Source of the DNA: Verrucomicrobiota bacterium
Lineage (GTDB): Bacteria; Auribacterota; JABMQX01; JAFGEW01
Length of the DNA stretch: 52,959 bases
Direction of reading: 5' to 3'
NCBI GenBank assembly: GCA_016931415.1
Contig: JAFGEW010000113.1
Location: 1 to 52,959, forward strand
Shown: piece after piece, positions 1-52,959 of the stretch
Position numbering within the stretch: position 1 is the first letter of the stretch
Layout of the letters: every line of letters starts with the position of its first letter
Notes under the pieces: model-generated
What the model was told of the DNA's origin: nothing
Seen by the model: only the letters and a program-made list of their open reading frames with translations
The model's database searches: none
Translations under genes and position numbers: made by a program

Positions 1-100
1 GCGTTGCCTTCGGACGCAACTGTGGCCCACGCTGCGGGGCAGGTCAAGGGGAAACACCCAACAATATTAACGTGACGCGACACTAGTCGCCCCGATCCTC

Positions 101-1906
101 CTACATCGTCTCGGGTGCACTGATACCGAGGAGCTGCTCCAGGCCGTTGCTCAGCACCGTGCGGACAGCGCGGATGAGCGCCAGCCGGGCGAGTGTCAGG
201 TCCGCGTCATCGCCCAACACGCGGTGCTTCTCGTAGTAGCCCTGGAGTTCGCGGGCAATCGTGTGCAGGTACTCGCTGATCCGGTGCGTCTCGTACGAGT
301 CGGCGATCTGCTCGACGAGCCTCGGGAACCGGGCGACAAGCTTGATGATCCGGACCTCTTCCGGCTCGACGAGCCGCTCGACAACGCCCTCGGGCAGCGC
401 TGCCAGATCGGCTGGTGTGTCACCGCCTTGTTCGGCCGTCTCCGGCCTCCAGGCCGACCACTTCTTGAAGATCGAGCAGATGCGCGCGTGCGCGTACTGG
501 AGGTAGTAGACCGGGTTCTGCATCGACTGGCTCACGGCGAGGTCGAGATCGAACTCGAGATGGCTCTCCATGCGGCGCATCGAGTAGAAGTACCGCACCG
601 CGTCGCGCGCCATCGTATCGAGCCGCTCGGGAGTGAGTTCCCCCACCACGGTCTCCCGCTTGCGCAGCTCCTCGCCGATCTCCTCCGCGATCTGATCGAG
701 CAGATCGTCAAGCGTGACGTACTCGGCGCGTCGCGTCGACATCTTGACCTGCTGCCCGCCGCGGGTGAGTGTGACGAACTGGTGCAGGAGGACGGTGATC
801 CGGTCAACCTCGTGCGCGCGATCGTTGGACGAGAGCATCGCCTTGAGTCCCGCGCGCACGTCCTGCACAGTCGAGTGGTGGTCCTGGCCGAGCACGTCGA
901 TTACACGATCGTAGCCCCGCCCGAGCTTCTCGAGATGGTAGGCGACGTCGGGCAACCGATAGGTCGGCTCGCCTGTGCTCTTAACGATCACGCGGTCGTC
1001 GTTGGCGCCGTACTTCTTGGCATGGAACCACACGGCGCCGTCCTTGTCGTAGGCGTCGCCCTGGCTCCGAAGTGTGCGCACAACCTGCCCGACGGCGTCT
1101 GACTTGTAGAGGTCGTATTCGTTGAAGAACCGGTCGAAGCGGATGGCGAGCCGCTTGAGCGTCGTTTCGATGATCGCGAAGACGCGCTTCTCGGCCAGTC
1201 TCTGGAACGTGTCGGCTTCGTGCTCGCGCAGCGCCTCGCCGTGCTCATCAACGATCTCGCGTGCCAGATCGACCAGGTATTCGCCCCGGTAGTGGTCTTC
1301 AGGAAACTCCACGCGCTCGCCAAGCGCCTCGAGGTAACGCAGCCGCAGCGATTCGCCAAGCACGCGCATTTGGCGCCCGGCATTGTTGTAGTAGTACTCG
1401 CGCTCGACATCGAACCCGGCGAACGCCAGCACGCGGCAGATCACGTCGCCCAGGATCGCCTGACGCCCGTGGCCGACCGTGAGCGGCCCTGTCGGATTGG
1501 CACTCACGAACTCGACGTTTGCCCGCTTGCCCTTGCCGGCCTGCGAGCGGCCGTAATCGGCGCCCCGGGCGAGCACCTCGCGCAACGCGTGGTGCCATGC
1601 CCCGAGCAGCAGCGTGAAGTTGATGAACCCGGGGCCGGCGATCTCGACGCTGTCGAAGACCGAACCGGCGGCGCCTCCGGCCTGGAGCTTCGCGACGATC
1701 AGCTCGGCGATGTCGCGCGGCTTCTTGCGTTCGGGCTTGGCGAGCCGCATGGCGATCGTGCACGAAAGGTCGCCATGCGCCTCGTCCTTGGGCTCTTCGA
1801 GCTGGACTGGCGGCCAGCCCTCGCTCACGAGTGCTCCCTCGGCTCGAAGCGCTTCGAGCGCCGTCTGAATCGCGGAAGCGATGCTGTGTTCGACTGCCTG
1901 GCTCAT
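101..1906 (-). CDS. argS: Arginyl-tRNA synthetase
   Basis: Class I aminoacyl-tRNA synthetase that charges tRNA-Arg in the cytoplasm. The 601-residue protein has an N-terminal additional domain, the HIGH-type signature in the form ANPTGPLTVGHGR at about residues 135-147, the KMSKS-equivalent KMSTR near residue 385, and a C-terminal all-helical anticodon-binding (DALR-type) domain ending LEQLLGISAPETM. The open frame runs 42 codons further upstream, but that part has low-complexity composition and overlaps rsfS, so the ATG at 1906 (protein begins MSQAVEHSI) is preferred. It is the last gene of the minus-strand run rplU-rpmA-obgE-nadD-rsfS-argS and starts 17 bp after the rsfS stop. Length is normal for the family. 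Confidence 0.96.
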   Translation of the reverse strand: MSQAVEHSIASAIQTALEALRAEGALVSEGWPPVQLEEPKDEAHGDLSCTIAMRLAKPERKKPRDIAELIVAKLQAGGAAGSVFDSVEIAGPGFINFTLLLGAWHHALREVLARGADYGRSQAGKGKRANVEFVSANPTGPLTVGHGRQAILGDVICRVLAFAGFDVEREYYYNNAGRQMRVLGESLRLRYLEALGERVEFPEDHYRGEYLVDLAREIVDEHGEALREHEADTFQRLAEKRVFAIIETTLKRLAIRFDRFFNEYDLYKSDAVGQVVRTLRSQGDAYDKDGAVWFHAKKYGANDDRVIVKSTGEPTYRLPDVAYHLEKLGRGYDRVIDVLGQDHHSTVQDVRAGLKAMLSSNDRAHEVDRITVLLHQFVTLTRGGQQVKMSTRRAEYVTLDDLLDQIAEEIGEELRKRETVVGELTPERLDTMARDAVRYFYSMRRMESHLEFDLDLAVSQSMQNPVYYLQYAHARICSIFKKWSAWRPETAEQGGDTPADLAALPEGVVERLVEPEEVRIIKLVARFPRLVEQIADSYETHRISEYLHTIARELQGYYEKHRVLGDDADLTLARLALIRAVRTVLSNGLEQLLGISAPETM

Positions 1907-1923
1907 TGGTTCCGGGTCCGCCG

Positions 1924-2286
1924 TTAGTCGAGGCGTGGGGCGTCGCCCCAGAGGCTTTCGAGGTTGTAGAGGTCGCGCGTTTCGGGCGCGAAGATGTGGA
2001 CGATGGCCACAACGTAGTCGATCACGACCCAACTCCCCTCATCGAGACCCTCGACGTGGTTGACGCGCACGCCGTCCTTGTGGAACGTCTCCATGACGTG
2101 CTCGGCCACAGCGCGGATCTGGCGCTGCGAGTCGCCGGTGCAGATGACGAAGTAGTCGGTGATCGTCGAGAGCCCGCGCAGGTCGAGTATGACCATGTCG
2201 CGTGCGAGTTTCTCGTCGAGCAGTTCACGGCTGCGGCGTGCGATGGCCTCACCGCTCGGCAGCCGGGGCGTTCTCTTTCGTGCCAT
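1924..2286 (-). CDS. rsfS: Ribosomal silencing factor RsfS
   Basis: Small protein of the RsfS/Iojap family that binds ribosomal protein L14 (uL14) and blocks subunit joining under nutrient limitation. The 120-residue product carries the family core: a helix LLDEKLARDMVILDLRG, then TDYFVICTGDSQRQIRA, and the tail WVVIDYVVAIVHIFAPETR followed by YNLESLWGDAP. The start at 2286 overlaps the end of nadD by 38 bp, so the two are probably translationally coupled. The nadD-rsfS order is standard in many bacteria. A longer in-frame extension upstream lies inside nadD and is rejected as non-coding. Confidence 0.95.
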   Translation of the reverse strand: MARKRTPRLPSGEAIARRSRELLDEKLARDMVILDLRGLSTITDYFVICTGDSQRQIRAVAEHVMETFHKDGVRVNHVEGLDEGSWVVIDYVVAIVHIFAPETRDLYNLESLWGDAPRLD

Positions 2287-2887
2287 AGAGTCCTTTCGTT
2301 CGGATGTAGCGTTCCACCGCCTCGGGCAGCCGGTAGCGCACCGTCTTGCCCTCGGCGAACCGTGCGCGCAGCCCCGTCGACGAGATGTCCACGCGCACGG
2401 CGTCGATGTAGTGGCGCAGCACGCGCTGGCGCGTGTCGGGTGCCAGTCCAATGCCCTCGCACACGAGGTCCTCGATCCGCACACCCGGCCGTGCCACGAC
2501 GACGAACGTACACAGGTGCACGAGGTGGTCAATGTCCTTCCATGTCGCCAGCTCGCGCACGCTGTCAGCGCCGACGATGAGAAACAACCCCGCCGCATCG
2601 CCCTCGCTGGCGCGCAGCGCCTCGATCGTCTCGACCGTGTACGAGACGCCGCCGCGCCGGATCTCGACGTCGCTTACCTGGAACCCCGGGTTGCCGGCGG
2701 TGGCGAGCCGGACCATCTCGAGCCGGTCGGCGGCCGGTGCAATCGCGCGGCCCTGTTTGTGCGGCGGCGTGGCGGCGGGAACGAAGAGCACTTTGTCCAG
2801 GCCCAGCTCGTCGCGCACCGTCTCGGCGATGATCAGGTGACCGATGTGGACCGGATCGAATGTGCCGCCAAGAATGCCGATTCTCAT
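2249..2887 (-). CDS. nadD: Nicotinate-nucleotide adenylyltransferase
   Basis: Transfers AMP from ATP to nicotinate mononucleotide in NAD synthesis. The 212-residue protein starts MRIGILGGTFDPVHIGHL, containing the nucleotidyltransferase GGTFDPxHxGH signature, and has the C-terminal ISSTGLRAR segment typical of NadD. Its start overlaps the obgE stop by 4 bp (ATGA type) and its end overlaps rsfS, which indicates tight translational coupling in one operon. Full length for the family. Confidence 0.96.
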   Translation of the reverse strand: MRIGILGGTFDPVHIGHLIIAETVRDELGLDKVLFVPAATPPHKQGRAIAPAADRLEMVRLATAGNPGFQVSDVEIRRGGVSYTVETIEALRASEGDAAGLFLIVGADSVRELATWKDIDHLVHLCTFVVVARPGVRIEDLVCEGIGLAPDTRQRVLRHYIDAVRVDISSTGLRARFAEGKTVRYRLPEAVERYIRTKGLYGTKENAPAAER

Positions 2888-3984
2888 CGCCCGGATTCCG
2901 ATCGGCCCAGTCCTGTGGTCGCGTCGGGCGCCACGTGCCCGGCCGGCGTGCGAGCGCGAGGGCGGGCCTTACGCGACTCTTGTCGCGCCTCGACGGCGCA
3001 CCGCACCAGCGCGTCCGTTATCGCGTCCAACCCCGCCCTTGTATGGCACGAGATGGGGAAGATCAACTGCTTTCTGGCTGTCTTCCCGGTGCGGAACGCC
3101 TCGTAGTTCTCCTGACTCTCGTCGAGATCCATCTTGTTGCAGGCGACGAGATATGGCTTGGCCGCGAGCGCCGGATCGTGGGCGGCAAGCTCCTCGCGCA
3201 GCGCGCGGAAGTCCTCGATCGGGTCGCGCCCGTCAACGGCGGCGGTATCGAGCATGAAGAGCAGCACGTGAGTGCGCTCGATATGGCGGAGGAACTGGTG
3301 GCCGAGGCCGCGGCCCTCGTGCGCGCCTTCGACGAGGCCGGGGATATCGGCCACCTTGATGAGCATGTCGCCCGGGCTCGCCTTAAGCACACCGAGGTTG
3401 GGCGCAAGCGTCGTGAACGGATACGCGGCGATCCTGGGCCGGGCGTCGCACGTCGCCGCCAGGAAGCTCGACTTGCCCGCATTCGGGAACCCGACGAGGC
3501 CGATGTCGGCGATCACCTTGAGCTCGAGCGCCACCTCGCGTTCCTCGCCGGGGGCGCCCTTCTCCACCTGGCGCGGCGCGCGGTTAGTCGGCGACTTGAA
3601 GGCGGTGTTGCCACGGCCACCCTTCCCGCCCTTGGCGACAATGCAGCGCTCGCCGTGTTCGACGAGGTCGGCGAGGAGCTCACCCGTCGCCGCGTCACGA
3701 ACAAGCGTGCCGCACGGCACGCTGGCGACCGCCGGCTTGCCGCGCGCGCCCGTCATCTGCTTGCCCTTGCCGTGCCGCCCGCGCGTGCCGGTCAGGTGCG
3801 GCTTGAACTTGAACGCGATGAGGTCGTCGACGTTTTCGTCGGCCACGAGCACCACGTCGCCGCCGTTGCCGCCGTTGCCGCCGTCTGGGCCGCCGAGCGG
3901 CACGAACGCCTCGCGCCGGAAGCTCATGCACCCGTTGCCGCCGTCGCCGGCCTTGACCTTGATTGTGATCTCATCGACAAACAT
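2884..3984 (-). CDS. obgE: GTPase Obg
   Basis: Ribosome-associated GTPase needed for 50S subunit maturation. The 366-residue protein begins with the glycine-rich Obg fold (MFVDEITIKVKAGDGGNG, then repeated GGxGG turns to about residue 150), followed by the G domain with G1 GFPNAGKSS near 165, G3 DIPGLVEGAHEGRG near 215 and G4 NKMD near 285. The optional C-terminal OCT domain is absent; the protein ends in a short basic tail. It is normally found downstream of rplU and rpmA, as here, although a glycosyltransferase gene now lies in between. Confidence 0.96.
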   Translation of the reverse strand: MFVDEITIKVKAGDGGNGCMSFRREAFVPLGGPDGGNGGNGGDVVLVADENVDDLIAFKFKPHLTGTRGRHGKGKQMTGARGKPAVASVPCGTLVRDAATGELLADLVEHGERCIVAKGGKGGRGNTAFKSPTNRAPRQVEKGAPGEEREVALELKVIADIGLVGFPNAGKSSFLAATCDARPRIAAYPFTTLAPNLGVLKASPGDMLIKVADIPGLVEGAHEGRGLGHQFLRHIERTHVLLFMLDTAAVDGRDPIEDFRALREELAAHDPALAAKPYLVACNKMDLDESQENYEAFRTGKTARKQLIFPISCHTRAGLDAITDALVRCAVEARQESRKARPRARTPAGHVAPDATTGLGRSESGR

Positions 3985-4104
3985 GGCGATTCGTCTTCTG
4001 GCTCAGCTCGTGCAAGCCCCTCATCGCGGAGGAGACATGTCGATTCTTGCCGATATGTGTTGCCACCGGCTCGAGCCCGCGGTGCACCGACATCAGACAC
4101 ACCC

Positions 4105-4225
4105 GGCTTCTCGATAGCGGCATTCACGCACTCAGAGTGGCTGAAGCCATATGTCGAGAAGCCCGCTGGAGGCGGGCTGCAGTAGGCTACGCTCGGCACA
4201 GTAAACCACCGGCTGAAGCCGGTGG
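4105..4225. repeat. Cluster of three palindromic intergenic repeats
   Basis: The 282-bp gap between obgE and the upstream glycosyltransferase gene holds three hairpin-forming units in series. First is a 59-bp imperfect palindrome with perfect 10-bp arms at 4105-4114 and 4154-4163 (GGCTTCTCGA and complement) and an inner CACTC/GAGTG. Second is GCCCGC-TGGAG-GCGGGC at 4161-4177. Third is a 20-bp palindrome, CCACCGGCT-GA-AGCCGGTGG, at 4206-4225. Such units resemble REP-type dispersed repeats. No open frame in the gap looks coding. Confidence 0.7.
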
Positions 4226-4266
4226 CAAGGCTCATCGTTCGCGCAACGCGAATGTGGAGGCAGACC

Positions 4267-6024
4267 TTACTCGGGATCGGCTGATGTCGAGTGCTCGGGC
4301 CGGTTGCGGAAGAGCAACACCGTGTGCCCGCGATACGTCGCGTTCGTGTCCACGGGCTCAAACCATTCGTAGATGACGCCGCTGCCCTTTGGCGCCGCGT
4401 CCACGTCGAGCATGAAGACGTAGCGCGGGGGCGGCATCGTCGCCCACTCGCGGAGCGCCTTGCGCGTCAGGAGCACGTCGACGGCACGGCCAAGGTAGAA
4501 GTGCGTGCAGTCGTCGACTTGGCCGCTGTGCTCGCAGTAGCCGGCCAGCGGCGCATCCTCGGGCACAAGCTCCCTGAGATGGCGCGCGAAGTGCCGCGGG
4601 GAGAATGTCCGGTCAAGCGCGGGCACGAGCCCCATCTGGTAGCCGACAGCGATCCCTGCTGCTGCCGCGGCGATCAGGCCGAACGCCAACGCCGTCCGCC
4701 GGCGCCACAGCGCGGCCCCCGCAGCGAACAGGCCAGACAACGCCCCCGCCACGACGAGCGTGACCGCCCGATGCCCGCGCAGCACGCCCGTGATTTCCTC
4801 GAGCATGAGCCGGTCTTTCGCCACGGTCCAGCGGTCGGTGACGTACCATGACTCGTAGTCGAAATCCGACGCGAGTGTGACGACCACCACGACGACGCCC
4901 AGGCACACGAGCGCCGCCGCGATCACGCCGCCGTGCGACCAGCGCCACAAGCCGGGGCTCAGCGCGCGCCGGATGGCCGCGTGGCACATCTGGCCGACAA
5001 GCAGCGCGGCCGCCGGGTAGAAAGGCAGCATGTAGCGCCCCGCCTTCTTGCTGATCAGCGAGAACAGGACGAAGTACACGGCCAGCCACGCAAGGACGAA
5101 GGCGATGAAACGGTTCTCGTGGCGCCGCACCATACGCACGGCGAGCACGACGGCCGCCGGCAGCAGCAGGCTCCACGGGAAGAAATCGCCCAGGATGCGT
5201 GCGAGGTAGTAGCCCAGAATGGCGCCTGCCTCCTCGTGCTGCCAGCCGAAGTAGACGCTTGTCTCAGCGTCCATGACGTGGCGCAGACCGGCCCAGCCAC
5301 CGAAGCGCACGAGCAGCGCGCCATACCACCACAGCCCCAGCACGACCATGACCGGCACGCCCCAGAGCCACGGCACACGGGCCAGACGGCGCCATTGGCG
5401 CGTCGTCGCCAGGTAGATACTCACGACGAGCAGCGGCGGCCCCATGCCTGCCGGCCCCTTGGCCATGCCCGCCAACCCGACGAGCACGAAGAAGAGCGCG
5501 AACTGGCCGCGGCCCCTCCGTGCCGGGCCAATGCCGGCGGGGCCGATCGCCGCAAAAAACGTGAGCAGCGCGGCCGTCACCAACAGCGTGAGCAGCACGT
5601 CGATCTTCGCCGTGCGCCAGTGCGAGTGCAGCAGCACGGGTGCCGTGAGCAAGACGATGGCCGCCAGGAACGCGGCGCGCTCGTGAAGAAACTTTCGCCC
5701 AACGAGAAACAGCACGAGCGCCGTCCCGAGTGCAAAGCACAGACTCGAGAATCGGACGCCGAACTCGTTCAGGCCAAAAACCCACGTCGAGCTGACAATC
5801 GTCCAGTGCAGCAGCGGCGGCTTGGTCACAAGCGGGTTGCCGCACAGATGCGGAACGAGGTAGTCGCCGGTCACGATCATCTCGCGCACCAGCTCGGCCG
5901 TGCGGTCCTCGCTCGACGGCCAGAACCCCTTTGACCCGGCGCCGACAAACAGCAGGAGGCCGCCCGCCGCGAGGAGAGCGATCAGGTAACGGAGGGTGGC
6001 CCTGTTGTTGGTCACGGCGTTCAT
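4267..6024 (-). CDS. GT39/ArnT-type membrane glycosyltransferase
   Basis: Polytopic inner-membrane glycosyltransferase of the dolichyl-phosphate-mannose mannosyltransferase/ArnT clan, which uses polyprenyl-phosphate sugars to modify lipid A or proteins on the periplasmic face. The 585-residue protein has an N-terminal transmembrane helix followed by the first periplasmic loop with SSEDRTAELVREMI, then GDYLVPHLCGNPLVTKPPLLHW, the hallmark acidic residues and KPPL segment of the family. About ten further hydrophobic helices follow, then a soluble C-terminal domain from about residue 480. It sits between rpmA and obgE, which are usually neighbours, so it looks like an insertion into a ribosomal operon. 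Substrate and acceptor cannot be read from the sequence. Confidence 0.85.
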   Translation of the reverse strand: MNAVTNNRATLRYLIALLAAGGLLLFVGAGSKGFWPSSEDRTAELVREMIVTGDYLVPHLCGNPLVTKPPLLHWTIVSSTWVFGLNEFGVRFSSLCFALGTALVLFLVGRKFLHERAAFLAAIVLLTAPVLLHSHWRTAKIDVLLTLLVTAALLTFFAAIGPAGIGPARRGRGQFALFFVLVGLAGMAKGPAGMGPPLLVVSIYLATTRQWRRLARVPWLWGVPVMVVLGLWWYGALLVRFGGWAGLRHVMDAETSVYFGWQHEEAGAILGYYLARILGDFFPWSLLLPAAVVLAVRMVRRHENRFIAFVLAWLAVYFVLFSLISKKAGRYMLPFYPAAALLVGQMCHAAIRRALSPGLWRWSHGGVIAAALVCLGVVVVVVTLASDFDYESWYVTDRWTVAKDRLMLEEITGVLRGHRAVTLVVAGALSGLFAAGAALWRRRTALAFGLIAAAAAGIAVGYQMGLVPALDRTFSPRHFARHLRELVPEDAPLAGYCEHSGQVDDCTHFYLGRAVDVLLTRKALREWATMPPPRYVFMLDVDAAPKGSGVIYEWFEPVDTNATYRGHTVLLFRNRPEHSTSADPE

Positions 6025-6154
6025 CGCACGACGTTGTATGCGGGCCGGAGATCCAGATCAAGCCCTGTGCTGTCTCCCGCGGCGGAACGGGGTCCGGACA
6101 GACTGAGGCCCCGGTCTGTGCCTCAGTGAATGCCGCCGCGAGGGCCGGCCCCGG

Positions 6155-6415
6155 TTAGGCCGTGACCGGGCGAACGTTGACGCGCTTGCGAACGGGGTTT
6201 GACGAATCGAACTCAACGACGCCATCGACGAGGGCAAACAGTGTGTCGTCGTTGCCGCGCTTGACGTTCTTGCCCGGATGGATGCGCGTGCCGCGCTGGC
6301 GCACCAGGATGGTGCCGCCGGTAACGAGTTGGCCCGAGTAGCGCTTGACGCCGAGCCGCTTGCTGTGGCTCTCGCGCCCGTTGCGCGAGCTGCCCAGACC
6401 CTTCTTGTGTGCCAT
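6155..6415 (-). CDS. rpmA: 50S ribosomal protein L27
   Basis: Ribosomal protein bL27 at the peptidyl-transferase centre. The 86-residue protein begins [20 protein letters not shown] and contains [21 protein letters not shown], the diagnostic L27 segments. There is no N-terminal cleavable extension of the Firmicutes type. It is separated from rplU by 139 bp that hold two copies of a palindromic repeat. Confidence 0.98.
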
Positions 6416-6430
6416 CGCTGGTCTCCAAGG

Positions 6431-6553
6431 AAAATAGGGACAGTCACCTATTTTCGCGCGATGTGCTCGTCATCAACGGCGACGAACACCGCATTGTCCA
6501 ACCTGTTGCTCGCTGCCTGATTCTCTGGGAAATGGGTGACTGCCCCTCTTCCC
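6431..6553. repeat. Inverted pair of TAGGGACAG-type palindromic repeats
   Basis: Two related copies lie head to head in the rplU-rpmA spacer. Copy one is a perfect inverted repeat, AAAATAGG-GACAGTCA-CCTATTTT, at 6431-6454. Copy two at 6528-6553 reads ggaaatgggtgactgcccct and onward, which is the opposite orientation and more degenerate. A third, longer copy lies at 32468-32519 and a fragment at about 33136-33150. The arrangement is like a BIME, and it splits a conserved ribosomal operon, so it may also act as an mRNA stem-loop. Confidence 0.7.
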
Positions 6554-6554
6554 C

Positions 6555-6872
6555 TTACGCCCCGACCTCGATCTTGGTGATCTTCACGACGGTGATCGGC
6601 TGGCGGTGGCCCACGTGACGGCGGTAGCCCTTGCGGCGCTTGAACTTCATGCCGTGCACCTTGCGCGCCTTGTCGTGGCGCATCACCTCGCCCTCCACGC
6701 GCGCCTTGGCCACGGTGGGCGAGCCGATCTGCGGCTCTTCGGTGCCGCCGATGTAGAGCACCTCGTCGAACTTGACGCTTTTGCCCTCGTCGCCGGGTAG
6801 GCGCTGAATCTGGATGATGTCGCCTTCTTTGACCGCGTGCTGCCGGCCGCCGGTCTGGATCACCGCGAACAT
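6555..6872 (-). CDS. rplU: 50S ribosomal protein L21
   Basis: Ribosomal protein bL21, a 23S rRNA binder of the large subunit. The 105-residue protein begins MFAVIQTGGRQHAVKEGDII and contains KFKRRKGYRRHVGHRQP, both diagnostic. The ATG at 6872 is preferred over an in-frame start 30 codons upstream, because the upstream stretch lies in the untranslated leader and includes the terminator-like hairpin. A GAAAGAGAG purine run precedes the ATG. It is the first gene of the operon. Confidence 0.97.
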   Translation of the reverse strand: MFAVIQTGGRQHAVKEGDIIQIQRLPGDEGKSVKFDEVLYIGGTEEPQIGSPTVAKARVEGEVMRHDKARKVHGMKFKRRKGYRRHVGHRQPITVVKITKIEVGA

Positions 6873-6926
6873 AGTCTCTCTTTCCTGCGTGTTGGCTGCA
6901 CCCGCACACCGTAAAGACGCGGGACG

Positions 6927-6952
6927 AAAAACCCCGGACCTTCTGCCCGGGG
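6927..6952 (-). promoter_or_regulatory. Terminator-like attenuator in the rplU leader
   Basis: On the minus strand the sequence reads CCCCGG (6952-6947), a 9-nt loop, CCGGGG (6937-6932) and then five T residues (6931-6927). This is an intrinsic-terminator shape about 20 nt after the predicted transcription start and 55 nt before the rplU ATG. The gene upstream is divergent (tatA), so it cannot terminate a preceding gene; leader attenuation of the rplU-rpmA operon is the simplest reading. A competing pairing involving the CTCCC/GGGAG stretch just upstream is possible. Confidence 0.55.
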
Positions 6953-6979
6953 CGTCTCCCATAGGCTGCGGGAGGCTCG

Positions 6980-7008
6980 TATATAGCCGGTCTCCGAACC
7001 CAAGTCAA
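6980..7008 (-). promoter_or_regulatory. Sigma70-type promoter of the rplU operon
   Basis: On the minus strand, a -35 box TTGACT (7008-7003) and a -10 box TATATA (6985-6980) are separated by 17 bp. The expected start is near 6973, giving a leader of about 100 nt before rplU. Match to the housekeeping consensus is strong. Confidence 0.7.
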
Positions 7009-7141
7009 CCCCGTCCTGCAAGAAAATTGCGGGCCGCCTCACCCGGCCACGCCACTTTTCCCCTTGTGATGAAAGCGCTCCGGAGGTAGGCTGCAACCAG
7101 ATGCGCTCGGTATGTTCCCTGCCAGGAGGTTGGAATAGGCC

Positions 7142-7426
7142 ATGACAACAACTGCTTACCCTGCCATCGGGTTACCCGGGGGCATGGAGTGGTTCTGGAT
7201 CTTCCTGATCTTCCTGATCCTGTTCGGCGCTGCTGCGCTGCCCAAGCTGTTCCGGTCGCTCGGCAAGTCGGTCCGAGAGTTCAAGAAGGCCCAGGAAGGC
7301 CTCTACGACGAGATTGATAAGGCCGATCGGAACGACCGGGCTCACGACGAGAACGCTGCTGGCAAGGCAAGCGTCGAGGACAGGAAGCCGTCTGGTCCGG
7401 GGCCCTCGTCCTCCACCAATGCCTGA
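7142..7426 (+). CDS. tatA: Twin-arginine translocase subunit TatA
   Basis: Pore-forming subunit of the Tat export system for folded proteins. The 94-residue protein has a 14-residue N-terminal extension, then a single hydrophobic helix MEWFWIFLIFLILFGAAALP, the hinge KLFRSLGKSVREFKKA amphipathic helix and a charged, disordered tail. This is TatA/TatE rather than TatB architecture. A good ribosome site, AGGAGG, lies at 7125-7130. It overlaps tatC by 8 bp, so the two are translated together. No tatB is present in the window. Confidence 0.9.
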   Translation: MTTTAYPAIGLPGGMEWFWIFLIFLILFGAAALPKLFRSLGKSVREFKKAQEGLYDEIDKADRNDRAHDENAAGKASVEDRKPSGPGPSSSTNA

Positions 7427-8267
7427 ACCTTTCCAGGGGCGCGAGCCGGCACCGTCCGTCGAGGAGGCCTTCATCCCCGCCGTGCCAGAAACGCCTGCCG
7501 AGCAGCTCGAGACCAAGCCGTTCCTCGAGCACCTCAAGGAGCTGCGCACGACGCTGCTCAAGATCATTGGCGTGTTCGTCGTGTGTGCCATCGTCTGCTT
7601 CGTCGCCCTCAAGCCGATCGCGGGCTTGCTGCTGCGGCCGCTCGCGCAACTCGAAGCGAGCAAGGGCCTGGAGCCGGGCACGATCACGCTCATGACCCTG
7701 GGGCCGTCGGAGGGGTTCGCCGCACTCATGTCGATCGTGTTCGGCGCGGCGCTTGGGCTGAGCCTGCCGTTCACGCTCTGGTTCATCGCGCAGTTCGTCT
7801 CGCCGGGCCTGACGCCGGGCGAGCGGCGGGCCGTCGCGCCAGGGCTGATCGCGGGCGTGCTGCTGTTCGTCGCCGGGGTGCTGTTCGCGTTCTTCGTCAC
7901 GTCATCGCTGCTGGTGGGCTTCCTCTACAGGCTCTACGAAGGCCTCGGGTGGCGCAACGCCTGGACGGTCAGAGACTACTATGCCTTCCTGACGCAGTTC
8001 CTGCTCGTGACGGGGCTGACGTTCGAGCTGCCGCTCGTGCTCGCGTTGCTGGTACGCGTCGAGGTGCTCTCTCTGGCCCAGCTCAGGCAATACCGGCGCC
8101 ATGCCCTGATCGCCATCCTGTTGCTGGCTGCCGTGTTCACTCCGCCCGACGCGGCGTCGATGTTCCTGGTCGCCGGGCCGATGTACACGCTGTACGAAGC
8201 GTCGATTGCGGTCTCAACGCTCCTGAGACGCCGCGCACGCGGACAGAAACCCGCACTGCGGCAATAA
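7419..8267 (+). CDS. tatC: Twin-arginine translocase subunit TatC
   Basis: Integral membrane receptor of the Tat pathway. The start at 7419 (MPEPFQG) overlaps the tatA stop. Diagnostic features are the N-terminal FLEHLKELRTTLL before the first membrane helix, six hydrophobic segments, the loop SEGFAALM and the late FTPPDAAS motif. At 282 residues it is slightly longer than usual because of a 30-residue proline/glutamate-rich cytoplasmic N-terminus. It ends in a basic tail RRRARGQK. Confidence 0.93.
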   Translation: MPEPFQGREPAPSVEEAFIPAVPETPAEQLETKPFLEHLKELRTTLLKIIGVFVVCAIVCFVALKPIAGLLLRPLAQLEASKGLEPGTITLMTLGPSEGFAALMSIVFGAALGLSLPFTLWFIAQFVSPGLTPGERRAVAPGLIAGVLLFVAGVLFAFFVTSSLLVGFLYRLYEGLGWRNAWTVRDYYAFLTQFLLVTGLTFELPLVLALLVRVEVLSLAQLRQYRRHALIAILLLAAVFTPPDAASMFLVAGPMYTLYEASIAVSTLLRRRARGQKPALRQ

Positions 8268-8312
8268 GGCAAGGTTCCTTCCCCAAGGCCCGTGTGGAGA
8301 CAGGCAGCGGGA

Positions 8313-8579
8313 TCAGCGGCGAATCCAACCCTCGTAGGTGCGGTCGCCGCGCTGGTACTCGATGTAGATCCACCGGCCCCTGGTCCGGAGGATCTTCACC
8401 CGCTTGCCGGCCGGCAGGACATCGACCACGCGGTTATTGAGGTACACACGCACCGCGAACATCGAGGTGATGTACATGTTGGTGGGTGTGTTGGTGCGTT
8501 CCTCGTATGCTTCCTGACCCAGCGCTGCCGGGGCGCACAGGGACACTGCCAGCGCCGCGAGAACGATGAGTTTCTTCAT
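8313..8579 (-). CDS. Small exported SH3-like protein
   Basis: Hypothetical 88-residue protein. It begins MKKLIVLAALAVSLCAPAALG, a classic signal peptide with cleavage after ALG, followed by an about 65-residue domain with the pattern of a bacterial SH3-like fold: VRVYLNNRVVDVLPAGKRVKI, then GRWIYIEYQ and a terminal tryptophan EGWIRR. The start at 8579 is fixed by a GGAGGAGG ribosome site directly upstream; an in-frame ATG 17 codons earlier lacks one. It is convergent with tatC and divergent from the deacetylase locus. A role in envelope binding is inference. Confidence 0.65.
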   Translation of the reverse strand: MKKLIVLAALAVSLCAPAALGQEAYEERTNTPTNMYITSMFAVRVYLNNRVVDVLPAGKRVKILRTRGRWIYIEYQRGDRTYEGWIRR

Positions 8580-8778
8580 TCCTCCTCCTTCCAGCCGGAC
8601 TGCCCAAGCTGTTCCTATCGTTCGCCCCATAGCTTCTGTACCTCAGACACGCCCAGGCATCAAGTCTTTTCCTGGGCTTTCCGGCCGCCCTGCCTTCGCC
8701 CCAGAAATGCGTTGCCCGGGCCGGGCGACCCGCTATACTAAACCAACAACAACGCAAATGAGCTCCGGCGGGAATCTC

Positions 8779-9141
8779 ATGCACAACAAAGAAGGTGCGC
8801 TGTTTGGCGCGGTTTTCTACAAGTTGCTTTCGCTGGGCATCGTGGTGATCTCTGTGGCCCTGGTGGTCTGGATCATCTGGGCCATTGTCCGCACCAGCGC
8901 CATAACCACCGAGGCAGCCGAACCCAAAGCGGACGGCAGTGCCGAGGTTTCGCCCCCCCCGGCATCCGCGGGCGACCCGCCGCTCGCCAACGTCCGCCTG
9001 GTCGGGCCGGGTAAGCCGGACCGGATCATCGAGGTGCTGCTCGTTCCCGTGGCGCGCAGCCTGGCGGCCCTCGATGAGCATCTCGGCCGCCTCTCGGGCC
9101 TTGCAGCGGACGCAGGTTTTTTCTGCGGCGGACCGTCATAA
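8779..9141 (+). CDS. Membrane-anchor segment of polysaccharide deacetylase (0-frame product)
   Basis: Open frame of 120 residues. It starts MHNKEGALFGAVFYKLLSLG and has one transmembrane helix (about 15-38) followed by a proline/alanine-rich periplasmic linker. On its own it has no catalytic domain. It ends at TAA 9139-9141, inside a stable hairpin just after the heptamer T TTT TTC. A -1 shift there joins it in frame to the NodB deacetylase at 9183-9971, giving a product of about 397 residues with linker FFLRRTVITVHAQRAWEHRE. I read it as the 5' part of one gene; alternatives are a real mutation or a sequencing indel in the T run. Confidence 0.65.
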   Translation: MHNKEGALFGAVFYKLLSLGIVVISVALVVWIIWAIVRTSAITTEAAEPKADGSAEVSPPPASAGDPPLANVRLVGPGKPDRIIEVLLVPVARSLAALDEHLGRLSGLAADAGFFCGGPS

Positions 9142-9147
9142 CGGTCC
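9117..9147 (+). promoter_or_regulatory. Candidate programmed -1 ribosomal frameshift signal
   Basis: The slippery heptamer T TTT TTC (9117-9123) is in the correct phase for the upstream frame (codons GGT TTT TTC). Six bases later is a perfect hairpin, GGACCGT-CATA-ACGGTCC (9130-9147), whose loop and 3' arm contain the 0-frame stop TAA. Heptamer, 6-nt spacer and a stable stem-loop are the three parts of known -1 signals such as dnaX or IS elements. Confidence 0.6.
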
Positions 9148-9182
9148 ATGCCCAACGCGCCTGGGAGCACCGCGAGCTCCGC

Positions 9183-9971
9183 ATGATCCTGACCTTTGAC
9201 GACGGCCCGCACCACGTGCCGCTCGGCACGGGGGAGAACTACACCGAGCGCCTGCTCGAAACCCTCGACGCCAACAGCGTGCAGGACCATATCAGGGCCG
9301 TCTTCTTCGTTCAGACCCATGTCGGCATCCGAGGCGCTACCGCCGAGGGCCAGCAGCTCATGGTGCGCGAGGCGGCGGCCGGCCACCTCGTCGGCATCCA
9401 CACCGGCAGCACCGACGACCATGTGGACCACCGAACGCGTGCCCGCACCCCCGCCTACGACTGGAACCTCGACGGCGCGCTTGATGAGCTCGACGGTGCC
9501 AACGCCCTCGAATCCGACCTGCGCCGCGCCACCGACCGGATCAAGAAGCTGACCGGGACCGCGTCCCAGCTTGTGCGCCCCACCTACGGCGCGACCAACG
9601 GGGCCGTGCTGGCCGTCTACCGAACGCTCGGCTTGCGTATGCTGCTCTGGGATGTGGACAGCCGCGACGCGCTTGACCATGCACGAGGCGCTGCCGTCAT
9701 CGCCGCCAACGTCCGAAGCCAAGTGCGCATGCAGATCCGCGCCGGTCATACAACGATCGTCATCCTCTTCCACGACATCCTCGCCGCGACAAGCACCCAC
9801 CTCGACGACTACCTCATCGCCATCTACGAAGCCGCTGAAGCCGAAGGCAGGGTCGCCATCTTTCCCGGGAGTCGTGACGAGCTGCTCGAATGGCTCGACG
9901 ACGCCCTCGGCCTCAACCACGAGCTGCTGGACAGCAAGCCATACGAGCTTGCGCCGGCAGAGTCGAACTGA
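9183..9971 (+). CDS. Polysaccharide deacetylase (NodB homology domain)
   Basis: Catalytic part of a carbohydrate esterase 4-type deacetylase acting on peptidoglycan or another N-acetylated glycan. The first ATG at 9183 falls directly in the first beta-strand, MILTFDDGPHH, containing the TFDDGP catalytic/metal motif. The metal-binding HxxxH of the family may be represented by IHTGSTDDH. RPTYGATN matches the RxPYG-type motif 3, LWDVDSRD is motif 4 and ILFHDI is the LxH motif 5. No convincing ribosome site precedes 9183, and frame-minus-one translation from the upstream membrane-anchor frame supplies the missing N-terminus. Whether a short form is also made from 9183 cannot be decided. It ends 28 bp from the convergent permease gene. 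Confidence 0.85.
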   Translation: MILTFDDGPHHVPLGTGENYTERLLETLDANSVQDHIRAVFFVQTHVGIRGATAEGQQLMVREAAAGHLVGIHTGSTDDHVDHRTRARTPAYDWNLDGALDELDGANALESDLRRATDRIKKLTGTASQLVRPTYGATNGAVLAVYRTLGLRMLLWDVDSRDALDHARGAAVIAANVRSQVRMQIRAGHTTIVILFHDILAATSTHLDDYLIAIYEAAEAEGRVAIFPGSRDELLEWLDDALGLNHELLDSKPYELAPAESN

Positions 9972-9999
9972 GCCTGTCCTCCGAGCGGCGATCACGCCA

Positions 10000-11133
10000 T
10001 CAATGGCACGGCGGCGAGGTTTGCTCACCGGCGCAATGCGGGCAGGCGGGCGTGGCCTTATGCTTCAGCTTAGGGAGTACGCGCGCGAGGAAGAGCGCGG
10101 CGACAAGGGCAAGGAAGACACCTCCGGCCAGGAGACGCCACACGGGGAAGCTGCGCTCGTGGGCGGCGCCGATGCTCGGGATAATGCGCCAGCCGGTCAG
10201 CCTGAGGAACCCGTCGAGCAGGAGGCCCATGACGACGGCGCACACCGAGATGCCGCCGATGTAGATGGCCGCGGCACGCTTGCCGAGCATGCCGCCCACG
10301 ACAGTGATCGAGGTGGCGTTCGTCGCCGGGCCGGCCATGAGGAACACGAGCGCCGCGCCGGGGCTGAGGTCCTGGAAGATAAGCGCCGCGGCGATCGGCG
10401 TCGACGCGCTGCTGCACACGTAGAGCGGAATGCCGACGACGAGCATGACGAGCATGGTGAGCAGCCCGCCGCCGAGGTACCGGCCGATGGTGTTCTCGGG
10501 GATTGCCGCCGTGATGAGGCCCGCGATGAGCACGCCGAGCAGGAACCACCCGGCGATGTCGCCCAGCAGGTCCTTGAAGGCGTAGCGCAGACCCGCACCC
10601 ACACGCGCGACGAAGCCGTGATGGCGCGCGTGCTCGTCGGGCGGGCAGTCGTCGCCACTGCAGCACGCGTCCACTTTGCAGGCGTCCGCCTTGACGACCG
10701 CAGGACTCGTCGCTGCGGGCTTCCCGAACAACGTCTGCACCAAGCCGGTGGCGACGCCCGAAACGAACGCGGCGATCGGCCGCACGACGGCCATGAGCGG
10801 TCCGAGCAGCGCGTAGGTAATGGCGATCGAGTCCACGCCCGTCTCCGGCGTCGAGACGAGGAACGAGGTCACTGCGCCGTCGTTGGCCCCCTGTCTGCGG
10901 ATCGCCAGCGCTGCCGGCAGCACGCCGCACGAGCACAGCGGCAGCGGCACGCCGAGCACTGACGCCATCACGACCGGCCTGATTCGCCCGCGCCCGAGGT
11001 GGCGCGCGACGATCGCCGGGTCGAGGAAGATGTGCAGCATTCCGGCCACCACGAGGCCGAACACGACGAACGGCGCCGACTCCACGACGACGACCCACGC
11101 CTCGACGAATATGCCTTTGATCGCCTCAATCAC
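10000..11133 (-). CDS. Permease of the SO_0444/DUF318 metal-efflux family
   Basis: Membrane protein of 377 residues resembling the SO_0444-type Cu/Zn efflux permeases. It has two repeats of about four membrane helices. The first repeat contains PLPLCSCGVLPAALAIRRQG followed by STPETGVDSI; the second contains LYVCSSASTPIAAALI and AGPATNATSI. The hydrophilic loop joining them (about residues 148-170) is cysteine/histidine rich (CKVDACCSGDDCPPDEHARH), and the C-terminus ends CPHCAGEQTSPPCH, both probable metal-binding sites. These families export toxic metal or metalloid ions; the particular ion is not evident. No metal regulator of the ArsR type is adjacent. Confidence 0.85.
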   Translation of the reverse strand: MIEAIKGIFVEAWVVVVESAPFVVFGLVVAGMLHIFLDPAIVARHLGRGRIRPVVMASVLGVPLPLCSCGVLPAALAIRRQGANDGAVTSFLVSTPETGVDSIAITYALLGPLMAVVRPIAAFVSGVATGLVQTLFGKPAATSPAVVKADACKVDACCSGDDCPPDEHARHHGFVARVGAGLRYAFKDLLGDIAGWFLLGVLIAGLITAAIPENTIGRYLGGGLLTMLVMLVVGIPLYVCSSASTPIAAALIFQDLSPGAALVFLMAGPATNATSITVVGGMLGKRAAAIYIGGISVCAVVMGLLLDGFLRLTGWRIIPSIGAAHERSFPVWRLLAGGVFLALVAALFLARVLPKLKHKATPACPHCAGEQTSPPCH

Positions 11134-11236
11134 CAGCGATCTCCTCGTACTGAGCCAGGGAACACGTCTCTGCGCTTATCACACTATCAACAGACTCCCG
11201 GTCTCACCCGGTTCCTCTGCTTGCGTGGCGCCGGCG

Positions 11237-13537
11237 CTACATCAGATCGACCGGATCGACATCGACGGTTACTTTGACGCTTGAGAAGGCTTCCGCCTTC
11301 CCGCAAGCGCTCCGAAGGAGCGCCAGCATCTTCGATGGCCGCGTCGATTTGAGGAAGAGCTGCATGCGGTGCTCGCGCTGGGCGCGGGCGATAGGTGCCT
11401 CGCTCGGGCCGAGCACCTCGACGCCGGGCTCGTTCACCTTCTCACACGCTGCCGCGAGCGATTCCGCCGCGCTTAGAACCTTCTTCGCATCGGGGCCGCG
11501 CAGCGTGACGCACACCATGTGCACGTGCGGCGGGTAGGAGCAAATCGGATTGCGCCGATTCTTGATCTCTTCGCCGTAGAACGCCTTGAAGTCGTGTCGA
11601 GCTGCGGCACGGATGGCGTGGCTGTCGGGCCGGTAGGTCTGGACGACGACCTCGCCGGGCACCTCGCCGCGGCCGGCGCGGCCGGCGACCTGGGTGATGA
11701 GCTGGAACGTCCGCTCGGCGGCGCGGAAGTCTTGCAGGCCGAGCGCCGTGTCGGCGACGATCACGCCGACGAGGGTCACGTTGGGCAGGTCGAGGCCTTT
11801 GGCGATCATCTGCGTGCCGACGAGGATATCGGCCCGGCCGGCGCGGAACTCGCCCAGGATGCCGGCATGGCTGTGCTTGGCCGTCGTCGTGTCGGAATCC
11901 ATCCGCAGCACGCGCACGGCCGGGCCGTCGGTAGGCCGCGCGTCTGGGCGCACAAGAACCTTGTAGAGCATGCGTTCGACCTTCTGCGTGCCGACGCCGC
12001 GATAGAGCATCGCGCCCGCGCCGCACTTGGGACAGCTCGACACGACCGGCTGGGAATACCCGCACAGATGGCAGACAAGCTCGGCCGTTTCGGAGGAACG
12101 GCTGAGGCCGCGCGCCGTCGCATCGCCCCGTTTCTTGTGGTAGGTGAGCGAGACGCTGCAGCGCGCGCATTCGACGACGGCATTGCACTCGCGGCATTTC
12201 ATGGTCGTCGCGTAGCCGCGCCGGTTGAGGAACAGAATCGTCTGCTCGCCTTTCTTCAGGCGGTCCTCGATCGCGTTGAGGAGCTCGGCCGAGAACACCG
12301 TCGGTCCTTTTTCGCGGCCGAGATCGACCACGCGGACGGCGGGCATCGGGCGCGAGTCGACGCGCTCCGGCAGCTCGAAGAGCGTGTACTTGCCGCGCTG
12401 GGCGTTCCAGTACGATTCGAGCGACGGTGTGGCGCTGCCGAGGATGACCGTGGCGCCCTCGAACGCCGCCCGCACCACGGCCACGTCGCGCGCGTGGTAG
12501 CGGGGGGCCGAGTCGGTCTGCTTGTACGAGGTCTCGTGCTCCTCGTCGACGACAATGAGCCCGAGCGGGTCGATGGGCGCAAACACGGCCGAGCGCGGCC
12601 CGACGGCGATGCGCGCGCGCCCCTCGAACAGCCGCCGCCACTCGTCGTGGCGCTCGCCGCCCGAGAGCCGGTGGTGGAGCACAGCCACTTGGCCGCCGAA
12701 CCGGCCCTTGAACCGCTCGATGGTCTGCGGGGTGAGCGCAATCTCGGGCACGAGCACGATGGCGCCCTTGCCGCGTTCGAGCACGCGCGCCATGACCTGG
12801 AGGTAGACCTCCGTCTTGCCGCTGCCTGTGACGCCGTGGAGCAGGTTGACGCGCGCCTCGCCGTCGTCGAGCTGTTTCACGATGCCATCGTAGGCGGCTT
12901 GCTGCGCGCACGTGAGCGGCTTCGGCTCAGTGCGCACGAACGTCTCGCCGTGCGAGACGTCGCGGTCCACGCGCTGCTCGGCGACGGCGACGAGGCCATC
13001 CTTCTCGAGCGCCTTGACCGCGGCGGCGGACGCATCGGCACGCTTGCAGAGCTCGGTGAGCACGATCTCGCCCGTCGTGTTGAGCAGCACGTCGAGGACG
13101 GCGGCCTGCTTGGGCGCGCGGCGGCGACGCTCGACGCACGCGGCGCGCGTCTCGTCGAGCGTCACGGCACGGCGCACGACGCGGACGTGCTTCTCGGGCG
13201 GGGCGGGCTTGCGCACGCTGGCGGGCACGACGGTCTTGAGCGTCGCGCCGAGGTCGGCCATGTAGTAGTCGCTGATCCAGTGGGCGAGCTTGAGCAGACT
13301 GGCCGGTATGACGAACCCACTGTCTATGGCGCCGACGATCGGCTTGAGCTTCGGGTACGCCGGCTCGTCGGGGAACGCCGTGACCGTGCCCTGCACCTTG
13401 CGCTTGCCCAACGGCACCCACACGCGCGAGCCGACCCGCAGCCGGTCCTGGAGCTCATCAGGCACAGCGTAATCGAGCTGCCTGCCGACCGCCGCATCCA
13501 CCGCCACCTGGGCGTACCTGTGCTCGTGAATCGTCAT
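11237..13537 (-). CDS. priA: Primosomal protein N' (replication restart helicase)
   Basis: Superfamily 2 helicase that reloads the replisome at collapsed forks. The 766-residue protein has the N-terminal 3'BD/winged-helix DNA-binding part (ending near 230), Walker A GVTGSGKTEVY, Walker B VDEEHE, and a zinc module of paired CxxC motifs starting CRECNAVVECARC and continuing LVCHLCGY and CPKCGAG. Later motifs GTQMIAKGLDLPNV and QVAGRAGRG complete the helicase core. A short insertion (about 16 residues) separates the second and third CxxC pairs. Start at 13537, MTIHEHRYAQVAVD, is typical. Full length and apparently intact. Confidence 0.96.
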   Translation of the reverse strand: MTIHEHRYAQVAVDAAVGRQLDYAVPDELQDRLRVGSRVWVPLGKRKVQGTVTAFPDEPAYPKLKPIVGAIDSGFVIPASLLKLAHWISDYYMADLGATLKTVVPASVRKPAPPEKHVRVVRRAVTLDETRAACVERRRRAPKQAAVLDVLLNTTGEIVLTELCKRADASAAAVKALEKDGLVAVAEQRVDRDVSHGETFVRTEPKPLTCAQQAAYDGIVKQLDDGEARVNLLHGVTGSGKTEVYLQVMARVLERGKGAIVLVPEIALTPQTIERFKGRFGGQVAVLHHRLSGGERHDEWRRLFEGRARIAVGPRSAVFAPIDPLGLIVVDEEHETSYKQTDSAPRYHARDVAVVRAAFEGATVILGSATPSLESYWNAQRGKYTLFELPERVDSRPMPAVRVVDLGREKGPTVFSAELLNAIEDRLKKGEQTILFLNRRGYATTMKCRECNAVVECARCSVSLTYHKKRGDATARGLSRSSETAELVCHLCGYSQPVVSSCPKCGAGAMLYRGVGTQKVERMLYKVLVRPDARPTDGPAVRVLRMDSDTTTAKHSHAGILGEFRAGRADILVGTQMIAKGLDLPNVTLVGVIVADTALGLQDFRAAERTFQLITQVAGRAGRGEVPGEVVVQTYRPDSHAIRAAARHDFKAFYGEEIKNRRNPICSYPPHVHMVCVTLRGPDAKKVLSAAESLAAACEKVNEPGVEVLGPSEAPIARAQREHRMQLFLKSTRPSKMLALLRSACGKAEAFSSVKVTVDVDPVDLM

Positions 13538-13588
13538 GCCGTGAGGATAGCAGAAACGGACGGTGTTGGGGTCGCGCGTTGACCGCGC

Positions 13589-14065
13589 TCAGACGGGGCG
13601 GGCACGGAGCGCCTGGGCAACCAGGTTCTTCAGCCACCGCCGGGCGGTGCGCGCCGTCTGCTTTGCCGCACGGTCGGCACACACGCGAATGCCGGACTTG
13701 GCGGTGATGGTGGAGGCCTTCGCAATGTGCATGAAGTCGGTGGGCGGCATGTCCTGTGAGCTCGTCGTGAGCACCCCGAAGACACGAACCCTCGCCGCCG
13801 GCACAAGGGACGACAGAAGCGGTCCACCAAACACCGCCATGGGAAGAACCAAGTAGGGTCTGCCCCGGTCGACCTCGACGAGGTGAACGCACAGGTTGCA
13901 CCCGTCCGGCGCCGGCTGCCACGCCACCTCGATTCCCTTCTTGGCCAGCCTCTTCTCGAGCTGCTGGCGGAACCGGATGAGGGCGGGCTTCGCATCTCCC
14001 GGGACCTGCTCGACGACGCCGGCGGTATCGCAGTACGCCAAGAGCGTTTGCCTTCCGAGCCTCAT
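13589..14065 (-). CDS. Hypothetical protein, 158 aa
   Basis: Not recognised. The start at 14065 (MRLGRQTLLAYCDTAG) follows a GGGAGAGG ribosome site; a longer frame reaching 14128 lacks one. The protein has a basic amphipathic region RFRQQLEKRLAKKGIEVAW, a short Cys pair DGCNLCVHLVEVDRG, a hydrophobic mid-section LPMAVFGGPLLSSLVP, and a basic C-terminus. There is no obvious signal peptide or membrane helix. The alternating basic/hydrophobic pattern with a glycine-rich turn suggests a small alpha/beta fold. It lies just upstream of priA with a 51-bp gap. Confidence 0.6.
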   Translation of the reverse strand: MRLGRQTLLAYCDTAGVVEQVPGDAKPALIRFRQQLEKRLAKKGIEVAWQPAPDGCNLCVHLVEVDRGRPYLVLPMAVFGGPLLSSLVPAARVRVFGVLTTSSQDMPPTDFMHIAKASTITAKSGIRVCADRAAKQTARTARRWLKNLVAQALRARPV

Positions 14066-14195
14066 AGGGCCACCTCTCCCCGACGCGACGCAAGACGATA
14101 CTCTCGCCGGGAGACTGCGGCAGGTCAACCGTTGCGTCGCGATCGAGGCGGCAATCCTGACGGTCCGCCGCCGGAGCCACGACCCGTCTCGAGGC

Positions 14196-15098
14196 TCACT
14201 TGGCCAGCAGGTCCTTGGTGAACTTCGACAGCACGCCGTGGATGCGCCAGATGCGGAGCATCTGGCCGTCCTGGGCGTCGAGCAGCTCGGCCATGTCGGC
14301 GTTGAGCTCCTGAAGCTCGGCGCGGCTCAGCCGGATCGGCTGGTGCGCAAGCTCGACACTGCTCATCGGCAGGCCCGGGAAGTCGTTGAGCAACTGCGGG
14401 GTCAGGATGAGCAGCTCGACGGTCGTCTCGCCCTTCTCGGTGCGCGTGATCTTGAGCGGGTAGTAGAGCGCGTCGGTCTTGAAGCGATACTGGATCGCGT
14501 CGTTCGTCTTGGTCTCGGGGCCAAGCTCGACGACGTCGAAGACAAACCACTTGAACCCCTCGTCGAGGTACTCGTTGACGACCTCCTTGAGCGGCTCGGG
14601 AATCTCGGGATTCTCGACACCCTGCGCTTTGAGGTAGTCGTTGACCCACTCGACGAACTTGTCGCCGTTGAGCACCTCGGCGACCGAAATGTCGTGCGCG
14701 CCGATCTTCTCGTGGAAGGTGATCTTGGCGGCCGGCGGCTCGGCTTTCGCGTCGCTCCCGAAAGCGCCGCCCCTTGTCCCGGCCGGCTTCGGCGGGCGGT
14801 GGCGGTTGATGATATCCACGGCCTTCTGGAACACCTCGACGTCGCCCTTGGTGACCTTCGGCTCGCTCGGCAGCGGGATGACCTCGAGCACCTTGGTGGC
14901 CTCGGACGCCCGCAGGTCGGTCGAGAGCAGCAGGACTTCCTCTTCGCCGTTCCAGGCGATCATGGCCCGCTGCACGGGCTCGAAGATCTCGGCCCTCGGG
15001 TTGAACGGGATCGAGCCACGGTCGGCCGACGCGCTCAGGACCAAGCAGACGAGCACGACAACCACCGCAACTCTCAGGTACGTTCTCCAACCAGGCAT
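14196..15098 (-). CDS. Exported protein, DUF2330-like
   Basis: 300-residue protein with an N-terminal signal peptide (MPGWRTYLRVAVVVVLVCLV, cleaved after about ASA). The mature start has the pattern EPVQRAMIAWNGEEEVLLLS followed by VIPLPSEP, which recalls DUF2330 proteins (QxAxIxWdGxxExLxL then PxPsxP). The rest is rich in acidic residues; a histidine/arginine-proline patch NRHRPPKP lies near residue 100 and the C-terminal 60 residues are helical and leucine-rich. Function of that family is unknown. No operon partner is evident; the next minus-strand gene lies about 130 bp downstream. Confidence 0.6.
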   Translation of the reverse strand: MPGWRTYLRVAVVVVLVCLVLSASADRGSIPFNPRAEIFEPVQRAMIAWNGEEEVLLLSTDLRASEATKVLEVIPLPSEPKVTKGDVEVFQKAVDIINRHRPPKPAGTRGGAFGSDAKAEPPAAKITFHEKIGAHDISVAEVLNGDKFVEWVNDYLKAQGVENPEIPEPLKEVVNEYLDEGFKWFVFDVVELGPETKTNDAIQYRFKTDALYYPLKITRTEKGETTVELLILTPQLLNDFPGLPMSSVELAHQPIRLSRAELQELNADMAELLDAQDGQMLRIWRIHGVLSKFTKDLLAK

Positions 15099-15495
15099 TG
15101 GCAGCCTCCTCTCTGACAGCGGATCGACAATTGTCCACCACTACGCCTTTGGACACGCCGCCGCTCGGAGTGTTCCAGACGACCGCGAGCGTCGGCTCAG
15201 ATGCAGAGCGAGCGCCCTCACGCCCGTTGAAGCCCTGCCGTCGGGGGCGGCGTGCGTCGGTCGTGAGAATCTCTGGTGGGCCTTTCCCCCTCGGGTGGCT
15301 TCCAGGCGAACATCGTGTCGGGGATGTCCAAGTCAAGCGTCACTTCCGGCCAGTCCTCGTAACAGACGACGTCATGACTCACCCGGACGAGCTGTCTTCA
15401 GCTTGCCGGATGTAGATGGTCGCCTTTGAACAGCCAGAGATGCCAGCTTCGCTGGCCCTCCAAGATGCTCTCCTCGATGTGGCGGACCTCGTCCG

Positions 15496-15640
15496 CTACT
15501 CCCCGCCGCAGCGGATGATCGTGAAGGCCCCGGGGTCGCAGATCAACGGCTTCGGCGCGAGGGCCGACGGTCTCGCCGAGCAGGTCAGTCTGAGGACAGG
15601 CTGCGGCTCGGCGGCACGCCCCACCAATCACGACCGGAGG
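15496..15640 (-). pseudogene. Decayed 3' end of a GH38 alpha-mannosidase gene
   Basis: Read on the minus strand with two frame changes, this stretch gives DWW-GVPPSRSLSSD, then LLGETVGPRAEAVDL, then AFTIIRCGGE and a TAG stop at 15498-15496. The intact mannosidase 3 kb away ends EWRSGAPQAVRQSS, LFGETEGPLLEAVDL, GFTTLRCGSE, stop. The match in order, spacing and end point identifies a remnant of a second mannosidase gene. The rest of the 597-bp gap (15099-15695) holds no recognisable coding sequence. Confidence 0.7.
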
Positions 15641-15695
15641 GGCTGTGTCCTGGCGTGTTGGAGACGCCTCGTCCGTACCGGTTCCCGGGTCCAGC

Positions 15696-17303
15696 TCACT
15701 CGGAGATGCCGGGCGACTCGAGCAACGTAGCGGTGCCGTCGCCGTGGGCGTAGGTGGACACTCCCTCGAGGATGAGTTTGCCGTTCTCGCGACGCGCCTT
15801 AAAGAACTGATCGGTAACCCTCGGTTTCTCCTTCCCCCTGCTGCTCAGCAAGACAAGGTACCCGCCCATGGTGACCCGCCACGTCCAGTTGACGGAGAAA
15901 CCCCGTTTCACATCGACTGCGCCATTATCAAGGAACACGATGACCTTGGTCAGGCGTAATGACTGCCAGTCTTTGGCCTCCTCCTCGGACCAAACAAACG
16001 TCTTGCCCAGGAAGTCGGCCTCGGTCAGCCGGATCGACTCGGCCAGGTCGTAGCCGTGTGCGAGACCCTTCTTGCCCTTGTTCGGTCCATCGAGGATCAC
16101 GAGGTGGTAGTTCGAATCCACGTTGTCGATGATCGTGGCGAACGTGTCTTTGGTGATCCTGGCCGCTACACCGGAGCGGACGTAGTTGCCGATCTCCGTG
16201 GTGTCTTTGCGCGCGATGGCCCGCTCAAGGACCTGCGAGAACCGTTCATCGATGATGAGGTACCCGTCCTGGCGGTAGACAACGCGGGTATCGGGCCTGT
16301 AAGGATCGTGTCGCCGCCGCGACGCCTGCGTTGCGGTCGTGTCCGAAAGGGGCGCTCGCAGGTTCGCGCCGCACTCGCGCGGATCCTGGGCGAGGAACGG
16401 CGCAACGATCGCGCGCCCGCGGCCAGGCTGGTCGAGTCCGTCGATGACGGTGACCAGGTTGGCCCCGGCGCCTGACTTGCGGAGCGTCGGCATGTCGAAT
16501 ACTCCCCAGTAGTTGCCAGTGAAGTCCTGCTCGGCCGTCGTGTCAACCACCACGCTGTACCGGCCCGGTTGGATCCGGCAACCGTGCACGGTCAAGGCGC
16601 TTTCGCCGCTGATTCTGAACGTGATGCCCCGGCCCGCGGTGACGACGGATCTCTCGATTGTGGCCGTGGACCCGTCGGCGTCAACGCCCCCTTCCTCGCC
16701 GCCGTAGATCGAGCAGCTCAATGCCTCGAGCCGGCTTCCGCTCAGGGCAATGCTGCGTTTCGCCGACCCGATCTTGGTGTTCTTGATCACGCAGGCCGAA
16801 CCGGTCGTCATGCGAATGGCCGTCTCCTTCGCGGTGATCTCGCAATCCGTGATCTCGACTCCGGTTGCACCTTCAAGAACCAGGGCCTCGGTAGCGTCGC
16901 GGATCTCCACCAGGGCGAGGGAAGAGCCGGCCGTGCCGCGCAGGACGATGCCGTGCCACTGCGGCCTCCGGGAGGGCTCCGGGGCAAGGACAATGCGCCT
17001 CCTGGCGGAGCCCTGAGCGACGATCTTGCCGTCGACGACGATCTTCGACTTCGACTCGGCGTGGATCGTGACGCCCGGCTCGATGCGCAACTCGGCTCCG
17101 GCGGGTACGACAAACGTCCCTCTCAACCTGTAGACCGGGCCCGCGGCAAGAGTCGCGGTCTCTCCGTAGAGGCGCCCGGTGAGGATCGCAACCTCAGCAT
17201 CCTGCTCGGTAGCCGCCTGGACAGCCCTCCACCATCCGCAGGACGCCGCGAGAGCCACGACGCACGCGAGCAGCCTCGGTATCCTGACAAGTCCGATGCA
17301 CAT
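15696..17303 (-). CDS. Exported right-handed beta-helix protein
   Basis: 535-residue protein starting MCIGLVRIPRLLACVVALAA, a signal peptide, with start at 17303 supported by a CAGGAGAG site; the frame extends further upstream into the neighbouring gene and is rejected there. Residues about 35-300 form short repeated strands typical of parallel beta-helices: AELRIEPGVTIHAESKSKIV, then GIVLRGTAGSSLALVEIRDA, GVEITDCEI and further NTKIGSAK-type coils. Residues 360-535 are a separate domain with an SH3-like strand run YHLVILDGPNKGKKGLAHG. Beta-helices often bind or cleave polysaccharide; no catalytic residues can be assigned. The adjacent mannosidase remnant suggests this gene replaced part of an older glycosidase locus. 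Confidence 0.65.
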   Translation of the reverse strand: MCIGLVRIPRLLACVVALAASCGWWRAVQAATEQDAEVAILTGRLYGETATLAAGPVYRLRGTFVVPAGAELRIEPGVTIHAESKSKIVVDGKIVAQGSARRRIVLAPEPSRRPQWHGIVLRGTAGSSLALVEIRDATEALVLEGATGVEITDCEITAKETAIRMTTGSACVIKNTKIGSAKRSIALSGSRLEALSCSIYGGEEGGVDADGSTATIERSVVTAGRGITFRISGESALTVHGCRIQPGRYSVVVDTTAEQDFTGNYWGVFDMPTLRKSGAGANLVTVIDGLDQPGRGRAIVAPFLAQDPRECGANLRAPLSDTTATQASRRRHDPYRPDTRVVYRQDGYLIIDERFSQVLERAIARKDTTEIGNYVRSGVAARITKDTFATIIDNVDSNYHLVILDGPNKGKKGLAHGYDLAESIRLTEADFLGKTFVWSEEEAKDWQSLRLTKVIVFLDNGAVDVKRGFSVNWTWRVTMGGYLVLLSSRGKEKPRVTDQFFKARRENGKLILEGVSTYAHGDGTATLLESPGISE

Positions 17304-17322
17304 GGCGCGCTCTCCTGGGGGT

Positions 17323-18315
17323 CTACTGTAACGCGCCGTCGGCCGGCTGCTTCTCATCCTCGGCGGGCAGTTCGTCGAGCCGGCGGAGCACGTCGCCCAC
17401 ATAGGCTTGCGGCTTCTCCTGGCTGGCTGCGTGGACCATCTGCACGAACTGCTTGGGCGTGATGCCCTTGATCTGCAGCAACTCGACAAACTGGGCCGGC
17501 GTGATGCCCGCCAGATAGGGTTGGACCACGACGCGCTCGATGACCAGCGCGGTCTTCATGCCCGATTCGGCGGTTTTATAGCCACGCGCGCCTCTCACCA
17601 CGCCTGTGCGGTCGTCCTTGTCCAGCGAGTAGGTCCTGTCGGTGACGAGATGGCCCGTGGGCCATCCCTCGAGACTGACCCAGAAGTGCTCGCCATTCTT
17701 CGGGCTGATCTCCGCCAGCGCCGTCTTCTCGTCGTGAACAAACCTGACCCGAAAACTCCTTTCGAGCGCCCCGATCTCGCCAGCGGCGAACTTCTCCAAG
17801 ACGGCGGTGCCGAACGACTCGAGGGCGACGAGGTCCCCCCGGTTGTAGGCGAGTTGGCGTTGACGCAGCTTGGCGCGGGCTTCGTTCAGCTCGCGCTCGA
17901 GGTGGGCGATCTGTTCCTGGAGCATCTCCCGGCCGCGGACCTCGTTCGGCGTCAGGCCGAACGTCCCGCCTAGGCGGACGCGTGCCTTCGTGTCGGCGAG
18001 CTTCTTCTCGATCTTCGCGATCTCCTCGGGGCCCGTCACCGTCACGTACCGCTGGTGCCATCGGATCGCGCCGAGGACGTACTCGTATGCGCTGGCAGGC
18101 ACGCGCTCGTAGCCGCCTTGCTCGGACCATATGTAGGCGTGGCAGAAATAGCCGATCGATGAGTTCCAGATAGCCTGTTCCTGTGCGGTGAATTCCTGCA
18201 GAGGCGGGGGTACGGCGTCGGCCGAAGCCGCCGGGGACGCGGCCCGCGAGCCGCCGACAGCAACCCAGACGCTCAGCCCCAACAGGGTGACGCGGAAGGC
18301 AAGACTCCTGCTCAT
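17323..18315 (-). CDS. Exported hypothetical protein with coiled coil
   Basis: Not recognised. The 330-residue protein has a signal peptide (MSRSLAFRVTLLGLSVWVAVG, cleaved near SRAAS). The mature part contains FCHAYIWSEQGGYERVPASAYEYV, a helical coiled-coil stretch at about 110-165 (EEIAKIEKKLADTKARV, then MLQEQIAHLERELNEARAKL), a beta region with HFWVSLEGWPTGHLVTD, and two repeated helical units near the C-terminus, ITPAQFVELLQIKG and ITPKQFVQMVHAA. These paired units are internal repeats. It lies between the beta-helix gene (19-bp gap) and the mannosidase (about 109 bp), all in one direction. Envelope function is inference. Confidence 0.6.
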   Translation of the reverse strand: MSRSLAFRVTLLGLSVWVAVGGSRAASPAASADAVPPPLQEFTAQEQAIWNSSIGYFCHAYIWSEQGGYERVPASAYEYVLGAIRWHQRYVTVTGPEEIAKIEKKLADTKARVRLGGTFGLTPNEVRGREMLQEQIAHLERELNEARAKLRQRQLAYNRGDLVALESFGTAVLEKFAAGEIGALERSFRVRFVHDEKTALAEISPKNGEHFWVSLEGWPTGHLVTDRTYSLDKDDRTGVVRGARGYKTAESGMKTALVIERVVVQPYLAGITPAQFVELLQIKGITPKQFVQMVHAASQEKPQAYVGDVLRRLDELPAEDEKQPADGALQ

Positions 18316-18423
18316 GGCACGTTTCCCCACCACGGTTGCCGGAAGTTGCTCGGTCGTAGCTTAGCCCGTCGCAGGCGCTCGGTCCAGGGGAAAACCATGC
18401 ATGCTGGGACGCCTTCGAGCGCG

Positions 18424-21306
18424 CTATTCGCTCCCGCAGCGCAAGGTGGTGAAGCCCCAGGGCGGTAGATCGACGGCTTCGAGCAACGGCCCCTCCGTCT
18501 CCCCGAAGAGGCTGCTCTGGCGGACGGCCTGTGGCGCACCCGAGCGCCACTCGATGGTCGCGCGGACGGCGTGGTCCGTGGGGTTGTACAGGCGCACGAG
18601 GTAAGCGCGGCCGTTGGAGGCCGGCCTGAGCAAGGTAACGATCACCTCCTCGGACTGGACCACGAAGGGAAAGGCGGGCGGCAGCGGCGCATCGGCTGCG
18701 GGTGCAACGATGAGCGGTTGGCTGCACTCGATGCCGAAACGCTGCGCGGCCGCCGCGTCGAACGGGCCGTGAGGCCGGATGACGTAACGGAAGATGGTCG
18801 GCCCGCCCTGCTCGGCCTTGTAGTTGGTATGCCAGTGGTTGTTCATCGCCCAGGAGTAGATCGTCTGCGACGGCGCGATATGCTCGATCCAGTTCTCCGG
18901 GTCGGTAAGCGAGCCGATCCGGTCGGCGGTCAGAGCGCCGACCTCGACGAGCGGGGCATCGAGCGTGGCCCAGGTGACGCCGATGTCGTCGTTCGAGACG
19001 TCCACAAAACGCTGGACGGTGAACCAGTTCTTGCACGCGCCGGGAAGCTGGTCAGCCTCGGGCCGCATCACAGCCCACGCGAGGTCCATGTGCATCTGGC
19101 CGCCGGGGACGTTGAACGCGAAGCCGAAATGGACGCCCTCCTTCTCACGAACGGCTTCCTTGTCAACGGTGTCGATGATCTCGACGTAGTCGAGGCCGTC
19201 GATCACGCGGACCTCCCGGAGAAGCTTGCGGCACCCGGGCGCATCGGACTCGACAAGCAGCGACGTGACGAGCGGACCGGCTTCCTTGACGGTGATCTTC
19301 ACCGGCCCGTTGGGTTGCGCACCGGCGGCGTCGCTGCCGAGCATGTAGCGATAGCCGTTGACGGCGACGGCCGCATCGCCGTCGACGAATTCGTTCCCCG
19401 CGGCGTCGCGCAGGCTGACGATCTCGCCGGTCGTCTCATCCACGCGCACGCTGAGCTGCGACGTGGTGAGCGTCGTTCCTTCGGCGCGCGCGCCGACAAC
19501 GGCGTTCGCGTTGGCGGGCCTGCCGGCGGGACCCTGCGCACAGAAGTACCGCACGACTGAAAACGGCGGCACGCCCAGCGCAAGGAACACGGACTCGCCC
19601 GTCGAAAGCCGCTGCACGGGCATGAAAGAGTCAGGCGCGTTCGTCACGATGTCGCCGGCGATCACCAGCTCCGCCGGCAGCGTCACCAAGCCGGTTCGAG
19701 GCCACGACGAGGTGTTGAACACATCGATGGCCGTCACTTTGCCGTCGGTCGACCGGTCACCTAGAGCTTCGACCAGCAGCTCCTGCGACTGCTTCGCGCC
19801 GGCGAGGGCGAACGCCTGCTTGTACTCCCACTGCTGCGTGACAAACGGCGCGTCCGGCTCCTCGATGCTGTTCCAGGCGCCCCACGTGTGCTCGTCGTAG
19901 AGGAGCACGTTGCGCCACGCCTCGTCGAATGCTTTGGGGGGGTACGTGCCCGGCGCGAGCATGGCGAAGAGCGTCTCGGCCTGGACAAGGCGCTCGGCCG
20001 CGTCGCGCGTCAGCGCCGTCTCACGCGCCGACGAGCCGGCGCCGTCCTCCCAGTACGGCGTGAAGTCGCCGCGCACCTCGGGAATCTGGTCGCCGTAGCG
20101 CGCCTCGAAGTCGGCGCACATGCGCGTCGTCGTCGCGATCACCAGGTGCGGCGCGACGTGCGTCTCGTTCCACTCGCGGACGAAGTCGCTCATCTCGGGA
20201 TCGGGCGGGCCGTTGTCGCCGCCGATGCTGTAGCGCAACTGGACAAGGTCGTACGGGTAGTCGGCCTCTTCCAGACGGTCGAGGTACCCCAGCAGGAGAT
20301 GCTCGCCGTCCTCGCTGAGACTGCCCCCGCCGTACGCGCCATGGAAGTACGAATAGCCGTCCGTCATCCAGCACAGGATGCGCTCCTTGCCCGACGGGCT
20401 GAGCCAGTAGAACGCCTTGTTCCCCCACGCGTCGATCGTGCGCCCGATCCGGTCGTCCTCGTTCGGCCCGATCGACAGGTACTTCACGCCGACCTGCGCG
20501 AGCACGGGCACGAGGCCCCACGTGTAGCCGGGCACGTCGGTGATCATGGCCGACTGCAGCGGCACGCCGCATTCGTTCGACATGTCGTGGGCATACTCGA
20601 CTAGACGGACCAGTTCCTCGGGCCGGCACAGGCCCGTCAGCTCGTTGCCATACAGCGCGTCCAGCTCGATCCAGCCAGCCTTCACGGCCTCGACGAATGC
20701 CTGCCGCTGCTCGGGCGTCGCCTTCTTCAGGTACACGTCGACGGGCCACATCACCTCCACGTTCCAGCGGAACTGCGCGTCTCTCGGGTAGTCAGCCGTC
20801 TTGCGCGCAATCTTCATCGCCATGTCGAGGTACTTCCGATGCATCTCCTCGATCTCGGCCTGGAGGTGCGTGTAGCCGATATCGACGTGCGTATGCGCCA
20901 GCAGGTAGATGACCCACGGCCGAACGGGCTTGAGCTCGATCCGCTGCTCGGCCAGCGTCGTCTTCGCATCCGGCCTCTCGACGACAATGCGGGCCTGCGT
21001 CGCCTTCTCCACCGTCGGTGCCGCAACCGTTACCGTCTGCTCGCCCGCGTGGAGTTGGACGGCGGCCGGAGCCGCCTCACCTACCTTGACGTTCGCCTGG
21101 ACATCGTCGCCGGTGTGTTCGATCACCAGCTCCACCTGTTGCGTCTCGCTCCCGTCGCCGCTCTTCAACAGCACGGGCAGCATGCGGGCATTCTGGATCG
21201 TCGTCGTCGAAGTCATTGGCGCGTCCGATGAAGTGCTTGCCTGGTTTGGGTTGCATCCCCCGAGAAGGACGAGGCCGGAGCACAGGAACAGAAGAATACG
21301 AGTCAT
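18424..21306 (-). CDS. Lipoprotein alpha-mannosidase, glycoside hydrolase family 38
   Basis: Large retaining glycosidase that removes alpha-linked mannose from glycans, probably at the cell surface. The start at 21306 gives a lipoprotein signal with lipobox LLGGC (Cys18). An all-beta region follows to about residue 125, then the GH38 catalytic domain: AHTHVDIGYTHLQAE with the zinc ligands His140 and Asp142, and ITDVPGYTWGLVP with candidate nucleophile Asp257. Later are a three-helix bundle and the C-terminal beta-sandwich ending GFTTLRCGSE. At 960 residues the length is usual. It lies 49 bp downstream of the HIT gene in a co-directional run. A decayed copy of its 3' end lies at 15496-15640. 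Confidence 0.88.
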   Translation of the reverse strand: MTRILLFLCSGLVLLGGCNPNQASTSSDAPMTSTTTIQNARMLPVLLKSGDGSETQQVELVIEHTGDDVQANVKVGEAAPAAVQLHAGEQTVTVAAPTVEKATQARIVVERPDAKTTLAEQRIELKPVRPWVIYLLAHTHVDIGYTHLQAEIEEMHRKYLDMAMKIARKTADYPRDAQFRWNVEVMWPVDVYLKKATPEQRQAFVEAVKAGWIELDALYGNELTGLCRPEELVRLVEYAHDMSNECGVPLQSAMITDVPGYTWGLVPVLAQVGVKYLSIGPNEDDRIGRTIDAWGNKAFYWLSPSGKERILCWMTDGYSYFHGAYGGGSLSEDGEHLLLGYLDRLEEADYPYDLVQLRYSIGGDNGPPDPEMSDFVREWNETHVAPHLVIATTTRMCADFEARYGDQIPEVRGDFTPYWEDGAGSSARETALTRDAAERLVQAETLFAMLAPGTYPPKAFDEAWRNVLLYDEHTWGAWNSIEEPDAPFVTQQWEYKQAFALAGAKQSQELLVEALGDRSTDGKVTAIDVFNTSSWPRTGLVTLPAELVIAGDIVTNAPDSFMPVQRLSTGESVFLALGVPPFSVVRYFCAQGPAGRPANANAVVGARAEGTTLTTSQLSVRVDETTGEIVSLRDAAGNEFVDGDAAVAVNGYRYMLGSDAAGAQPNGPVKITVKEAGPLVTSLLVESDAPGCRKLLREVRVIDGLDYVEIIDTVDKEAVREKEGVHFGFAFNVPGGQMHMDLAWAVMRPEADQLPGACKNWFTVQRFVDVSNDDIGVTWATLDAPLVEVGALTADRIGSLTDPENWIEHIAPSQTIYSWAMNNHWHTNYKAEQGGPTIFRYVIRPHGPFDAAAAQRFGIECSQPLIVAPAADAPLPPAFPFVVQSEEVIVTLLRPASNGRAYLVRLYNPTDHAVRATIEWRSGAPQAVRQSSLFGETEGPLLEAVDLPPWGFTTLRCGSE

Positions 21307-21355
21307 CTCTCTCTCCAACCGCCTACGGCCGGCGTGGTCCTACGCGGCACGGTGT

Positions 21356-21820
21356 TCAGTCAACGATCTCGGTACGACGCACCAGCGCGGCACGGATACT
21401 GTGCATCAGTGGAGCGTCGCGCTCCTTGTCGAACCAGATGTAAGGCATCTTGAGCCAGTGATACCGGATCGGAGGATTTCGTCTCATCTCGGGATCTTCG
21501 TCATCGTACCTTGGATGGATGTGTGCATGAAGCGCGCGATCCGTATTGCCGAGGATCGAGTAGTTGATGATCGAGGGACGCACCACCTCGATGAGCGCAT
21601 CGCCGATCGCCGTCATGTCCGTGAGGAACTGCTGCCGCTCCGCAGGGGCCAGGTCGTTCAGGTTGTCGCGGATGGGATCGGCCAGCAGCAGGCTGTATCC
21701 TCTCAGTCGCTGATCGTCGCCGAGCACAACCCAGCCGGAACGCACCCGGCAGATGACCGTCGGGTTCTCGCCCCGCCGAGCCTGGTCAACGCGCTCATGG
21801 ATGACTGTTGGGTAGCTCAT
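21356..21820 (-). CDS. HIT-family protein
   Basis: 154-residue member of the histidine triad superfamily, nucleotide-binding hydrolases or transferases acting on nucleoside phosphoramidates, AppppA-type substrates or nucleotidyl sugars. The triad is LHAHIHPRYDDE at about residues 96-107, matching HxHxH. Upstream are the expected strands and helix GYSLLLADPIRDNLNDLAPA and INYSILGN. The C-terminus carries an extra segment (YHWLKMPYIWFDKERD). Start at 21820 is 4 bp after the stop of the uracil-DNA glycosylase gene, so the two are likely co-translated. Substrate unknown. Confidence 0.8.
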   Translation of the reverse strand: MSYPTVIHERVDQARRGENPTVICRVRSGWVVLGDDQRLRGYSLLLADPIRDNLNDLAPAERQQFLTDMTAIGDALIEVVRPSIINYSILGNTDRALHAHIHPRYDDEDPEMRRNPPIRYHWLKMPYIWFDKERDAPLMHSIRAALVRRTEIVD

Positions 21821-21824
21821 ACTG

Positions 21825-22508
21825 CTACCCCCGCCTTGGGACGGGCCGGCCGAGGCGCCGGAGGACGGCCTTCATGTCGTCCCAAACCTCGCGTTTGCCC
21901 GCCGGATTGCGGAGCAGATAGGCGGGGTGGAAGGTGGGCATCAGGGCGATGCCGTGCCAGTCGAACCACTGGCCGCGCAGCTTGCCCATGGGGGCGGTGG
22001 TGTCGAGCAGCGTCTGCGCGGCGTGGCGGCCGAGGGCGACGATGATCTTGGGACGAATGATCTCGATCTGCTCGAGCATGAACGGCGAGCAGTTGGCGAC
22101 CTCGTCCGGTTGCGGGTCGCGATTGCCGGGCGGGCGGCACTTGATGACATTGAGGATGTAGACGTCGCGCCGCTCGAGGCCCATGGCCTGGATGATCTTG
22201 GTGAGCAGTTGGCCGGCGCGGCCGACGAACGGCTCGCCCTGGACGTCTTCATCCGCGCCCGGCGCCTCACCGGCGAAGACGAGCTCGGCGTTCGGGTTGC
22301 CGGCGCCGAAGACGATCTTGTTCCGGTTCTCGACGAGGATCGGGCAGCGTTGGCAGTCGCCGATGTACGCCTGGAGCTCGGCGAGCGAGCGCCGCGAGCG
22401 CCGATAGGTGCATGTTCGCCCCGCCGCCGTCTCCTGGCGCACGTAGCGATCGAGGTCGTCGAGCACGCGGCCGATGGCGAGCCCGAAGTCTGTGCTGAAA
22501 TCCGTCAC
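21825..22508 (-). CDS. Uracil-DNA glycosylase, family 4 (iron-sulfur)
   Basis: Removes uracil from DNA arising by cytosine deamination; family 4 enzymes carry a 4Fe-4S cluster. Motif A is GEAPGADEDVQGEPFVGRAG. Cluster cysteines are visible at CQRCP, VIKCRPPGNRDP and VANCSPF, and the C-terminal motif is PTFHPAYLLRN. I chose a GTG start at 22508 because AGGAGG lies 4 bp upstream and the protein then begins V(M)TDFSTDFGLAIG; an ATG at 22529 is possible but lacks a ribosome site. 227 residues, normal for the family. It is followed by the HIT gene after 4 bp. Confidence 0.9.
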   Translation of the reverse strand: MTDFSTDFGLAIGRVLDDLDRYVRQETAAGRTCTYRRSRRSLAELQAYIGDCQRCPILVENRNKIVFGAGNPNAELVFAGEAPGADEDVQGEPFVGRAGQLLTKIIQAMGLERRDVYILNVIKCRPPGNRDPQPDEVANCSPFMLEQIEIIRPKIIVALGRHAAQTLLDTTAPMGKLRGQWFDWHGIALMPTFHPAYLLRNPAGKREVWDDMKAVLRRLGRPVPRRG

Positions 22509-22667
22509 GCCGCCTCCTGTGATCGGCATGGATGATAGCAGACCGAAACCAAATGAGGAAGCCTCTCGCAGGGGGCGCGGAGTCCGTAGAGGAACCTTGT
22601 CTGTTCGTTTTGTCTCTGCGAACTCTGCGCGCACGCGCGTCCTCGTGCGCCTGTGCGAGATCCCGTC

Positions 22668-24479
22668 CTACCCGACGAGCCAGTAGACCAGCGCGACGAC
22701 GCCGATGAGGTAGAAGCCGGCGTCGGTGACGACCTCGGTGGTCAGTCCGGCGGCGAGGACGCCGCGGTTGTAGAGCACAACACAGAGAAGCGCGTACACC
22801 GGACCGACGAGCAGCCACAGCCCGAGTGGGCTCGTCCAACCGGCGAGGACGCCGACGACGAGGGCCGCCGCGCAGACGCCGAGCAGCCCGTAGAGCAGGC
22901 GCTTGGTCCAGTCGCGGCCGATGATGATCGGCACGGTCTCATTGCCGACCATGAGGTCGCCCTGGATGTCGCGCATGTCGAGCACCATGGTGCGCGCGAA
23001 CACGATCGTGAAGGCGAACAGAAACGCCACGCCGCCGCCGAGCAGCCGGTGCGTGCTCCAGCGTGCCGTGTCCTCGAACAGCGGCAGCACGACAGTGATG
23101 ACCGCCCACGCACCCGCGATACCAAGGTCCTTCGACGACGGGATGTCGCGCATGCGGCGCAGCCGTCTCGCCACGAAGCGCGGCACGATGGGCAGGCTGT
23201 AGATAAGGCCCATAAGCGTGAGGAAACAGACGATGGCGAACGGCACCCACCCAAGCACGGCCGACAGCCCGATTCCCGTTGCCGCCGCAACGACGCCCAG
23301 CGGAATGAGCACGCGCTTGTACCGTTCGAGGAAGGCGTGCTTGTGCGACTCCTTGTAGAGCGCGTACTCGGGGTCGGTGAAGTGGTTGAGGATGTGGCAG
23401 GCGAACACGTAGCACGCGGCGACGGCGATCGGCAGCGGCATCGGCGGCGCCGCCTCTCGCGCCGTGCGCAGCAGGGCAATGCAGGCGAAGCAAAGCAGGC
23501 CCGCACCGATGCCGACGTAGAGGTCGCTCTTGACGAGGAAATCGAGCAGCAGGCCGACGGCGCGCGCCGCCCACGGCTTGCGCGTACGGCCGATGGCCTG
23601 GAGTTCGGCGATCACTTTCTCGATGAGCCAGTTGGGCGTCGACGCCCCGGCAGTGACCCCGACCACGTCGTGCCCGGCGAGCGCGGCTGCGTCGAGCTCG
23701 TCGGCATCCTCGACAAGGTACGCGTTGACGCCGAGTCCGCGCGCGATGCTCGCGAGCCGCTGCGTGTTGGCGCTGTGGGCGCCGCCGACCACGACGATGG
23801 CGTCGCAGCGCTTGGCGAGGCGGCGCACTTCGTCCTGGCGCTCAACGGTGGCGTTGCACACCGTGTCGAACACCTTCATCCGCACGCCACGCTCGCGCAG
23901 GGCGGCAACCACACGCTCGAAGAACGCCCGGTCCTGCGTGCTCTGGGCGACGACGCACAGCGGCGCATCGGCGGGCACGGCGTCCAGATCGGCCTCGGTC
24001 TCGACGACCATGCCGCGATCGCCCGTGTGGCCGAGCAAGCCGACGACTTCGGCGTGCCCCTTATCGCCGACGATGAGACCGGTGAAGCCCTTCTCCGTGT
24101 AGCGGTCCAGGATGCGCTGGATGCGCAACACCAGCGGGCAGGTGGCGTCGAGGCAGGCGAGGCCGGCTTCCTCAATGGCGCGCCGCACGCGCGGGGGCAC
24201 GCCGTGGGCGCGGATGACTACCGTGCCGCCGGGCGGGGCTTCGTGGATCTCCTCGACCACGCGCACCCCGTTGCGTTGGAGCATCTCGACCGTGTGCCGG
24301 TTGTGGATGAGCGGGCCGATGGTAACCAGCTCGCGGGCAGCAATCCCGGCCGACTTGCCCGGTGAGGACGCCCTGCCAGACTCCACGGCCGCGGCTGTTC
24401 CCGCAGCCGCCAGGACCAAGTCGACGGCCCGGCGCACGCCCATGCAGAAGCCGGCGGTCTTGGCGACGATGATCTTCAT
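22668..24479 (-). CDS. ispH: IspH-UbiA fusion: HMBPP reductase plus prenyltransferase-like membrane domain
   Basis: 603-residue fusion. Residues 1-300 are 4-hydroxy-3-methylbut-2-enyl diphosphate reductase, the last step of the MEP isoprenoid pathway, with the three cluster cysteines Cys12 (FCMGVRRAV), Cys114 (DATCPL) and Cys208 (DTVCNAT), His59, His92, His142/Glu144 (GHAEVVG) and SANT at 236-239. A short insertion (about 29-47) is unusual. Residues 305-603 form a UbiA-type intramembrane prenyltransferase fold of about eight helices with the second acidic motif DMRDIQGD at 501-508, but the first motif is degenerate (NHFTDPEYALYK instead of NDxxDxxxD). No stop or frame change separates the halves. 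Making and consuming prenyl diphosphate in one chain is an inference. Confidence 0.88.
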   Translation of the reverse strand: MKIIVAKTAGFCMGVRRAVDLVLAAAGTAAAVESGRASSPGKSAGIAARELVTIGPLIHNRHTVEMLQRNGVRVVEEIHEAPPGGTVVIRAHGVPPRVRRAIEEAGLACLDATCPLVLRIQRILDRYTEKGFTGLIVGDKGHAEVVGLLGHTGDRGMVVETEADLDAVPADAPLCVVAQSTQDRAFFERVVAALRERGVRMKVFDTVCNATVERQDEVRRLAKRCDAIVVVGGAHSANTQRLASIARGLGVNAYLVEDADELDAAALAGHDVVGVTAGASTPNWLIEKVIAELQAIGRTRKPWAARAVGLLLDFLVKSDLYVGIGAGLLCFACIALLRTAREAAPPMPLPIAVAACYVFACHILNHFTDPEYALYKESHKHAFLERYKRVLIPLGVVAAATGIGLSAVLGWVPFAIVCFLTLMGLIYSLPIVPRFVARRLRRMRDIPSSKDLGIAGAWAVITVVLPLFEDTARWSTHRLLGGGVAFLFAFTIVFARTMVLDMRDIQGDLMVGNETVPIIIGRDWTKRLLYGLLGVCAAALVVGVLAGWTSPLGLWLLVGPVYALLCVVLYNRGVLAAGLTTEVVTDAGFYLIGVVALVYWLVG

Positions 24480-24607
24480 TGGGCAGTGCGTCCGTGTTCG
24501 CTGGAGAACTGGGGATCATCTCCAGTCTCTCCGGCTGAGCCGAAGACACCGAGAGGAGCCCACGGCAGAGACTGGTCGCTGTCCCGCTCCGCGTAGGGCA
24601 TGCGTTC

Positions 24608-24828
24608 AGCCCCCGCGGGGGGCGGCATGGTGGTAGCCACGCGCGTGAGCCCGTGGACTACGGGCGGGACAGTGTCCACAAGCCCCCGCAGGGGGCGGCA
24701 TCTGCGCCCCGTCTTTGTCATGTGCCGCCCCCTGCGGGGGCTTGTTTGGAGGAAGGGCAGAGCCGTTCCTGGTTCCACGGGCTGACGCCCGAGGCTACAC
24801 GGTGTTGCCCGCTGCGCGGGCTACGTCG
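24608..24828. repeat. GC-rich REP-like palindromes in the 686-bp ispH-hsp20 gap
   Basis: Within the gap 24480-25165 are clustered repeats. One unit at 24608-24663 reads agcccccgcggggggcggca followed by a tagccacg...cgtggac palindrome. A second is a perfect 22-bp inverted repeat with arms at 24679-24700 and 24723-24744, core GCCCCCGCAGGGGGC, with a 22-nt loop. Further fragments lie at 24773-24795 (ccacgggctgacgcccgagg) and 24808-24822 (cccgctgcgcggg). Related copies are at 30369-30560 and 34370-34435. A 7-bp dyad, CTGGAGA...TCTCCAG, is at 24502-24526. The remaining 24830-25165 shows no supported gene. Confidence 0.75.
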
Positions 24829-25165
24829 GTTGTGGTGGTGCTTCATGGGACGCATAGCTGCCTGTGGCCTCTCCCCATTGTGACCATGGCGGGGACCGTG
24901 TCAAGCCACAGCGACGGACGTCGCGCCTTCCGGGCGCGGCGACCCGCCCGGCATTCCGGTGCGGGCGCGCAACCACGCATGCCGTCAATAGCCTGCCGCA
25001 TCTCGAGGGGCACCGAAGGCCGGGCGATACGGGGGGCCTCGGCCTGCTGAAGTCCTTGTCCTTCGACCATGGCCGACACATCAGGACGTCGGAACCGCCC
25101 GCTATCGGGACCGTATAACAGGATGAGGCGGTTGCTCGGAACAACAGGTATTGGGAGTGTGACAC

Positions 25166-26089
25166 ATGGAAAGGACGATCCGTACGCAGTGGTTTCGCTT
25201 GGGCGCGCTGCTGGCCCTCGGCCTGGCAGTGGTTGCGCTCGCGCTGCCGTCTCTCTGCGGCGGCGCTACGGGCGACGAACCGGACAAGCAGGACGCCGAC
25301 CAAGGCGAAGGCACCGTTCGCGAGGACGGCGCCAAGGACCGGGCCGACAAGGATGACGCCGACTTCCGCATCGAGCTCGACAAGCTCGAGGGCGAAGACC
25401 TCGACAAAGCCATCGACGCCCAAATCGAGGAGATGCGCCGGCGCATCGAAGAGCTCGAACGCGACATGGACGAGATGACGGAGCGCCGGCTCAGAGAGCC
25501 TGGCGCCGACGACGACTGGTTCAGCTTCCCGGGGGGACGCGGCCGCGTCCGCGTCTGGCGCGACGGGGACCAGTTCGACCGGCCGATCCCGCCCGAGATC
25601 GAGGAGATGCTCAAGCGCGTCGAGGAGCAATGGCCGGAAGAGCTGCGCCGGCGGCTGGAGCGCCGCGGCGACCTGGTGCCGGGAGGCCGCGGGCCTGAAG
25701 GCTCGGGGCCATTCCAGTTCCGCATGGACCTCGGACCCGGCGAGCACGCCTTCAGCCTGCGCATGGACACTGAGGAAACCGACAAGGCCTACGTCTACAG
25801 GCTCGACATGCCCGGCATGGAGAAAGACGCCATCGTCGTCGAGGTCGAGGACAACGTCCTCACCATCAGCGGCGAGCGCAACGAGCAGGTCGAGGAGGAG
25901 AAAGACGGCCAGACGGTGCGGCGCGAGATCGTCTACGGCAGCTTCACGCGCGCCGTCACGCTGCCCGGGAACGCCGACGCCGAGGCGATCACCTCGAAGT
26001 ACGACAACGGGGTGCTGACCATCACCGTACCGAAGAAGGAACACCAGGCAGAAGAAGAAAGCAGGAGAATCATCGTCCATCAGCCGTGA
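25166..26089 (+). CDS. Exported Hsp20/alpha-crystallin-domain protein
   Basis: 307-residue protein whose C-terminal third is a small heat-shock alpha-crystallin domain (about 205-295): YRLDMPGMEKDAIVVEVEDN, LTISGERNEQ, GSFTRAVTLP and the GVLTITVPKKE strand that ends classic Hsp20 domains. Unlike ordinary cytoplasmic Hsp20, it begins with an apparent signal sequence (basic start, hydrophobic core GALLALGLAVVALALP) and a long, highly charged middle region rich in D, E, K and R, including helices EEMRRRIEELERDMDEMTER at about 90-110. It is therefore predicted to act in the periplasm or at the outer surface. A cysteine (PSLCGG) is near the cleavage site but the lipobox match is poor. Start ATG 25166 follows GGGAGTG. 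Confidence 0.8.
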   Translation: MERTIRTQWFRLGALLALGLAVVALALPSLCGGATGDEPDKQDADQGEGTVREDGAKDRADKDDADFRIELDKLEGEDLDKAIDAQIEEMRRRIEELERDMDEMTERRLREPGADDDWFSFPGGRGRVRVWRDGDQFDRPIPPEIEEMLKRVEEQWPEELRRRLERRGDLVPGGRGPEGSGPFQFRMDLGPGEHAFSLRMDTEETDKAYVYRLDMPGMEKDAIVVEVEDNVLTISGERNEQVEEEKDGQTVRREIVYGSFTRAVTLPGNADAEAITSKYDNGVLTITVPKKEHQAEEESRRIIVHQP

Positions 26090-26090
26090 C

Positions 26091-26200
26091 AAGCGGCTGC
26101 TTTGCAGCAGCCCTGTTGCGCTGCAACAGACCCTCACCTCCGGTGGACGTGATGGAGGAGGGGCATGCGTCTTCTCCGCGGTTCTCTCAACATGCCCCTC
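26091..26200 (+). other. Three hairpins downstream of the hsp20-like gene
   Basis: Immediately after the stop at 26089 are two short hairpins in series: GGCTGC-TTT-GCAGC at about 26095-26110, and CTGTTGC-GCT-GCAACAG at about 26113-26129. A third has 10-bp arms GAGGGGCATG at 26158-26167 and its complement at 26191-26200. None has a long T tract, so they may be terminators without a U-tail or mRNA 3' stabilisers. The rest of the gap to 26397 contains the first direct repeat described separately and no supported gene. Confidence 0.45.
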
Positions 26201-26292
26201 CGCTCCTTTCTTCCCGGGCGAATAGGCGAGCACGAACAGCAATCGTACCGCCCGCTTCTGACCGAGCATAAAGCACACGTCCTCCGATGTCC

Positions 26293-26314
26293 CCCCCTCC
26301 AGGAGGAGCACACA
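26293..26314 (+). repeat. Direct repeat, copy 1 (flanks HNH-WYL gene)
   Basis: A 22-bp segment containing CTCCAGGAGGAGCACACA is identical to 27373-27394 on the same strand. Partial similarity continues to both sides (tcctccgatgt versus tcctcggatgt on the left, ggccccgg versus gggcccc on the right). The two copies bracket the HNH-WYL coding sequence about 1.08 kb apart. Confidence 0.75.
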
Positions 26315-26397
26315 GCGGGGCCCCGGGACACGGGGCCTCGTTGCTGCCTACTGAGGAGTGGCTGAGCGTGCTGCTTTACACCGACTGCCGGTGAATC

Positions 26398-27252
26398 TCA
26401 CCCGTCATGGCACGGACCCGGAACATCTGCAATCTTGACACCTCTCATGCGCTTGATGGCGAAGACCCTCTCCGCATTACGAAGGTAGCAGTGGCCAAAC
26501 ACGCAGAGAGACCGACCGACACGCTTCATGCCTTCAGGTCTTAGAGAGCGGACGCTCCTGGCACCGTCGAACTTCGTGTACGAGAAACTCACGAGCCTGT
26601 TCTCGTTCATTGCCTGGCGCAGTAAGGGGAGCCTCCTGCCAAAAGCGCCCACGTGTTCGGCTGTTAACTGCGAAAAGGGCCTGTCGCTATGCTGCTTGCT
26701 GTGGCACTCTTCGCAGAGCGTCACCAGATCACCGAGCCTGTGGTTGCCCCCCTGAGATATGGGCGTGTTGTGGTGAGTGTGGCGCGTGCGCCCGAATCCA
26801 AGGAAGTCACCACAGTCCTGGCAGGTGTAACCATCTCTTTCCCCAGCCGCGGCGGCTCGCGAGTCCCAGTCGGGCGGGTATGTAAGCCAGTAATCGTAGA
26901 GCTCCCGCCTGACGTCCAGAAGAATCGCCCGAGTGTCTGCAAGCTCCCGAAGCTCCTGCGAGATCGCAAGCTCCCGCGATGCCAACTCCTTTGGATCAAC
27001 CTTACTACCAAAGAAGGCTCGCCTCAGTCGCGAGATGAAGGACGAGTACCTGGCGATCTCCCGGCCAATCCCACGGAGCTGCTCCTCGTGTGCCGCAATC
27101 TGACCGGAGACCCCATCGATATCGGTCAGCAATGTGGTGTAACAGGAGAGATGGTAGACCTCCCCATTGCACAGGGACTCACCTCGCGGACAGGGCTCGC
27201 CACAGAGCCTGCAGACGTCCGCCACAACTCCGGCTTCTGGCTCAGCATTCAC
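26398..27252 (-). CDS. Zinc finger-coiled coil-HNH nuclease-WYL domain protein
   Basis: 284-residue four-part protein not matched to a named family. Residues 14-37 have CRLCGEPC...C...HxxC spacing, a small treble-clef or LIM-like zinc site. Residues 45-125 are helical/coiled coil. Residues 140-188 form an HNH endonuclease: YTCQDCGDFLGFGRTRHTHH, N170, then LCEECHSKQH. Residues 205-275 match a WYL ligand-binding domain: NENRLVSFSYTKFDG, then SLRPEGMKRVGRSLCVFGHC and RVFAIKRMRGVKI. HNH domains cut nucleic acid; WYL domains sense nucleic-acid or nucleotide ligands and regulate phage-defence genes. No helix-turn-helix is present, so WYL may gate the nuclease. Direct repeats flank the gene and the neighbouring HEPN gene is co-oriented. 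Function in defence is inference. Confidence 0.75.
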   Translation of the reverse strand: MNAEPEAGVVADVCRLCGEPCPRGESLCNGEVYHLSCYTTLLTDIDGVSGQIAAHEEQLRGIGREIARYSSFISRLRRAFFGSKVDPKELASRELAISQELRELADTRAILLDVRRELYDYWLTYPPDWDSRAAAAGERDGYTCQDCGDFLGFGRTRHTHHNTPISQGGNHRLGDLVTLCEECHSKQHSDRPFSQLTAEHVGAFGRRLPLLRQAMNENRLVSFSYTKFDGARSVRSLRPEGMKRVGRSLCVFGHCYLRNAERVFAIKRMRGVKIADVPGPCHDG

Positions 27253-27372
27253 GGAAGGTCATCCCATGACATCAGCGCCGATCTCGACCCAGGAGAACCG
27301 ATACTGCCGTGTCCGAACGGCGCGTCGCGTGCGGTGCCAAGACACCCGGACACGGATCCTCGGATGTGAATT

Positions 27373-27394
27373 CCCCCTCCAGGAGGAGCACACA
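27373..27394 (+). repeat. Direct repeat, copy 2 (between HNH-WYL and HEPN genes)
   Basis: Second copy of the 22-bp repeat at 26293-26314, lying in the 320-bp spacer 27253-27572 between the two island genes. The spacer has no other recognisable feature. A short open frame on the minus strand here shares a CSSWRG peptide with one at copy 1 only because of the repeat. Confidence 0.75.
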
Positions 27395-27572
27395 TCCGGG
27401 CCCCACCCCTGCGCCCCGTTGGTCATTCGGGAAATGAGAGAGCATCCCCCAATCCACCTCCTGATCACGCGACTGGGGGCGACGACGAGTAGCGTCCCAA
27501 GATGCACGCGCGGCCATGGCCGTTCTGCTTCCTGGTTTGGAGCCGCTTCGCAGCCTCCTCCCAAGGTGCGCT

Positions 27573-28922
27573 TCAGATTTTCCGCCTGAGCTTGTTCCCT
27601 GTGTGCCTTCCAGATCCCACGGCGGTAAGGAGCCTCAGGAACTCCTCCTCCTTGCTTTCATCAGCCAGCACCTGAAGGAACTCAGAGTCGTCAAAGCCCT
27701 CGGACACCCTCTCCAGCACAAGGTGGCATAGGCTTCTCAGACGCCTCAGCTTGGCCGGGTTCGCGATTCTGCTGTGGAGAATCGTGCTTGATCTTATGGA
27801 CTTCACGAAGGCATATGCAGAATCGTCATCGCACTTCGTGAACATGATCTGGATACTAGGAGCTGCCCCGTTCGCGAAAAAATCGGTTCGGGCGAAGTGG
27901 GGACTCCTCCCGACGTAACCCACATAAGTGTGCGTCAGCGCCCATATGTAATCGTCAATCAGATCGGGGGGAATGTAGCCAGCATATGCCCGCAGTTCCT
28001 TAACGCAATCGTCCTCAACACTCCAGTCGTCAAGGTTACTCTTGAGTCGCTGTATGATTGGTGCGAGTTTGTACTTGCGCGCGTTCACTGAAAGATAACG
28101 CATCCCCCCAACGAGTCGCACGAAATCGAAGGCTCTGTCGGTCTCGGTCTTATTGCTTTTCGGGATCAGGGAGTCAACGCGCCTTGCGACGGCTAGCTTC
28201 GCGTGCTTGGGCAGTACTTTCCAGAAGATCGGGGCAACGAACTCGATGTTGCCTCGGAGGACCGAGCTGGACTCCGGGTGAACATAAGCACTTAGCACCC
28301 GGTGAACAAGCTGGTCCTTATAGGTTTCAGGAAGATCCCCGAGGGCGTTCTCGACGGCCACCTCATTCCGGTCGAAATCCTCATTGCCAAGCACGGTCAT
28401 GTAGTCGTCGATGTCCACGATCTGGAGGGGGTAGTCCTCGCTGAGGACATACTTGACGCAATCGTCCATCATTGCCAGGACCTTGAGAACGGAGGGTTCT
28501 GAGCTGTGAGGATGTCCCGTAAACACGTGGCGGATCTGCTTCGCTTGAAGCAGCATCTTGCGCGCTTCCCATCCAATCACACCTATCTTGTAGGCGCCCT
28601 CGATCAACTCGTCGTCGGTGACGTGATCCTGGAAATCCTCGTAGGTCTTCACCTCCCGGCGGGTCTTCACCTCGCGGTTGAACGATGAGAGGCTCCGATG
28701 CATCACCTTACGGCGGAGATCATCAACAACGGCATTCCAGAATGAACCTATGGCACTTCTGTGGCCCCCTACGGGCAGGACATGAAGCGCCTCCTTGATA
28801 TAGGGAGAGTCAAGAAGCTCGTCGCGGACCCCGCTAATGGTACGTTGGAGAATTGGCAGGAAATCGTCTTGACGAAAGGAAGGCACCAACTCCGATTTGC
28901 CGACTCGCTTGGTCTTGCTCAT
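27573..28922 (-). CDS. HEPN-domain protein, probable RNase toxin/abortive-infection type
   Basis: 449-residue protein of no named family that I recognise. The N-terminal third reads as a HEPN four-helix bundle: helix VGGHRSAIGSFWNAVVDDLR at about 51-70, then WEARKMLLQAKQIRHVFTGH at 118-137, where Arg131-His132 and His137 fit the catalytic R(polar)x4-6H motif of HEPN ribonucleases. The following 300 residues are helical, with VLAMMDDCVKYVL, a repeat-like middle and a lysine/arginine-rich C-terminus; no other catalytic motif is visible. The start at 28922 follows AGGGGAAAGGGG; a frame extension to 28961 is rejected. G+C in sampled lines is about 53-55 percent against 65-67 elsewhere, suggesting transfer. 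It precedes the HNH-WYL gene on the same strand. Confidence 0.7.
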   Translation of the reverse strand: MSKTKRVGKSELVPSFRQDDFLPILQRTISGVRDELLDSPYIKEALHVLPVGGHRSAIGSFWNAVVDDLRRKVMHRSLSSFNREVKTRREVKTYEDFQDHVTDDELIEGAYKIGVIGWEARKMLLQAKQIRHVFTGHPHSSEPSVLKVLAMMDDCVKYVLSEDYPLQIVDIDDYMTVLGNEDFDRNEVAVENALGDLPETYKDQLVHRVLSAYVHPESSSVLRGNIEFVAPIFWKVLPKHAKLAVARRVDSLIPKSNKTETDRAFDFVRLVGGMRYLSVNARKYKLAPIIQRLKSNLDDWSVEDDCVKELRAYAGYIPPDLIDDYIWALTHTYVGYVGRSPHFARTDFFANGAAPSIQIMFTKCDDDSAYAFVKSIRSSTILHSRIANPAKLRRLRSLCHLVLERVSEGFDDSEFLQVLADESKEEEFLRLLTAVGSGRHTGNKLRRKI

Positions 28923-28957
28923 CGCTGGCCCCTTTCCCCTGAGATCGATTATCTCGG

Positions 28958-28979
28958 GCACCTACTCTCTGCTAGGTGC
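28958..28979. promoter_or_regulatory. Operator-like palindrome upstream of the HEPN gene
   Basis: Perfect inverted repeat GCACCTA-CTCTCTGC-TAGGTGC centred about 46 bp upstream of the HEPN start. Next to it at 28941-28955 is a second small dyad, GAGAT-CGATT-ATCTC. Position and size fit a dimeric repressor site over the promoter. The remaining intergenic sequence to 29333 shows no gene or clear promoter. Confidence 0.45.
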
Positions 28980-29333
28980 AGCCCCTACTACCGCAGCCAG
29001 AGCGCGGGGGGAGCCCGCATACTCCGCGCATCTCGTGCAGCAGCAACATCGCAGCATACACCGTCACGAGCAATGCCGGGCACTGCGCCGGCATCCCTTG
29101 GTGAAAGGCAATCTGCCCTAGCTTGCATCGCACTGCCGCCGGACGTGCGCATCCCTCAAGCCGCCTTACAGATTCCTCCTACAGCGTTAATAATAGCTCA
29201 CATCCTTGAACAAGGCAAGAGGAACCGCGCTCATGTCTTGCGGCCTTGGCGGTGTTGTCAGGCGCAAGAGGCTTGGCGGCGTGTTGCATGGCATGGTAGG
29301 CTGCGGCGGGATGTGTCAGAGAAGGAGCGTCGC

Positions 29334-30296
29334 GTGAGATACTCCGGGGTGCGGTTTTCTCTGCGCACAACGGTATGGAGTGCGCTGTGTCTGCTGCTTG
29401 CGCTGGGCGGGTGCGACTGCGGGCGCAGGGGGAGGGCACGCGGGCCGAGCGGCCATCTGCGCGTGGCGACGAGCGGCGACACGGCGACGGCGAAGGCCAT
29501 CGTCGAGGCGCTGGGCACGGCGGGCATCAAGGCCGACCTGGTCGAGACGCGGAGTTCGATCGCGAGCTTGGCGAAGCTGTCCGAAGGCTCGATCGACTTC
29601 GCCGTGGTGCCGGGCGACGTGGCGTGGTACGCGGTCAACGGCACGGGCATCTACGACACACCGCTCAAAGGTGTGTCGGCCGTGATGCCGCTCGAGCCGT
29701 GGCGTGTGCTCGTGCTCGCGCCGCAGGGAGGTCCTTCGGGATCGGTCGACGCGGTGCGCGGCAAGCGCGTCGTCGTCGGCCCGCCGGGGAGTACGCTCGA
29801 GCTGACGTCGCGCCACGTGCTCTCGGCGTGCGGGTTGTCGTTCGACGACCTGGGCCGGGCGATCTCACTGACTGTACTCGAGGGCGACTCGAGTCTACGC
29901 GCCAAAGAGGCGGACGCGCTGATCTACGCCGGGTCGCCCGCGTCGGCCGTCTACCGGCGGCTTCAGGAGGGGCCGTTCGTGTCGCTCGGATTCAGCGCCG
30001 CGGCGGCCCAGGCGCTGCGCGACAAGCACCCGTTCTACGAGCGCGCCGTGCCGCAGACACAGCCCGGCCAGCCTGCGCAGCCGACGGCCGTCGGGCTCAC
30101 CGTGCTGCTCGTCGCCTCAAGCGAGGTCGCGGCCAAAGACGTCGAGCGCGTCGCCCAGGCCGTGTTGAGCGGCGTCCCCATGCCCCAGCGCGATCTCTGG
30201 CAGCGCGGCCTCTCGCCCATCCCCCTGCATGCCGGCGCCAGGACGAGCTACGACGCCAAGGCGGCCACACCGTCCGCCGTTGGGCCAACGGAGTAG
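29334..30296 (+). CDS. TAXI-family TRAP-type solute-binding lipoprotein
   Basis: 320-residue protein. The GTG at 29334 is chosen because GAAGGAG lies 6 bp upstream and the product then begins with a lipoprotein signal (SALCLLLALGGC, lipobox LGGC). The mature part matches TAXI (TRAP-associated extracytoplasmic immunogenic) receptors: LRVATSGDTATAKAIVEALG, TRSSIASLAKLSEGSIDFAVV, the hallmark VRGKRVVVGPPGSTLELTSR and a late ASSEVAAKDVERVAQAVL. These bind small organic acids for a TRAP symporter. The fused 4TM-12TM permease usually next to TAXI genes is absent here. A proline/glutamine patch PQTQPGQPAQP lies near residue 245. Confidence 0.82.
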   Translation: MRYSGVRFSLRTTVWSALCLLLALGGCDCGRRGRARGPSGHLRVATSGDTATAKAIVEALGTAGIKADLVETRSSIASLAKLSEGSIDFAVVPGDVAWYAVNGTGIYDTPLKGVSAVMPLEPWRVLVLAPQGGPSGSVDAVRGKRVVVGPPGSTLELTSRHVLSACGLSFDDLGRAISLTVLEGDSSLRAKEADALIYAGSPASAVYRRLQEGPFVSLGFSAAAAQALRDKHPFYERAVPQTQPGQPAQPTAVGLTVLLVASSEVAAKDVERVAQAVLSGVPMPQRDLWQRGLSPIPLHAGARTSYDAKAATPSAVGPTE

Positions 30297-30368
30297 GCAG
30301 CCGGACCGCTTGCCCAGATCGCTCCCTGTGCGCGATCCATACGACCGCGACTGCAAGAGGGGAGTCCC

Positions 30369-30560
30369 AGCCCGCGCAGCGGGCGGCATCTTGTAGCCAC
30401 GGTCGTCAGACCGTGGACCATGGGTTCAACTCGAAGAGCCCCCGCAGGGGGCGACATGCGGGATGTGGGAATCGGCCCTCGACGAGAGAAGATCACATGC
30501 CGCCCCCTGCGGGGGCTCCGCCCGCAGGACTCCTACACTCCACTCCCGCGGGGGCGCCGC
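30369..30560. repeat. GC-rich REP-like palindromes upstream of the dehydrogenase pair
   Basis: In the 341-bp gap 30297-30637. The first unit at 30369-30420 is agcccgcgcagcgggcggca followed by the ccacggtc-gtca-gaccgtgg palindrome. The second is an inverted repeat with arms at 30436-30458 and 30496-30518, core GCCCCCGCAGGGGGC, one mismatch, 37-nt loop. A fragment, cccgcgggggcgccgcc, ends at 30561. It is the same family and the same order of parts as at 24608-24744. No supported gene in the gap. Confidence 0.75.
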
Positions 30561-30637
30561 CTCATTGGCCTTCCATGAGGTGGCGCTGCCTGTTACTATC
30601 CCGTCCCGCACAACGGACGGAAGGCCATACGCAGCCG

Positions 30638-31678
30638 ATGAGAGCCGCCGTGTACATGGGGCCGGGCCGGATCGACGTCAAGGACGTCGAGACGCCCCGG
30701 CCTGGACCAGGCGAGATCCTTCTCAAGATGCGGGCCGCCGCGATCTGCGGCACGGACGTGCGCATCTACCTCCGCGGCCAAGCCAATGTCGTGCCGCCGC
30801 ACATCACGGGCCACGAGATCTGCGGCGAGATCGCGGGCTTGGGCGCCGGTGTCAACGGCTACGAGATCGGCCAACGCGTGACGAGCGTTACTTCGGTCGG
30901 CTGCGGCACGTGCCCGGCGTGTGCACGCAGTTGGACGAATATGTGCCCCGGCGCGCGCCACATCGGCTATCACTTCCCCGGCGCGTTTGCCGAGTCCATG
31001 GTTGTGCCGGCGCCGGCAGTCGCACAGGGCGCCGTGCTTGTCGCGCCCGAACACCTGTCCGACGACGCGGTGGCGCTCGTCGAACCGCTCTCGTGCGTGA
31101 TCAACGGCCAGGAGCCGCTGCACGTCGGGGAGGGCGACACGGTGGTCGTCATCGGCATGGGGCCGATCGGTGCGATGCACCTGCTGCTCGCCCGGGCGAG
31201 CGGCGCGGCGCGCACGATCGCCGTGGACGTCGAGCCGCGCCGGCTCGCGATGGCCAAGGGCTTCGGGCCGGACAAAGTGATCGACGGCTCGGCTGTGGAC
31301 GTCGTCGTCGAGGTTCAACGACTCACGGACGGCCGGGGCGCCGACGTGGTGATCGTCGCGTGCGGCGTCAGGCAGGCGGCGCTCCAGGCGGTCGCCATGG
31401 CGGCGATGAAGGGGCGCATCAGCTTCTTCGCGGGCTTCCCGAAGGACGACCCGACAATCGCGCTCGATGCGAACGCGGTCCACTACCGCGAGCTGGCCAT
31501 CCACGGCGCGTTCGCCTCGCACCGGACGCAGTTCGAGCGGGCGATGTGGCTGGCGGCCGAGGGCAAGGTGGACCTCGACCGGCTCGCAACGCAACATTTC
31601 GGCCTCGACAGGATCGTCGACGCGATCGAGACGACACGGCGGGGCGACGGACTGAAATCGATCATAAGGTTTGACTGA
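30638..31678 (+). CDS. Zinc-dependent medium-chain dehydrogenase, sorbitol-dehydrogenase-like
   Basis: NAD(P)-dependent oxidoreductase of the MDR superfamily, 346 residues. Catalytic zinc ligands are visible as Cys37 in AAAICGTDVR, ITGHEICGE, and the later Glu. Structural-zinc cysteines follow C-x2-C-x2-C-x7-C in GCGTCPACARSWTNMCPG. The Rossmann glycine motif is VVVIGMGPIGAMHLLLA, followed by the acidic DVEPRRLAMA expected for NAD. Start ATG 30638 lies downstream of GGACGGAAGG. The stop overlaps the ATG of the SDR gene by one base (TGATG), so the two are translationally coupled and probably act on the same polyol or sugar. Exact substrate unknown. Confidence 0.85.
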   Translation: MRAAVYMGPGRIDVKDVETPRPGPGEILLKMRAAAICGTDVRIYLRGQANVVPPHITGHEICGEIAGLGAGVNGYEIGQRVTSVTSVGCGTCPACARSWTNMCPGARHIGYHFPGAFAESMVVPAPAVAQGAVLVAPEHLSDDAVALVEPLSCVINGQEPLHVGEGDTVVVIGMGPIGAMHLLLARASGAARTIAVDVEPRRLAMAKGFGPDKVIDGSAVDVVVEVQRLTDGRGADVVIVACGVRQAALQAVAMAAMKGRISFFAGFPKDDPTIALDANAVHYRELAIHGAFASHRTQFERAMWLAAEGKVDLDRLATQHFGLDRIVDAIETTRRGDGLKSIIRFD

Positions 31679-32469
31679 TGGCTGAACGGTTCGCAGACAA
31701 GGCGGTGATTGTCACAGGCGCCGCGCAGGGGCTGGGCCGGGCGTTGGCCGAGGCGTTTCTGCGCGAGGGCGCCGCCGTCGTGCTCGCCGACATCGACGCG
31801 ATCAAGCTCGACGAGACCGTGCACGAGCTCCACGACATGGCGCCGACACGCGTCATCCCGGTCCAGACCGATGTCACGAGCGAGCGCAGCGTCCAGCGCA
31901 TGGTGCAGGCCACGCTCGACCTGCACAAGCGGCTCGATGTGCTCGTGTGCAATGCGGGCATCCTCAAGGCGGGCGCGGTGACCGAATTCGACGCGGCCGA
32001 CTGGCGCGCCGTGGTCGAGGTGAATCTCGTCGGGTATTTCCTGTGCGTCAAGCACGCCGCACGCGTCATGAAGGAGCGCGGCGGCGGCGCCATCGTCCAG
32101 ATCAACTCGAAGTCGGGCCGCGTCGGCAGCTTCCGCAACTCGGCCTACGCCGCGTCGAAATTCGGCGGGATCGGGCTGACGCAGAGCCTGGCGCTCGAGC
32201 TGGCGCCGCACCATGTCCGCGTCAATGCGGTGTGCCCCGGCAATCTGCTCGACTCGCCGCTCTGGGTCGACAGCCTCTACGAGCAGTACGCCGCCAAGTG
32301 GGGCGTCAGCAAGGAAGAAGTCCGCGCGCGCTACATCGAGAAGGTGCCGCTCGGCCGCGGCGGCGAGTATGGCGACGTGACGGCCGCCGTGCTGTTCCTC
32401 GCCGGGGACGAGGCCGGCTACGTCACCGGCCAGGCCCTCAACGTCGACGGCGGCCAGGTCATGTCCTAA
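31678..32469 (+). CDS. SDR-family oxidoreductase, sorbitol-6-phosphate dehydrogenase-like
   Basis: 263-residue classical short-chain dehydrogenase. Cofactor motif is TGAAQGLGRAL, the NAG motif is CNAGILKAG, and the active site is S-x12-YAASK with Ser in INSKSGRVGSFRNS. The C-terminal half has CPGNLLDSPLWVDSL followed by EKVPLGRGGEYGDV and TGQALNVDGGQVMS, a pattern I associate with SrlD/sorbitol-6-phosphate 2-dehydrogenase. Together with the upstream zinc dehydrogenase it suggests a small polyol catabolic unit. The stop TAA lies at the edge of a palindromic repeat (32468-32519). Confidence 0.88.
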   Translation: MAERFADKAVIVTGAAQGLGRALAEAFLREGAAVVLADIDAIKLDETVHELHDMAPTRVIPVQTDVTSERSVQRMVQATLDLHKRLDVLVCNAGILKAGAVTEFDAADWRAVVEVNLVGYFLCVKHAARVMKERGGGAIVQINSKSGRVGSFRNSAYAASKFGGIGLTQSLALELAPHHVRVNAVCPGNLLDSPLWVDSLYEQYAAKWGVSKEEVRARYIEKVPLGRGGEYGDVTAAVLFLAGDEAGYVTGQALNVDGGQVMS

Positions 32470-32519
32470 ATTAGGGACAGGCACTAATTTTCCACGAAAT
32501 AGGTGCCTGTCCCTAATTT
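32468..32519. repeat. Long TAGGGACAG-type inverted repeat
   Basis: Perfect 17-bp arms, AAATTAGGGACAGGCAC at 32468-32484 and its complement at 32503-32519, with an 18-nt loop. The left arm begins inside the SDR stop codon. It is the longest copy of the family also found at 6431-6553, with a fragment (gtgcctgtcccta) near 33136-33150. Besides being a repeat it could end the SDR transcript. Confidence 0.8.
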
Positions 32520-32537
32520 CCGGAGGGAGGTTTGGCC

Positions 32538-33068
32538 ATGTCGGACGGTCGTGACGCGGTCCAGCATGTGCTCGGGCGGCATTCGGCGCGCGAGTACACG
32601 GGCGAACCGGTTGATCCGGCTGACGTCGACGTGCTCATGGAGGCGCTGCGCTGGGCGCCATCGGCGGGCAACGTGCAGCCGTGGTTCTTCTACGTGGTTA
32701 CGAACCCCGGCGTGCGTGCCGCGCTCGCCAAGGCCGCCTACGGGCAGACGTTCGTGGAGAAGGCGCCGCTCATGTTCGTCGTCTGCGCCGACCCCGAGCT
32801 GAGCGCGGTCACTTACCGCGACCGCGGCCGCGAGCTGTACTGCATGCAGGACACGGCCGCTGCCGTCGAGAACCTCCTGGTCGTCGCCCACATGCTTGGC
32901 TACGGCGCGTGCTGGGTAGGCGCGTTCGACGAGAAGAAAGCCTGCGATGCACTCGACGTCCCCGACCACCTGCGCCCCGTCGCCATCGTCCCCGTCGGGC
33001 CCGCACGCCCGATCGCTCACCACCCCGGCCGCCGCCCCGCCGAGACGCTGTTCAAGATCGTGACGTGA
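32538..33068 (+). CDS. Nitroreductase-family flavoprotein
   Basis: 176-residue FMN-dependent oxidoreductase. ATG 32538 (MSDGRDAVQHVLGRHSAREY) sits 7 bp after GGAGG and within reach of GGGAGG. Family signatures are the N-terminal HSAREYTGEPVD (RSxR-type FMN phosphate contact), ALRWAPSAGNVQPWFFYVV and the C-terminal AHMLGYGACWVGAF followed by PDHLRPVAIVPVG. Substrates of the family range from nitroaromatics to quinones and flavins and cannot be assigned here. It is separated from the SDR gene by a palindromic repeat and may be a separate unit. Confidence 0.88.
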   Translation: MSDGRDAVQHVLGRHSAREYTGEPVDPADVDVLMEALRWAPSAGNVQPWFFYVVTNPGVRAALAKAAYGQTFVEKAPLMFVVCADPELSAVTYRDRGRELYCMQDTAAAVENLLVVAHMLGYGACWVGAFDEKKACDALDVPDHLRPVAIVPVGPARPIAHHPGRRPAETLFKIVT

Positions 33069-33224
33069 TATCAAGAAGTAGATACAGCGCTACTTCCTTG
33101 AGCCGTTGAGCCACCGGGCCAGCAATGAGAGAGCAGTGCCTGTCCCTACTCCCCGCGGCAGCGTGCGCCTTGGCAATGTCCGTGCTTTGCGGCACAATGC
33201 GGGCGGATACAACACAAGGTTCCT

Positions 33225-34334
33225 ATGCCCCACCCGATGCTGACATTAGGAATCGAGACGAGCTGCGACGAGACCTCGGCGGCGGTGGTCGAGGGCGAGC
33301 GGCGGATTCTGTCCAGTATCGTCGCGTCGCAGTTCGACCTGCACTCCCGGTACGGCGGTGTGGTGCCCGAGTTGGCATGCCGGCGTCACGTCGAGGTGAT
33401 CTCGCAGACGGTCGAGAGTGCGCTCGATGAGGCGGGCGTGGCGCTGGGCGATATCGGCCTCATCAGCGTCGTCAAAGGCCCCGGCCTCATCGGCGCACTG
33501 CTCGTCGGCGTGAGCTTCGCCAAGGCGCTCGCGCGCTCGACGGGCACACCCCTCATCGGCGTCAACCACGTCGAGGCGCATCTCTACTCGGCCGTAATGA
33601 GCAACATGCCCGCCGGGGCGGGTGAGGGAATCGAGTTCCCCGCCGTCGGGCTGGTCGTGAGCGGCGGCCACACGATGCTGTTCCTCATGGAGGACTTCGG
33701 CCAGTACCGCTGGCTGGGCGGCACGGTGGACGATGCGGTGGGCGAAGCGGGCGACAAGGTGGCCACACTGCTCGGGCTGCCATACCTGGGCGGGCCGCTC
33801 GTCGAGAATCTGGCCGGCGGCGGGAACGCATGCGCCATCGACTTCCCGCGCGCGATGATGCAGCGCGGCAACTACGACTTCAGCTACGCGGGACTCAAGA
33901 CCGCCGTGCTCTACCACGTCAAGGGCTACGCGGGTGCTCGACGCGACGAGAGCGTTGTTACGGACGCCGAGCGCGCCGATATCGCGGCCGCGTATCAGGC
34001 CGCGGCGTTCGAGCCGCTCGTGACCAAGACGCTCTGGGCCGCCGACGAGTTCGCCGCACGCTCGGCCGTCGTGTGCGGCGGCGTGTCGCGCAACCAGACG
34101 CTGCGCGCGATGTTCACAGACGCAGCCGCCGACCGCAACGTGCGCGTCTACTTCCCCGCCAAGGCGCTCTGCACCGACAACGCGGCCATGGTGGCCGGCC
34201 TCGGTGCCTGGCGGGCCGCCCGCTTCCACGACGAGGTCACCGACGACTTCGACGCCTTCCCCAACTTCGAGACGTTCGGCTCCTTCGAGGGCTACCGCGA
34301 CCCGCGCAAGGGACGGCGCAAGAAGGCGCAATAA
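33225..34334 (+). CDS. tsaD: tRNA N6-threonylcarbamoyladenosine transferase TsaD
   Basis: Transfers the threonylcarbamoyl group to A37 of ANN-decoding tRNAs, with TsaB and TsaE. The 369-residue ASKHA-fold protein begins LTLGIETSCDETSAAVVEG, has the metal motif NHVEAHLYSA, VVSGGHTMLF, and GNYDFSYAGLKTAVL, and later VCGGVSRNQTLRAMF. ATG 33225 gives MPHPMLTLGIETS; the second ATG at 33237 would match family starts better. The C-terminus has an extra basic tail RDPRKGRRKKAQ. No tsaB or tsaE in the window. Confidence 0.95.
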   Translation: MPHPMLTLGIETSCDETSAAVVEGERRILSSIVASQFDLHSRYGGVVPELACRRHVEVISQTVESALDEAGVALGDIGLISVVKGPGLIGALLVGVSFAKALARSTGTPLIGVNHVEAHLYSAVMSNMPAGAGEGIEFPAVGLVVSGGHTMLFLMEDFGQYRWLGGTVDDAVGEAGDKVATLLGLPYLGGPLVENLAGGGNACAIDFPRAMMQRGNYDFSYAGLKTAVLYHVKGYAGARRDESVVTDAERADIAAAYQAAAFEPLVTKTLWAADEFAARSAVVCGGVSRNQTLRAMFTDAAADRNVRVYFPAKALCTDNAAMVAGLGAWRAARFHDEVTDDFDAFPNFETFGSFEGYRDPRKGRRKKAQ

Positions 34335-34369
34335 CAGACCATCATCGATCTCGGGTCGCCGCGGAGTGA

Positions 34370-34435
34370 AGTCCCCGCGGGGGGGCGACGGATGGCAATG
34401 AAGCGATGCACAGGCCCCCCGCTACGAGGGCTCCC
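34370..34435. repeat. Degenerate GC-rich repeat downstream of tsaD
   Basis: In the 333-bp gap 34335-34667: aagtccccgcgggggggcga followed 36 bases later by caggccccccgctacgaggg. This is a decayed copy of the inverted repeats at 24679-24744 and 30436-30518. The remainder of the gap to 34667 shows no gene; a GGAGG at about 34656 is the ribosome site of the next gene. Confidence 0.5.
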
Positions 34436-34667
34436 GGCCAACGGGGCCGCGACTGCAGCACGAGTTCGAGCGGTCTTGCGGTGCCACCCGGCAGTCCGGT
34501 CGCGCGCACTTCTCACGCCAAGCGAGTGAGTTCCATGGCGAGCGTGGCGGCCATTGTGCTTCGACGTTCGCCGTACCTCTCTCCGGCAGTGCTTGTTAGG
34601 ACGACACCCTTCCGGCTGGCATTGTTGATGCATCCTCAGTGCCTCAAACGCGGCCGGAGGATGCGAC

Positions 34668-36473
34668 ATGAGTGGGAACGATGTCGTCCATCGCCAGTTT
34701 GTTGAGCCATCGGATGCCAACGAGACGGTCGTTGCGTCGCCCGCCACGGTGAGTGGCCAAGTCGGGCCCATTCCACCGCCGGTGCCTCCGCCGGTGGCGC
34801 CACCGTTGGCGCCGCCGTGGCCGCCACAACCGCCACGCTATCCGCCCCATTCGCCGAGAGTGCGAGCACCGGGGCCCGGCTTCTTTGCGCTGCGCGGGGC
34901 GAGCATCGTCTACTGCCTGAGCGCGGCCTCGATCATCTACGGGCTGGCGCAGCTCATCACGCCCGTGCTGGCAACGACCGAGCACCTGGTGCGCACGCTG
35001 CCGTGCCTGGGCGCGCTGCACGTCTATGAGCTGGCACTGCTCGGCGTGCTGGCGCTGATCGTCGTGCGGCGCAACGTGAACGAGGATGGGCCGTTTCTCG
35101 TCGTGCTCGTGGCGCTGTTCCTCGCCGCGAGCGGGCTGGTACTGGCAGCGATCGCCAATGACAAGCCGGTCGTGGCCGCCGCCCTGGGCGTCGTCTCGGT
35201 CACGATCGGGGCGGGCAAGCTGCTGGCACTGCAGCGGGCCGTCAAGGTGCCGATCGAACGCTGGCACGTCGTGGGACTCGCCGTGCTCATTGGGTGGAAC
35301 TACCTCATGGCGCCGGCGACGGCGCTCGTGCGCAAGTTCGACGTCAACGCCGATGCGTTGATGCGCGTCATGTGGCTCGGTGGTTGGCTCGTCGTGCTCG
35401 CGGGGAGCGTTCTTCTGCTGCTGCAAACGATGGAGACGTTGAGCGGCGACGCGCGCCGGCGCAACGTCTCGGTGCCGGTGCTGCGCGCGCCCGCGATGGC
35501 GTGGACGTTCGTGCTCGTGTTCCTCGCCGGTGTGCACGCGCAGCAGTACGCCCTCACCTACATCTTCGATGTGCCATTCCGCTTCGGCGATTTCGTGCCG
35601 GCGATTGCACTTGCGGCCGTCCTCGCCGTGGAGCTGATGCGCGCGTTCGGCAAGCGTTCCGGCGCGACCGAGATCGCCGTGGCCCTCGTGCCGCTCGCGG
35701 TTGTCGTGGTCACCGTCGTCTCCGGCGGGTTCGTGACACCGCGGGGGGCGATATCGGGGCTCGTCTGGTCGCCGCCCGTGATGCTCGGCGTCACGGCGCT
35801 CCTGTTCGCCTGGCTCGCGGTGCGCAACGGGCGGCCCGAGTTCTTCGTCGTGGCGGCGGCGTACACGCTCGGCATCGTGCTCACGCTCGGCGTTGAGCAA
35901 GGCATCAGGGACGCGCTCAACTGGCAACCGGCTCTGCTCGCGCTCGCGGCCGCATTGCTCGTGGCGGGCATCGCGTTCCACAAGGTCAACATTTCGCTCG
36001 CCGGTGTGCTCGTCACCTGTGTCTGGGTGGCGCTCTCACCTAAGGTGCGCGGCTTCGTCGACACGCGCGAGGTTCCGCTTCCAGCCATCATCGGGCTGGC
36101 CGCCGGGCTGGGGGTGATGGCCGTGTACGCGATCTTCCCGAAGGGCCTGTCGCGCTGGTTCGCCGTCTTGGGCGCGGCCATCCTCGCGTCGAGCGCCATC
36201 GGTTGCGTCAGCGGGCGGTCGGCGCTCGACTACCCGGTGCTCGGCGGCATCGCTGTCGCCGTCGTGGGCGGAGGCGTGTGGCTGCGGACGCGCGACGTCG
36301 TCGTGGCCGCCGTGAGTGCTGTGCCGCTGCTGCGCGGCCTGTACATCACAACGCAGCGCATCAAGGGGTGGCGCTACATCGCCCTCAGCTTCGTGCTGCT
36401 CGCCGTCGGCGCGCTCATCAGCCTGCGCAAAGGCCAAGCGAAGGCCGCCCCTGATCATTCCACGCCGTCGTGA
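34668..36473 (+). CDS. Polytopic membrane protein with proline-rich N-terminus
   Basis: Not recognised. 601 residues. The first 70 residues are cytoplasmic-type and proline-rich (VGPIPPPVPPPVAPPLAPPW). The rest comprises about 14-16 hydrophobic helices, starting at GASIVYCLSAASIIYGL and ending IALSFVLLAVGALISL, with short charged loops. Superficially it resembles large multi-helix proteins of the DUF2157/DUF2339 kind, but no diagnostic motif is visible. GGAGG precedes the ATG. The next gene begins 123 bp downstream on the same strand. Confidence 0.6.
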   Translation: MSGNDVVHRQFVEPSDANETVVASPATVSGQVGPIPPPVPPPVAPPLAPPWPPQPPRYPPHSPRVRAPGPGFFALRGASIVYCLSAASIIYGLAQLITPVLATTEHLVRTLPCLGALHVYELALLGVLALIVVRRNVNEDGPFLVVLVALFLAASGLVLAAIANDKPVVAAALGVVSVTIGAGKLLALQRAVKVPIERWHVVGLAVLIGWNYLMAPATALVRKFDVNADALMRVMWLGGWLVVLAGSVLLLLQTMETLSGDARRRNVSVPVLRAPAMAWTFVLVFLAGVHAQQYALTYIFDVPFRFGDFVPAIALAAVLAVELMRAFGKRSGATEIAVALVPLAVVVVTVVSGGFVTPRGAISGLVWSPPVMLGVTALLFAWLAVRNGRPEFFVVAAAYTLGIVLTLGVEQGIRDALNWQPALLALAAALLVAGIAFHKVNISLAGVLVTCVWVALSPKVRGFVDTREVPLPAIIGLAAGLGVMAVYAIFPKGLSRWFAVLGAAILASSAIGCVSGRSALDYPVLGGIAVAVVGGGVWLRTRDVVVAAVSAVPLLRGLYITTQRIKGWRYIALSFVLLAVGALISLRKGQAKAAPDHSTPS

Positions 36474-36596
36474 GCACAGCGGGCGCATCGTCTCCTCGCG
36501 TCAGCCGGCGTTGATCTTTGCCTCCATTCAGCGTATCGTTGCGGCAACTGCTGGGATGGCTGCGCATCGTCCGTGTCAGCCTCGGGAGGGGGCGCC

Positions 36597-38096
36597 ATGA
36601 GTGAACCACGACCCAACCGACCACGCCGCCGGATCCTCAGGGGGGTGCTCCTTGCGCTGGCCTGCGTCGTCGTGCTGTTCATCGCCCTGGACTTCGACTG
36701 GAGCGGCAGCGCGCCGCCGGCGCGCACGCGGCGGTTGAGATACGATGATGTCGCCTGGGACGTTGTGGAACCTGAGTTCCTGCGGTCGAAGGGGCTTGAC
36801 GTCGATGACATCCCTGACGAAGAGAACGCCGCGCTGGATTACCTTGCCGCCTCCCGACGGCTGCCCGACGGTCCCGCTAGCTGGCCGGCCGAAGCGAAGA
36901 AGGTGCTCGATCACGAGCGCGAGTACGCCCTGAGGTATACCTGGCCCGATGATCCGTCACTTCTCTGGAGCTACGTGGGCTCTTGTGCACCCATGCTGGA
37001 CTGTGTTCTGGCTGGCATCGAGAAGGACCGGTTGGCGTGGTACTGGATAGGCGGCCGCGACGGGTCGCTGGCAAGTTGCTTCCCGATCTGTCCGCCGGCG
37101 GGCGGATTGGCGAAAGCGGCGGTCGTGACCGGGCGATCATTCAAGGCCGAGGGAGACGACCGTGAAGTGGCGGCCCATTATCTGATTGCCGTGGCCATGG
37201 GCAACGATGCGGCCCAGGCCGGAGACTCGTCGAGCGTGCTCTTTGGCTGTGGCGCGATCGGCGTCGGCCTGGATGCGCTGGACAGGTGGGTGCTCGAGGC
37301 ACCCCCGCAGGACGAGCTGGAATGGTGCCTTCGGATCCTTCGCCGGTTTGAGGCAGACAAGCCCGATTTCGCCGGCGTAGTGCGCTTCGAACGTGCCGTG
37401 GCACTCGACTGCACTCTCGCCTACGGGAAGTCCAGGCCCCAGAGCGTTCGCGCGTTGCTCGCCGGTGGCGGCCCTATCTTCGGCCGTTCGCGGACACTCC
37501 GGGCGGCGGCCCGGCGAAACGTCAACGCGCTCTACGACGAGATGGGGGCATGGACATCGCCGCACGGTCGCGCCAGGTTCGGCCGCCCGCTTGACTGGGA
37601 TCGCCTATGGGATGGAGCAGAGCAGGACTGGCTCATAGGAATGGCCGTCCGGCGGTCGTCTAGCCTGGCTCGTGCACACCACTATGTGGAGATCGCCGCG
37701 CTGCGTTACTTAGCGACGGAAGTGCGCATCGGTCTGGCGTTCTACAAAGCCGGGCATGGGGAGTATCCGGATGCCCTTGACAAGATCGAGCCCTATCTTG
37801 ACGAGATCCCGCTCGATCCCTTCTCGGACAAGCCGTTCTGCTACCGGCGTGAGGGAAGCGAGTACGTCCTCTACAGTATCGGGCCGAATATGAAGGACGA
37901 CGGCGGCAGGGATCTGAGAGAAGACCCGACGCGTCTCTATGGCCGGGGTGCCGACTTGGAATCCTGGATAGATCAAGACGACCTGGTCTTCACGTCGAGA
38001 CTCGCACCGCCGCCGCCATTGGCGGAGTTCGTGGAGCGCAAGGGCGCCCGCCCCAAGGAGGGCTGGTCCACGGAGCAATCGGGCACGGGCGAGTAG
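36597..38096 (+). CDS. Membrane-anchored protein with GspG-like C-terminal tail, paralogue A
   Basis: 499 residues. ATG 36597 follows GGGAGGGG. A basic start RPNRPRRRILRG precedes one transmembrane helix (about 14-34). Conserved blocks shared with paralogues B and C are FLRSKGLDVDDIPDEENAAL near 65, an RSFKAEGDDREVAAHYLIAV helix region near 195, and the C-terminal module HGEYPDALDKIEPYLDEIPL then DPFSDKPFCYRREGSEYVLY and SIGPNMKDDGG. That last block resembles the C-terminal calcium/DPxsGxP region of type II secretion pseudopilin GspG, but no pilin N-terminus is present. Function unknown; the family is repeated three times in 6 kb. Confidence 0.65.
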   Translation: MSEPRPNRPRRRILRGVLLALACVVVLFIALDFDWSGSAPPARTRRLRYDDVAWDVVEPEFLRSKGLDVDDIPDEENAALDYLAASRRLPDGPASWPAEAKKVLDHEREYALRYTWPDDPSLLWSYVGSCAPMLDCVLAGIEKDRLAWYWIGGRDGSLASCFPICPPAGGLAKAAVVTGRSFKAEGDDREVAAHYLIAVAMGNDAAQAGDSSSVLFGCGAIGVGLDALDRWVLEAPPQDELEWCLRILRRFEADKPDFAGVVRFERAVALDCTLAYGKSRPQSVRALLAGGGPIFGRSRTLRAAARRNVNALYDEMGAWTSPHGRARFGRPLDWDRLWDGAEQDWLIGMAVRRSSSLARAHHYVEIAALRYLATEVRIGLAFYKAGHGEYPDALDKIEPYLDEIPLDPFSDKPFCYRREGSEYVLYSIGPNMKDDGGRDLREDPTRLYGRGADLESWIDQDDLVFTSRLAPPPPLAEFVERKGARPKEGWSTEQSGTGE

Positions 38097-38110
38097 CCCG
38101 CCACGCTGGT

Positions 38111-38190
38111 CACACCAGAAAAGACGGAACTCCGGGCCGGGCGGACGGCACGCACGTATTGTGAGTGTGGCCGGCGGGCGGGGCGGTGTT
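38111..38190 (+). repeat. Duplicated 3' flank of paralogue A, matching 39821-39897
   Basis: The sequence after paralogue A (agacggaactccgggccggg and onward to gcgggcggggcggtg) resembles the sequence after paralogue B (agatggaactctggaccggg to aggtggggcggtg). Gene and 3' flank were therefore duplicated together. The GTG start of the sigma factor gene lies at the right end of the second copy. Confidence 0.65.
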
Positions 38191-38273
38191 GAACCGTGCC
38201 TCCTCTCGGCGTACCCTCGTCAGCAGCGCTGGCGCGGTCCTCGTCTTCTGCATGGGAATCTGGAGGGAGAAGC

Positions 38274-39800
38274 ATGACTGAACCACGCCCCAAGCGGCCA
38301 CGTGGCCGGAAGTCCGGCTGTGTGATCCTTCTTGTGCTCTGCGGCCTCGCGCTGTTTATCCTCATAGACCACGACTGGACGGGGCCCGGCAAGCCGCCAC
38401 CGCCGGAGACTCTCGAGTATGACGGCCACACGTGGCAAGTCACGCCGGTCGAGTTTCTGCGTTCGAAGGGGCTGGACGCAAAGGACATCCCGCCCGAGGA
38501 GAATGCCGCGCTCGACTACCTGATTGCGCACGAGATGCTGCCGCCGTCTCCCGACGACTTCGACAGGGCCGCCCGAGAACGCCTTAGCCTCGAGGAGAAG
38601 TACGTTCTGGCCTACGACTGGTCGAACGACTGTTCCCTGCTCTGGAGCTGGCACCAAGCGGCCGAGTCTGCGTTCGCCCGCGCGCGCGTCGGGCTCGACA
38701 AGGCCAGTTTTCAGAGCCCGCTCCTGATGCAGGATCACGATCTCCTCACGGGCATGGCGACGCCGGGCGTGAGACCTTATCTGCGCCTCGGCTGGTGGTT
38801 TGTTCGTCTCGGGAAGAAGGCGGAGGCTTCGGGGCATCATGCGGAAGCGTGCGATCGCTATCTCGCCGTGGTCATGATGGGCAATCACTCGGGACAGGAT
38901 CCGCACCTGGTTGGCAGTCTGCTGGGCATGACTCTCAACACGATGGGCTTTGATGGCCTGGAACGCTGGATACTCTCAGATCCGCCGCCAGCGATGCTTC
39001 GAGAAGCCCTTGCCAGGGCCCGGGCGTTAGCGCTGGGACGACCCGGCTTCCACCGCACGTCTCGATCCAATCAGGTTCTCTTCCTGGACTACCTGACCGT
39101 GATCGGCACGGAGCCGGGGGGCGAGTCAACGTTCGCGGAGAGAATCGGCGCCTTCCTCAAGGCTTCACGAACCGTCCGTTGGATCATCAGAGCCAGGTCC
39201 GTTTCACTGTTCCGCAAGCTGGACGACTGGTACGCCTTGGGAGCGCCTGCCCGATACGCCGCTCTGACCAGGATCCGCTCCGAGATCCAGAGAAGCTCCC
39301 GCAGTTGGGCCTGCGCGGATTCGGCGCCGTGGTGCTCCCGGGTCCCTTCCGATGCCTGTCGCTTCGCGGTAAACGACCTGCAATGGGCTGCTGTCCAGGT
39401 TCGGCTTGGCTTGGCGCTCTACAGGGCCGAGCATGGTCGGTACCCGAAAGCGCTCGAAGAGATCAGGCCATACCTGGGCGAGATCCCCGTTGACCCCTTC
39501 ACAGAGAAGCCTCTCCACTACAGGCCCGAGGGAGAGCAGTACGTCTTCTACAGCGTCGGGGCTGACCTGAAGGACAACGGCGGTGTTGACACGCGCAAGG
39601 ACAAGACACGCCTCTACGCTCAGGGAGAAGACGGCAGAAGCTGGCATCAGCAGGACGATCTTGTCTTCTCGTCGAAGCTTGCCCCGCCGCCGTCGTTCGA
39701 CGAGTACCTTGAGAACAACGGCCACCGCCGCAAGCAGGGCTGGTCCACGGAACAACCGGGAGCGAGCGGGCAGCCGGAGGCGCCGATTCCGGGGGAGTAG
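38274..39800 (+). CDS. Membrane-anchored protein with GspG-like C-terminal tail, paralogue B
   Basis: 508 residues; ATG 38274 follows GGAGGGAGA. It is organised like paralogue A: basic N-terminus PRPKRPRGRKSG, one membrane helix CVILLVLCGLALFIL, FLRSKGLDAKDIPPEENAAL near residue 65, a helical middle and the tail HGRYPKALEEIRPYLGEIPV then DPFTEKPLHYRPEGEQYVFY and SVGADLKDNGG. Similarity to A covers the whole length, including the closing GWSTEQPGAS, so the two are a tandem duplication. The long middle region is the most diverged part. Function unknown; envelope location is predicted from the membrane anchor. Confidence 0.65.
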   Translation: MTEPRPKRPRGRKSGCVILLVLCGLALFILIDHDWTGPGKPPPPETLEYDGHTWQVTPVEFLRSKGLDAKDIPPEENAALDYLIAHEMLPPSPDDFDRAARERLSLEEKYVLAYDWSNDCSLLWSWHQAAESAFARARVGLDKASFQSPLLMQDHDLLTGMATPGVRPYLRLGWWFVRLGKKAEASGHHAEACDRYLAVVMMGNHSGQDPHLVGSLLGMTLNTMGFDGLERWILSDPPPAMLREALARARALALGRPGFHRTSRSNQVLFLDYLTVIGTEPGGESTFAERIGAFLKASRTVRWIIRARSVSLFRKLDDWYALGAPARYAALTRIRSEIQRSSRSWACADSAPWCSRVPSDACRFAVNDLQWAAVQVRLGLALYRAEHGRYPKALEEIRPYLGEIPVDPFTEKPLHYRPEGEQYVFYSVGADLKDNGGVDTRKDKTRLYAQGEDGRSWHQQDDLVFSSKLAPPPSFDEYLENNGHRRKQGWSTEQPGASGQPEAPIPGE

Positions 39801-39894
39801 CGGGCCATCGTGAACCGCATGGGACAAAGAAGATGGAACTCTGGACCGGGCGGGTGGCACGCATAGTTGGAGAAGGCAGCCGACAGGTGGGGCG

Positions 39895-40464
39895 GTGGAT
39901 GCAGCGCTGGAACATGACCTGATCGAGGCGGCCCGGCGCGGCAACCGCCGGGCCTTTGGCAGCCTGGTCGAGCAGTACCAAGCGCGTCTCCATCGCTCGG
40001 CCTGCTGCCTGACGCGCGGCGCGGCCGATGCCGAGGATCTGGCGCAGGAAGCGTTCGTGCGCGCCTACACGGGTCTCGGCCGGTTCCGCGGCGACTGCGC
40101 GTTCTACACCTGGCTCTTTGGCATTCTGCTCAACGTGTACCGGCACTGGCTGCGGCAGCAGCGGCGCGCGCCGCACGGTCACGACGTCCAGGCGGCGAAC
40201 GAGACGCCCGACCCCGGCCCATCGCCCAATCGGCAAGCCGCTGGTTCCGATGAACTTGGCCGCGCACTCGGCGTGATCGAGCACCTGCCGCGCCGCCTGC
40301 GCGAGGTGCTCGTGCTCCGGCACGTTGAGGAGATGTCTTACGACGAAATCGCCTGCGCCGTCGGGTGCCGCGTGGGCACGGTGCGGTCGAGGCTGCACCG
40401 GGCGCGCGAACTGCTTGCGGTGAAATGGCGCCAAGCGCATGGCGAGAGGAAAGGGGAAGGCTGA
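39895..40464 (+). CDS. ECF-type RNA polymerase sigma factor
   Basis: 189-residue group IV sigma factor. GTG start at 39895 gives (M)DAALEHDLIEAARRGNRRAF, the usual ECF beginning. Region 2 is DAEDLAQEAFVRAY followed by FYTWLFGILLNVYRHWLRQQ; region 4 is LPRRLREVLVLRHVEEMSYD followed by IACAVGCRVGTVRSRLHRAR, the helix-turn-helix that contacts the -35 box. The stop overlaps the anti-sigma ATG (TGATG), as is usual for sigma/anti-sigma pairs. Its targets probably include this operon and possibly the paralogous genes upstream; that is inference. Confidence 0.92.
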   Translation: MDAALEHDLIEAARRGNRRAFGSLVEQYQARLHRSACCLTRGAADAEDLAQEAFVRAYTGLGRFRGDCAFYTWLFGILLNVYRHWLRQQRRAPHGHDVQAANETPDPGPSPNRQAAGSDELGRALGVIEHLPRRLREVLVLRHVEEMSYDEIACAVGCRVGTVRSRLHRARELLAVKWRQAHGERKGEG

Positions 40465-41051
40465 TGAAATGCAGGCACGTGAGAAGGCAGATGGCGGCGC
40501 TGCTCGATGGGGCGCTCGAACCGGCGACCGCCGAGGCCGTGCGCGCGCACATCACGGCGTGCGACCGGTGCCGCACGCTCTTCGAGGCAATGCAGGCGGC
40601 CGACAAGGCGGCGCACGAGGCGCTGTGCGGCGTGGCCGAGCACACCAAACCGAGCGGGCAGTTCACGGCGCGGGTGCTCACGGAGATCGCCCGTCACGAG
40701 AACCGGCGCGTTCCGTTCATGTGGCGGCCCGAGGTGCGGCGGTTGGCGTTCGTCGCGGCGTCGGCATTCGTCATCGCCATCGGTGTGTGGATCGCCATCC
40801 ACTTCACCGCCCCGAAGAACGAACCGATCATCGCCAGGCACACACCCGACGACAACGGTCTGGAGCCGACGCATCGCGCGAGCGTCGTGCTCACGACCCT
40901 CGACCTGCCGTCGGTGCGCGATCTGGCCAAGGAACTCCTTGGGGAGGAGTTCCTTAGTCCTGAGTCGAACGGGCACCCGGCCGGAGCCAAAGACGATGGA
41001 CTGGAACGGCTCAACTACAGACCAGAAACAAACCACACATGGGTGGGGTAA
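40464..41051 (+). CDS. Zinc-finger anti-sigma factor
   Basis: 195-residue transmembrane anti-sigma factor. The cytoplasmic N-terminus starts MKCRHVRRQMAALLDGAL and carries the ZAS motif HITACDRC (HxxxCxxC) that binds the partner ECF factor. A membrane helix, LAFVAASAFVIAIGVWIAI, lies at about 93-111, and the C-terminal 80 residues are periplasmic, with VVLTTLDLPSVRDLAKELLG. Start overlaps the sigma stop by one base. Signal-dependent cleavage of the periplasmic part would release the sigma factor, by analogy with known systems. Confidence 0.85.
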   Translation: MKCRHVRRQMAALLDGALEPATAEAVRAHITACDRCRTLFEAMQAADKAAHEALCGVAEHTKPSGQFTARVLTEIARHENRRVPFMWRPEVRRLAFVAASAFVIAIGVWIAIHFTAPKNEPIIARHTPDDNGLEPTHRASVVLTTLDLPSVRDLAKELLGEEFLSPESNGHPAGAKDDGLERLNYRPETNHTWVG

Positions 41052-41056
41052 GACTG

Positions 41057-42433
41057 ATGAGACTACTCGTGACAATTCTCTTGGCCGCCGGCGCACTTGC
41101 CATCGGCTTCGCGCCGCTGGCGATGGCCGCTGAGGAAGAACAACCTACGACGATCACGATCGATGGCCAAACGTATAGTATCGCTCCTGATGAGGAAGTC
41201 CGCAAGCTGGGGCTCGACGTCCCCGACGTGAAGCCCGAAGAGAACGCGGCCAACGACCTTCTCAAGGCGATGGAGGTGTATCACCCCCTTGGGGGCAACG
41301 ACTCGCTCCGCCGCCTCCGCGACGAGGTTCTGCAAAGCGGCTGGACAGAGGACGCGGGGCCGCTGGCCGAATACCTGGAGCGCAACGAGGACGCGCTCAA
41401 ATGGATCCGTGTGGCTGCGTCGAAGGATGCCTGCCGCTTCCCGATGCTCCTGCTACCCGGCATATCACTCGAGGACGTATCCCCCTCGGCCTTCTATCTC
41501 CCCCACTTGGGCAAAATGCGGGAGTTTGCGCGGTTCCTTGTCACCGCGGGCAAAGCATACGAGTTCGAGGGCCGCACCGCCGAGGCGCTCGACGCGTACT
41601 TGCTCGCGCTGCGGCTCGGGAACCTGACGGCGCAGGATTCGACGCTCATCGCGGGTCTCGTCGGCCTCGCGTGCAACGCCATCGCCGGGCGCGCCATCGA
41701 GCAGTGCCTGGTCCGCAACGAGATCGAGAACACGACCCTGGTCGAAGCGCAGAAGCGGCTCGCGGCGCTTGCCGAGGAACGACCGAACGTGGTCGTCACG
41801 ATGCGGGGGGAGCAGGCCTTCTCGACGGCCACGTTCGAGTACATGCTCAGCCGCTTCGATGGAACGAAGGAGTTTTCCCTCGACCTCGGCGACCACGAGG
41901 TCGAGCCGTGGGAACGGGCGATGGCGAAGATGGTCCGCACCGCCGAGGGCCGCGCCCAGATGCGTGCGGATGTACAGGTCTTCTGGGACGCCATGGACAA
42001 GGCGATGCAGGTGCCGCTGCCTGAGTTCATCCGCACCGGTGCAGGCGAGGAGCCGATCCGTGAGGCGGAGAAGCGCAAGAGCATCATGGCGCTCCTCGGC
42101 CCGGCGATCTCGCACGCCCGTGTCAGCTATGCCCGCAACGACCTGTCGTGGACCGTGCTCGACGTCGAGTTCGCGCTCGCGCGCTACGCGGCCGCGAATG
42201 GCCAGTATCCCGAGTCGCTCGACGCGCTCAAAGACCTTATGCTCTCCGACGGCATCGACCCCTATTCGGGCAAGCCGCTCCACTACCGGCTCGAAGCCGA
42301 TGGCGCCTACACGATCTGGAGCGTCGCCGAGAACCTGACCGACGACGGCGGCAAGATCCCGGCGAAGCACTTCCCGACGAGTGGCCGTGACGACCACGTC
42401 TGGAACTCGGCGGTGATTCACGGCGAGGATTGA
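41057..42433 (+). CDS. Exported protein with GspG-like C-terminal tail, paralogue C
   Basis: 458 residues. Begins with a cleavable signal peptide (LLVTILLAAGALAIGFAPLA) rather than a membrane anchor. It retains the shared blocks: VRKLGLDVPDVKPEENAAND near residue 60, GKAYEFEGRTAEALDAYLLA, and the tail NGQYPESLDALKDLMLSDGI then DPYSGKPLHYRLEADGAYTI and SVAENLTDDGG. It follows the anti-sigma gene by 5 bp and is therefore the third member of the sigma operon; it may be the sensed or regulated envelope component. An intrinsic terminator follows. Confidence 0.68.
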   Translation: MRLLVTILLAAGALAIGFAPLAMAAEEEQPTTITIDGQTYSIAPDEEVRKLGLDVPDVKPEENAANDLLKAMEVYHPLGGNDSLRRLRDEVLQSGWTEDAGPLAEYLERNEDALKWIRVAASKDACRFPMLLLPGISLEDVSPSAFYLPHLGKMREFARFLVTAGKAYEFEGRTAEALDAYLLALRLGNLTAQDSTLIAGLVGLACNAIAGRAIEQCLVRNEIENTTLVEAQKRLAALAEERPNVVVTMRGEQAFSTATFEYMLSRFDGTKEFSLDLGDHEVEPWERAMAKMVRTAEGRAQMRADVQVFWDAMDKAMQVPLPEFIRTGAGEEPIREAEKRKSIMALLGPAISHARVSYARNDLSWTVLDVEFALARYAAANGQYPESLDALKDLMLSDGIDPYSGKPLHYRLEADGAYTIWSVAENLTDDGGKIPAKHFPTSGRDDHVWNSAVIHGED

Positions 42434-42451
42434 CAAGTCGGACGACCCTCA

Positions 42452-42487
42452 GGCGGTGGTTGACCGCGTCGGCCACCGCCGTTTTTG
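42452..42487 (+). terminator. Intrinsic terminator after the sigma-factor operon
   Basis: Stem GGCGGTGG (42452-42459) with CCACCGCC (42473-42480), 13-nt loop, followed by GTTTTTG. It lies 18 bp after the stop of paralogue C. Confidence 0.75.
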
Positions 42488-42818
42488 TGCCCGCGTGGTG
42501 GTTGTTTTCACGGGTTGCCTGGTCATTTCGCCCAGGTGCGGTTTATGGGATTCACGTCGAGACGCGCGTCACGCGGACGGTCTCGGAATCGGTCCCTGTT
42601 GCGTTCGGTTCCTGCGTCAGGTGGCACGGCGGGTGCAATACGTTGCGGCGTGGCGCGAACGCGACCCATCGAGGAGGAACAGATCGCCGTCGGGGACGAC
42701 GGCAACGTGGACCCGAAGGGTGGCCCGCCACGGACTTATAGCAACGCACGCGTCGTGTGACCTGCCTTCTCCGACACACGCAGGCGTGCCTGGGGCGGAT
42801 TGTATTCCCTCCCCTGCG
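42488..42818. other. 331-bp interval between two terminators, no supported gene
   Basis: Bounded by terminators at both ends on the plus strand. Reading frames here have no convincing start plus ribosome site; a GAGGAGG at 42669-42675 is followed by no ATG, GTG or TTG at a suitable distance. A small RNA or a decayed gene are both possible; nothing further can be supported. Confidence 0.3.
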
Positions 42819-42851
42819 GGCGCCGTTCAGGGTGAACGGCGCCTTTTTCTT
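42819..42851 (+). terminator. Strong intrinsic terminator
   Basis: Perfect 10-bp stem GGCGCCGTTC (42819-42828) with GAACGGCGCC (42834-42843), 5-nt loop AGGGT, then TTTTTCTT. It lies about 385 bp after the sigma operon, behind a separate terminator, so it implies an independent short transcript in 42488-42818. Confidence 0.85.
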
Positions 42852-42982
42852 GTCGAGATCTATCTTCCTCCAACCGCGTCGGCGCGCGGCGTGACCCGCG
42901 CGCCGGGTGCGACAGGAAACTGGTGACGCCGTTGCGCGCTCCATGCTAGGAGTGCTGATGGCGCTACGTGCCGGAGGCTGCC

Positions 42983-43996
42983 ATGGATGACGCCCGCGGA
43001 AACCAGATCGAATCGCTGACGCGCATTACGCGCGCGATCAGTGATGGCGTGCCGTTCGAGGAAGCGCTCCACGTCGTGGTCGAGGAAGCGCGCAAAGCGC
43101 TGCCGTTCGACGCGTTCGCCGTCGTGCTGCTCGACGAGGAGACCGAGCACCTCTTCATCAAGTTTGCGCGCCGCATCAGCGACGCATTTGTCAAGCGGTA
43201 CCGCCGGGCTATCGGCACCGGCGCGACGGCTCGCCTGCTCTTCGGCCTGCAGCTCTTTGTGATCGCCGAGGCCGACGCCCGCACGGCTGAGTGCGCCGAG
43301 TTCAAGCTCGAGAACGACTTTGCCTCGCTGCTTTGCGCGCCCATCGTTGTGGGCGGTGGCGGGATTGGCTACCTCCACTTCGAGCGCGCCTTGGGGAACC
43401 CGTTCACCGAGGACGAGCAGAACTTCGCCCGGCTACTGGCCGGACTATGCGCCGCCGCACGCGAGATGTGCCGGCTGCGCGAGCAGAACGAGCAGCTCAC
43501 GTACATTGACCCGGTGACGCAGGCGCTCAAGGGCAATGCGTTTTTGCGCGCGCTCCGGCGTGAGCTCGATCGGGCCGCAATGCTCTCGGCGCGTACGGGG
43601 ATCGGATTGCTCGACCTCGACAACTTCAGGCCATACTGCGAGATCCATGGTCTCAAGGCCGGCCGCCAACTGCTCGCCGACGTGACCGGACTCATCAAGA
43701 ATCACATCAAGGGCATCGACCTTGTCGGCCGGCTGGGGCTCGACGACCTGATCTTCACCGACTGCAACGTCGGCGACCGCGCCGAGGCCGAGCGGCTTTT
43801 TGAGGCGATCCGCCGCGACGTCGAAGCGCTCGGCCGCACCTGCGGCGAGCCGTGTCCGGTGGCGAGTATCGGCGGCGCCATCATCGAACCCGGCGAGGAC
43901 ATCGGCGACTTCACCCCCATCATGCTCCGGCTGCGCCACGCGCTCCACCGCGCCCGCGACAAGGGCGGCAACCAGGTGCTGTTCGTGGAACACTGA
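42983..43996 (+). CDS. GAF domain protein with degenerate GGDEF domain
   Basis: 337 residues; ATG 42983 follows GGAGG. Residues about 10-165 are a GAF sensor domain: ITRAISDGVPFEEALHVVVE, FDAFAVVLLDEETEHL, then LCAPIVVGGGGIGYLHFERA and FTEDEQNFARLLAGLCAAAR. Residues 180-335 are GGDEF-like: YIDPVTQALKGNAFLRALRR, GIGLLDLDNFRPYCEIHGLK, and IDLVGRLGLDDLIFTDCNVG, where the signature GGDEF reads GLDDL. A diguanylate cyclase should therefore be inactive; a c-di-GMP or GTP binding/regulatory role is an inference. No membrane helix or signal peptide. Confidence 0.8.
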   Translation: MDDARGNQIESLTRITRAISDGVPFEEALHVVVEEARKALPFDAFAVVLLDEETEHLFIKFARRISDAFVKRYRRAIGTGATARLLFGLQLFVIAEADARTAECAEFKLENDFASLLCAPIVVGGGGIGYLHFERALGNPFTEDEQNFARLLAGLCAAAREMCRLREQNEQLTYIDPVTQALKGNAFLRALRRELDRAAMLSARTGIGLLDLDNFRPYCEIHGLKAGRQLLADVTGLIKNHIKGIDLVGRLGLDDLIFTDCNVGDRAEAERLFEAIRRDVEALGRTCGEPCPVASIGGAIIEPGEDIGDFTPIMLRLRHALHRARDKGGNQVLFVEH

Positions 43997-44094
43997 GCAC
44001 ACGCGACATGTGTTGCCTTCGATCTTGACCGCTCGCGGGGCAACCCGTAGGGTCGAGAATCTCATCCGCCTGCGTGGACACCAGGATTCCGGCG

Positions 44095-45246
44095 ATGATC
44101 GGCATTACGAAACTTGTGTGCGGTACAGGCAGTTGGGGCGATCGCGTGCGCTACGAGGGTGCGCCACAGGACCCGCTCGATCGCCGGCCCGTGGTCGTCT
44201 GGACCATGACGCGGCGCTGCAACCTGAACTGCATCCACTGCTACTCGGACTCGCACGACCAGTTGTACCCCGGCGAGCTGGACGATGCCGCGGCGCGCAA
44301 GCTGATCGGCGATCTGGCCGGGTTCGGCTGCCCGGTGCTGTTGTTCAGCGGAGGTGAGCCGCTGCTGCACCCGAGACTGCTTGAGTACATCGAGCTGGCC
44401 AAGGCCAAGGGCCTGCGCCCGGTGGTGAGCACGAACGGCACGCTTATCGACGAGTCGACGGCGAAGCGGCTCGCCGAGTCGGGCGCCGGCTACGTCGGCA
44501 TCAGCCTCGACGGGGTCGAGGCGGTCAATGATCGGTTCCGCGGCAAGAAGGGCGCATTCAAGGCGGCGCTCAACGGCTTCCACGCCTGCCTCAAGCACGG
44601 CCAGAAGGTGGGCCTGCGTTTGACGCTCACGAAGCGCAACGTAGCCGACCTGGAGAAGATCTTCGACCTGATTGTGCGCGAGGGCATCGGCCGCGCCTGC
44701 TTCTACCACCTCGCCTACTCCGGCCGCGGCGCCAGGCTCCAAGACGTGGATGTGACACACGCCGAGTCGCGAGCTGCCGTCGAGATGATCATCGAGTGGG
44801 CACGCGCGCACCCGAACCTCGAGGTGCTCACGGTGGACAACCACGCCGATGCCGCGTTCCTCGTCATGAGGCTGCGTGCCGAGGGCCACCCAGGCGCCGA
44901 GGACGCCTATCGCCTGCTCCAACACAATGGCGGCAACCAGAGCGGCATCGCCATCGCCTGCATCGACAACGCCGGCAACGTCCATGCCGACCAGTTCCTC
45001 TGGGACTTCTCGTTCGGCAACGTGCGTGAGCGCCCGTTCGCCAGGATCTGGGCCGACACGGCTGATCCCGTGCTCGCCGGGCTGAAGAACCGTGCGCCGC
45101 TTATCAGGGGCCGCTGCGCACCGGCGAGTTGCCGTTGGTTCGACATCTGCAACGCCAACCTCCGCGCGCGCGCCTACGCCACCACAGGTGATGTCTGGGA
45201 AAGCGACCCCGCCTGCTACCTGACCGACGCCGAGATCGCCACGTAG
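44095..45246 (+). CDS. ahbC: Radical SAM enzyme AhbC-like (12,18-didecarboxysiroheme deacetylase)
   Basis: 383-residue radical SAM protein of the alternative (siroheme-dependent) heme pathway used by sulfate reducers, archaea and some uncultured bacteria, removing acetate side chains from 12,18-didecarboxysiroheme. The start MIGITKLVCGTGSWGDRVRY, then PVVVWTMTRRCNLNCIHCYS (CxxxCxxC), FSGGEPLLHPRL and a C-terminal auxiliary cluster region RGRCAPASCRWFDICNANLR, then GDVWESDPACYLTDAEI are the pattern I know from AhbC/NirJ2. The closely related nirJ (heme d1) and ahbD are harder to exclude. No other heme gene (ahbA, ahbB, ahbD) is adjacent. A compound hairpin follows the stop. Confidence 0.85.
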   Translation: MIGITKLVCGTGSWGDRVRYEGAPQDPLDRRPVVVWTMTRRCNLNCIHCYSDSHDQLYPGELDDAAARKLIGDLAGFGCPVLLFSGGEPLLHPRLLEYIELAKAKGLRPVVSTNGTLIDESTAKRLAESGAGYVGISLDGVEAVNDRFRGKKGAFKAALNGFHACLKHGQKVGLRLTLTKRNVADLEKIFDLIVREGIGRACFYHLAYSGRGARLQDVDVTHAESRAAVEMIIEWARAHPNLEVLTVDNHADAAFLVMRLRAEGHPGAEDAYRLLQHNGGNQSGIAIACIDNAGNVHADQFLWDFSFGNVRERPFARIWADTADPVLAGLKNRAPLIRGRCAPASCRWFDICNANLRARAYATTGDVWESDPACYLTDAEIAT

Positions 45247-45293
45247 GCCCCCTGGCCGCAGCCGTGCCGTTCCGGCTCAGGCCGGATGGGGCC
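45246..45293 (+). other. Compound hairpin directly after ahbC
   Basis: Three nested helices around a 10-nt loop: GGCCCC (45246-45251)/GGGGCC (45288-45293), GGCC (45254-45257)/GGCC (45280-45283) and AGCC (45260-45263)/GGCT (45274-45277), with 2-4 nt bulges. It begins at the stop codon. No immediate T tract; a weaker CCAC-TTGCC-GTGG-TTTTT follows near 45340-45357 and may be the actual terminator. Confidence 0.5.
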
Positions 45294-45358
45294 GGATCTG
45301 CACAGATGTCCGCATACATGCAAGACAGCGGACAAGAGCCACTTGCCGTGGTTTTTGC

Positions 45359-45388
45359 TTGACAACGGGGCGCCGGGTGATGTATTCT
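45359..45388 (+). promoter_or_regulatory. Sigma70-type promoter before the candidate ncRNA
   Basis: Perfect -35 TTGACA (45359-45364), 18-bp spacer and -10 TATTCT (45383-45388), predicting a start near 45395. No open frame with a ribosome site follows; the next plus-strand landmark is the terminator at 45858. Confidence 0.6.
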
Positions 45389-45394
45389 TCGCCA

Positions 45395-45893
45395 TGTATT
45401 CTCCCCGATCTGTGTGTCGGGGATATGGGGATTCTGCAGTCGCTATGGCCGGCAGGGTGTGTCTGAGCCGGATCTTAATAGATGGATCTTCAAGGGGGAG
45501 TTCTGAGCTGGTCGCAGTCCCAAGCTCCTGGCGGTGACGCATTATTAACATCTCCCTTGCGTCAACAAGCGCCGCTGTCCGGAGTAAGGGAACGGACCGA
45601 GAGAGGGGGATTCGGTATCGCGGCTTCGTGCAGGCGGATGCTTCCGGGTTGCCTTGCTTACGTTCAGTAAGCCGCTTACCCCCGGTAAGCGCCTTGCTCA
45701 CGGTCAGAGTCTTGTCCGTGCGGTAAGGGTGTTCTCCCGTGTCAGGAAAAACGGCAGCTCGAGGCACGCCCCCCGGGGGCGAGTTGATTCCTGCTCAAAG
45801 CACGGGCGCGTACTCATGAAGTAGTAGGCTAGTACGGACTTTTCCCTGAGCTCCCTCGCGGCGGCGGTCTCCCGGGAACGCCGCCGCTTTTTT
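45395..45893 (+). ncRNA. Candidate structured non-coding RNA of about 500 nt
   Basis: The interval between a good promoter and an intrinsic terminator contains no convincing coding frame but several perfect helices in transcript order: CCCCGA...TCGGGG (45403-45422), GAGCT...AGCTC (about 45506-45528), TGACGCA...TGCGTCA (45535-45564) flanked by GGCGG/CGCCGC, GTCCG...CGGAC (about 45576-45596), and two stacked hairpins GCTTAC-GTTCA-GTAAGC (45656-45672) and CGCTTACC-CCC-GGTAAGCG (45673-45691). It does not resemble tmRNA, RNase P RNA, SRP RNA or 6S RNA in the motifs I know. A riboswitch is unlikely, since no gene follows in the same direction (the next gene is convergent). Confidence 0.45.
45858..45893 (+). 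terminator. Intrinsic terminator of the candidate ncRNA
   Basis: Perfect 9-bp GC stem GCGGCGGCG (45858-45866) with CGCCGCCGC (45879-45887), 12-nt loop, and six T residues (45888-45893). Orientation is plus only, since the minus strand lacks a T run after the stem. Confidence 0.85.
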
Positions 45894-46234
45894 GCGTCTG
45901 CAGAAAAACGATCGGCCTGCTCCCGCCATGTCTCGCTGGGGTGGCGCCGGCGACCAGGACAACGGGAACCGCTCCGTCGCTCGGAACCGAACTCGACAGG
46001 TCTGACCCGTTCCTGGCGCGGCGCCGGAGGCTCGTGGGAATCGTCCCCGGGACGAGAGATGGCGCTCAGGATCCTGGAGGTGCGGGGGCGCGCCTGGGCC
46101 GTCCGCCAAGCGATGGAGATGCGCGCCGACAGCGGCTTTTTCAATCCTTGACCAGAGTCAGGCCGATAGCGCCGGTTGGCGAGTCCCGGCGCCGATGCGC
46201 CTCAGAGAAGGATCTCGCCTGGTCAGCTTGCGGG
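45894..46234. other. 341-bp interval without a supported gene
   Basis: Lies between the terminator and the end of the convergent pseudopilin gene. Minus-strand frames run through it and the ncRNA region, but they are arginine/proline/serine rich with no recognisable domain or ribosome site. Nothing else is seen. Confidence 0.4.
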
Positions 46235-46813
46235 TTAGTTGCGCAGGGCCACGGACTTGGTCAGGTGGATGAAGGCCTGGCGGTCGGTGCCGGGCAGGTC
46301 AGCGACAAGCTTGATCGTGATGTCCACCCGCGCGTCGGTCCGTGCGAACCGGAGCGACTCGATGTGTCCTTGGCCGGAGCTGAGACGTTGCACGTCAGCA
46401 ATGGTCGTGTCTGGCTTGAAGTACACCTCGCCGTCGTAGAGGTAGATGAGGGAGCTGACGTCGTCGGTGCGCGTCTTGGTCGGCGTCGAGTTGCGGTCAA
46501 CCTCGAACCAGATCGAACTGCCGTCCGCGCCGACGACGGCCGTGTCGCTGTTGCCCTCGCGCAGACCGCCCTTGCCGTAGACGCCGCGCATAATGCGCTC
46601 GAGGATGACACCGCCCTCGCGCTCGAGCGCCATGTTCTGGGCGCCCTCGGCGCGCATGCGCAGTCCGCCGATGAACACGGCGCTCACGGCGGTCATCACC
46701 ATCGCGAAGATCGCGATGGCTATCAGCAGCTCAACGAGGGTGAAGCCTCGATTCGACAGGGAGCTGCGGGATACCTGGCGCGGAGTCCGTCTGCATTGTG
46801 TCGGCAAGGCCAT
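46235..46813 (-). CDS. Type IV pilin-like protein, PilW/GspJ type
   Basis: 192-residue minor pseudopilin. A 22-residue basic leader ends in the prepilin peptidase site RG/FTLVELLIAIAIFAMVM, with the conserved Glu5 and hydrophobic helix. The rest is a globular beta-rich domain (SSIWFEVDRNSTPTKTRTDD, SLIYLYDGEVYFKPD). Start at 46813 follows AAGGAGG. It is the last gene of a three-gene minus-strand cluster, separated from the PilV-like gene by 14 bp. Such minor pilins prime assembly of type IV pili or type II secretion pseudopili in the inner membrane. Confidence 0.85.
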   Translation of the reverse strand: MALPTQCRRTPRQVSRSSLSNRGFTLVELLIAIAIFAMVMTAVSAVFIGGLRMRAEGAQNMALEREGGVILERIMRGVYGKGGLREGNSDTAVVGADGSSIWFEVDRNSTPTKTRTDDVSSLIYLYDGEVYFKPDTTIADVQRLSSGQGHIESLRFARTDARVDITIKLVADLPGTDRQAFIHLTKSVALRN

Positions 46814-46827
46814 GGTCGTCGCCTCCT

Positions 46828-47241
46828 TTACGGGCTGAGCCGGGCAATCTGGGTGTTCAGCGTGATCTGCCGCGTCTTCGTTCCGCCCAGATACCGCTCG
46901 GTCCAGCCGACCGTCACCGCAATCTCGTAGACGCCGTCGTCATCGGTGTCCGACACCGTCGTGGTGCGGGTACAGGCAATCGCGGCGGACTGGTCTTCGG
47001 AGTAGTCGAGACTGAGGTTCTCAGTAACGCTATTGCCCATAAGGGACGCCAGCTCAGCTTGCGTCCTGGACTGAATCGCTTCGACGCCGGCCTCGCACAG
47101 GTCAACGCCTTGGGCCGTGTGCCGGGCGCTGTTGACGTTGAACGAGCCGTGCAGGAACGAGAACCACAGCGCCGTCAGCAGGAAAGCGGCCAACAGCATG
47201 GCAATGAGGACCTCGATCAGCGTAAAGCCGCGTTGGTTCAT
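46828..47241 (-). CDS. Type IV pilin-like protein, PilV/GspI type
   Basis: 137-residue prepilin with a very short leader, MNQRG/FTLIEVLIAMLLAAF, including Glu5. The globular part carries NSVTENLSLDYSEDQSAA and VSDTDDDGVYEIAVTVGW; the DTDDDGVYE stretch looks like a metal-binding loop. Its ATG overlaps the stop of the PilX-like gene by 4 bp, so they are translationally coupled. GGGAG precedes the start. Confidence 0.85.
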   Translation of the reverse strand: MNQRGFTLIEVLIAMLLAAFLLTALWFSFLHGSFNVNSARHTAQGVDLCEAGVEAIQSRTQAELASLMGNSVTENLSLDYSEDQSAAIACTRTTTVSDTDDDGVYEIAVTVGWTERYLGGTKTRQITLNTQIARLSP

Positions 47242-48842
47242 TCTGTCGCTCCCAAATCAACTTCACGGAAACAGTCGCGCCTCAGGCTGAAGACATTGAA
47301 ACTGCCAAACATGCCCTGCGGCAGGTGGTAGAGCACCGACGGCACCTGGAAGATGTTCGGCACGTTCGTGCCCATGTCGAAGTAGTCGGAGAAAAACGTC
47401 CCGGTCACGATCGTTTGCTTCGTCGAAGTGATCTGCGTCTCGGCATAGAAGATGCCCTGCACGTAGAGCTGGGCACGGTCAAACAGAATCGTGTTCGGCG
47501 TCATGACGCCAAGGATCGACATCGTCGGAAACATTTCGCCTGCGCGAACGATCAGGTCATTCTCGACTGTCACGTTTCCCGTGGCCAGCACGCATGCCGA
47601 GCCTTGGTAGTACATCATGCCGGAGTTGTCCTTGCCGATGCCAAGGTCGCCCTCGATAACGATGACGCCGCTGACCGTGAGATTGCCGTTGCCGTCGGCG
47701 GAAATGGAGCCGTACTCGTTGCTGTACGAGAAGCTCGAGCTCCGGGTAATGTCGGCGAGCTGGGCGAGTGCGGCCGGATCGGAGATGACAAGTCCGTGGT
47801 CCCGCAGGTAATCGGTATACGAGTCATAGCCCTCGTACGGATCGGAGAGCTTCGGGAAGCCGTCGAAGGTGTCGACAGGCAAGTCGTACGGCTCGTCGGT
47901 GCCGTTATCCGAGTAGACGGCGCTGGCGCCCTTGTTGCCGGTCCAGCCATCGGTGACGTAGGTGCCGTCAACGCGCATCTTGGCTTCGCCGATCTGCGCA
48001 TCGTAGACGATCTCGGTCGTGCCGTCCTCACCGATGTCGGCACTGCCGCTGATCGAGACCTGGCCATAGCGGACACGCACTTCGGTGTCAAGCGTCTCGA
48101 AGAGACGGCCATCCACCATCTCGGCGATCATCGGGATTCTCGATGCGAGCGTCAACGGCAGCCCAATGTAGTTGTTGCCGATATAGGCGCTGCCCGACAT
48201 CTCCATCACCGTGCCATGAAAGGTATCTTCTCCGAGGATGTGCACCGAGCCTCGGATGTCCACGCAGCCGTTGATCGTCCGACCGGCAGCTCCCGCTCCG
48301 GCAAAAATCGCGTTGTTCCACGGGTTGAGATTCTTAATGCGGTACTTGGAGAGCACCGCGCGTGTCTTCCCCCGAACCGTGCCCGTCGAGCGCACCCAGA
48401 TCGCATCGTCGAGGCCGGCGATGTTGGCCATCTCGATCGTGTAGGTGCCGTCGGCGAAGCTGACGGGCCCGGCAAGTACGCGGAAGGTGGGGTAGTAGGT
48501 CACGCCGTCCTCGGCCAAGTAGCCGCCGTCGTACGAGTCGAGATAGAACCGGCCGTCGCGCCACGAGGGCTCGTACCCCTGAGGCGTGTTGATCATGTCT
48601 TCGTAGAGCAGCCGCGCGCCCGTCTCGAGCCCCGCCTCGGCGACATGGAACGCCGCAATCGAGTCGCTGTTCGAGTTGACGATGATGTGCTCGGTCAACG
48701 TCATACCCATGAACGCCGCCACCATGACGGCGCTCACGAGGGCTAGGATAATCACGACCGCGAGTGCGGAGCCGTCCTGGCTGTCGGGAAGTCCAGGCAA
48801 CGGGCCTGCGCGGCGGGTAAGAGCTTTTGTGTTCGCGTTCAT
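47238..48842 (-). CDS. PilX-type pilus assembly protein with large beta-rich domain
   Basis: 534-residue protein. A basic leader ends with DGSALAVVIILALVSAVMVA, the hydrophobic segment of PilX N-terminal family proteins, which use GSAL/GxAL and a downstream Glu (TLTEHI) in place of the GFTLxE pilin site. After EAGLETGARLLYEDM come about 400 residues of beta-rich sequence with short glycine-rich repeats (SGSAYIGNNYIGLP, VSGVIVIEGDLGIGKDNSG, ACVLATGNVTVENDLIVRAG) resembling a beta-helix. Ordinary PilX is under 250 residues, so this is greatly enlarged. It heads the three-gene pilin cluster. Adhesion or priming is inference. Confidence 0.75.
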   Translation of the reverse strand: MNANTKALTRRAGPLPGLPDSQDGSALAVVIILALVSAVMVAAFMGMTLTEHIIVNSNSDSIAAFHVAEAGLETGARLLYEDMINTPQGYEPSWRDGRFYLDSYDGGYLAEDGVTYYPTFRVLAGPVSFADGTYTIEMANIAGLDDAIWVRSTGTVRGKTRAVLSKYRIKNLNPWNNAIFAGAGAAGRTINGCVDIRGSVHILGEDTFHGTVMEMSGSAYIGNNYIGLPLTLASRIPMIAEMVDGRLFETLDTEVRVRYGQVSISGSADIGEDGTTEIVYDAQIGEAKMRVDGTYVTDGWTGNKGASAVYSDNGTDEPYDLPVDTFDGFPKLSDPYEGYDSYTDYLRDHGLVISDPAALAQLADITRSSSFSYSNEYGSISADGNGNLTVSGVIVIEGDLGIGKDNSGMMYYQGSACVLATGNVTVENDLIVRAGEMFPTMSILGVMTPNTILFDRAQLYVQGIFYAETQITSTKQTIVTGTFFSDYFDMGTNVPNIFQVPSVLYHLPQGMFGSFNVFSLRRDCFREVDLGATE

Positions 48843-49137
48843 CGTCGGCCCCTGCCTTTGCTTGGGTCCTCTTCTGTTCTGCGAGCTGGCTCAGTGAATT
48901 GAGTACAGCTCAGGCGCCTCGTGCCGGACGAGCAGATCGGCTACCTTGCGCGCTATCCATGTCCTGGCGCCGTGAAGACACGTCCATCCCCCCTGGAAGC
49001 AGGTATCGGAGAAAAGCACCGGGAACTTTAGCGCGGTCTTCGCGCAAGAACGGGGCTTCTGAATCAGGAAGCTCGAACAGAACGCGTGCGGCCGGATGCC
49101 GCACGCGGCGGCGCCTACGCTGAGCGTTGGCCTGCCC

Positions 49138-50154
49138 TCAGGTGCTCGTCTGCCTCCTGGCCGGCTTGTAGCCGGCGATGATGCCCGCTCCGTTGGCCAG
49201 CGCGACCTTGAGGCGGCGAACCTTGCGCAGGCCGAGGCGCCTGAACCAGTCCTTGACCTCGTTCGACGTGTAGGTGCGCCCGCCGTCGGTGTGCACGAGC
49301 ATGTTGAGCGCAAACACGGCGGGCCAGACCGGCTTTGTGCGTGTCGTATCGAGGAGGAAGTCCTGCAGGTAGAGCATGCCACCGGGCTCGAGCGACCGGA
49401 TGACTTTGCGCAGCATGGCGAGGTTGGCGTGAGCGCCGAACGAGTGGATCAGGTTGGAGACCCACGCCACGTCGTAGCGTGTCGGGATGCGCGGCTCGGC
49501 CGCGACATCGCACGCGAGGAAGTCGAAGCGTTCTTCGAGGCCGTAGCTGGCCACGACCTCGCGCGTGATCGGCAGCACCTCCTTGCGATCGACGACGGTA
49601 GCGCGCAGCGCGGGGTGCGCACGGCAGAACATGATCGCGTATGTGCCCGGGCCGCCGCCGATGTCGGCGAGGTGTGTCCGGCCTTTGAGGTCGAGGGCGC
49701 GGGCGATCCGCTCGCCCTTGGCACGGCCACCGCTGTGCATGGCCAGAATGAAGGCGCGCAGTTGCTCGGGCGCGCGATTGCGCAGGCGCTCGTGCCGGAC
49801 GGGGGCGTTCGTGCGCACCGCCTCCTCAAGCCGGCCCCACGAGTTCCACATGTAGGCGCCGTGGGCGACATTGGCGGCGATGCAGTCCTCGCTCGACGCG
49901 ACAAGGTAGCGGGCCGTCTCGCGTGTGTTGGCGTAGGTTTGGCCGCGCTTGGCGAGCAGGTCAATGCCGACAAGCGCGTTGAGCAGGAGTTCGAGCGAGC
50001 GCGCCCTCGCACCGAGTCGGCGGGCCAACTGCGCCGCCGTACACGGGCCGCCGGCGAGCGCATCGAACACGCCCATGAGCACGCCCGTCTGCAGTACGCG
50101 CGTCTGCCAGAACGAGGCCATCTGGAAGATCCGGTCCGGCCCGCTTTTCTTCAT
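49138..50154 (-). CDS. SAM-dependent O-methyltransferase with winged-helix N-terminus
   Basis: 338 residues. The first 100 are the dimerisation/winged-helix domain of the plant-COMT/acetylserotonin O-methyltransferase clan (MASFWQTRVLQTGVLMGVFDALAGGP and onward, ARSLELLLNALVGIDLL). The Rossmann domain has the SAM motif LADIGGGPGTYAIMFCRAHP, acidic VVDRKEVL and ACDVAAEPRIP, and NLIHSFGAHAN, where the usual catalytic His (LHdW) is at or near His in LIHSF. Substrates of this clan are small phenolics, polyketides or quinone intermediates; none can be assigned. Downstream to 48843 is a 295-bp gap with no supported gene. Confidence 0.82.
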   Translation of the reverse strand: MKKSGPDRIFQMASFWQTRVLQTGVLMGVFDALAGGPCTAAQLARRLGARARSLELLLNALVGIDLLAKRGQTYANTRETARYLVASSEDCIAANVAHGAYMWNSWGRLEEAVRTNAPVRHERLRNRAPEQLRAFILAMHSGGRAKGERIARALDLKGRTHLADIGGGPGTYAIMFCRAHPALRATVVDRKEVLPITREVVASYGLEERFDFLACDVAAEPRIPTRYDVAWVSNLIHSFGAHANLAMLRKVIRSLEPGGMLYLQDFLLDTTRTKPVWPAVFALNMLVHTDGGRTYTSNEVKDWFRRLGLRKVRRLKVALANGAGIIAGYKPARRQTST

Positions 50155-50184
50155 GCCCTTCCGTGTTCTCCGTGCCTTCTGCGC

Positions 50185-51306
50185 CTAGAGGCTCGTCCTG
50201 AGCAGTTGCTCAACATCTCCGGCGCTGACAACACGCGGCGACGACTTCGTGTTCCCCTTGGTCATGACGTAGGCCGCATACTGTGTGATCTCCTCAACGG
50301 TCACACCGTAGTCGGCCAGCGAGGTCGCCACGCCGAGCGCGTCGAGCCATGCGTCGAGCGCCTCGACGCCCGTGCGGTCTTTCGCGCCGCCGAACAACTC
50401 GTAGACTCGGCCGATCTTCCCGGCCGCGGCCTCATAGTTGAAATCGAGGCCATGGGCAATGAGCGCCGCGTTGGCGCGGCCGTGCGAAACGCCGTGCTTG
50501 AGCGTCAGGTGGTAGCCGAGCGCGTGGACCATCGTCGTGCCGGCCTGGGCGATGACGAGACCGGCCACGCACGCGGCGTAGAGCATCTCGCCGCGGGCTT
50601 CGATGTCGCGGGGCGTCTTCACGACCTTGGGCAAAGCGTGCCGCACGCGGGTGATCGCCTCGATCGCGAGCGCATCGCTCAGCGGCGTGGCGCGGCGAGA
50701 GATGTAGCCCTCGACGGCATGGCAGAAGGCGTCCACCCCCGTGTCGACCGTGTACTCGACCGGCAAATCAAGCGTCAGCTCGGGGTCGAGCAGCGCAAGG
50801 TATGGATACGTATCCGGGCCGTGAAGGTTGGCCTTGTCGTCGATTCGCTCGTCGGTCAGGATCGCGTACTGGTTCACCTCGCTGCCTGTGCCGGCCGTCG
50901 TCGGAATCATCAGCAAGGGCAGCGCCCGATACGGCCAGTCGGTGTCGATCAGATCCGCCACGGGTGCCGAATTGGCCGCGCCGACCGCGACGCCCTTGGC
51001 GGCGTCCATCGCGCTTCCGCCTCCGACGCCGATGACAAGCTGGCACTTCATGTCCCGCGCGCGCTGGGCGATCGCATCGACCTCCGTACACGGGGGGTTG
51101 GGCGACGCGGCGCCGAAGACGACGTGCGCAACGCCCGCCTCGCGCAGCAGCTTCTCGATCCGCGCCCTGAGCCCCGACGCCTCGGCCGACTTGCGCCCCG
51201 TGACGACGCACACGTGCTCCGCGCGCCGAATGTGCCGCCCCAATTCGTCCATCACGCCGGCGCCGAACCGAATTGCCGTCGGGGCATGGTAGCTGAAGGT
51301 GTCCAT
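50185..51306 (-). CDS. Iron-containing alcohol dehydrogenase
   Basis: 373-residue group III (Fe-dependent) dehydrogenase. The start at 51306 (MDTFSYHAPTAIRFGAGVMD) follows GGAGG; the frame continues far upstream over asnS but is not coding there. Cofactor-binding VIGVGGGSAMDAAKGVAVGA and IPTTAGTGSEVNQYAILTD are diagnostic. Metal ligands fit Asp in DTGVDAFCHAVEGYIS, His in TTMVHALGYHLTLKHGVSHG, and following His. The family includes butanol and lactaldehyde dehydrogenases; specificity cannot be set. It lies 17 bp downstream of asnS. Confidence 0.93.
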   Translation of the reverse strand: MDTFSYHAPTAIRFGAGVMDELGRHIRRAEHVCVVTGRKSAEASGLRARIEKLLREAGVAHVVFGAASPNPPCTEVDAIAQRARDMKCQLVIGVGGGSAMDAAKGVAVGAANSAPVADLIDTDWPYRALPLLMIPTTAGTGSEVNQYAILTDERIDDKANLHGPDTYPYLALLDPELTLDLPVEYTVDTGVDAFCHAVEGYISRRATPLSDALAIEAITRVRHALPKVVKTPRDIEARGEMLYAACVAGLVIAQAGTTMVHALGYHLTLKHGVSHGRANAALIAHGLDFNYEAAAGKIGRVYELFGGAKDRTGVEALDAWLDALGVATSLADYGVTVEEITQYAAYVMTKGNTKSSPRVVSAGDVEQLLRTSL

Positions 51307-51323
51307 GAGTCCCGTCCTCCGGT

Positions 51324-52616
51324 TCAGGGCGTCACGCGGCCCATGAGGCGCGCGAAGGGGATCGTCTCGCGCACGTGGGGCAGATTGCAGAGCCAGGCGA
51401 CGGTGCGCTCGATGCCGAGGCCGAAGCCGGCGTGCGGCACGCTGCCATAGCGGCGCAGGTCGAGGTACCACGTGAAGGCCGCCTCGGGCAGGCCGTGCTC
51501 GGCGATGCGGCCCCGGAGCACCTCGAGGTCGTCCTCGCGCTGGCCGCCGCCGATGATTTCGCCGTAGCCTTCTGGTGCGAGCATATCGACGCAAAGCGCG
51601 ACGCGCTCGTCGGCCGGGTCGCGTTTCATGTAGAACGCCTTGATCTGGGCGGGGTAGCGGTGGACAAGCACGGGGGTCTCGAACTGCGCGCTGAGCACGG
51701 TCTCGTCGTCGCCCCCGAAGTCGCCGCCCCACTCGAAGCTCACCTCGTGCTTGTGCAAGACGTCGACCGCCTCGTCGTAGCTGATACGCGCGTAGGGCTT
51801 CTTGACCCTGCGCAGCGCGTCGAGGTTGCGTTCGAGGAAGACGAGCTCGCGCTCGCGGCGCTCGAGCACGCGGTGCACAATGAAATCGACGAAGTCCTCG
51901 GCGAGGTCCATGTCCTCGCTCAACTCCATGAACGCCACCTCGGGCTCGATCATCCAGAACTCCGTGAGATGGCGGCGCGTCTTGGACTTCTCGGCGCGGA
52001 AGGTCGGCCCGAAGCAGTAGACCTTGCCGAACGCCATCGCGCCGGCCTCCATGTAGAGCTGCCCCGATTGGGTCAGGTACGCCTTGTCGCCGAAGTAGTC
52101 GGTCTCGAACAACGTTGTCGTGCCCTCGCACGCGGCGGGCGTGAAGATCGGCGCGTCGAGGAGCGTGAAGCCGCGCCCGTCGAAAAAGTCGCGCGCGGCG
52201 CGGATGATCTCGGCACGCACTCGGAGAATGGCGTGCTGTCTCGACGAGCGGAGCCAGAGGTGGCGGTTGTCCATAAGGAACGCCGTGCCGTGCTCCTTGG
52301 GCGTGATCGGGTAGTCGTGCGCAAGCTGCACGATGCGCACGTCGCGTACGGTCAGCTCGTAGCCGAGCGGCGAGCGGGCATCCTCCTTGACCGTGCCGGT
52401 AACCTCGACCGACGACTCCTGCGTCACCTCGTCACAGCGGGCGAACACTTCGTCCCCCACATCGGGCCGGTAGGCGACGCACTGGATCGTCTCCGTGCCG
52501 TCGCGCACGAGGAGAAAGTAGAGCTTGCCCTTATGCCGCTTGTTGTAGAGCCAACCGCGCAACGTGACCTCCTGGCCGACGTGCCTGCCGATTTCCTCGA
52601 TATACGCGTGCGCCAT
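51324..52616 (-). CDS. asnS: Asparaginyl-tRNA synthetase
   Basis: Class II synthetase charging tRNA-Asn. 430 residues. The start at 52616 ([20 protein letters not shown]) follows GAAGGAG; an upstream extension of 29 codons is rejected. The N-terminal OB-fold anticodon domain spans about residues 1-115. Class II motif 2 is [20 protein letters not shown] and motif 3 is [20 protein letters not shown]. Length and ending fit AsnS rather than the longer bacterial AspS. Presence of AsnS implies direct charging of tRNA-Asn. Confidence 0.95.
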
Positions 52617-52712
52617 ACCGTCTCCTTCGGAGTGGACAACAGACAGACTGCTCTCGTTTCGATCCGATCCGCTCGGCGCACTCGCGTGCCCGGCGATCAG
52701 CATGTCGTCCAG

Positions 52713-52959
52713 CTAGAACAGGGCCTTGAACACGCCCTCGATGAGCTCGGTCTTGACGTAGTTGAGCCGCTCGAGGAAGTAGCTCATGCGCGTCATGACC
52801 GTGAAGCCGAAGAGCGTGCCGAAGCAGATCATCATCATCCACCGGCCGTAGGTGCGCGTGTGGCTGACGAGCGTCATCTCCCCGCGGAACGTGAAGAGAA
52901 AATAGACGAGCACGCAGACGAGCGTCGCGGTGAACAGCAGGTTCTTGATCGTCGCGCCC
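52713..52959 (-). CDS. C-terminal part of a membrane protein, truncated by the window edge
   Basis: Open from the right edge to a stop at 52713, about 81 residues visible. It includes a hydrophobic helix NLLFTATLVCVLVYFLFTF, then RGEMTLVSHTRTYGRWMMMI and the helix WMMMICFGTLFGFTVMTRMS, ending in FLERLNYVKTELIEGVFKAL. At least two membrane helices. Family cannot be decided from this part. Confidence 0.7.
   Translation of the reverse strand, partial: GATIKNLLFTATLVCVLVYFLFTFRGEMTLVSHTRTYGRWMMMICFGTLFGFTVMTRMSYFLERLNYVKTELIEGVFKALF

Follow-up and report, generated by a model that had tools for sequence, protein, structure and literature searches.

The closest described counterparts of the frame junction considered here are the -1 frameshift sites of IS3-family transposases, in which an in-phase X_XXY_YYZ heptamer (U_UUU_UUC is among those used) is followed, after a spacer of 5-8 nt, by a simple hairpin, and the downstream ORF is expressed as a fusion. 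These sites occur in many elements and yield transposase, whereas the locus described here specifies a single-copy cellular enzyme and was seen in one genome. Similarly, dnaX (A_AAA_AAG in E. coli, A9 in Thermus) combines a slip on a homopolymer with a downstream structure, but the slip shortens the dnaX product, whereas it would lengthen ours, and the Shine-Dalgarno-like element upstream of the E. coli site has no equivalent at our locus. According to published hairpin rules, a stimulatory hairpin spans at least 17 nt, starts 4-10 nt past the motif, opens with a G-C pair and reaches at least 7.6 kcal/mol; in the same study, the hairpins of the IS3 set have 0.45 +/- 0.12 kcal/mol/nt, and the class H_HHU_UUY, which includes T_TTT_TTC, is efficient in E. 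coli (Sharma et al., 2014; PMC4066793).

Frame-shifted genes in general have been surveyed on a large scale, and 146 clusters holding 4,302 of 206,991 such genes look programmed; programmed cases are therefore a few per cent of the total, largely transposases and prfB, and the unclustered, homology-validated cases were judged to be mostly sequencing errors or indels (Antonov et al., 2013; PMC3711429). Like the singleton frame-shifted genes of GeneTack, our locus appears to be one gene with one frame break and intact homologues; unlike them, its break falls at a slip site that is formally complete. At the protein level, those CE4/NodB deacetylases (PF01522; PgdA-like) whose N-terminus bears a membrane anchor or a lipoprotein signal share its catalytic motifs and its predicted layout of anchor or signal, linker and NodB domain, whereas the homologues examined are single ORFs and the gene studied here is split between two frames and carries an EF-hand-like insert (DWNLDGALDELDG).

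The window, that is, the whole stretch of DNA analysed, comprises 52,959 nt, and the features at issue are as follows.

8712..8739, plus strand: promoter-like site TTGCCC-16-TATACT, 39 nt 5' of the anchor ATG (consensus match only)
8779..9141, plus strand: upstream (anchor) ORF of 120 aa from ATG 8779, without a Pfam family
9117..9123, plus strand: heptamer T_TTT_TTC, in phase with the upstream ORF
9117..9971, plus strand: -1 frame with the NodB/CE4 deacetylase, 22 codons before ATG 9183, stop at 9971
9124..9129, plus strand: 6-nt spacer between heptamer and hairpin
9130..9147, plus strand: perfect 7-bp hairpin with a CATA loop, -10.4 kcal/mol, unique in the genome
9139..9141, plus strand: TAA stop of the upstream frame, within the hairpin
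9183..9185, plus strand: ATG, the sole start codon that keeps the deacetylase domain whole

The upstream ORF has one strong transmembrane segment (aa 19-37, KD19 2.94), followed by an Ala/Pro-rich linker and a C-terminal amphipathic stretch; the segment lies in the upstream frame and shares a protein with the enzyme only upon a frame shift. No homologue of this anchor, stand-alone ones included, was found in the phylum (44 genomes). The promoter-like site is the one consensus match found before the anchor, against 0.4 expected by chance. In addition, the linker contains a run of eight C (window 8953-8960) with an identical coding frame on either side, and a terminator-like match ending at the T run (9100-9116) was rejected, its 5-bp stem being at chance level.

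The -1 frame matches PF01522 with 60.8 bits (E 1.7e-16) against a curated cut-off of 23.1, and no second PF01522 gene scoring above it turned up anywhere in the genome. The motifs TFDDGP, HTG....H, RPTYG and LFHD are present in the alignments, with the second His of motif 2 further off (HTGSTDDH), as in the homologues. An EF-hand/dockerin-like insert (DWNLDGALDELDG, window 9450-9490) is a possible calcium-binding loop; the nearest homologue has the insert too (DVNRNGVLDTADG), and the Cupriavidus homologues have none. A product started at ATG 9183 would begin with MILTFDDGP, at the first strand and without an export signal. The first-pass annotation held that this start lacks a ribosome site, which overstates the case, because a GGAG core precedes it by 15 nt, a spacing too long for a good site, and the overall anti-Shine-Dalgarno energy nearby (-6.1 kcal/mol) is about average for the genome. 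It also had the -1 frame running straight into MILTFDDGP; the frame does reach this segment, although EHRELR intervenes between AQRAW and MILTFDDGP. A single-sequence AlphaFold model of the -1 frame product reached a pLDDT of 36 and is useless on whether the residues before the ATG join the fold.

In the frame of ATG 8779, the junction reads GGT (9115-9117) TTT TTC (ending at 9123). The -1 frame is open from 9078, and the heptamer sits, in phase, inside the 61 nt (9078-9138) over which both frames are open. The hairpin arms, GGACCGT (9130-9136) and ACGGTCC (9141-9147), enclose the loop CATA (9137-9140); the isolated 18-nt element amounts to 0.58 kcal/mol/nt, compared with the IS3 average given above, and passes all thresholds of Sharma et al. 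(2014), with a ddG/nt of 0.47 against a threshold of 0.09. Its start, 6 nt past the heptamer, falls within the 4-10 nt required of a downstream structure, and it is a putative stimulator of slippage. Both the in-phase heptamer and the hairpin enclosing the 0-frame stop were confirmed exactly, to the base, as first annotated. An origin of the hairpin from a repeat element was rejected, both arms being unique in the genome, and an Rfam search of the window matched nothing. The optional Shine-Dalgarno-like stimulator is absent (anti-Shine-Dalgarno energy -3.2 kcal/mol within the 20 nt upstream of the heptamer); every other formal part of a -1 site is in place.

How surprising this arrangement is depends on what is counted. 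Among 119,214 codons in ordinary genes, 0.43% are followed by a perfect stem of 7 or more bp with a loop of 3-8 and a spacer of 5-9 nt. Other in-frame heptamers rarely carry such a hairpin (0 of 161 in one count and 1 of 494 in a larger one), the latter being all in-frame X_XXY_YYZ sites in 447,147 codons, of which only 3 are T_TTT_TTC. When the peptide LRRTVITV... is recoded synonymously with codon-usage weights, 10.8% of the recodings give a 7-bp hairpin at that place and 2.5% match the energy of the 18-nt hairpin, and over 30-40 nt the fold is unremarkable, with 7-9% of coding sites equally stable. The heptamer is not independent of base loss, because one T lost from a T7 in the same phase leaves T_TTT_TTC, and the hairpin is thus the sole independent evidence for programmed shifting. 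As synonymous recodings also form the hairpin and the upstream element is missing, the signal as a whole is weakened.

Several observations bear on whether the two frames make up one gene. A 3-periodic coding model, trained on long ORFs of the same genome, indicated that coding lies in the upstream frame as far as the T run and in the deacetylase frame from there onward; the change from the anchor frame to the -1 frame falls within 9102-9136 (95% posterior interval), and the model is therefore compatible with the T run without pinpointing it. Over the 59 nt that precede ATG 9183, the deacetylase frame has a coding score of +3.1, compared with -3.5 and -8.5 for the other frames. One ORF without a frameshift encodes the nearest homologue (G001, at 47% identity, from another family of the same class), which combines a lipoprotein-type signal and a linker with the NodB domain; the Cupriavidus homologues (31-33% identity) are likewise single ORFs, each with an export signal. 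G001 provided the only strong homologue among the 44 genomes of the phylum and 384 sampled genomes, and hence the one relative in the phylum with which conservation of the site was compared; the named genomes searched gave only distant matches, at 28-32%. The locus therefore shows the combination expected of a frame-broken gene, namely an intact single-frame homologue and a coding switch without a good ordinary start. Because each homologue examined carries its export signal within a single ORF, the anchor and the deacetylase are probably one gene, a reading made the better one by the coding switch, the homologue architecture and the leaderless start at ATG 9183. It is uncertain in that a fused-versus-separate test ranked the pair only 5th of 372 same-strand neighbours, most near the top looking like ordinary pairs, and the ribosome-binding energy at 9183 is not nil. 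The first-pass annotation is thus supported in that the two parts are best read as one membrane-anchored NodB (CE4) gene, while the programmed slippage by which it joined them was not borne out, given the dependence of the heptamer on base loss and the intact ORF of the nearest relative.

We also looked for broken genes elsewhere in the assembly, which is of the metagenome type (4.06 Mb, 134 contigs, 98.9% complete, 4.5% contamination); 1.76 Mb were scanned with start-aware tests, which replaced a first scan that mostly caught ordinary gene pairs. Several frame breaks interrupt a copy of transketolase next to an IS3-like transposase (L132 5600-8060, G000:C115), other transketolase-type genes existing elsewhere in the genome; a gene without a Pfam family is broken near 8181, with no homopolymer there (L119 7043-8756); and a mutator-type transposase is also frame-broken (L032). 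Two further flagged loci, L092 and L105, were rejected, as their translations read as ordinary gene pairs. Broken genes thus number about 1-2 per megabase, within the limited sensitivity of the scan, and the focal gene is the sole homopolymer frameshift found in the scanned 1.76 Mb. As 243 homopolymer runs of at least 6 are undisturbed inside intact long ORFs, albeit ORFs chosen for intactness, homopolymer error does not appear to be common in this assembly. No second lesion or motif decay was seen in either half of the focal gene.

The dnaX gene of the same genome (L145, G000:C31, about 92992-94065, minus strand) carries an in-frame A9, GGA AAA AAA AAG CCT AGC, at which a slip into the -1 frame leads to a TAG after two codons, probably a tau/gamma recoding site of the Thermus type, A9-type dnaX recoding having been described for Thermus and other bacteria (PMC3711429). 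With such a classic site in its dnaX, frame-shifted expression in this organism is plausible.

Four explanations of the junction were weighed, with probabilities that are judgements and not computed posteriors; their order, as given here, follows from the survey prior weighed against a rare, well-placed hairpin. We consider it just about probable that an anchored deacetylase gene has lost a base. The locus would then encode, as a single gene, an inner-membrane-anchored NodB-type (CE4) polysaccharide deacetylase, with an N-terminal transmembrane anchor, a linker and a catalytic domain predicted to face the periplasm, and its frame would be broken by one base lost in or next to the T run at the anchor-domain boundary, either by a recent mutation in the population or by an error in the metagenome assembly. 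Provided that the base is truly missing, translation would end at TAA 9139-9141 and mainly free anchor would be made, with enzyme arising at most from leaky slippage on the heptamer or from weak initiation at ATG 9183. This agrees with the coding switch, the coding score before the ATG, the single-ORF homologues, the automatic appearance of the heptamer when T7 becomes T6 and the other frame-broken genes of this genome. It sits less well with a hairpin placed like a stimulator, for which chance at arbitrary coding sites is about 0.4%, with two undecayed halves and with homopolymer runs that are otherwise undisturbed. Programmed -1 frameshifting is a serious but, in our view, doubtful alternative: ribosomes paused at the 9130-9147 hairpin would slip on the heptamer, tRNA-Phe re-pairing from TTT/TTC to TTT/TTT, and anchored deacetylase would be made in a fixed ratio to free anchor, the slip being the only source of the membrane-anchored form of this wall or envelope enzyme. 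The formally complete site, with its efficient-class heptamer, 6-nt spacer and rule-passing hairpin, the rarity of such hairpins behind other heptamers, the intactness of both frames, the apparent promoter of the gene and the A9 site in dnaX all speak for it. Against it, the nearest relative is a single ORF and the heptamer is conserved in no relative examined; moreover, the upstream stimulator is absent, the hairpin, a short one, owes part of its occurrence to the encoded peptide (11% of recodings form one), free anchor has no known benefit, and known cases are rare outside mobile elements, dnaX and prfB. Our literature search found no paper on a deacetylase using programmed frameshifting.

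The remaining explanations take the junction either as a boundary between genes or as a slip of a polymerase. A pair of ordinary neighbours, one gene encoding a small membrane protein and ending at 9141, the other encoding a cytoplasmic deacetylase from ATG 9183, perhaps translationally coupled, seems unlikely to us. The modest fusion rank, the ordinary-looking pairs around it and the average anti-Shine-Dalgarno energy near ATG 9183 would suit such a pair, and rhizobial NodB is itself a leaderless CE4 enzyme. However, the domain would start leaderless at its first strand, whereas the homologues examined have an export signal in the same ORF; in addition, the deacetylase frame already has a coding-type score in the 59 nt before the ATG, the GGAG core lies 15 nt away and the anchor has no stand-alone homologue. 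Polymerase slippage, as transcriptional slippage on T6 or as a phase-variable T6/T7 on/off switch through replication slippage, is very improbable. A homopolymer at the frame junction of a surface-enzyme gene, a gene type that is often phase-variable, would invite it (PMC3711429), but T6 is short: transcriptional recoding has been described for T runs >8, and the survey of frame-shifted genes used runs of 7 or more for phase variation (PMC3711429).

If the shift is not programmed, the locus is a warning, since a T run that loses a base automatically becomes a canonical slippery heptamer, and chance places a good hairpin behind it often enough in a GC-rich genome; a heptamer and a hairpin in one genome are, for these reasons, not proof of recoding. 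If it is programmed, the locus would be a rare instance of a non-mobile bacterial gene for envelope modification that uses frameshifting, and it would point to control of enzyme dose via ribosome slippage.

Follow-up and report, generated by a model that had tools for sequence, protein, structure and literature searches.

The WYL domain is mostly familiar as the sensory part of regulators that control phage-defence and DNA-damage genes. Makarova et al. 2014 include the HNH endonuclease in their list of enzymes found fused to WYL (PMC4012209). In the Pif1 helicase of Thermotoga elfii, deletion and point mutation showed that ssDNA binding depends critically on the WYL domain, and in that of Deferribacter (DdPif1) ssDNA is contacted by R464, R491, R495, R498 and R501, these contacts being themselves modelled (PMC9964779). 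Conserved WYL arginines are also required for ssDNA binding by PafBC (PMC11804915).

The gene considered here lies on a stretch of 52,959 nucleotides that was analysed at its full length (hereafter the window; contig JAFGEW010000113.1 of a Verrucomicrobiota bacterium), and its product joins an HNH nuclease domain to a WYL domain. The sequence-only reading of this DNA had presented the combination as unfamiliar; because the fusion already figures in the list of Makarova et al. 2014 (PMC4012209), the architecture is not a novelty per se. No paper describing an HNH-WYL family was found in the open-licence literature, in which the four-part family reported below, its distribution and its reading as an ssDNA-binding nuclease appear to be undescribed.

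Domain architecture and family members

The HNH-WYL gene (positions 26398-27252, minus strand) is an intact open reading frame with a GTG start, and encodes a protein of 284 amino acids. This begins at the N-terminus with a CxxC…HxxC finger and an α-helical coiled coil; a YPPDW linker then leads to the HNH domain, and the WYL domain is C-terminal. The HNH domain (residues 138-190; 26683-26841, minus strand) was matched by Pfam PF01844 (E 1.5e-8, residues 144-189, 35.1 bits for a cut-off of 21.4), and the WYL domain (residues 202-280; 26413-26649, minus strand), the only one detected in the 4.06-Mb host genome, by PF13280 (E 7.7e-10, residues 208-274, 39.1 bits for a cut-off of 21.8). Both families score above their cut-offs in 7 of 7 family members, and the two assignments are considered secure with high confidence. 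The Pfam scan detected no helix-turn-helix in the protein, the N-terminal half of which is taken up by the finger, the coiled coil and the HNH domain, and the direct junction of HNH and WYL that had been proposed from the sequence is confirmed. The protein terminates directly after the WYL barrel, without a C-terminal extension.

The zinc-finger-like motif (residues 14-37; 27142-27213, minus strand) has a weak LIM-like similarity, and no Pfam zinc-finger family exceeded its cut-off at this position; the finger is judged to be real on grounds of conservation, because C14, C17, H34 and C37 are invariant in all seven members. The linker (residues 125-129; 26866-26880, minus strand) is a signature of the family, with Y125, P126, D128 and W129 invariant (7/7), together with R132, and P127 replaced by D in one of the seven proteins.

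An AlphaFold2 model was built with six family sequences (mean pLDDT 83); its pTM was only 0.58, so that the relative placement of the domains is uncertain. The model comprises helices at residues 35-69, 72-81 and 87-120, which form the coiled coil (residues 35-120; 26893-27150, minus strand), then the HNH region and, at the C-terminus, a beta-barrel of Sm/SH3-like fold (strands 221-274). The best solved match found by Foldseek was CapW (E 2.4e-5), and the next were BrxR, PafBC and DriD, all of them WYL proteins; Hfq and Sm proteins were also among the fold matches. Using VIA-align, the WYL barrel (model residues 200-283) was superposed on BrxR with a Z score of 11.3 and an rmsd of 4.0 over 84 residues, and a WYL fold is thus present where it had been predicted, after residue 205. 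The HNH region (residues 122-195) aligned with that of EcoKMcrA (Z 7.7, 24% identity). The four-part organisation anticipated by the sequence-only reading is borne out by Pfam, the AlphaFold2 model, the fold comparisons and the conservation of the finger.

Six other proteins, 26-34% identical to the window protein and found in unrelated bacteria and proviruses, have the entire architecture, which excludes a chance arrangement or a frame artefact. They are encoded by a provirus contig (L028/L042), Bradyrhizobium algeriense (L031), a Pelagibacteraceae cell (L032), a Kordiimonadales chromosome (L033), a second provirus (L066) and a genome of the Synergistaceae phylum (L065/L100/L106), the element of this last member being also present in IMG/VR. 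These relatives surfaced only when alignments of the WYL domain, then of the full-length proteins, were used as queries; scans of genome and viral contigs with the single protein returned no relatives, and a four-row alignment combining HNH-only and WYL-only proteins was too loose to serve as a query. Proteins in which the linker-HNH block was present and no WYL was seen were excluded from the count, namely those of a Treponema (L035) and of a member of the Synergistaceae cut by a contig end (L036). The haloarchaeal plasmid matches, which are HNH proteins, were likewise set aside (two that were inspected share the YPPDW/YPSNW-HNH block, with no WYL seen), and the plasmid proteins matched by WYL alone gave weak hits, most of them being annotated as regular YafY/WYL proteins.

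The family is very rare and extremely patchy. Counting the starting genomes, it was found in 2 of 385 Alphaproteobacteria, 1 of 265 genomes of the genus Bradyrhizobium, 2 of 185 of the Synergistaceae phylum (one shortened by the contig end) and 1 of 347 of the Pelagibacter order, and no full-length homologue was found in the other 43 of the 44 genomes of the host's own phylum. One genome of that phylum (G008) encodes a 217-aa protein (L003, 1111-1764, minus strand) whose WYL domain is 44% identical to that of the window and in which no HTH or HNH was seen and the C-terminal part is unassigned, another WYL protein that is not a regulator.

The residues invariant in all seven members include, in the HNH domain, the zinc cysteines C144, C147, C180 and C183 and the histidines H160, H161, H184 and H188, and, in the WYL domain, F223, Y225, R235, P239, C255, R258, R262 and F264. 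Position 175 corresponds to the middle N of HNH in the six other proteins and is D in the window copy, which, judging from this substitution, could be weakened as a nuclease. Membrane-anchor-like hydrophobic stretches are present at the N-terminus of two members (L042 and L065; 19-residue hydropathy of 2.7 and 3.1, respectively) and are lacking in the others.

Probable binding partner of the WYL domain

When the seven-member profile was compared with PDB sequences, the best WYL matches were domains at the C-terminus of two bacterial Pif1 helicases, those of Thermotoga elfii and Deferribacter desulfuricans (E 3e-11 and 4e-11). In the alignment, with residue pairs counted by hand from the chain numbering, R464, R491, R495 and R501 of DdPif1 correspond to R235, R258, R262 and R268 of the window protein, and R498 has no counterpart (A265). 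The window WYL contains 17 arginines and lysines, and conservation is restricted to R235, R258 and R262 (7/7) and R268 (6/7, with K in the remaining protein); four of the five modelled Pif1 ssDNA-contact arginines are thus conserved in the family. Among the fold matches, the WYL domains with solved ligand complexes (CapW and DriD) carry ssDNA. Based on the Pif1-type match, the aligned conserved arginines and the need for arginines in PafBC, ssDNA is, from sequence comparison, the likeliest ligand of this domain, and we infer that it either recruits the nuclease to its substrate or switches it on.

The sequence-only reading had suggested that the nuclease is switched by a signal, either a nucleic acid or a nucleotide. 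A nucleic-acid signal is plausible, but a sensor switch is no likelier than the binding of a substrate or guide, which would be at least as probable because the closest solved WYL by sequence is the ssDNA-binding module of Pif1. The corresponding alternative is that infection gives rise to a small or modified nucleotide, to which the WYL domain responds by turning the HNH domain on allosterically, as CARF does for effectors. Such ligand gating was proposed for WYL-enzyme fusions in Makarova et al. 2014, and the conserved basic residues and Cys255 fit the ligand-groove pattern given there (PMC4012209). It is considered unlikely here: none of the neighbours examined was recognised as a gene for nucleotide synthesis or for a ring nuclease, the WYL closest in sequence is part of an enzyme, where it binds ssDNA and is not a sensor, and the complexes of CapW and DriD point to ssDNA instead. 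An ssDNA-directed or ssDNA-activated nuclease is therefore favoured over a small-molecule-gated switch, as the conserved WYL arginines align with the Pif1 ssDNA contacts.

Genomic contexts and possible role

In two of the proviral loci (L042 and L100/L106), the gene is located between XRE-type regulators and a tyrosine integrase, a usual location for cargo genes, and in the third (L066) it adjoins the tape-measure gene. In the Kordiimonadales chromosome it stands alone, as a transposon-like unit, between two copies of an IS6/IS240-type transposase in direct orientation (93.5% identical over 771 bp). In Bradyrhizobium algeriense it is convergent with a complete set of Lamassu genes at a distance of 88 bp (LmuB 3e-148, LmuC 1.5e-47, LmuA 4.8e-82). 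At the Pelagibacter locus no neighbour is clearly a defence gene. The GC content of the gene is 7-20 points below that of the locus in four of the six other loci (L031, L033, L042 and L066), the remaining two showing no GC contrast. Defence-island placement had been named in the sequence-only reading as support for a new system; placement in defence or mobile regions is seen in the relatives, through the Lamassu neighbour and the proviruses. No neighbour recurred across the family loci, so that a role in defence rests on island company and not on an operon. The gene is well supported as a mobile accessory gene, and a role in defence is likely, on indirect evidence.

In the Synergistaceae-phylum element (L100, 5329-9232, minus strand), HNH-WYL is followed by a 253-aa protein, an HSP90-like ATPase, a radical-SAM/B12 protein and the integrase; the genes between HNH-WYL and the integrase are possibly a cargo module.

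In the window (GC 0.659), a low-GC patch is formed by the HNH-WYL gene (0.595) together with its neighbour at 27573-28961 (0.552). The HNH-WYL gene is bracketed by two copies of a 32-bp direct repeat, the downstream copy at 26293-26324 and the upstream copy at 27373-27404, which are 94% identical and 1080 bp apart; 0.01 such matches are expected by chance in the window, and no other close copy exists in the genome. The origin of the repeat is unexplained, and it could be a recombination site, a duplicated regulatory element or the footprint of an insertion. The low-GC island lies between REP-like palindromic repeats (AGCCCCCGCAGGGGGCGGCA) at 24608-24742 and at 30369-30517; such repeats number 57 in the genome when at most 2 mismatches are allowed, and none was obtained with a reversed-pattern control. 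No tRNA or Rfam RNA was detected in the window, and promoter and terminator patterns were at chance level. Elsewhere in the window, a single open reading frame of 603 aa (22668-24479, minus strand) fuses LytB (IspH) to a UbiA-type prenyltransferase.

The next gene (27573-28961, minus strand) lies 320 bp upstream of HNH-WYL on the same strand and encodes a 462-aa protein of the prophage family phrog_27609 (E 9.7e-74). One relative (43% identity) is carried by a plasmid of Klebsiella variicola, beside ppl, an anti-phage gene, and others are in prophages; a repeated viral scan with the protein returned only the three loci already found. The sequence-only reading had looked to a HEPN partner, which is unsupported: no Pfam, PADLOC or NCBIfam family, HEPN included, scored above threshold in this protein, its moderate-confidence model resembles helical repeats without a HEPN match, and the sole hint of a HEPN-like motif is a conserved R-x5-H stretch (R144-H150). 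As its family was not found beside HNH-WYL at other loci, the neighbour is an island companion rather than a proven partner. The phrog_27609 family (also at L102 and L103-L105) occurs across prophages and enterobacterial plasmids and adjoins ppl in one defence island, and is itself a candidate for a role in defence.

The same contexts bear on a reading in which the protein would be a housekeeping nuclease of phages or mobile elements (in replication, recombination, packaging or homing), tethered by its WYL domain to ssDNA intermediates and having no part in defence. Three members are in proviruses, and HNH enzymes are common phage proteins, as the PHROG matches reflect. Such a role appears quite improbable, given that the family had no match in 50,697 phage records, that the gene lies between regulators and integrase in two of the three proviruses and not in replication or packaging blocks, and that members also occur outside phages (L031, L032, L033 and the window).

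The reading of the protein as a mobile, probably defensive HNH nuclease whose Pif1-type WYL domain allows ssDNA to direct or activate it is considered about as likely to be right as wrong. In this scheme, the gene would spread horizontally as a single-gene nuclease, and the WYL barrel would grip ssDNA, whether exposed on phage or plasmid DNA as this invades or replicates, or freed by other defence enzymes. Once bound to ssDNA, the WYL would recruit or activate the HNH domain, a beta-beta-alpha-metal nuclease for which the coiled coil serves as a stalk and the zinc finger as a cap, and the adjacent DNA would be cut. The coiled coil probably makes the nuclease dimeric, and in two proviral members the extra N-terminal hydrophobic segment may place it at the membrane, where phage DNA enters. 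Taken in full, a rare, dispersed single-gene anti-phage system consisting of a dimeric HNH nuclease recruited or activated by ssDNA via WYL, and anchored in some proviruses to the membrane so as to cut incoming phage DNA, is put forward tentatively, as somewhat less probable than not. In such a fusion, the enzyme that cuts would itself receive the ssDNA signal and, if the reading is true, ssDNA recognition would be an effector-level trigger in defence, in a system of one gene and one small protein (about 30 kDa) that offers specific residues for mutation.

Comparison with known systems

Among solved proteins, the nearest to the WYL domain of this family is the C-terminal WYL of bacterial Pif1, which has the same arginine set and likewise forms a short domain at the end of an enzyme; that enzyme is a helicase, however, not a nuclease, and has neither zinc finger nor HNH. 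BrxR, CapW, PafBC and DriD share the WYL fold (Z 8-11), with ssDNA-bound structures for CapW and DriD and ssDNA binding by PafBC, but these are regulators of transcription with an HTH and, in common cases, a C-terminal extension, whereas the HNH domain is found here instead. The HNH-WYL protein was accordingly rejected as a WYL transcription regulator, since it has no wHTH and no C-terminal extension.

On the nuclease side, ZorE, the HNH protein of type II Zorya, has a similar HNH block (about 30 bits of similarity); identity with ZorE was rejected, the protein scoring 22.9 bits against NCBIfam NF041791 for a cut-off of 600, and no Zorya genes were recognised alongside HNH-WYL. EcoKMcrA, a type IV enzyme, shares the HNH fold and the arrangement of zinc ligands and histidines, and differs in that no modified-base reader was found in the HNH-WYL protein, which has a WYL domain in its place. 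That the protein is itself an McrA-like type IV restriction enzyme, its zinc finger and/or WYL reading modified DNA for the HNH to cut, would agree with the HNH match in fold and sequence and with the lack of a recognised methyltransferase neighbour, but is very unlikely, as Pfam detected neither SRA nor EVE nor any other known reader domain and the reading of modified bases by WYL is not described in the literature examined.

A precedent is the fusion of WYL to HNH in Makarova et al. 2014, with which the present proteins share four basic residues and the Cys of the refined WYL pattern; as listed there, it is a combination only, without a family, zinc finger, coiled coil, distribution or mechanism (PMC4012209). 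The family reported here gives substance to a fusion that had stood as one list entry since 2014.

Follow-up and report, generated by a model that had tools for sequence, protein, structure and literature searches.

OLE, ROOL and GOLLD are classes of stand-alone noncoding RNAs, several hundred nucleotides (nt) long and with multibranched predicted folds, that were defined from many sequences; ROOL and GOLLD occur in phage or prophage DNA, frequently close to tRNA islands (PMC12286853). 6S RNA, RNase P RNA and tmRNA are also stand-alone structured RNAs, of 190–400 nt. A simpler anatomy, an intergenic unit with its own promoter and terminator, characterizes bacterial small RNA (sRNA) genes, most of which are shorter than the candidate described here.

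The candidate lies in a window of 52,959 nt that constitutes one entire contig (C113) of a 4.06 Mb genome (134 contigs, 98.9% complete), where 988 nt of noncoding DNA separate a radical SAM gene from convergent pseudopilin-like genes (Table 1). We read it as a stand-alone, lineage-restricted and independently transcribed gene for a structured noncoding RNA on the plus strand, acting in trans, a proposal that we regard as an even call. Like OLE, ROOL and GOLLD, it would be several hundred nt long and multibranched. Unlike them, it is a single sequence and has no Rfam match, either at the gathering cut-off or at E values up to 10; unlike ROOL and GOLLD, its neighbours are chromosomal genes, and no tRNA or tmRNA was found in the window.

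Other identities were considered and rejected. No family of Rfam 15, including OLE, ROOL, GOLLD, HEARO and raiA, matches at the gathering cut-off, and the best sub-threshold match, to sX13, scores 20.3 bits where 50 are required and is driven by the terminator end. A divergent RNase P RNA, 6S RNA or tmRNA is disfavoured because the same genome carries each of these elsewhere (contigs C39, C46 and C55). The candidate is single-copy in its genome, which argues against a repeated element, and no match indicates a phage or plasmid origin. Its exact double-hairpin pattern recurs in one viral contig (L110), as an AT-rich phage intergenic hairpin that is unrelated outside the pattern, and two further viral contigs (L117 and L118) share one 19-mer only.

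Promoter, terminator and neighbouring genes

The promoter matches the sigma-70 consensus at 10 of 12 positions and is the best plus-strand site of the window in a consensus scan; the same score is reached at one other place in the 53-kb window, on the minus strand at 24904. The radical SAM gene, read in the same direction, ends at 45246, 113 nt upstream of the −35 box; from the position of the promoter we infer a transcription start near 45395. Because a similar sequence, TTGACG-17-TAGATT, lies upstream of this genome's tmRNA, promoters of this kind are plausibly used here. The same scan found no plausible promoter upstream of this genome's RNase P or 6S RNA, and it therefore says little on true RNA promoters here. 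The terminator (45858–45887) is one of three comparably strong plus-strand sites in the window. Folding also revealed a weak terminator-like hairpin directly before the −35 box (z = −3.2 for 45330–45360; 0 of 200 shuffles), which is absent from the consensus scan list. This hairpin probably stops or attenuates transcripts arriving from the radical SAM gene, and would insulate the RNA unit from it.

No coding frame was found across about 45250–45900, where all frames score below the background of a codon model trained on the genes of the window; those genes score +0.03 to +0.38 per codon, a contrast that is somewhat flattering, as they are also the training set. None of the four scanned open reading frames (ORFs) of the region has a Pfam match. 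A protein gene on either strand was rejected for want of codon signal and Pfam match, including the 183-residue minus-strand ORF at 45216–45767. The further ~340 nt between the terminator and the convergent gene (45894–46234), which were covered by the codon scan and the fold scan, have no coding signal either.

Every Pfam-confirmed gene between 46235 and 52131 lies on the minus strand, and Pfam confirmed no plus-strand gene downstream of the terminator up to 52131. The same-strand gene that should directly follow a cis-regulatory leader or riboswitch is thus missing, making a leader role unlikely. The preliminary description had reasoned in this way from the convergent next gene, and Pfam identifies these neighbours as real pseudopilin genes. 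It had also reported a TTGACA-18-TATTCT promoter, a strong intrinsic terminator and no plausible protein between them, all of which our scans bear out: the 10/12 promoter and the 13-position stem with its T6 run are in place, and the frames and ORFs lack coding signal. At the level of sequence, the locus thus has the promoter, the terminator and the lack of a coding frame that mark a stand-alone noncoding RNA gene; with no downstream same-strand gene, a stand-alone noncoding transcription unit is the most economical reading of these features. Homologs of the radical SAM gene in three other genomes (G008, G013 and G016) are followed by a second radical SAM gene, which is lacking here.

Table 1 Features of the candidate locus and its flanks (window coordinates)
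Feature	Position	Strand	Description
Radical SAM gene	44074-45246	+	AhbC/NirJ1 group of heme-pathway enzymes; score below the curated cut-off of each
Weak terminator-like hairpin	45333-45357	+	CAAGAGCCAC/GTGGTTTTTG; T run partly within stem; directly before −35 box
Sigma-70-like promoter	45359-45388	+	TTGACA 45359-45364, 18-nt spacer, TATTCT 45383-45388
Candidate noncoding RNA, ~500 nt	45395-45893	+	Promoter and terminator, no coding signal, no Rfam match; sequence-level prediction
5′ hairpin	45402-45423	+	TCCCCGAT/GTCGGGGA; pair probability 0.96
Multibranched domain (predicted)	45494-45857	+	Closed by 10-pair long-range helix, pair probability 0.99
Long-range closing helix	45494-45503/45848-45857	+	GGGGGAGTTC/GAGCTCCCTC; 10 pairs, pair probability 0.99
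5′ arm of multibranched domain	45505-45600	+	Interrupted stem; z = −2.5
Core	45634-45771	+	Stem 45639-45653/45753-45766 around three hairpins H1, H2, H3
Hairpin H1	45656-45672	+	GCTTAC-GTTCA-GTAAGC; pair probability 1.00
Hairpin H2	45673-45691	+	CGCTTACC-CCC-GGTAAGCG; pair probability 0.99
Hairpin H3	45692-45728	+	5′ strand repeats H1 5′ strand
CGCCCC hairpin	45767-45781	+	CGCCCC-CCC-GGGGCG; pair probability 0.81
Intrinsic terminator	45858-45893	+	Stem 45858-45870/45875-45887, 13 positions, one mismatch, then TTTTTT
Pseudopilin-like gene run	46235-48842	−	Two N-methyl genes Pfam-confirmed

Hairpins, predicted fold and stability

The unit contains four perfect Watson–Crick hairpins of at least 6 bp (the 5′ hairpin, H1, H2 and the CGCCCC hairpin), where dinucleotide shuffles average 0.8 (p = 0.008); with the threshold lowered to 5 bp the count is ordinary (p = 0.28). 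The preliminary description counted six perfect helices, a number reached only if shorter or imperfect helices, the terminator among them, are included. The two adjoining hairpins that it singled out (45656–45691) are exactly as claimed, and the H1 sequence has no other copy in the genome except H2.

In our model, transcription would start at the sigma-70-like promoter near 45395 and end at the terminator at about 45893, giving an RNA of ~500 nt in which the 5′ hairpin is followed by the multibranched domain with its long-range closing helix. The centre of that domain would hold three hairpins resembling diverged copies of one unit. The repeat shared by H1 and H3 (45651–45667 and 45691–45707) is identical at 15 of 17 positions over a distance of 40 nt, and 0 of 500 shuffles contained a 17-nt direct repeat as good within 60 nt. 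Pairing is kept across a double change between the two hairpins, U-A (45659–45669) in H1 and C-G (45699–45720) in H3; this one paralogous change points weakly towards structure. Such a structured RNA would most likely act in trans, in regulation or by binding protein, with the repeated hairpins as plausible binding units for any partner.

Over the full 503 nt, the folding z-score is −2.3 on the plus strand and −2.2 on the reverse complement, values that are modest and near-equal on both strands; the RNase P RNA (z = −4.5) and 6S RNA (z = −5.1) of the same genome both show greater excess stability than the full-length candidate. The domain alone scores −2.3 on the plus and −1.3 on the minus strand, and the core, a stretch picked after inspecting the fold and the place where the excess stability is concentrated, about −3.9 and −2.0. 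Sliding windows of 140 nt are ordinary across most of the unit (z above −1.9). When the whole contig was scanned in 140-nt windows with 20 shuffles each, the core region was among the better windows and not at the top, many others being more extreme; its independent z in that scan varies from −4.4 to −5.5 with the exact start and is therefore strongly edge-dependent.

Conservation and rival explanations

A blastn search of 43 other genomes of the phylum found no homolog, only matches of 20–43 nt, and the short matches of 20–40 nt fall mostly in the terminator or in single hairpins. Covariance models R1 (45634–45771) and R2 (45505–45602), each built from a single sequence and its predicted structure, were searched in 44 and 39 genomes, respectively, and each matched itself only, with nothing in the 43 and 38 others. 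A control model of the same construction, made from this genome's 6S RNA (R3), recovered 6S RNA in 9 of 38 other genomes and matched the only same-class genome with E = 1.7e-8. The control is imperfect: at 193 positions R3 is the longer model, 6S RNA is of an essential type, and the filters applied to R1 were stricter because its search covered more than 40 genomes. With the control working, the searches indicate that the candidate is not a broadly conserved RNA of the phylum; the nearest genome compared belongs to the same class and none to its genus or family, levels on which the result says little. A scan of genome contigs found no close relative of the radical SAM protein either (best match 59% identical), and the 17 genomes reached through its matches gave no match to the candidate RNA beyond one of 18 nt (E = 0.06).

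Because no homolog was found, there is no covariation to support the helices. The preliminary description had suggested a new ornate RNA class, which the absent homologs and covariation and a modest full-length stability, weaker than that of known structured RNAs from the same genome, leave unsupported. It had proposed covariance searches in related genomes, counting a lack of conservation outside the strain against itself; the searches returned no homolog, and the genomes that they reached were distant ones. We consider it improbable that the locus founds a new class of large structured RNA, confined to an under-sampled bacterial lineage and built on a hairpin module that has been duplicated in tandem within a domain that the long-range helix closes. 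Homologs in several genomes, which such a class entails, were found neither by blastn and R1 in 43 other genomes nor by R2 in 38, and one sequence that has no relatives is not enough to establish a class of RNA.

The more limited reading, a single noncoding RNA gene, is favoured by promoter and terminator matches that are rare in the window, by the lack of a coding frame, by the excess of hairpins of at least 6 bp, by the core (z = −3.9, with a plus-strand preference) and by a repeat that keeps pairing. It is disfavoured by the lack of any homolog despite a working 6S control, by modest full-length stability on both strands, by mostly ordinary windows and by the post hoc choice of the core. 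The chief rival, and a serious one, is unselected spacer DNA with chance signals. The interval would then be an ordinary spacer between convergent genes, with a chance promoter, a terminator that serves the radical SAM gene, hairpins produced by drift or small local duplications, and no functional RNA. Such a spacer would show no conservation in the genomes searched, ordinary z-scores over most of its length and near-equal stability on both strands, all of which are seen, and in GC-rich DNA such hairpins occur elsewhere in the contig too. What it leaves to coincidence is that a promoter whose 10/12 score recurs only once in the contig and a plus-strand terminator with only two comparably strong counterparts there flank a noncoding stretch in the right order, and that hairpins are in excess (p = 0.008). 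We regard it as doubtful, yet worth real weight.

A long 3′ UTR or 3′-end-derived RNA of the radical SAM gene, arising by read-through from 45246 to 45887 with the structure stabilizing or ending the message, seems unlikely. The gene does end shortly before the −35 box on the same strand, and of the terminators that follow it the strongest begins at 45858, but a terminator-like hairpin intervenes between gene and promoter, the promoter match renders read-through unnecessary, and the homologs in G008 and G013 have a second radical SAM gene within ~20 nt, so that a 3′ region of this kind does not accompany the gene across genomes. Lack of conservation is typical of bacterial base-pairing sRNAs, many of which are fast-evolving. 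An antisense-type regulatory RNA, seeding on messages through unpaired segments with its helices as mere stabilizers, would accordingly fit the absent conservation, and it would have its own promoter and terminator; ~500 nt is nevertheless long for such RNAs, and we hold this to be quite improbable. There is very little to recommend a CsrB-like protein-titration RNA carrying GGA motifs on hairpins: the 13 GGA motifs exceed the 8.9 expected from composition only slightly, and most are in predicted stems or open joints rather than in hairpin loops. Genes for large noncoding RNAs are almost never annotated in this poorly sampled phylum, and the locus, if transcribed, would add an uncharacterised one. 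As it stands, it makes a reasonable candidate and not a discovery.

Palindromic repeats elsewhere in the window

The strongest windows of the contig scan are long palindromic repeats away from the candidate. Two intergenic regions, 24608–24798 and 30369–30518, contain a common family of long near-perfect palindromes, AGCCCCCGCAGGGGGCGGCAT and its complement, adjoined by GTAGCCACG...CCGTGGAC. Both strands fold extremely well (z about −6 to −8), and the family resembles a dispersed palindromic repeat of the REP type. An inverted repeat, AAATTAGGGACAGGCAC...GTGCCTGTCCCTAATTT, lies at 32465–32520, with z about −6 on the plus and −5 on the minus strand, directly 3′ of a short-chain dehydrogenase gene; we take it to resemble the palindromes that accompany REP-type transposases.
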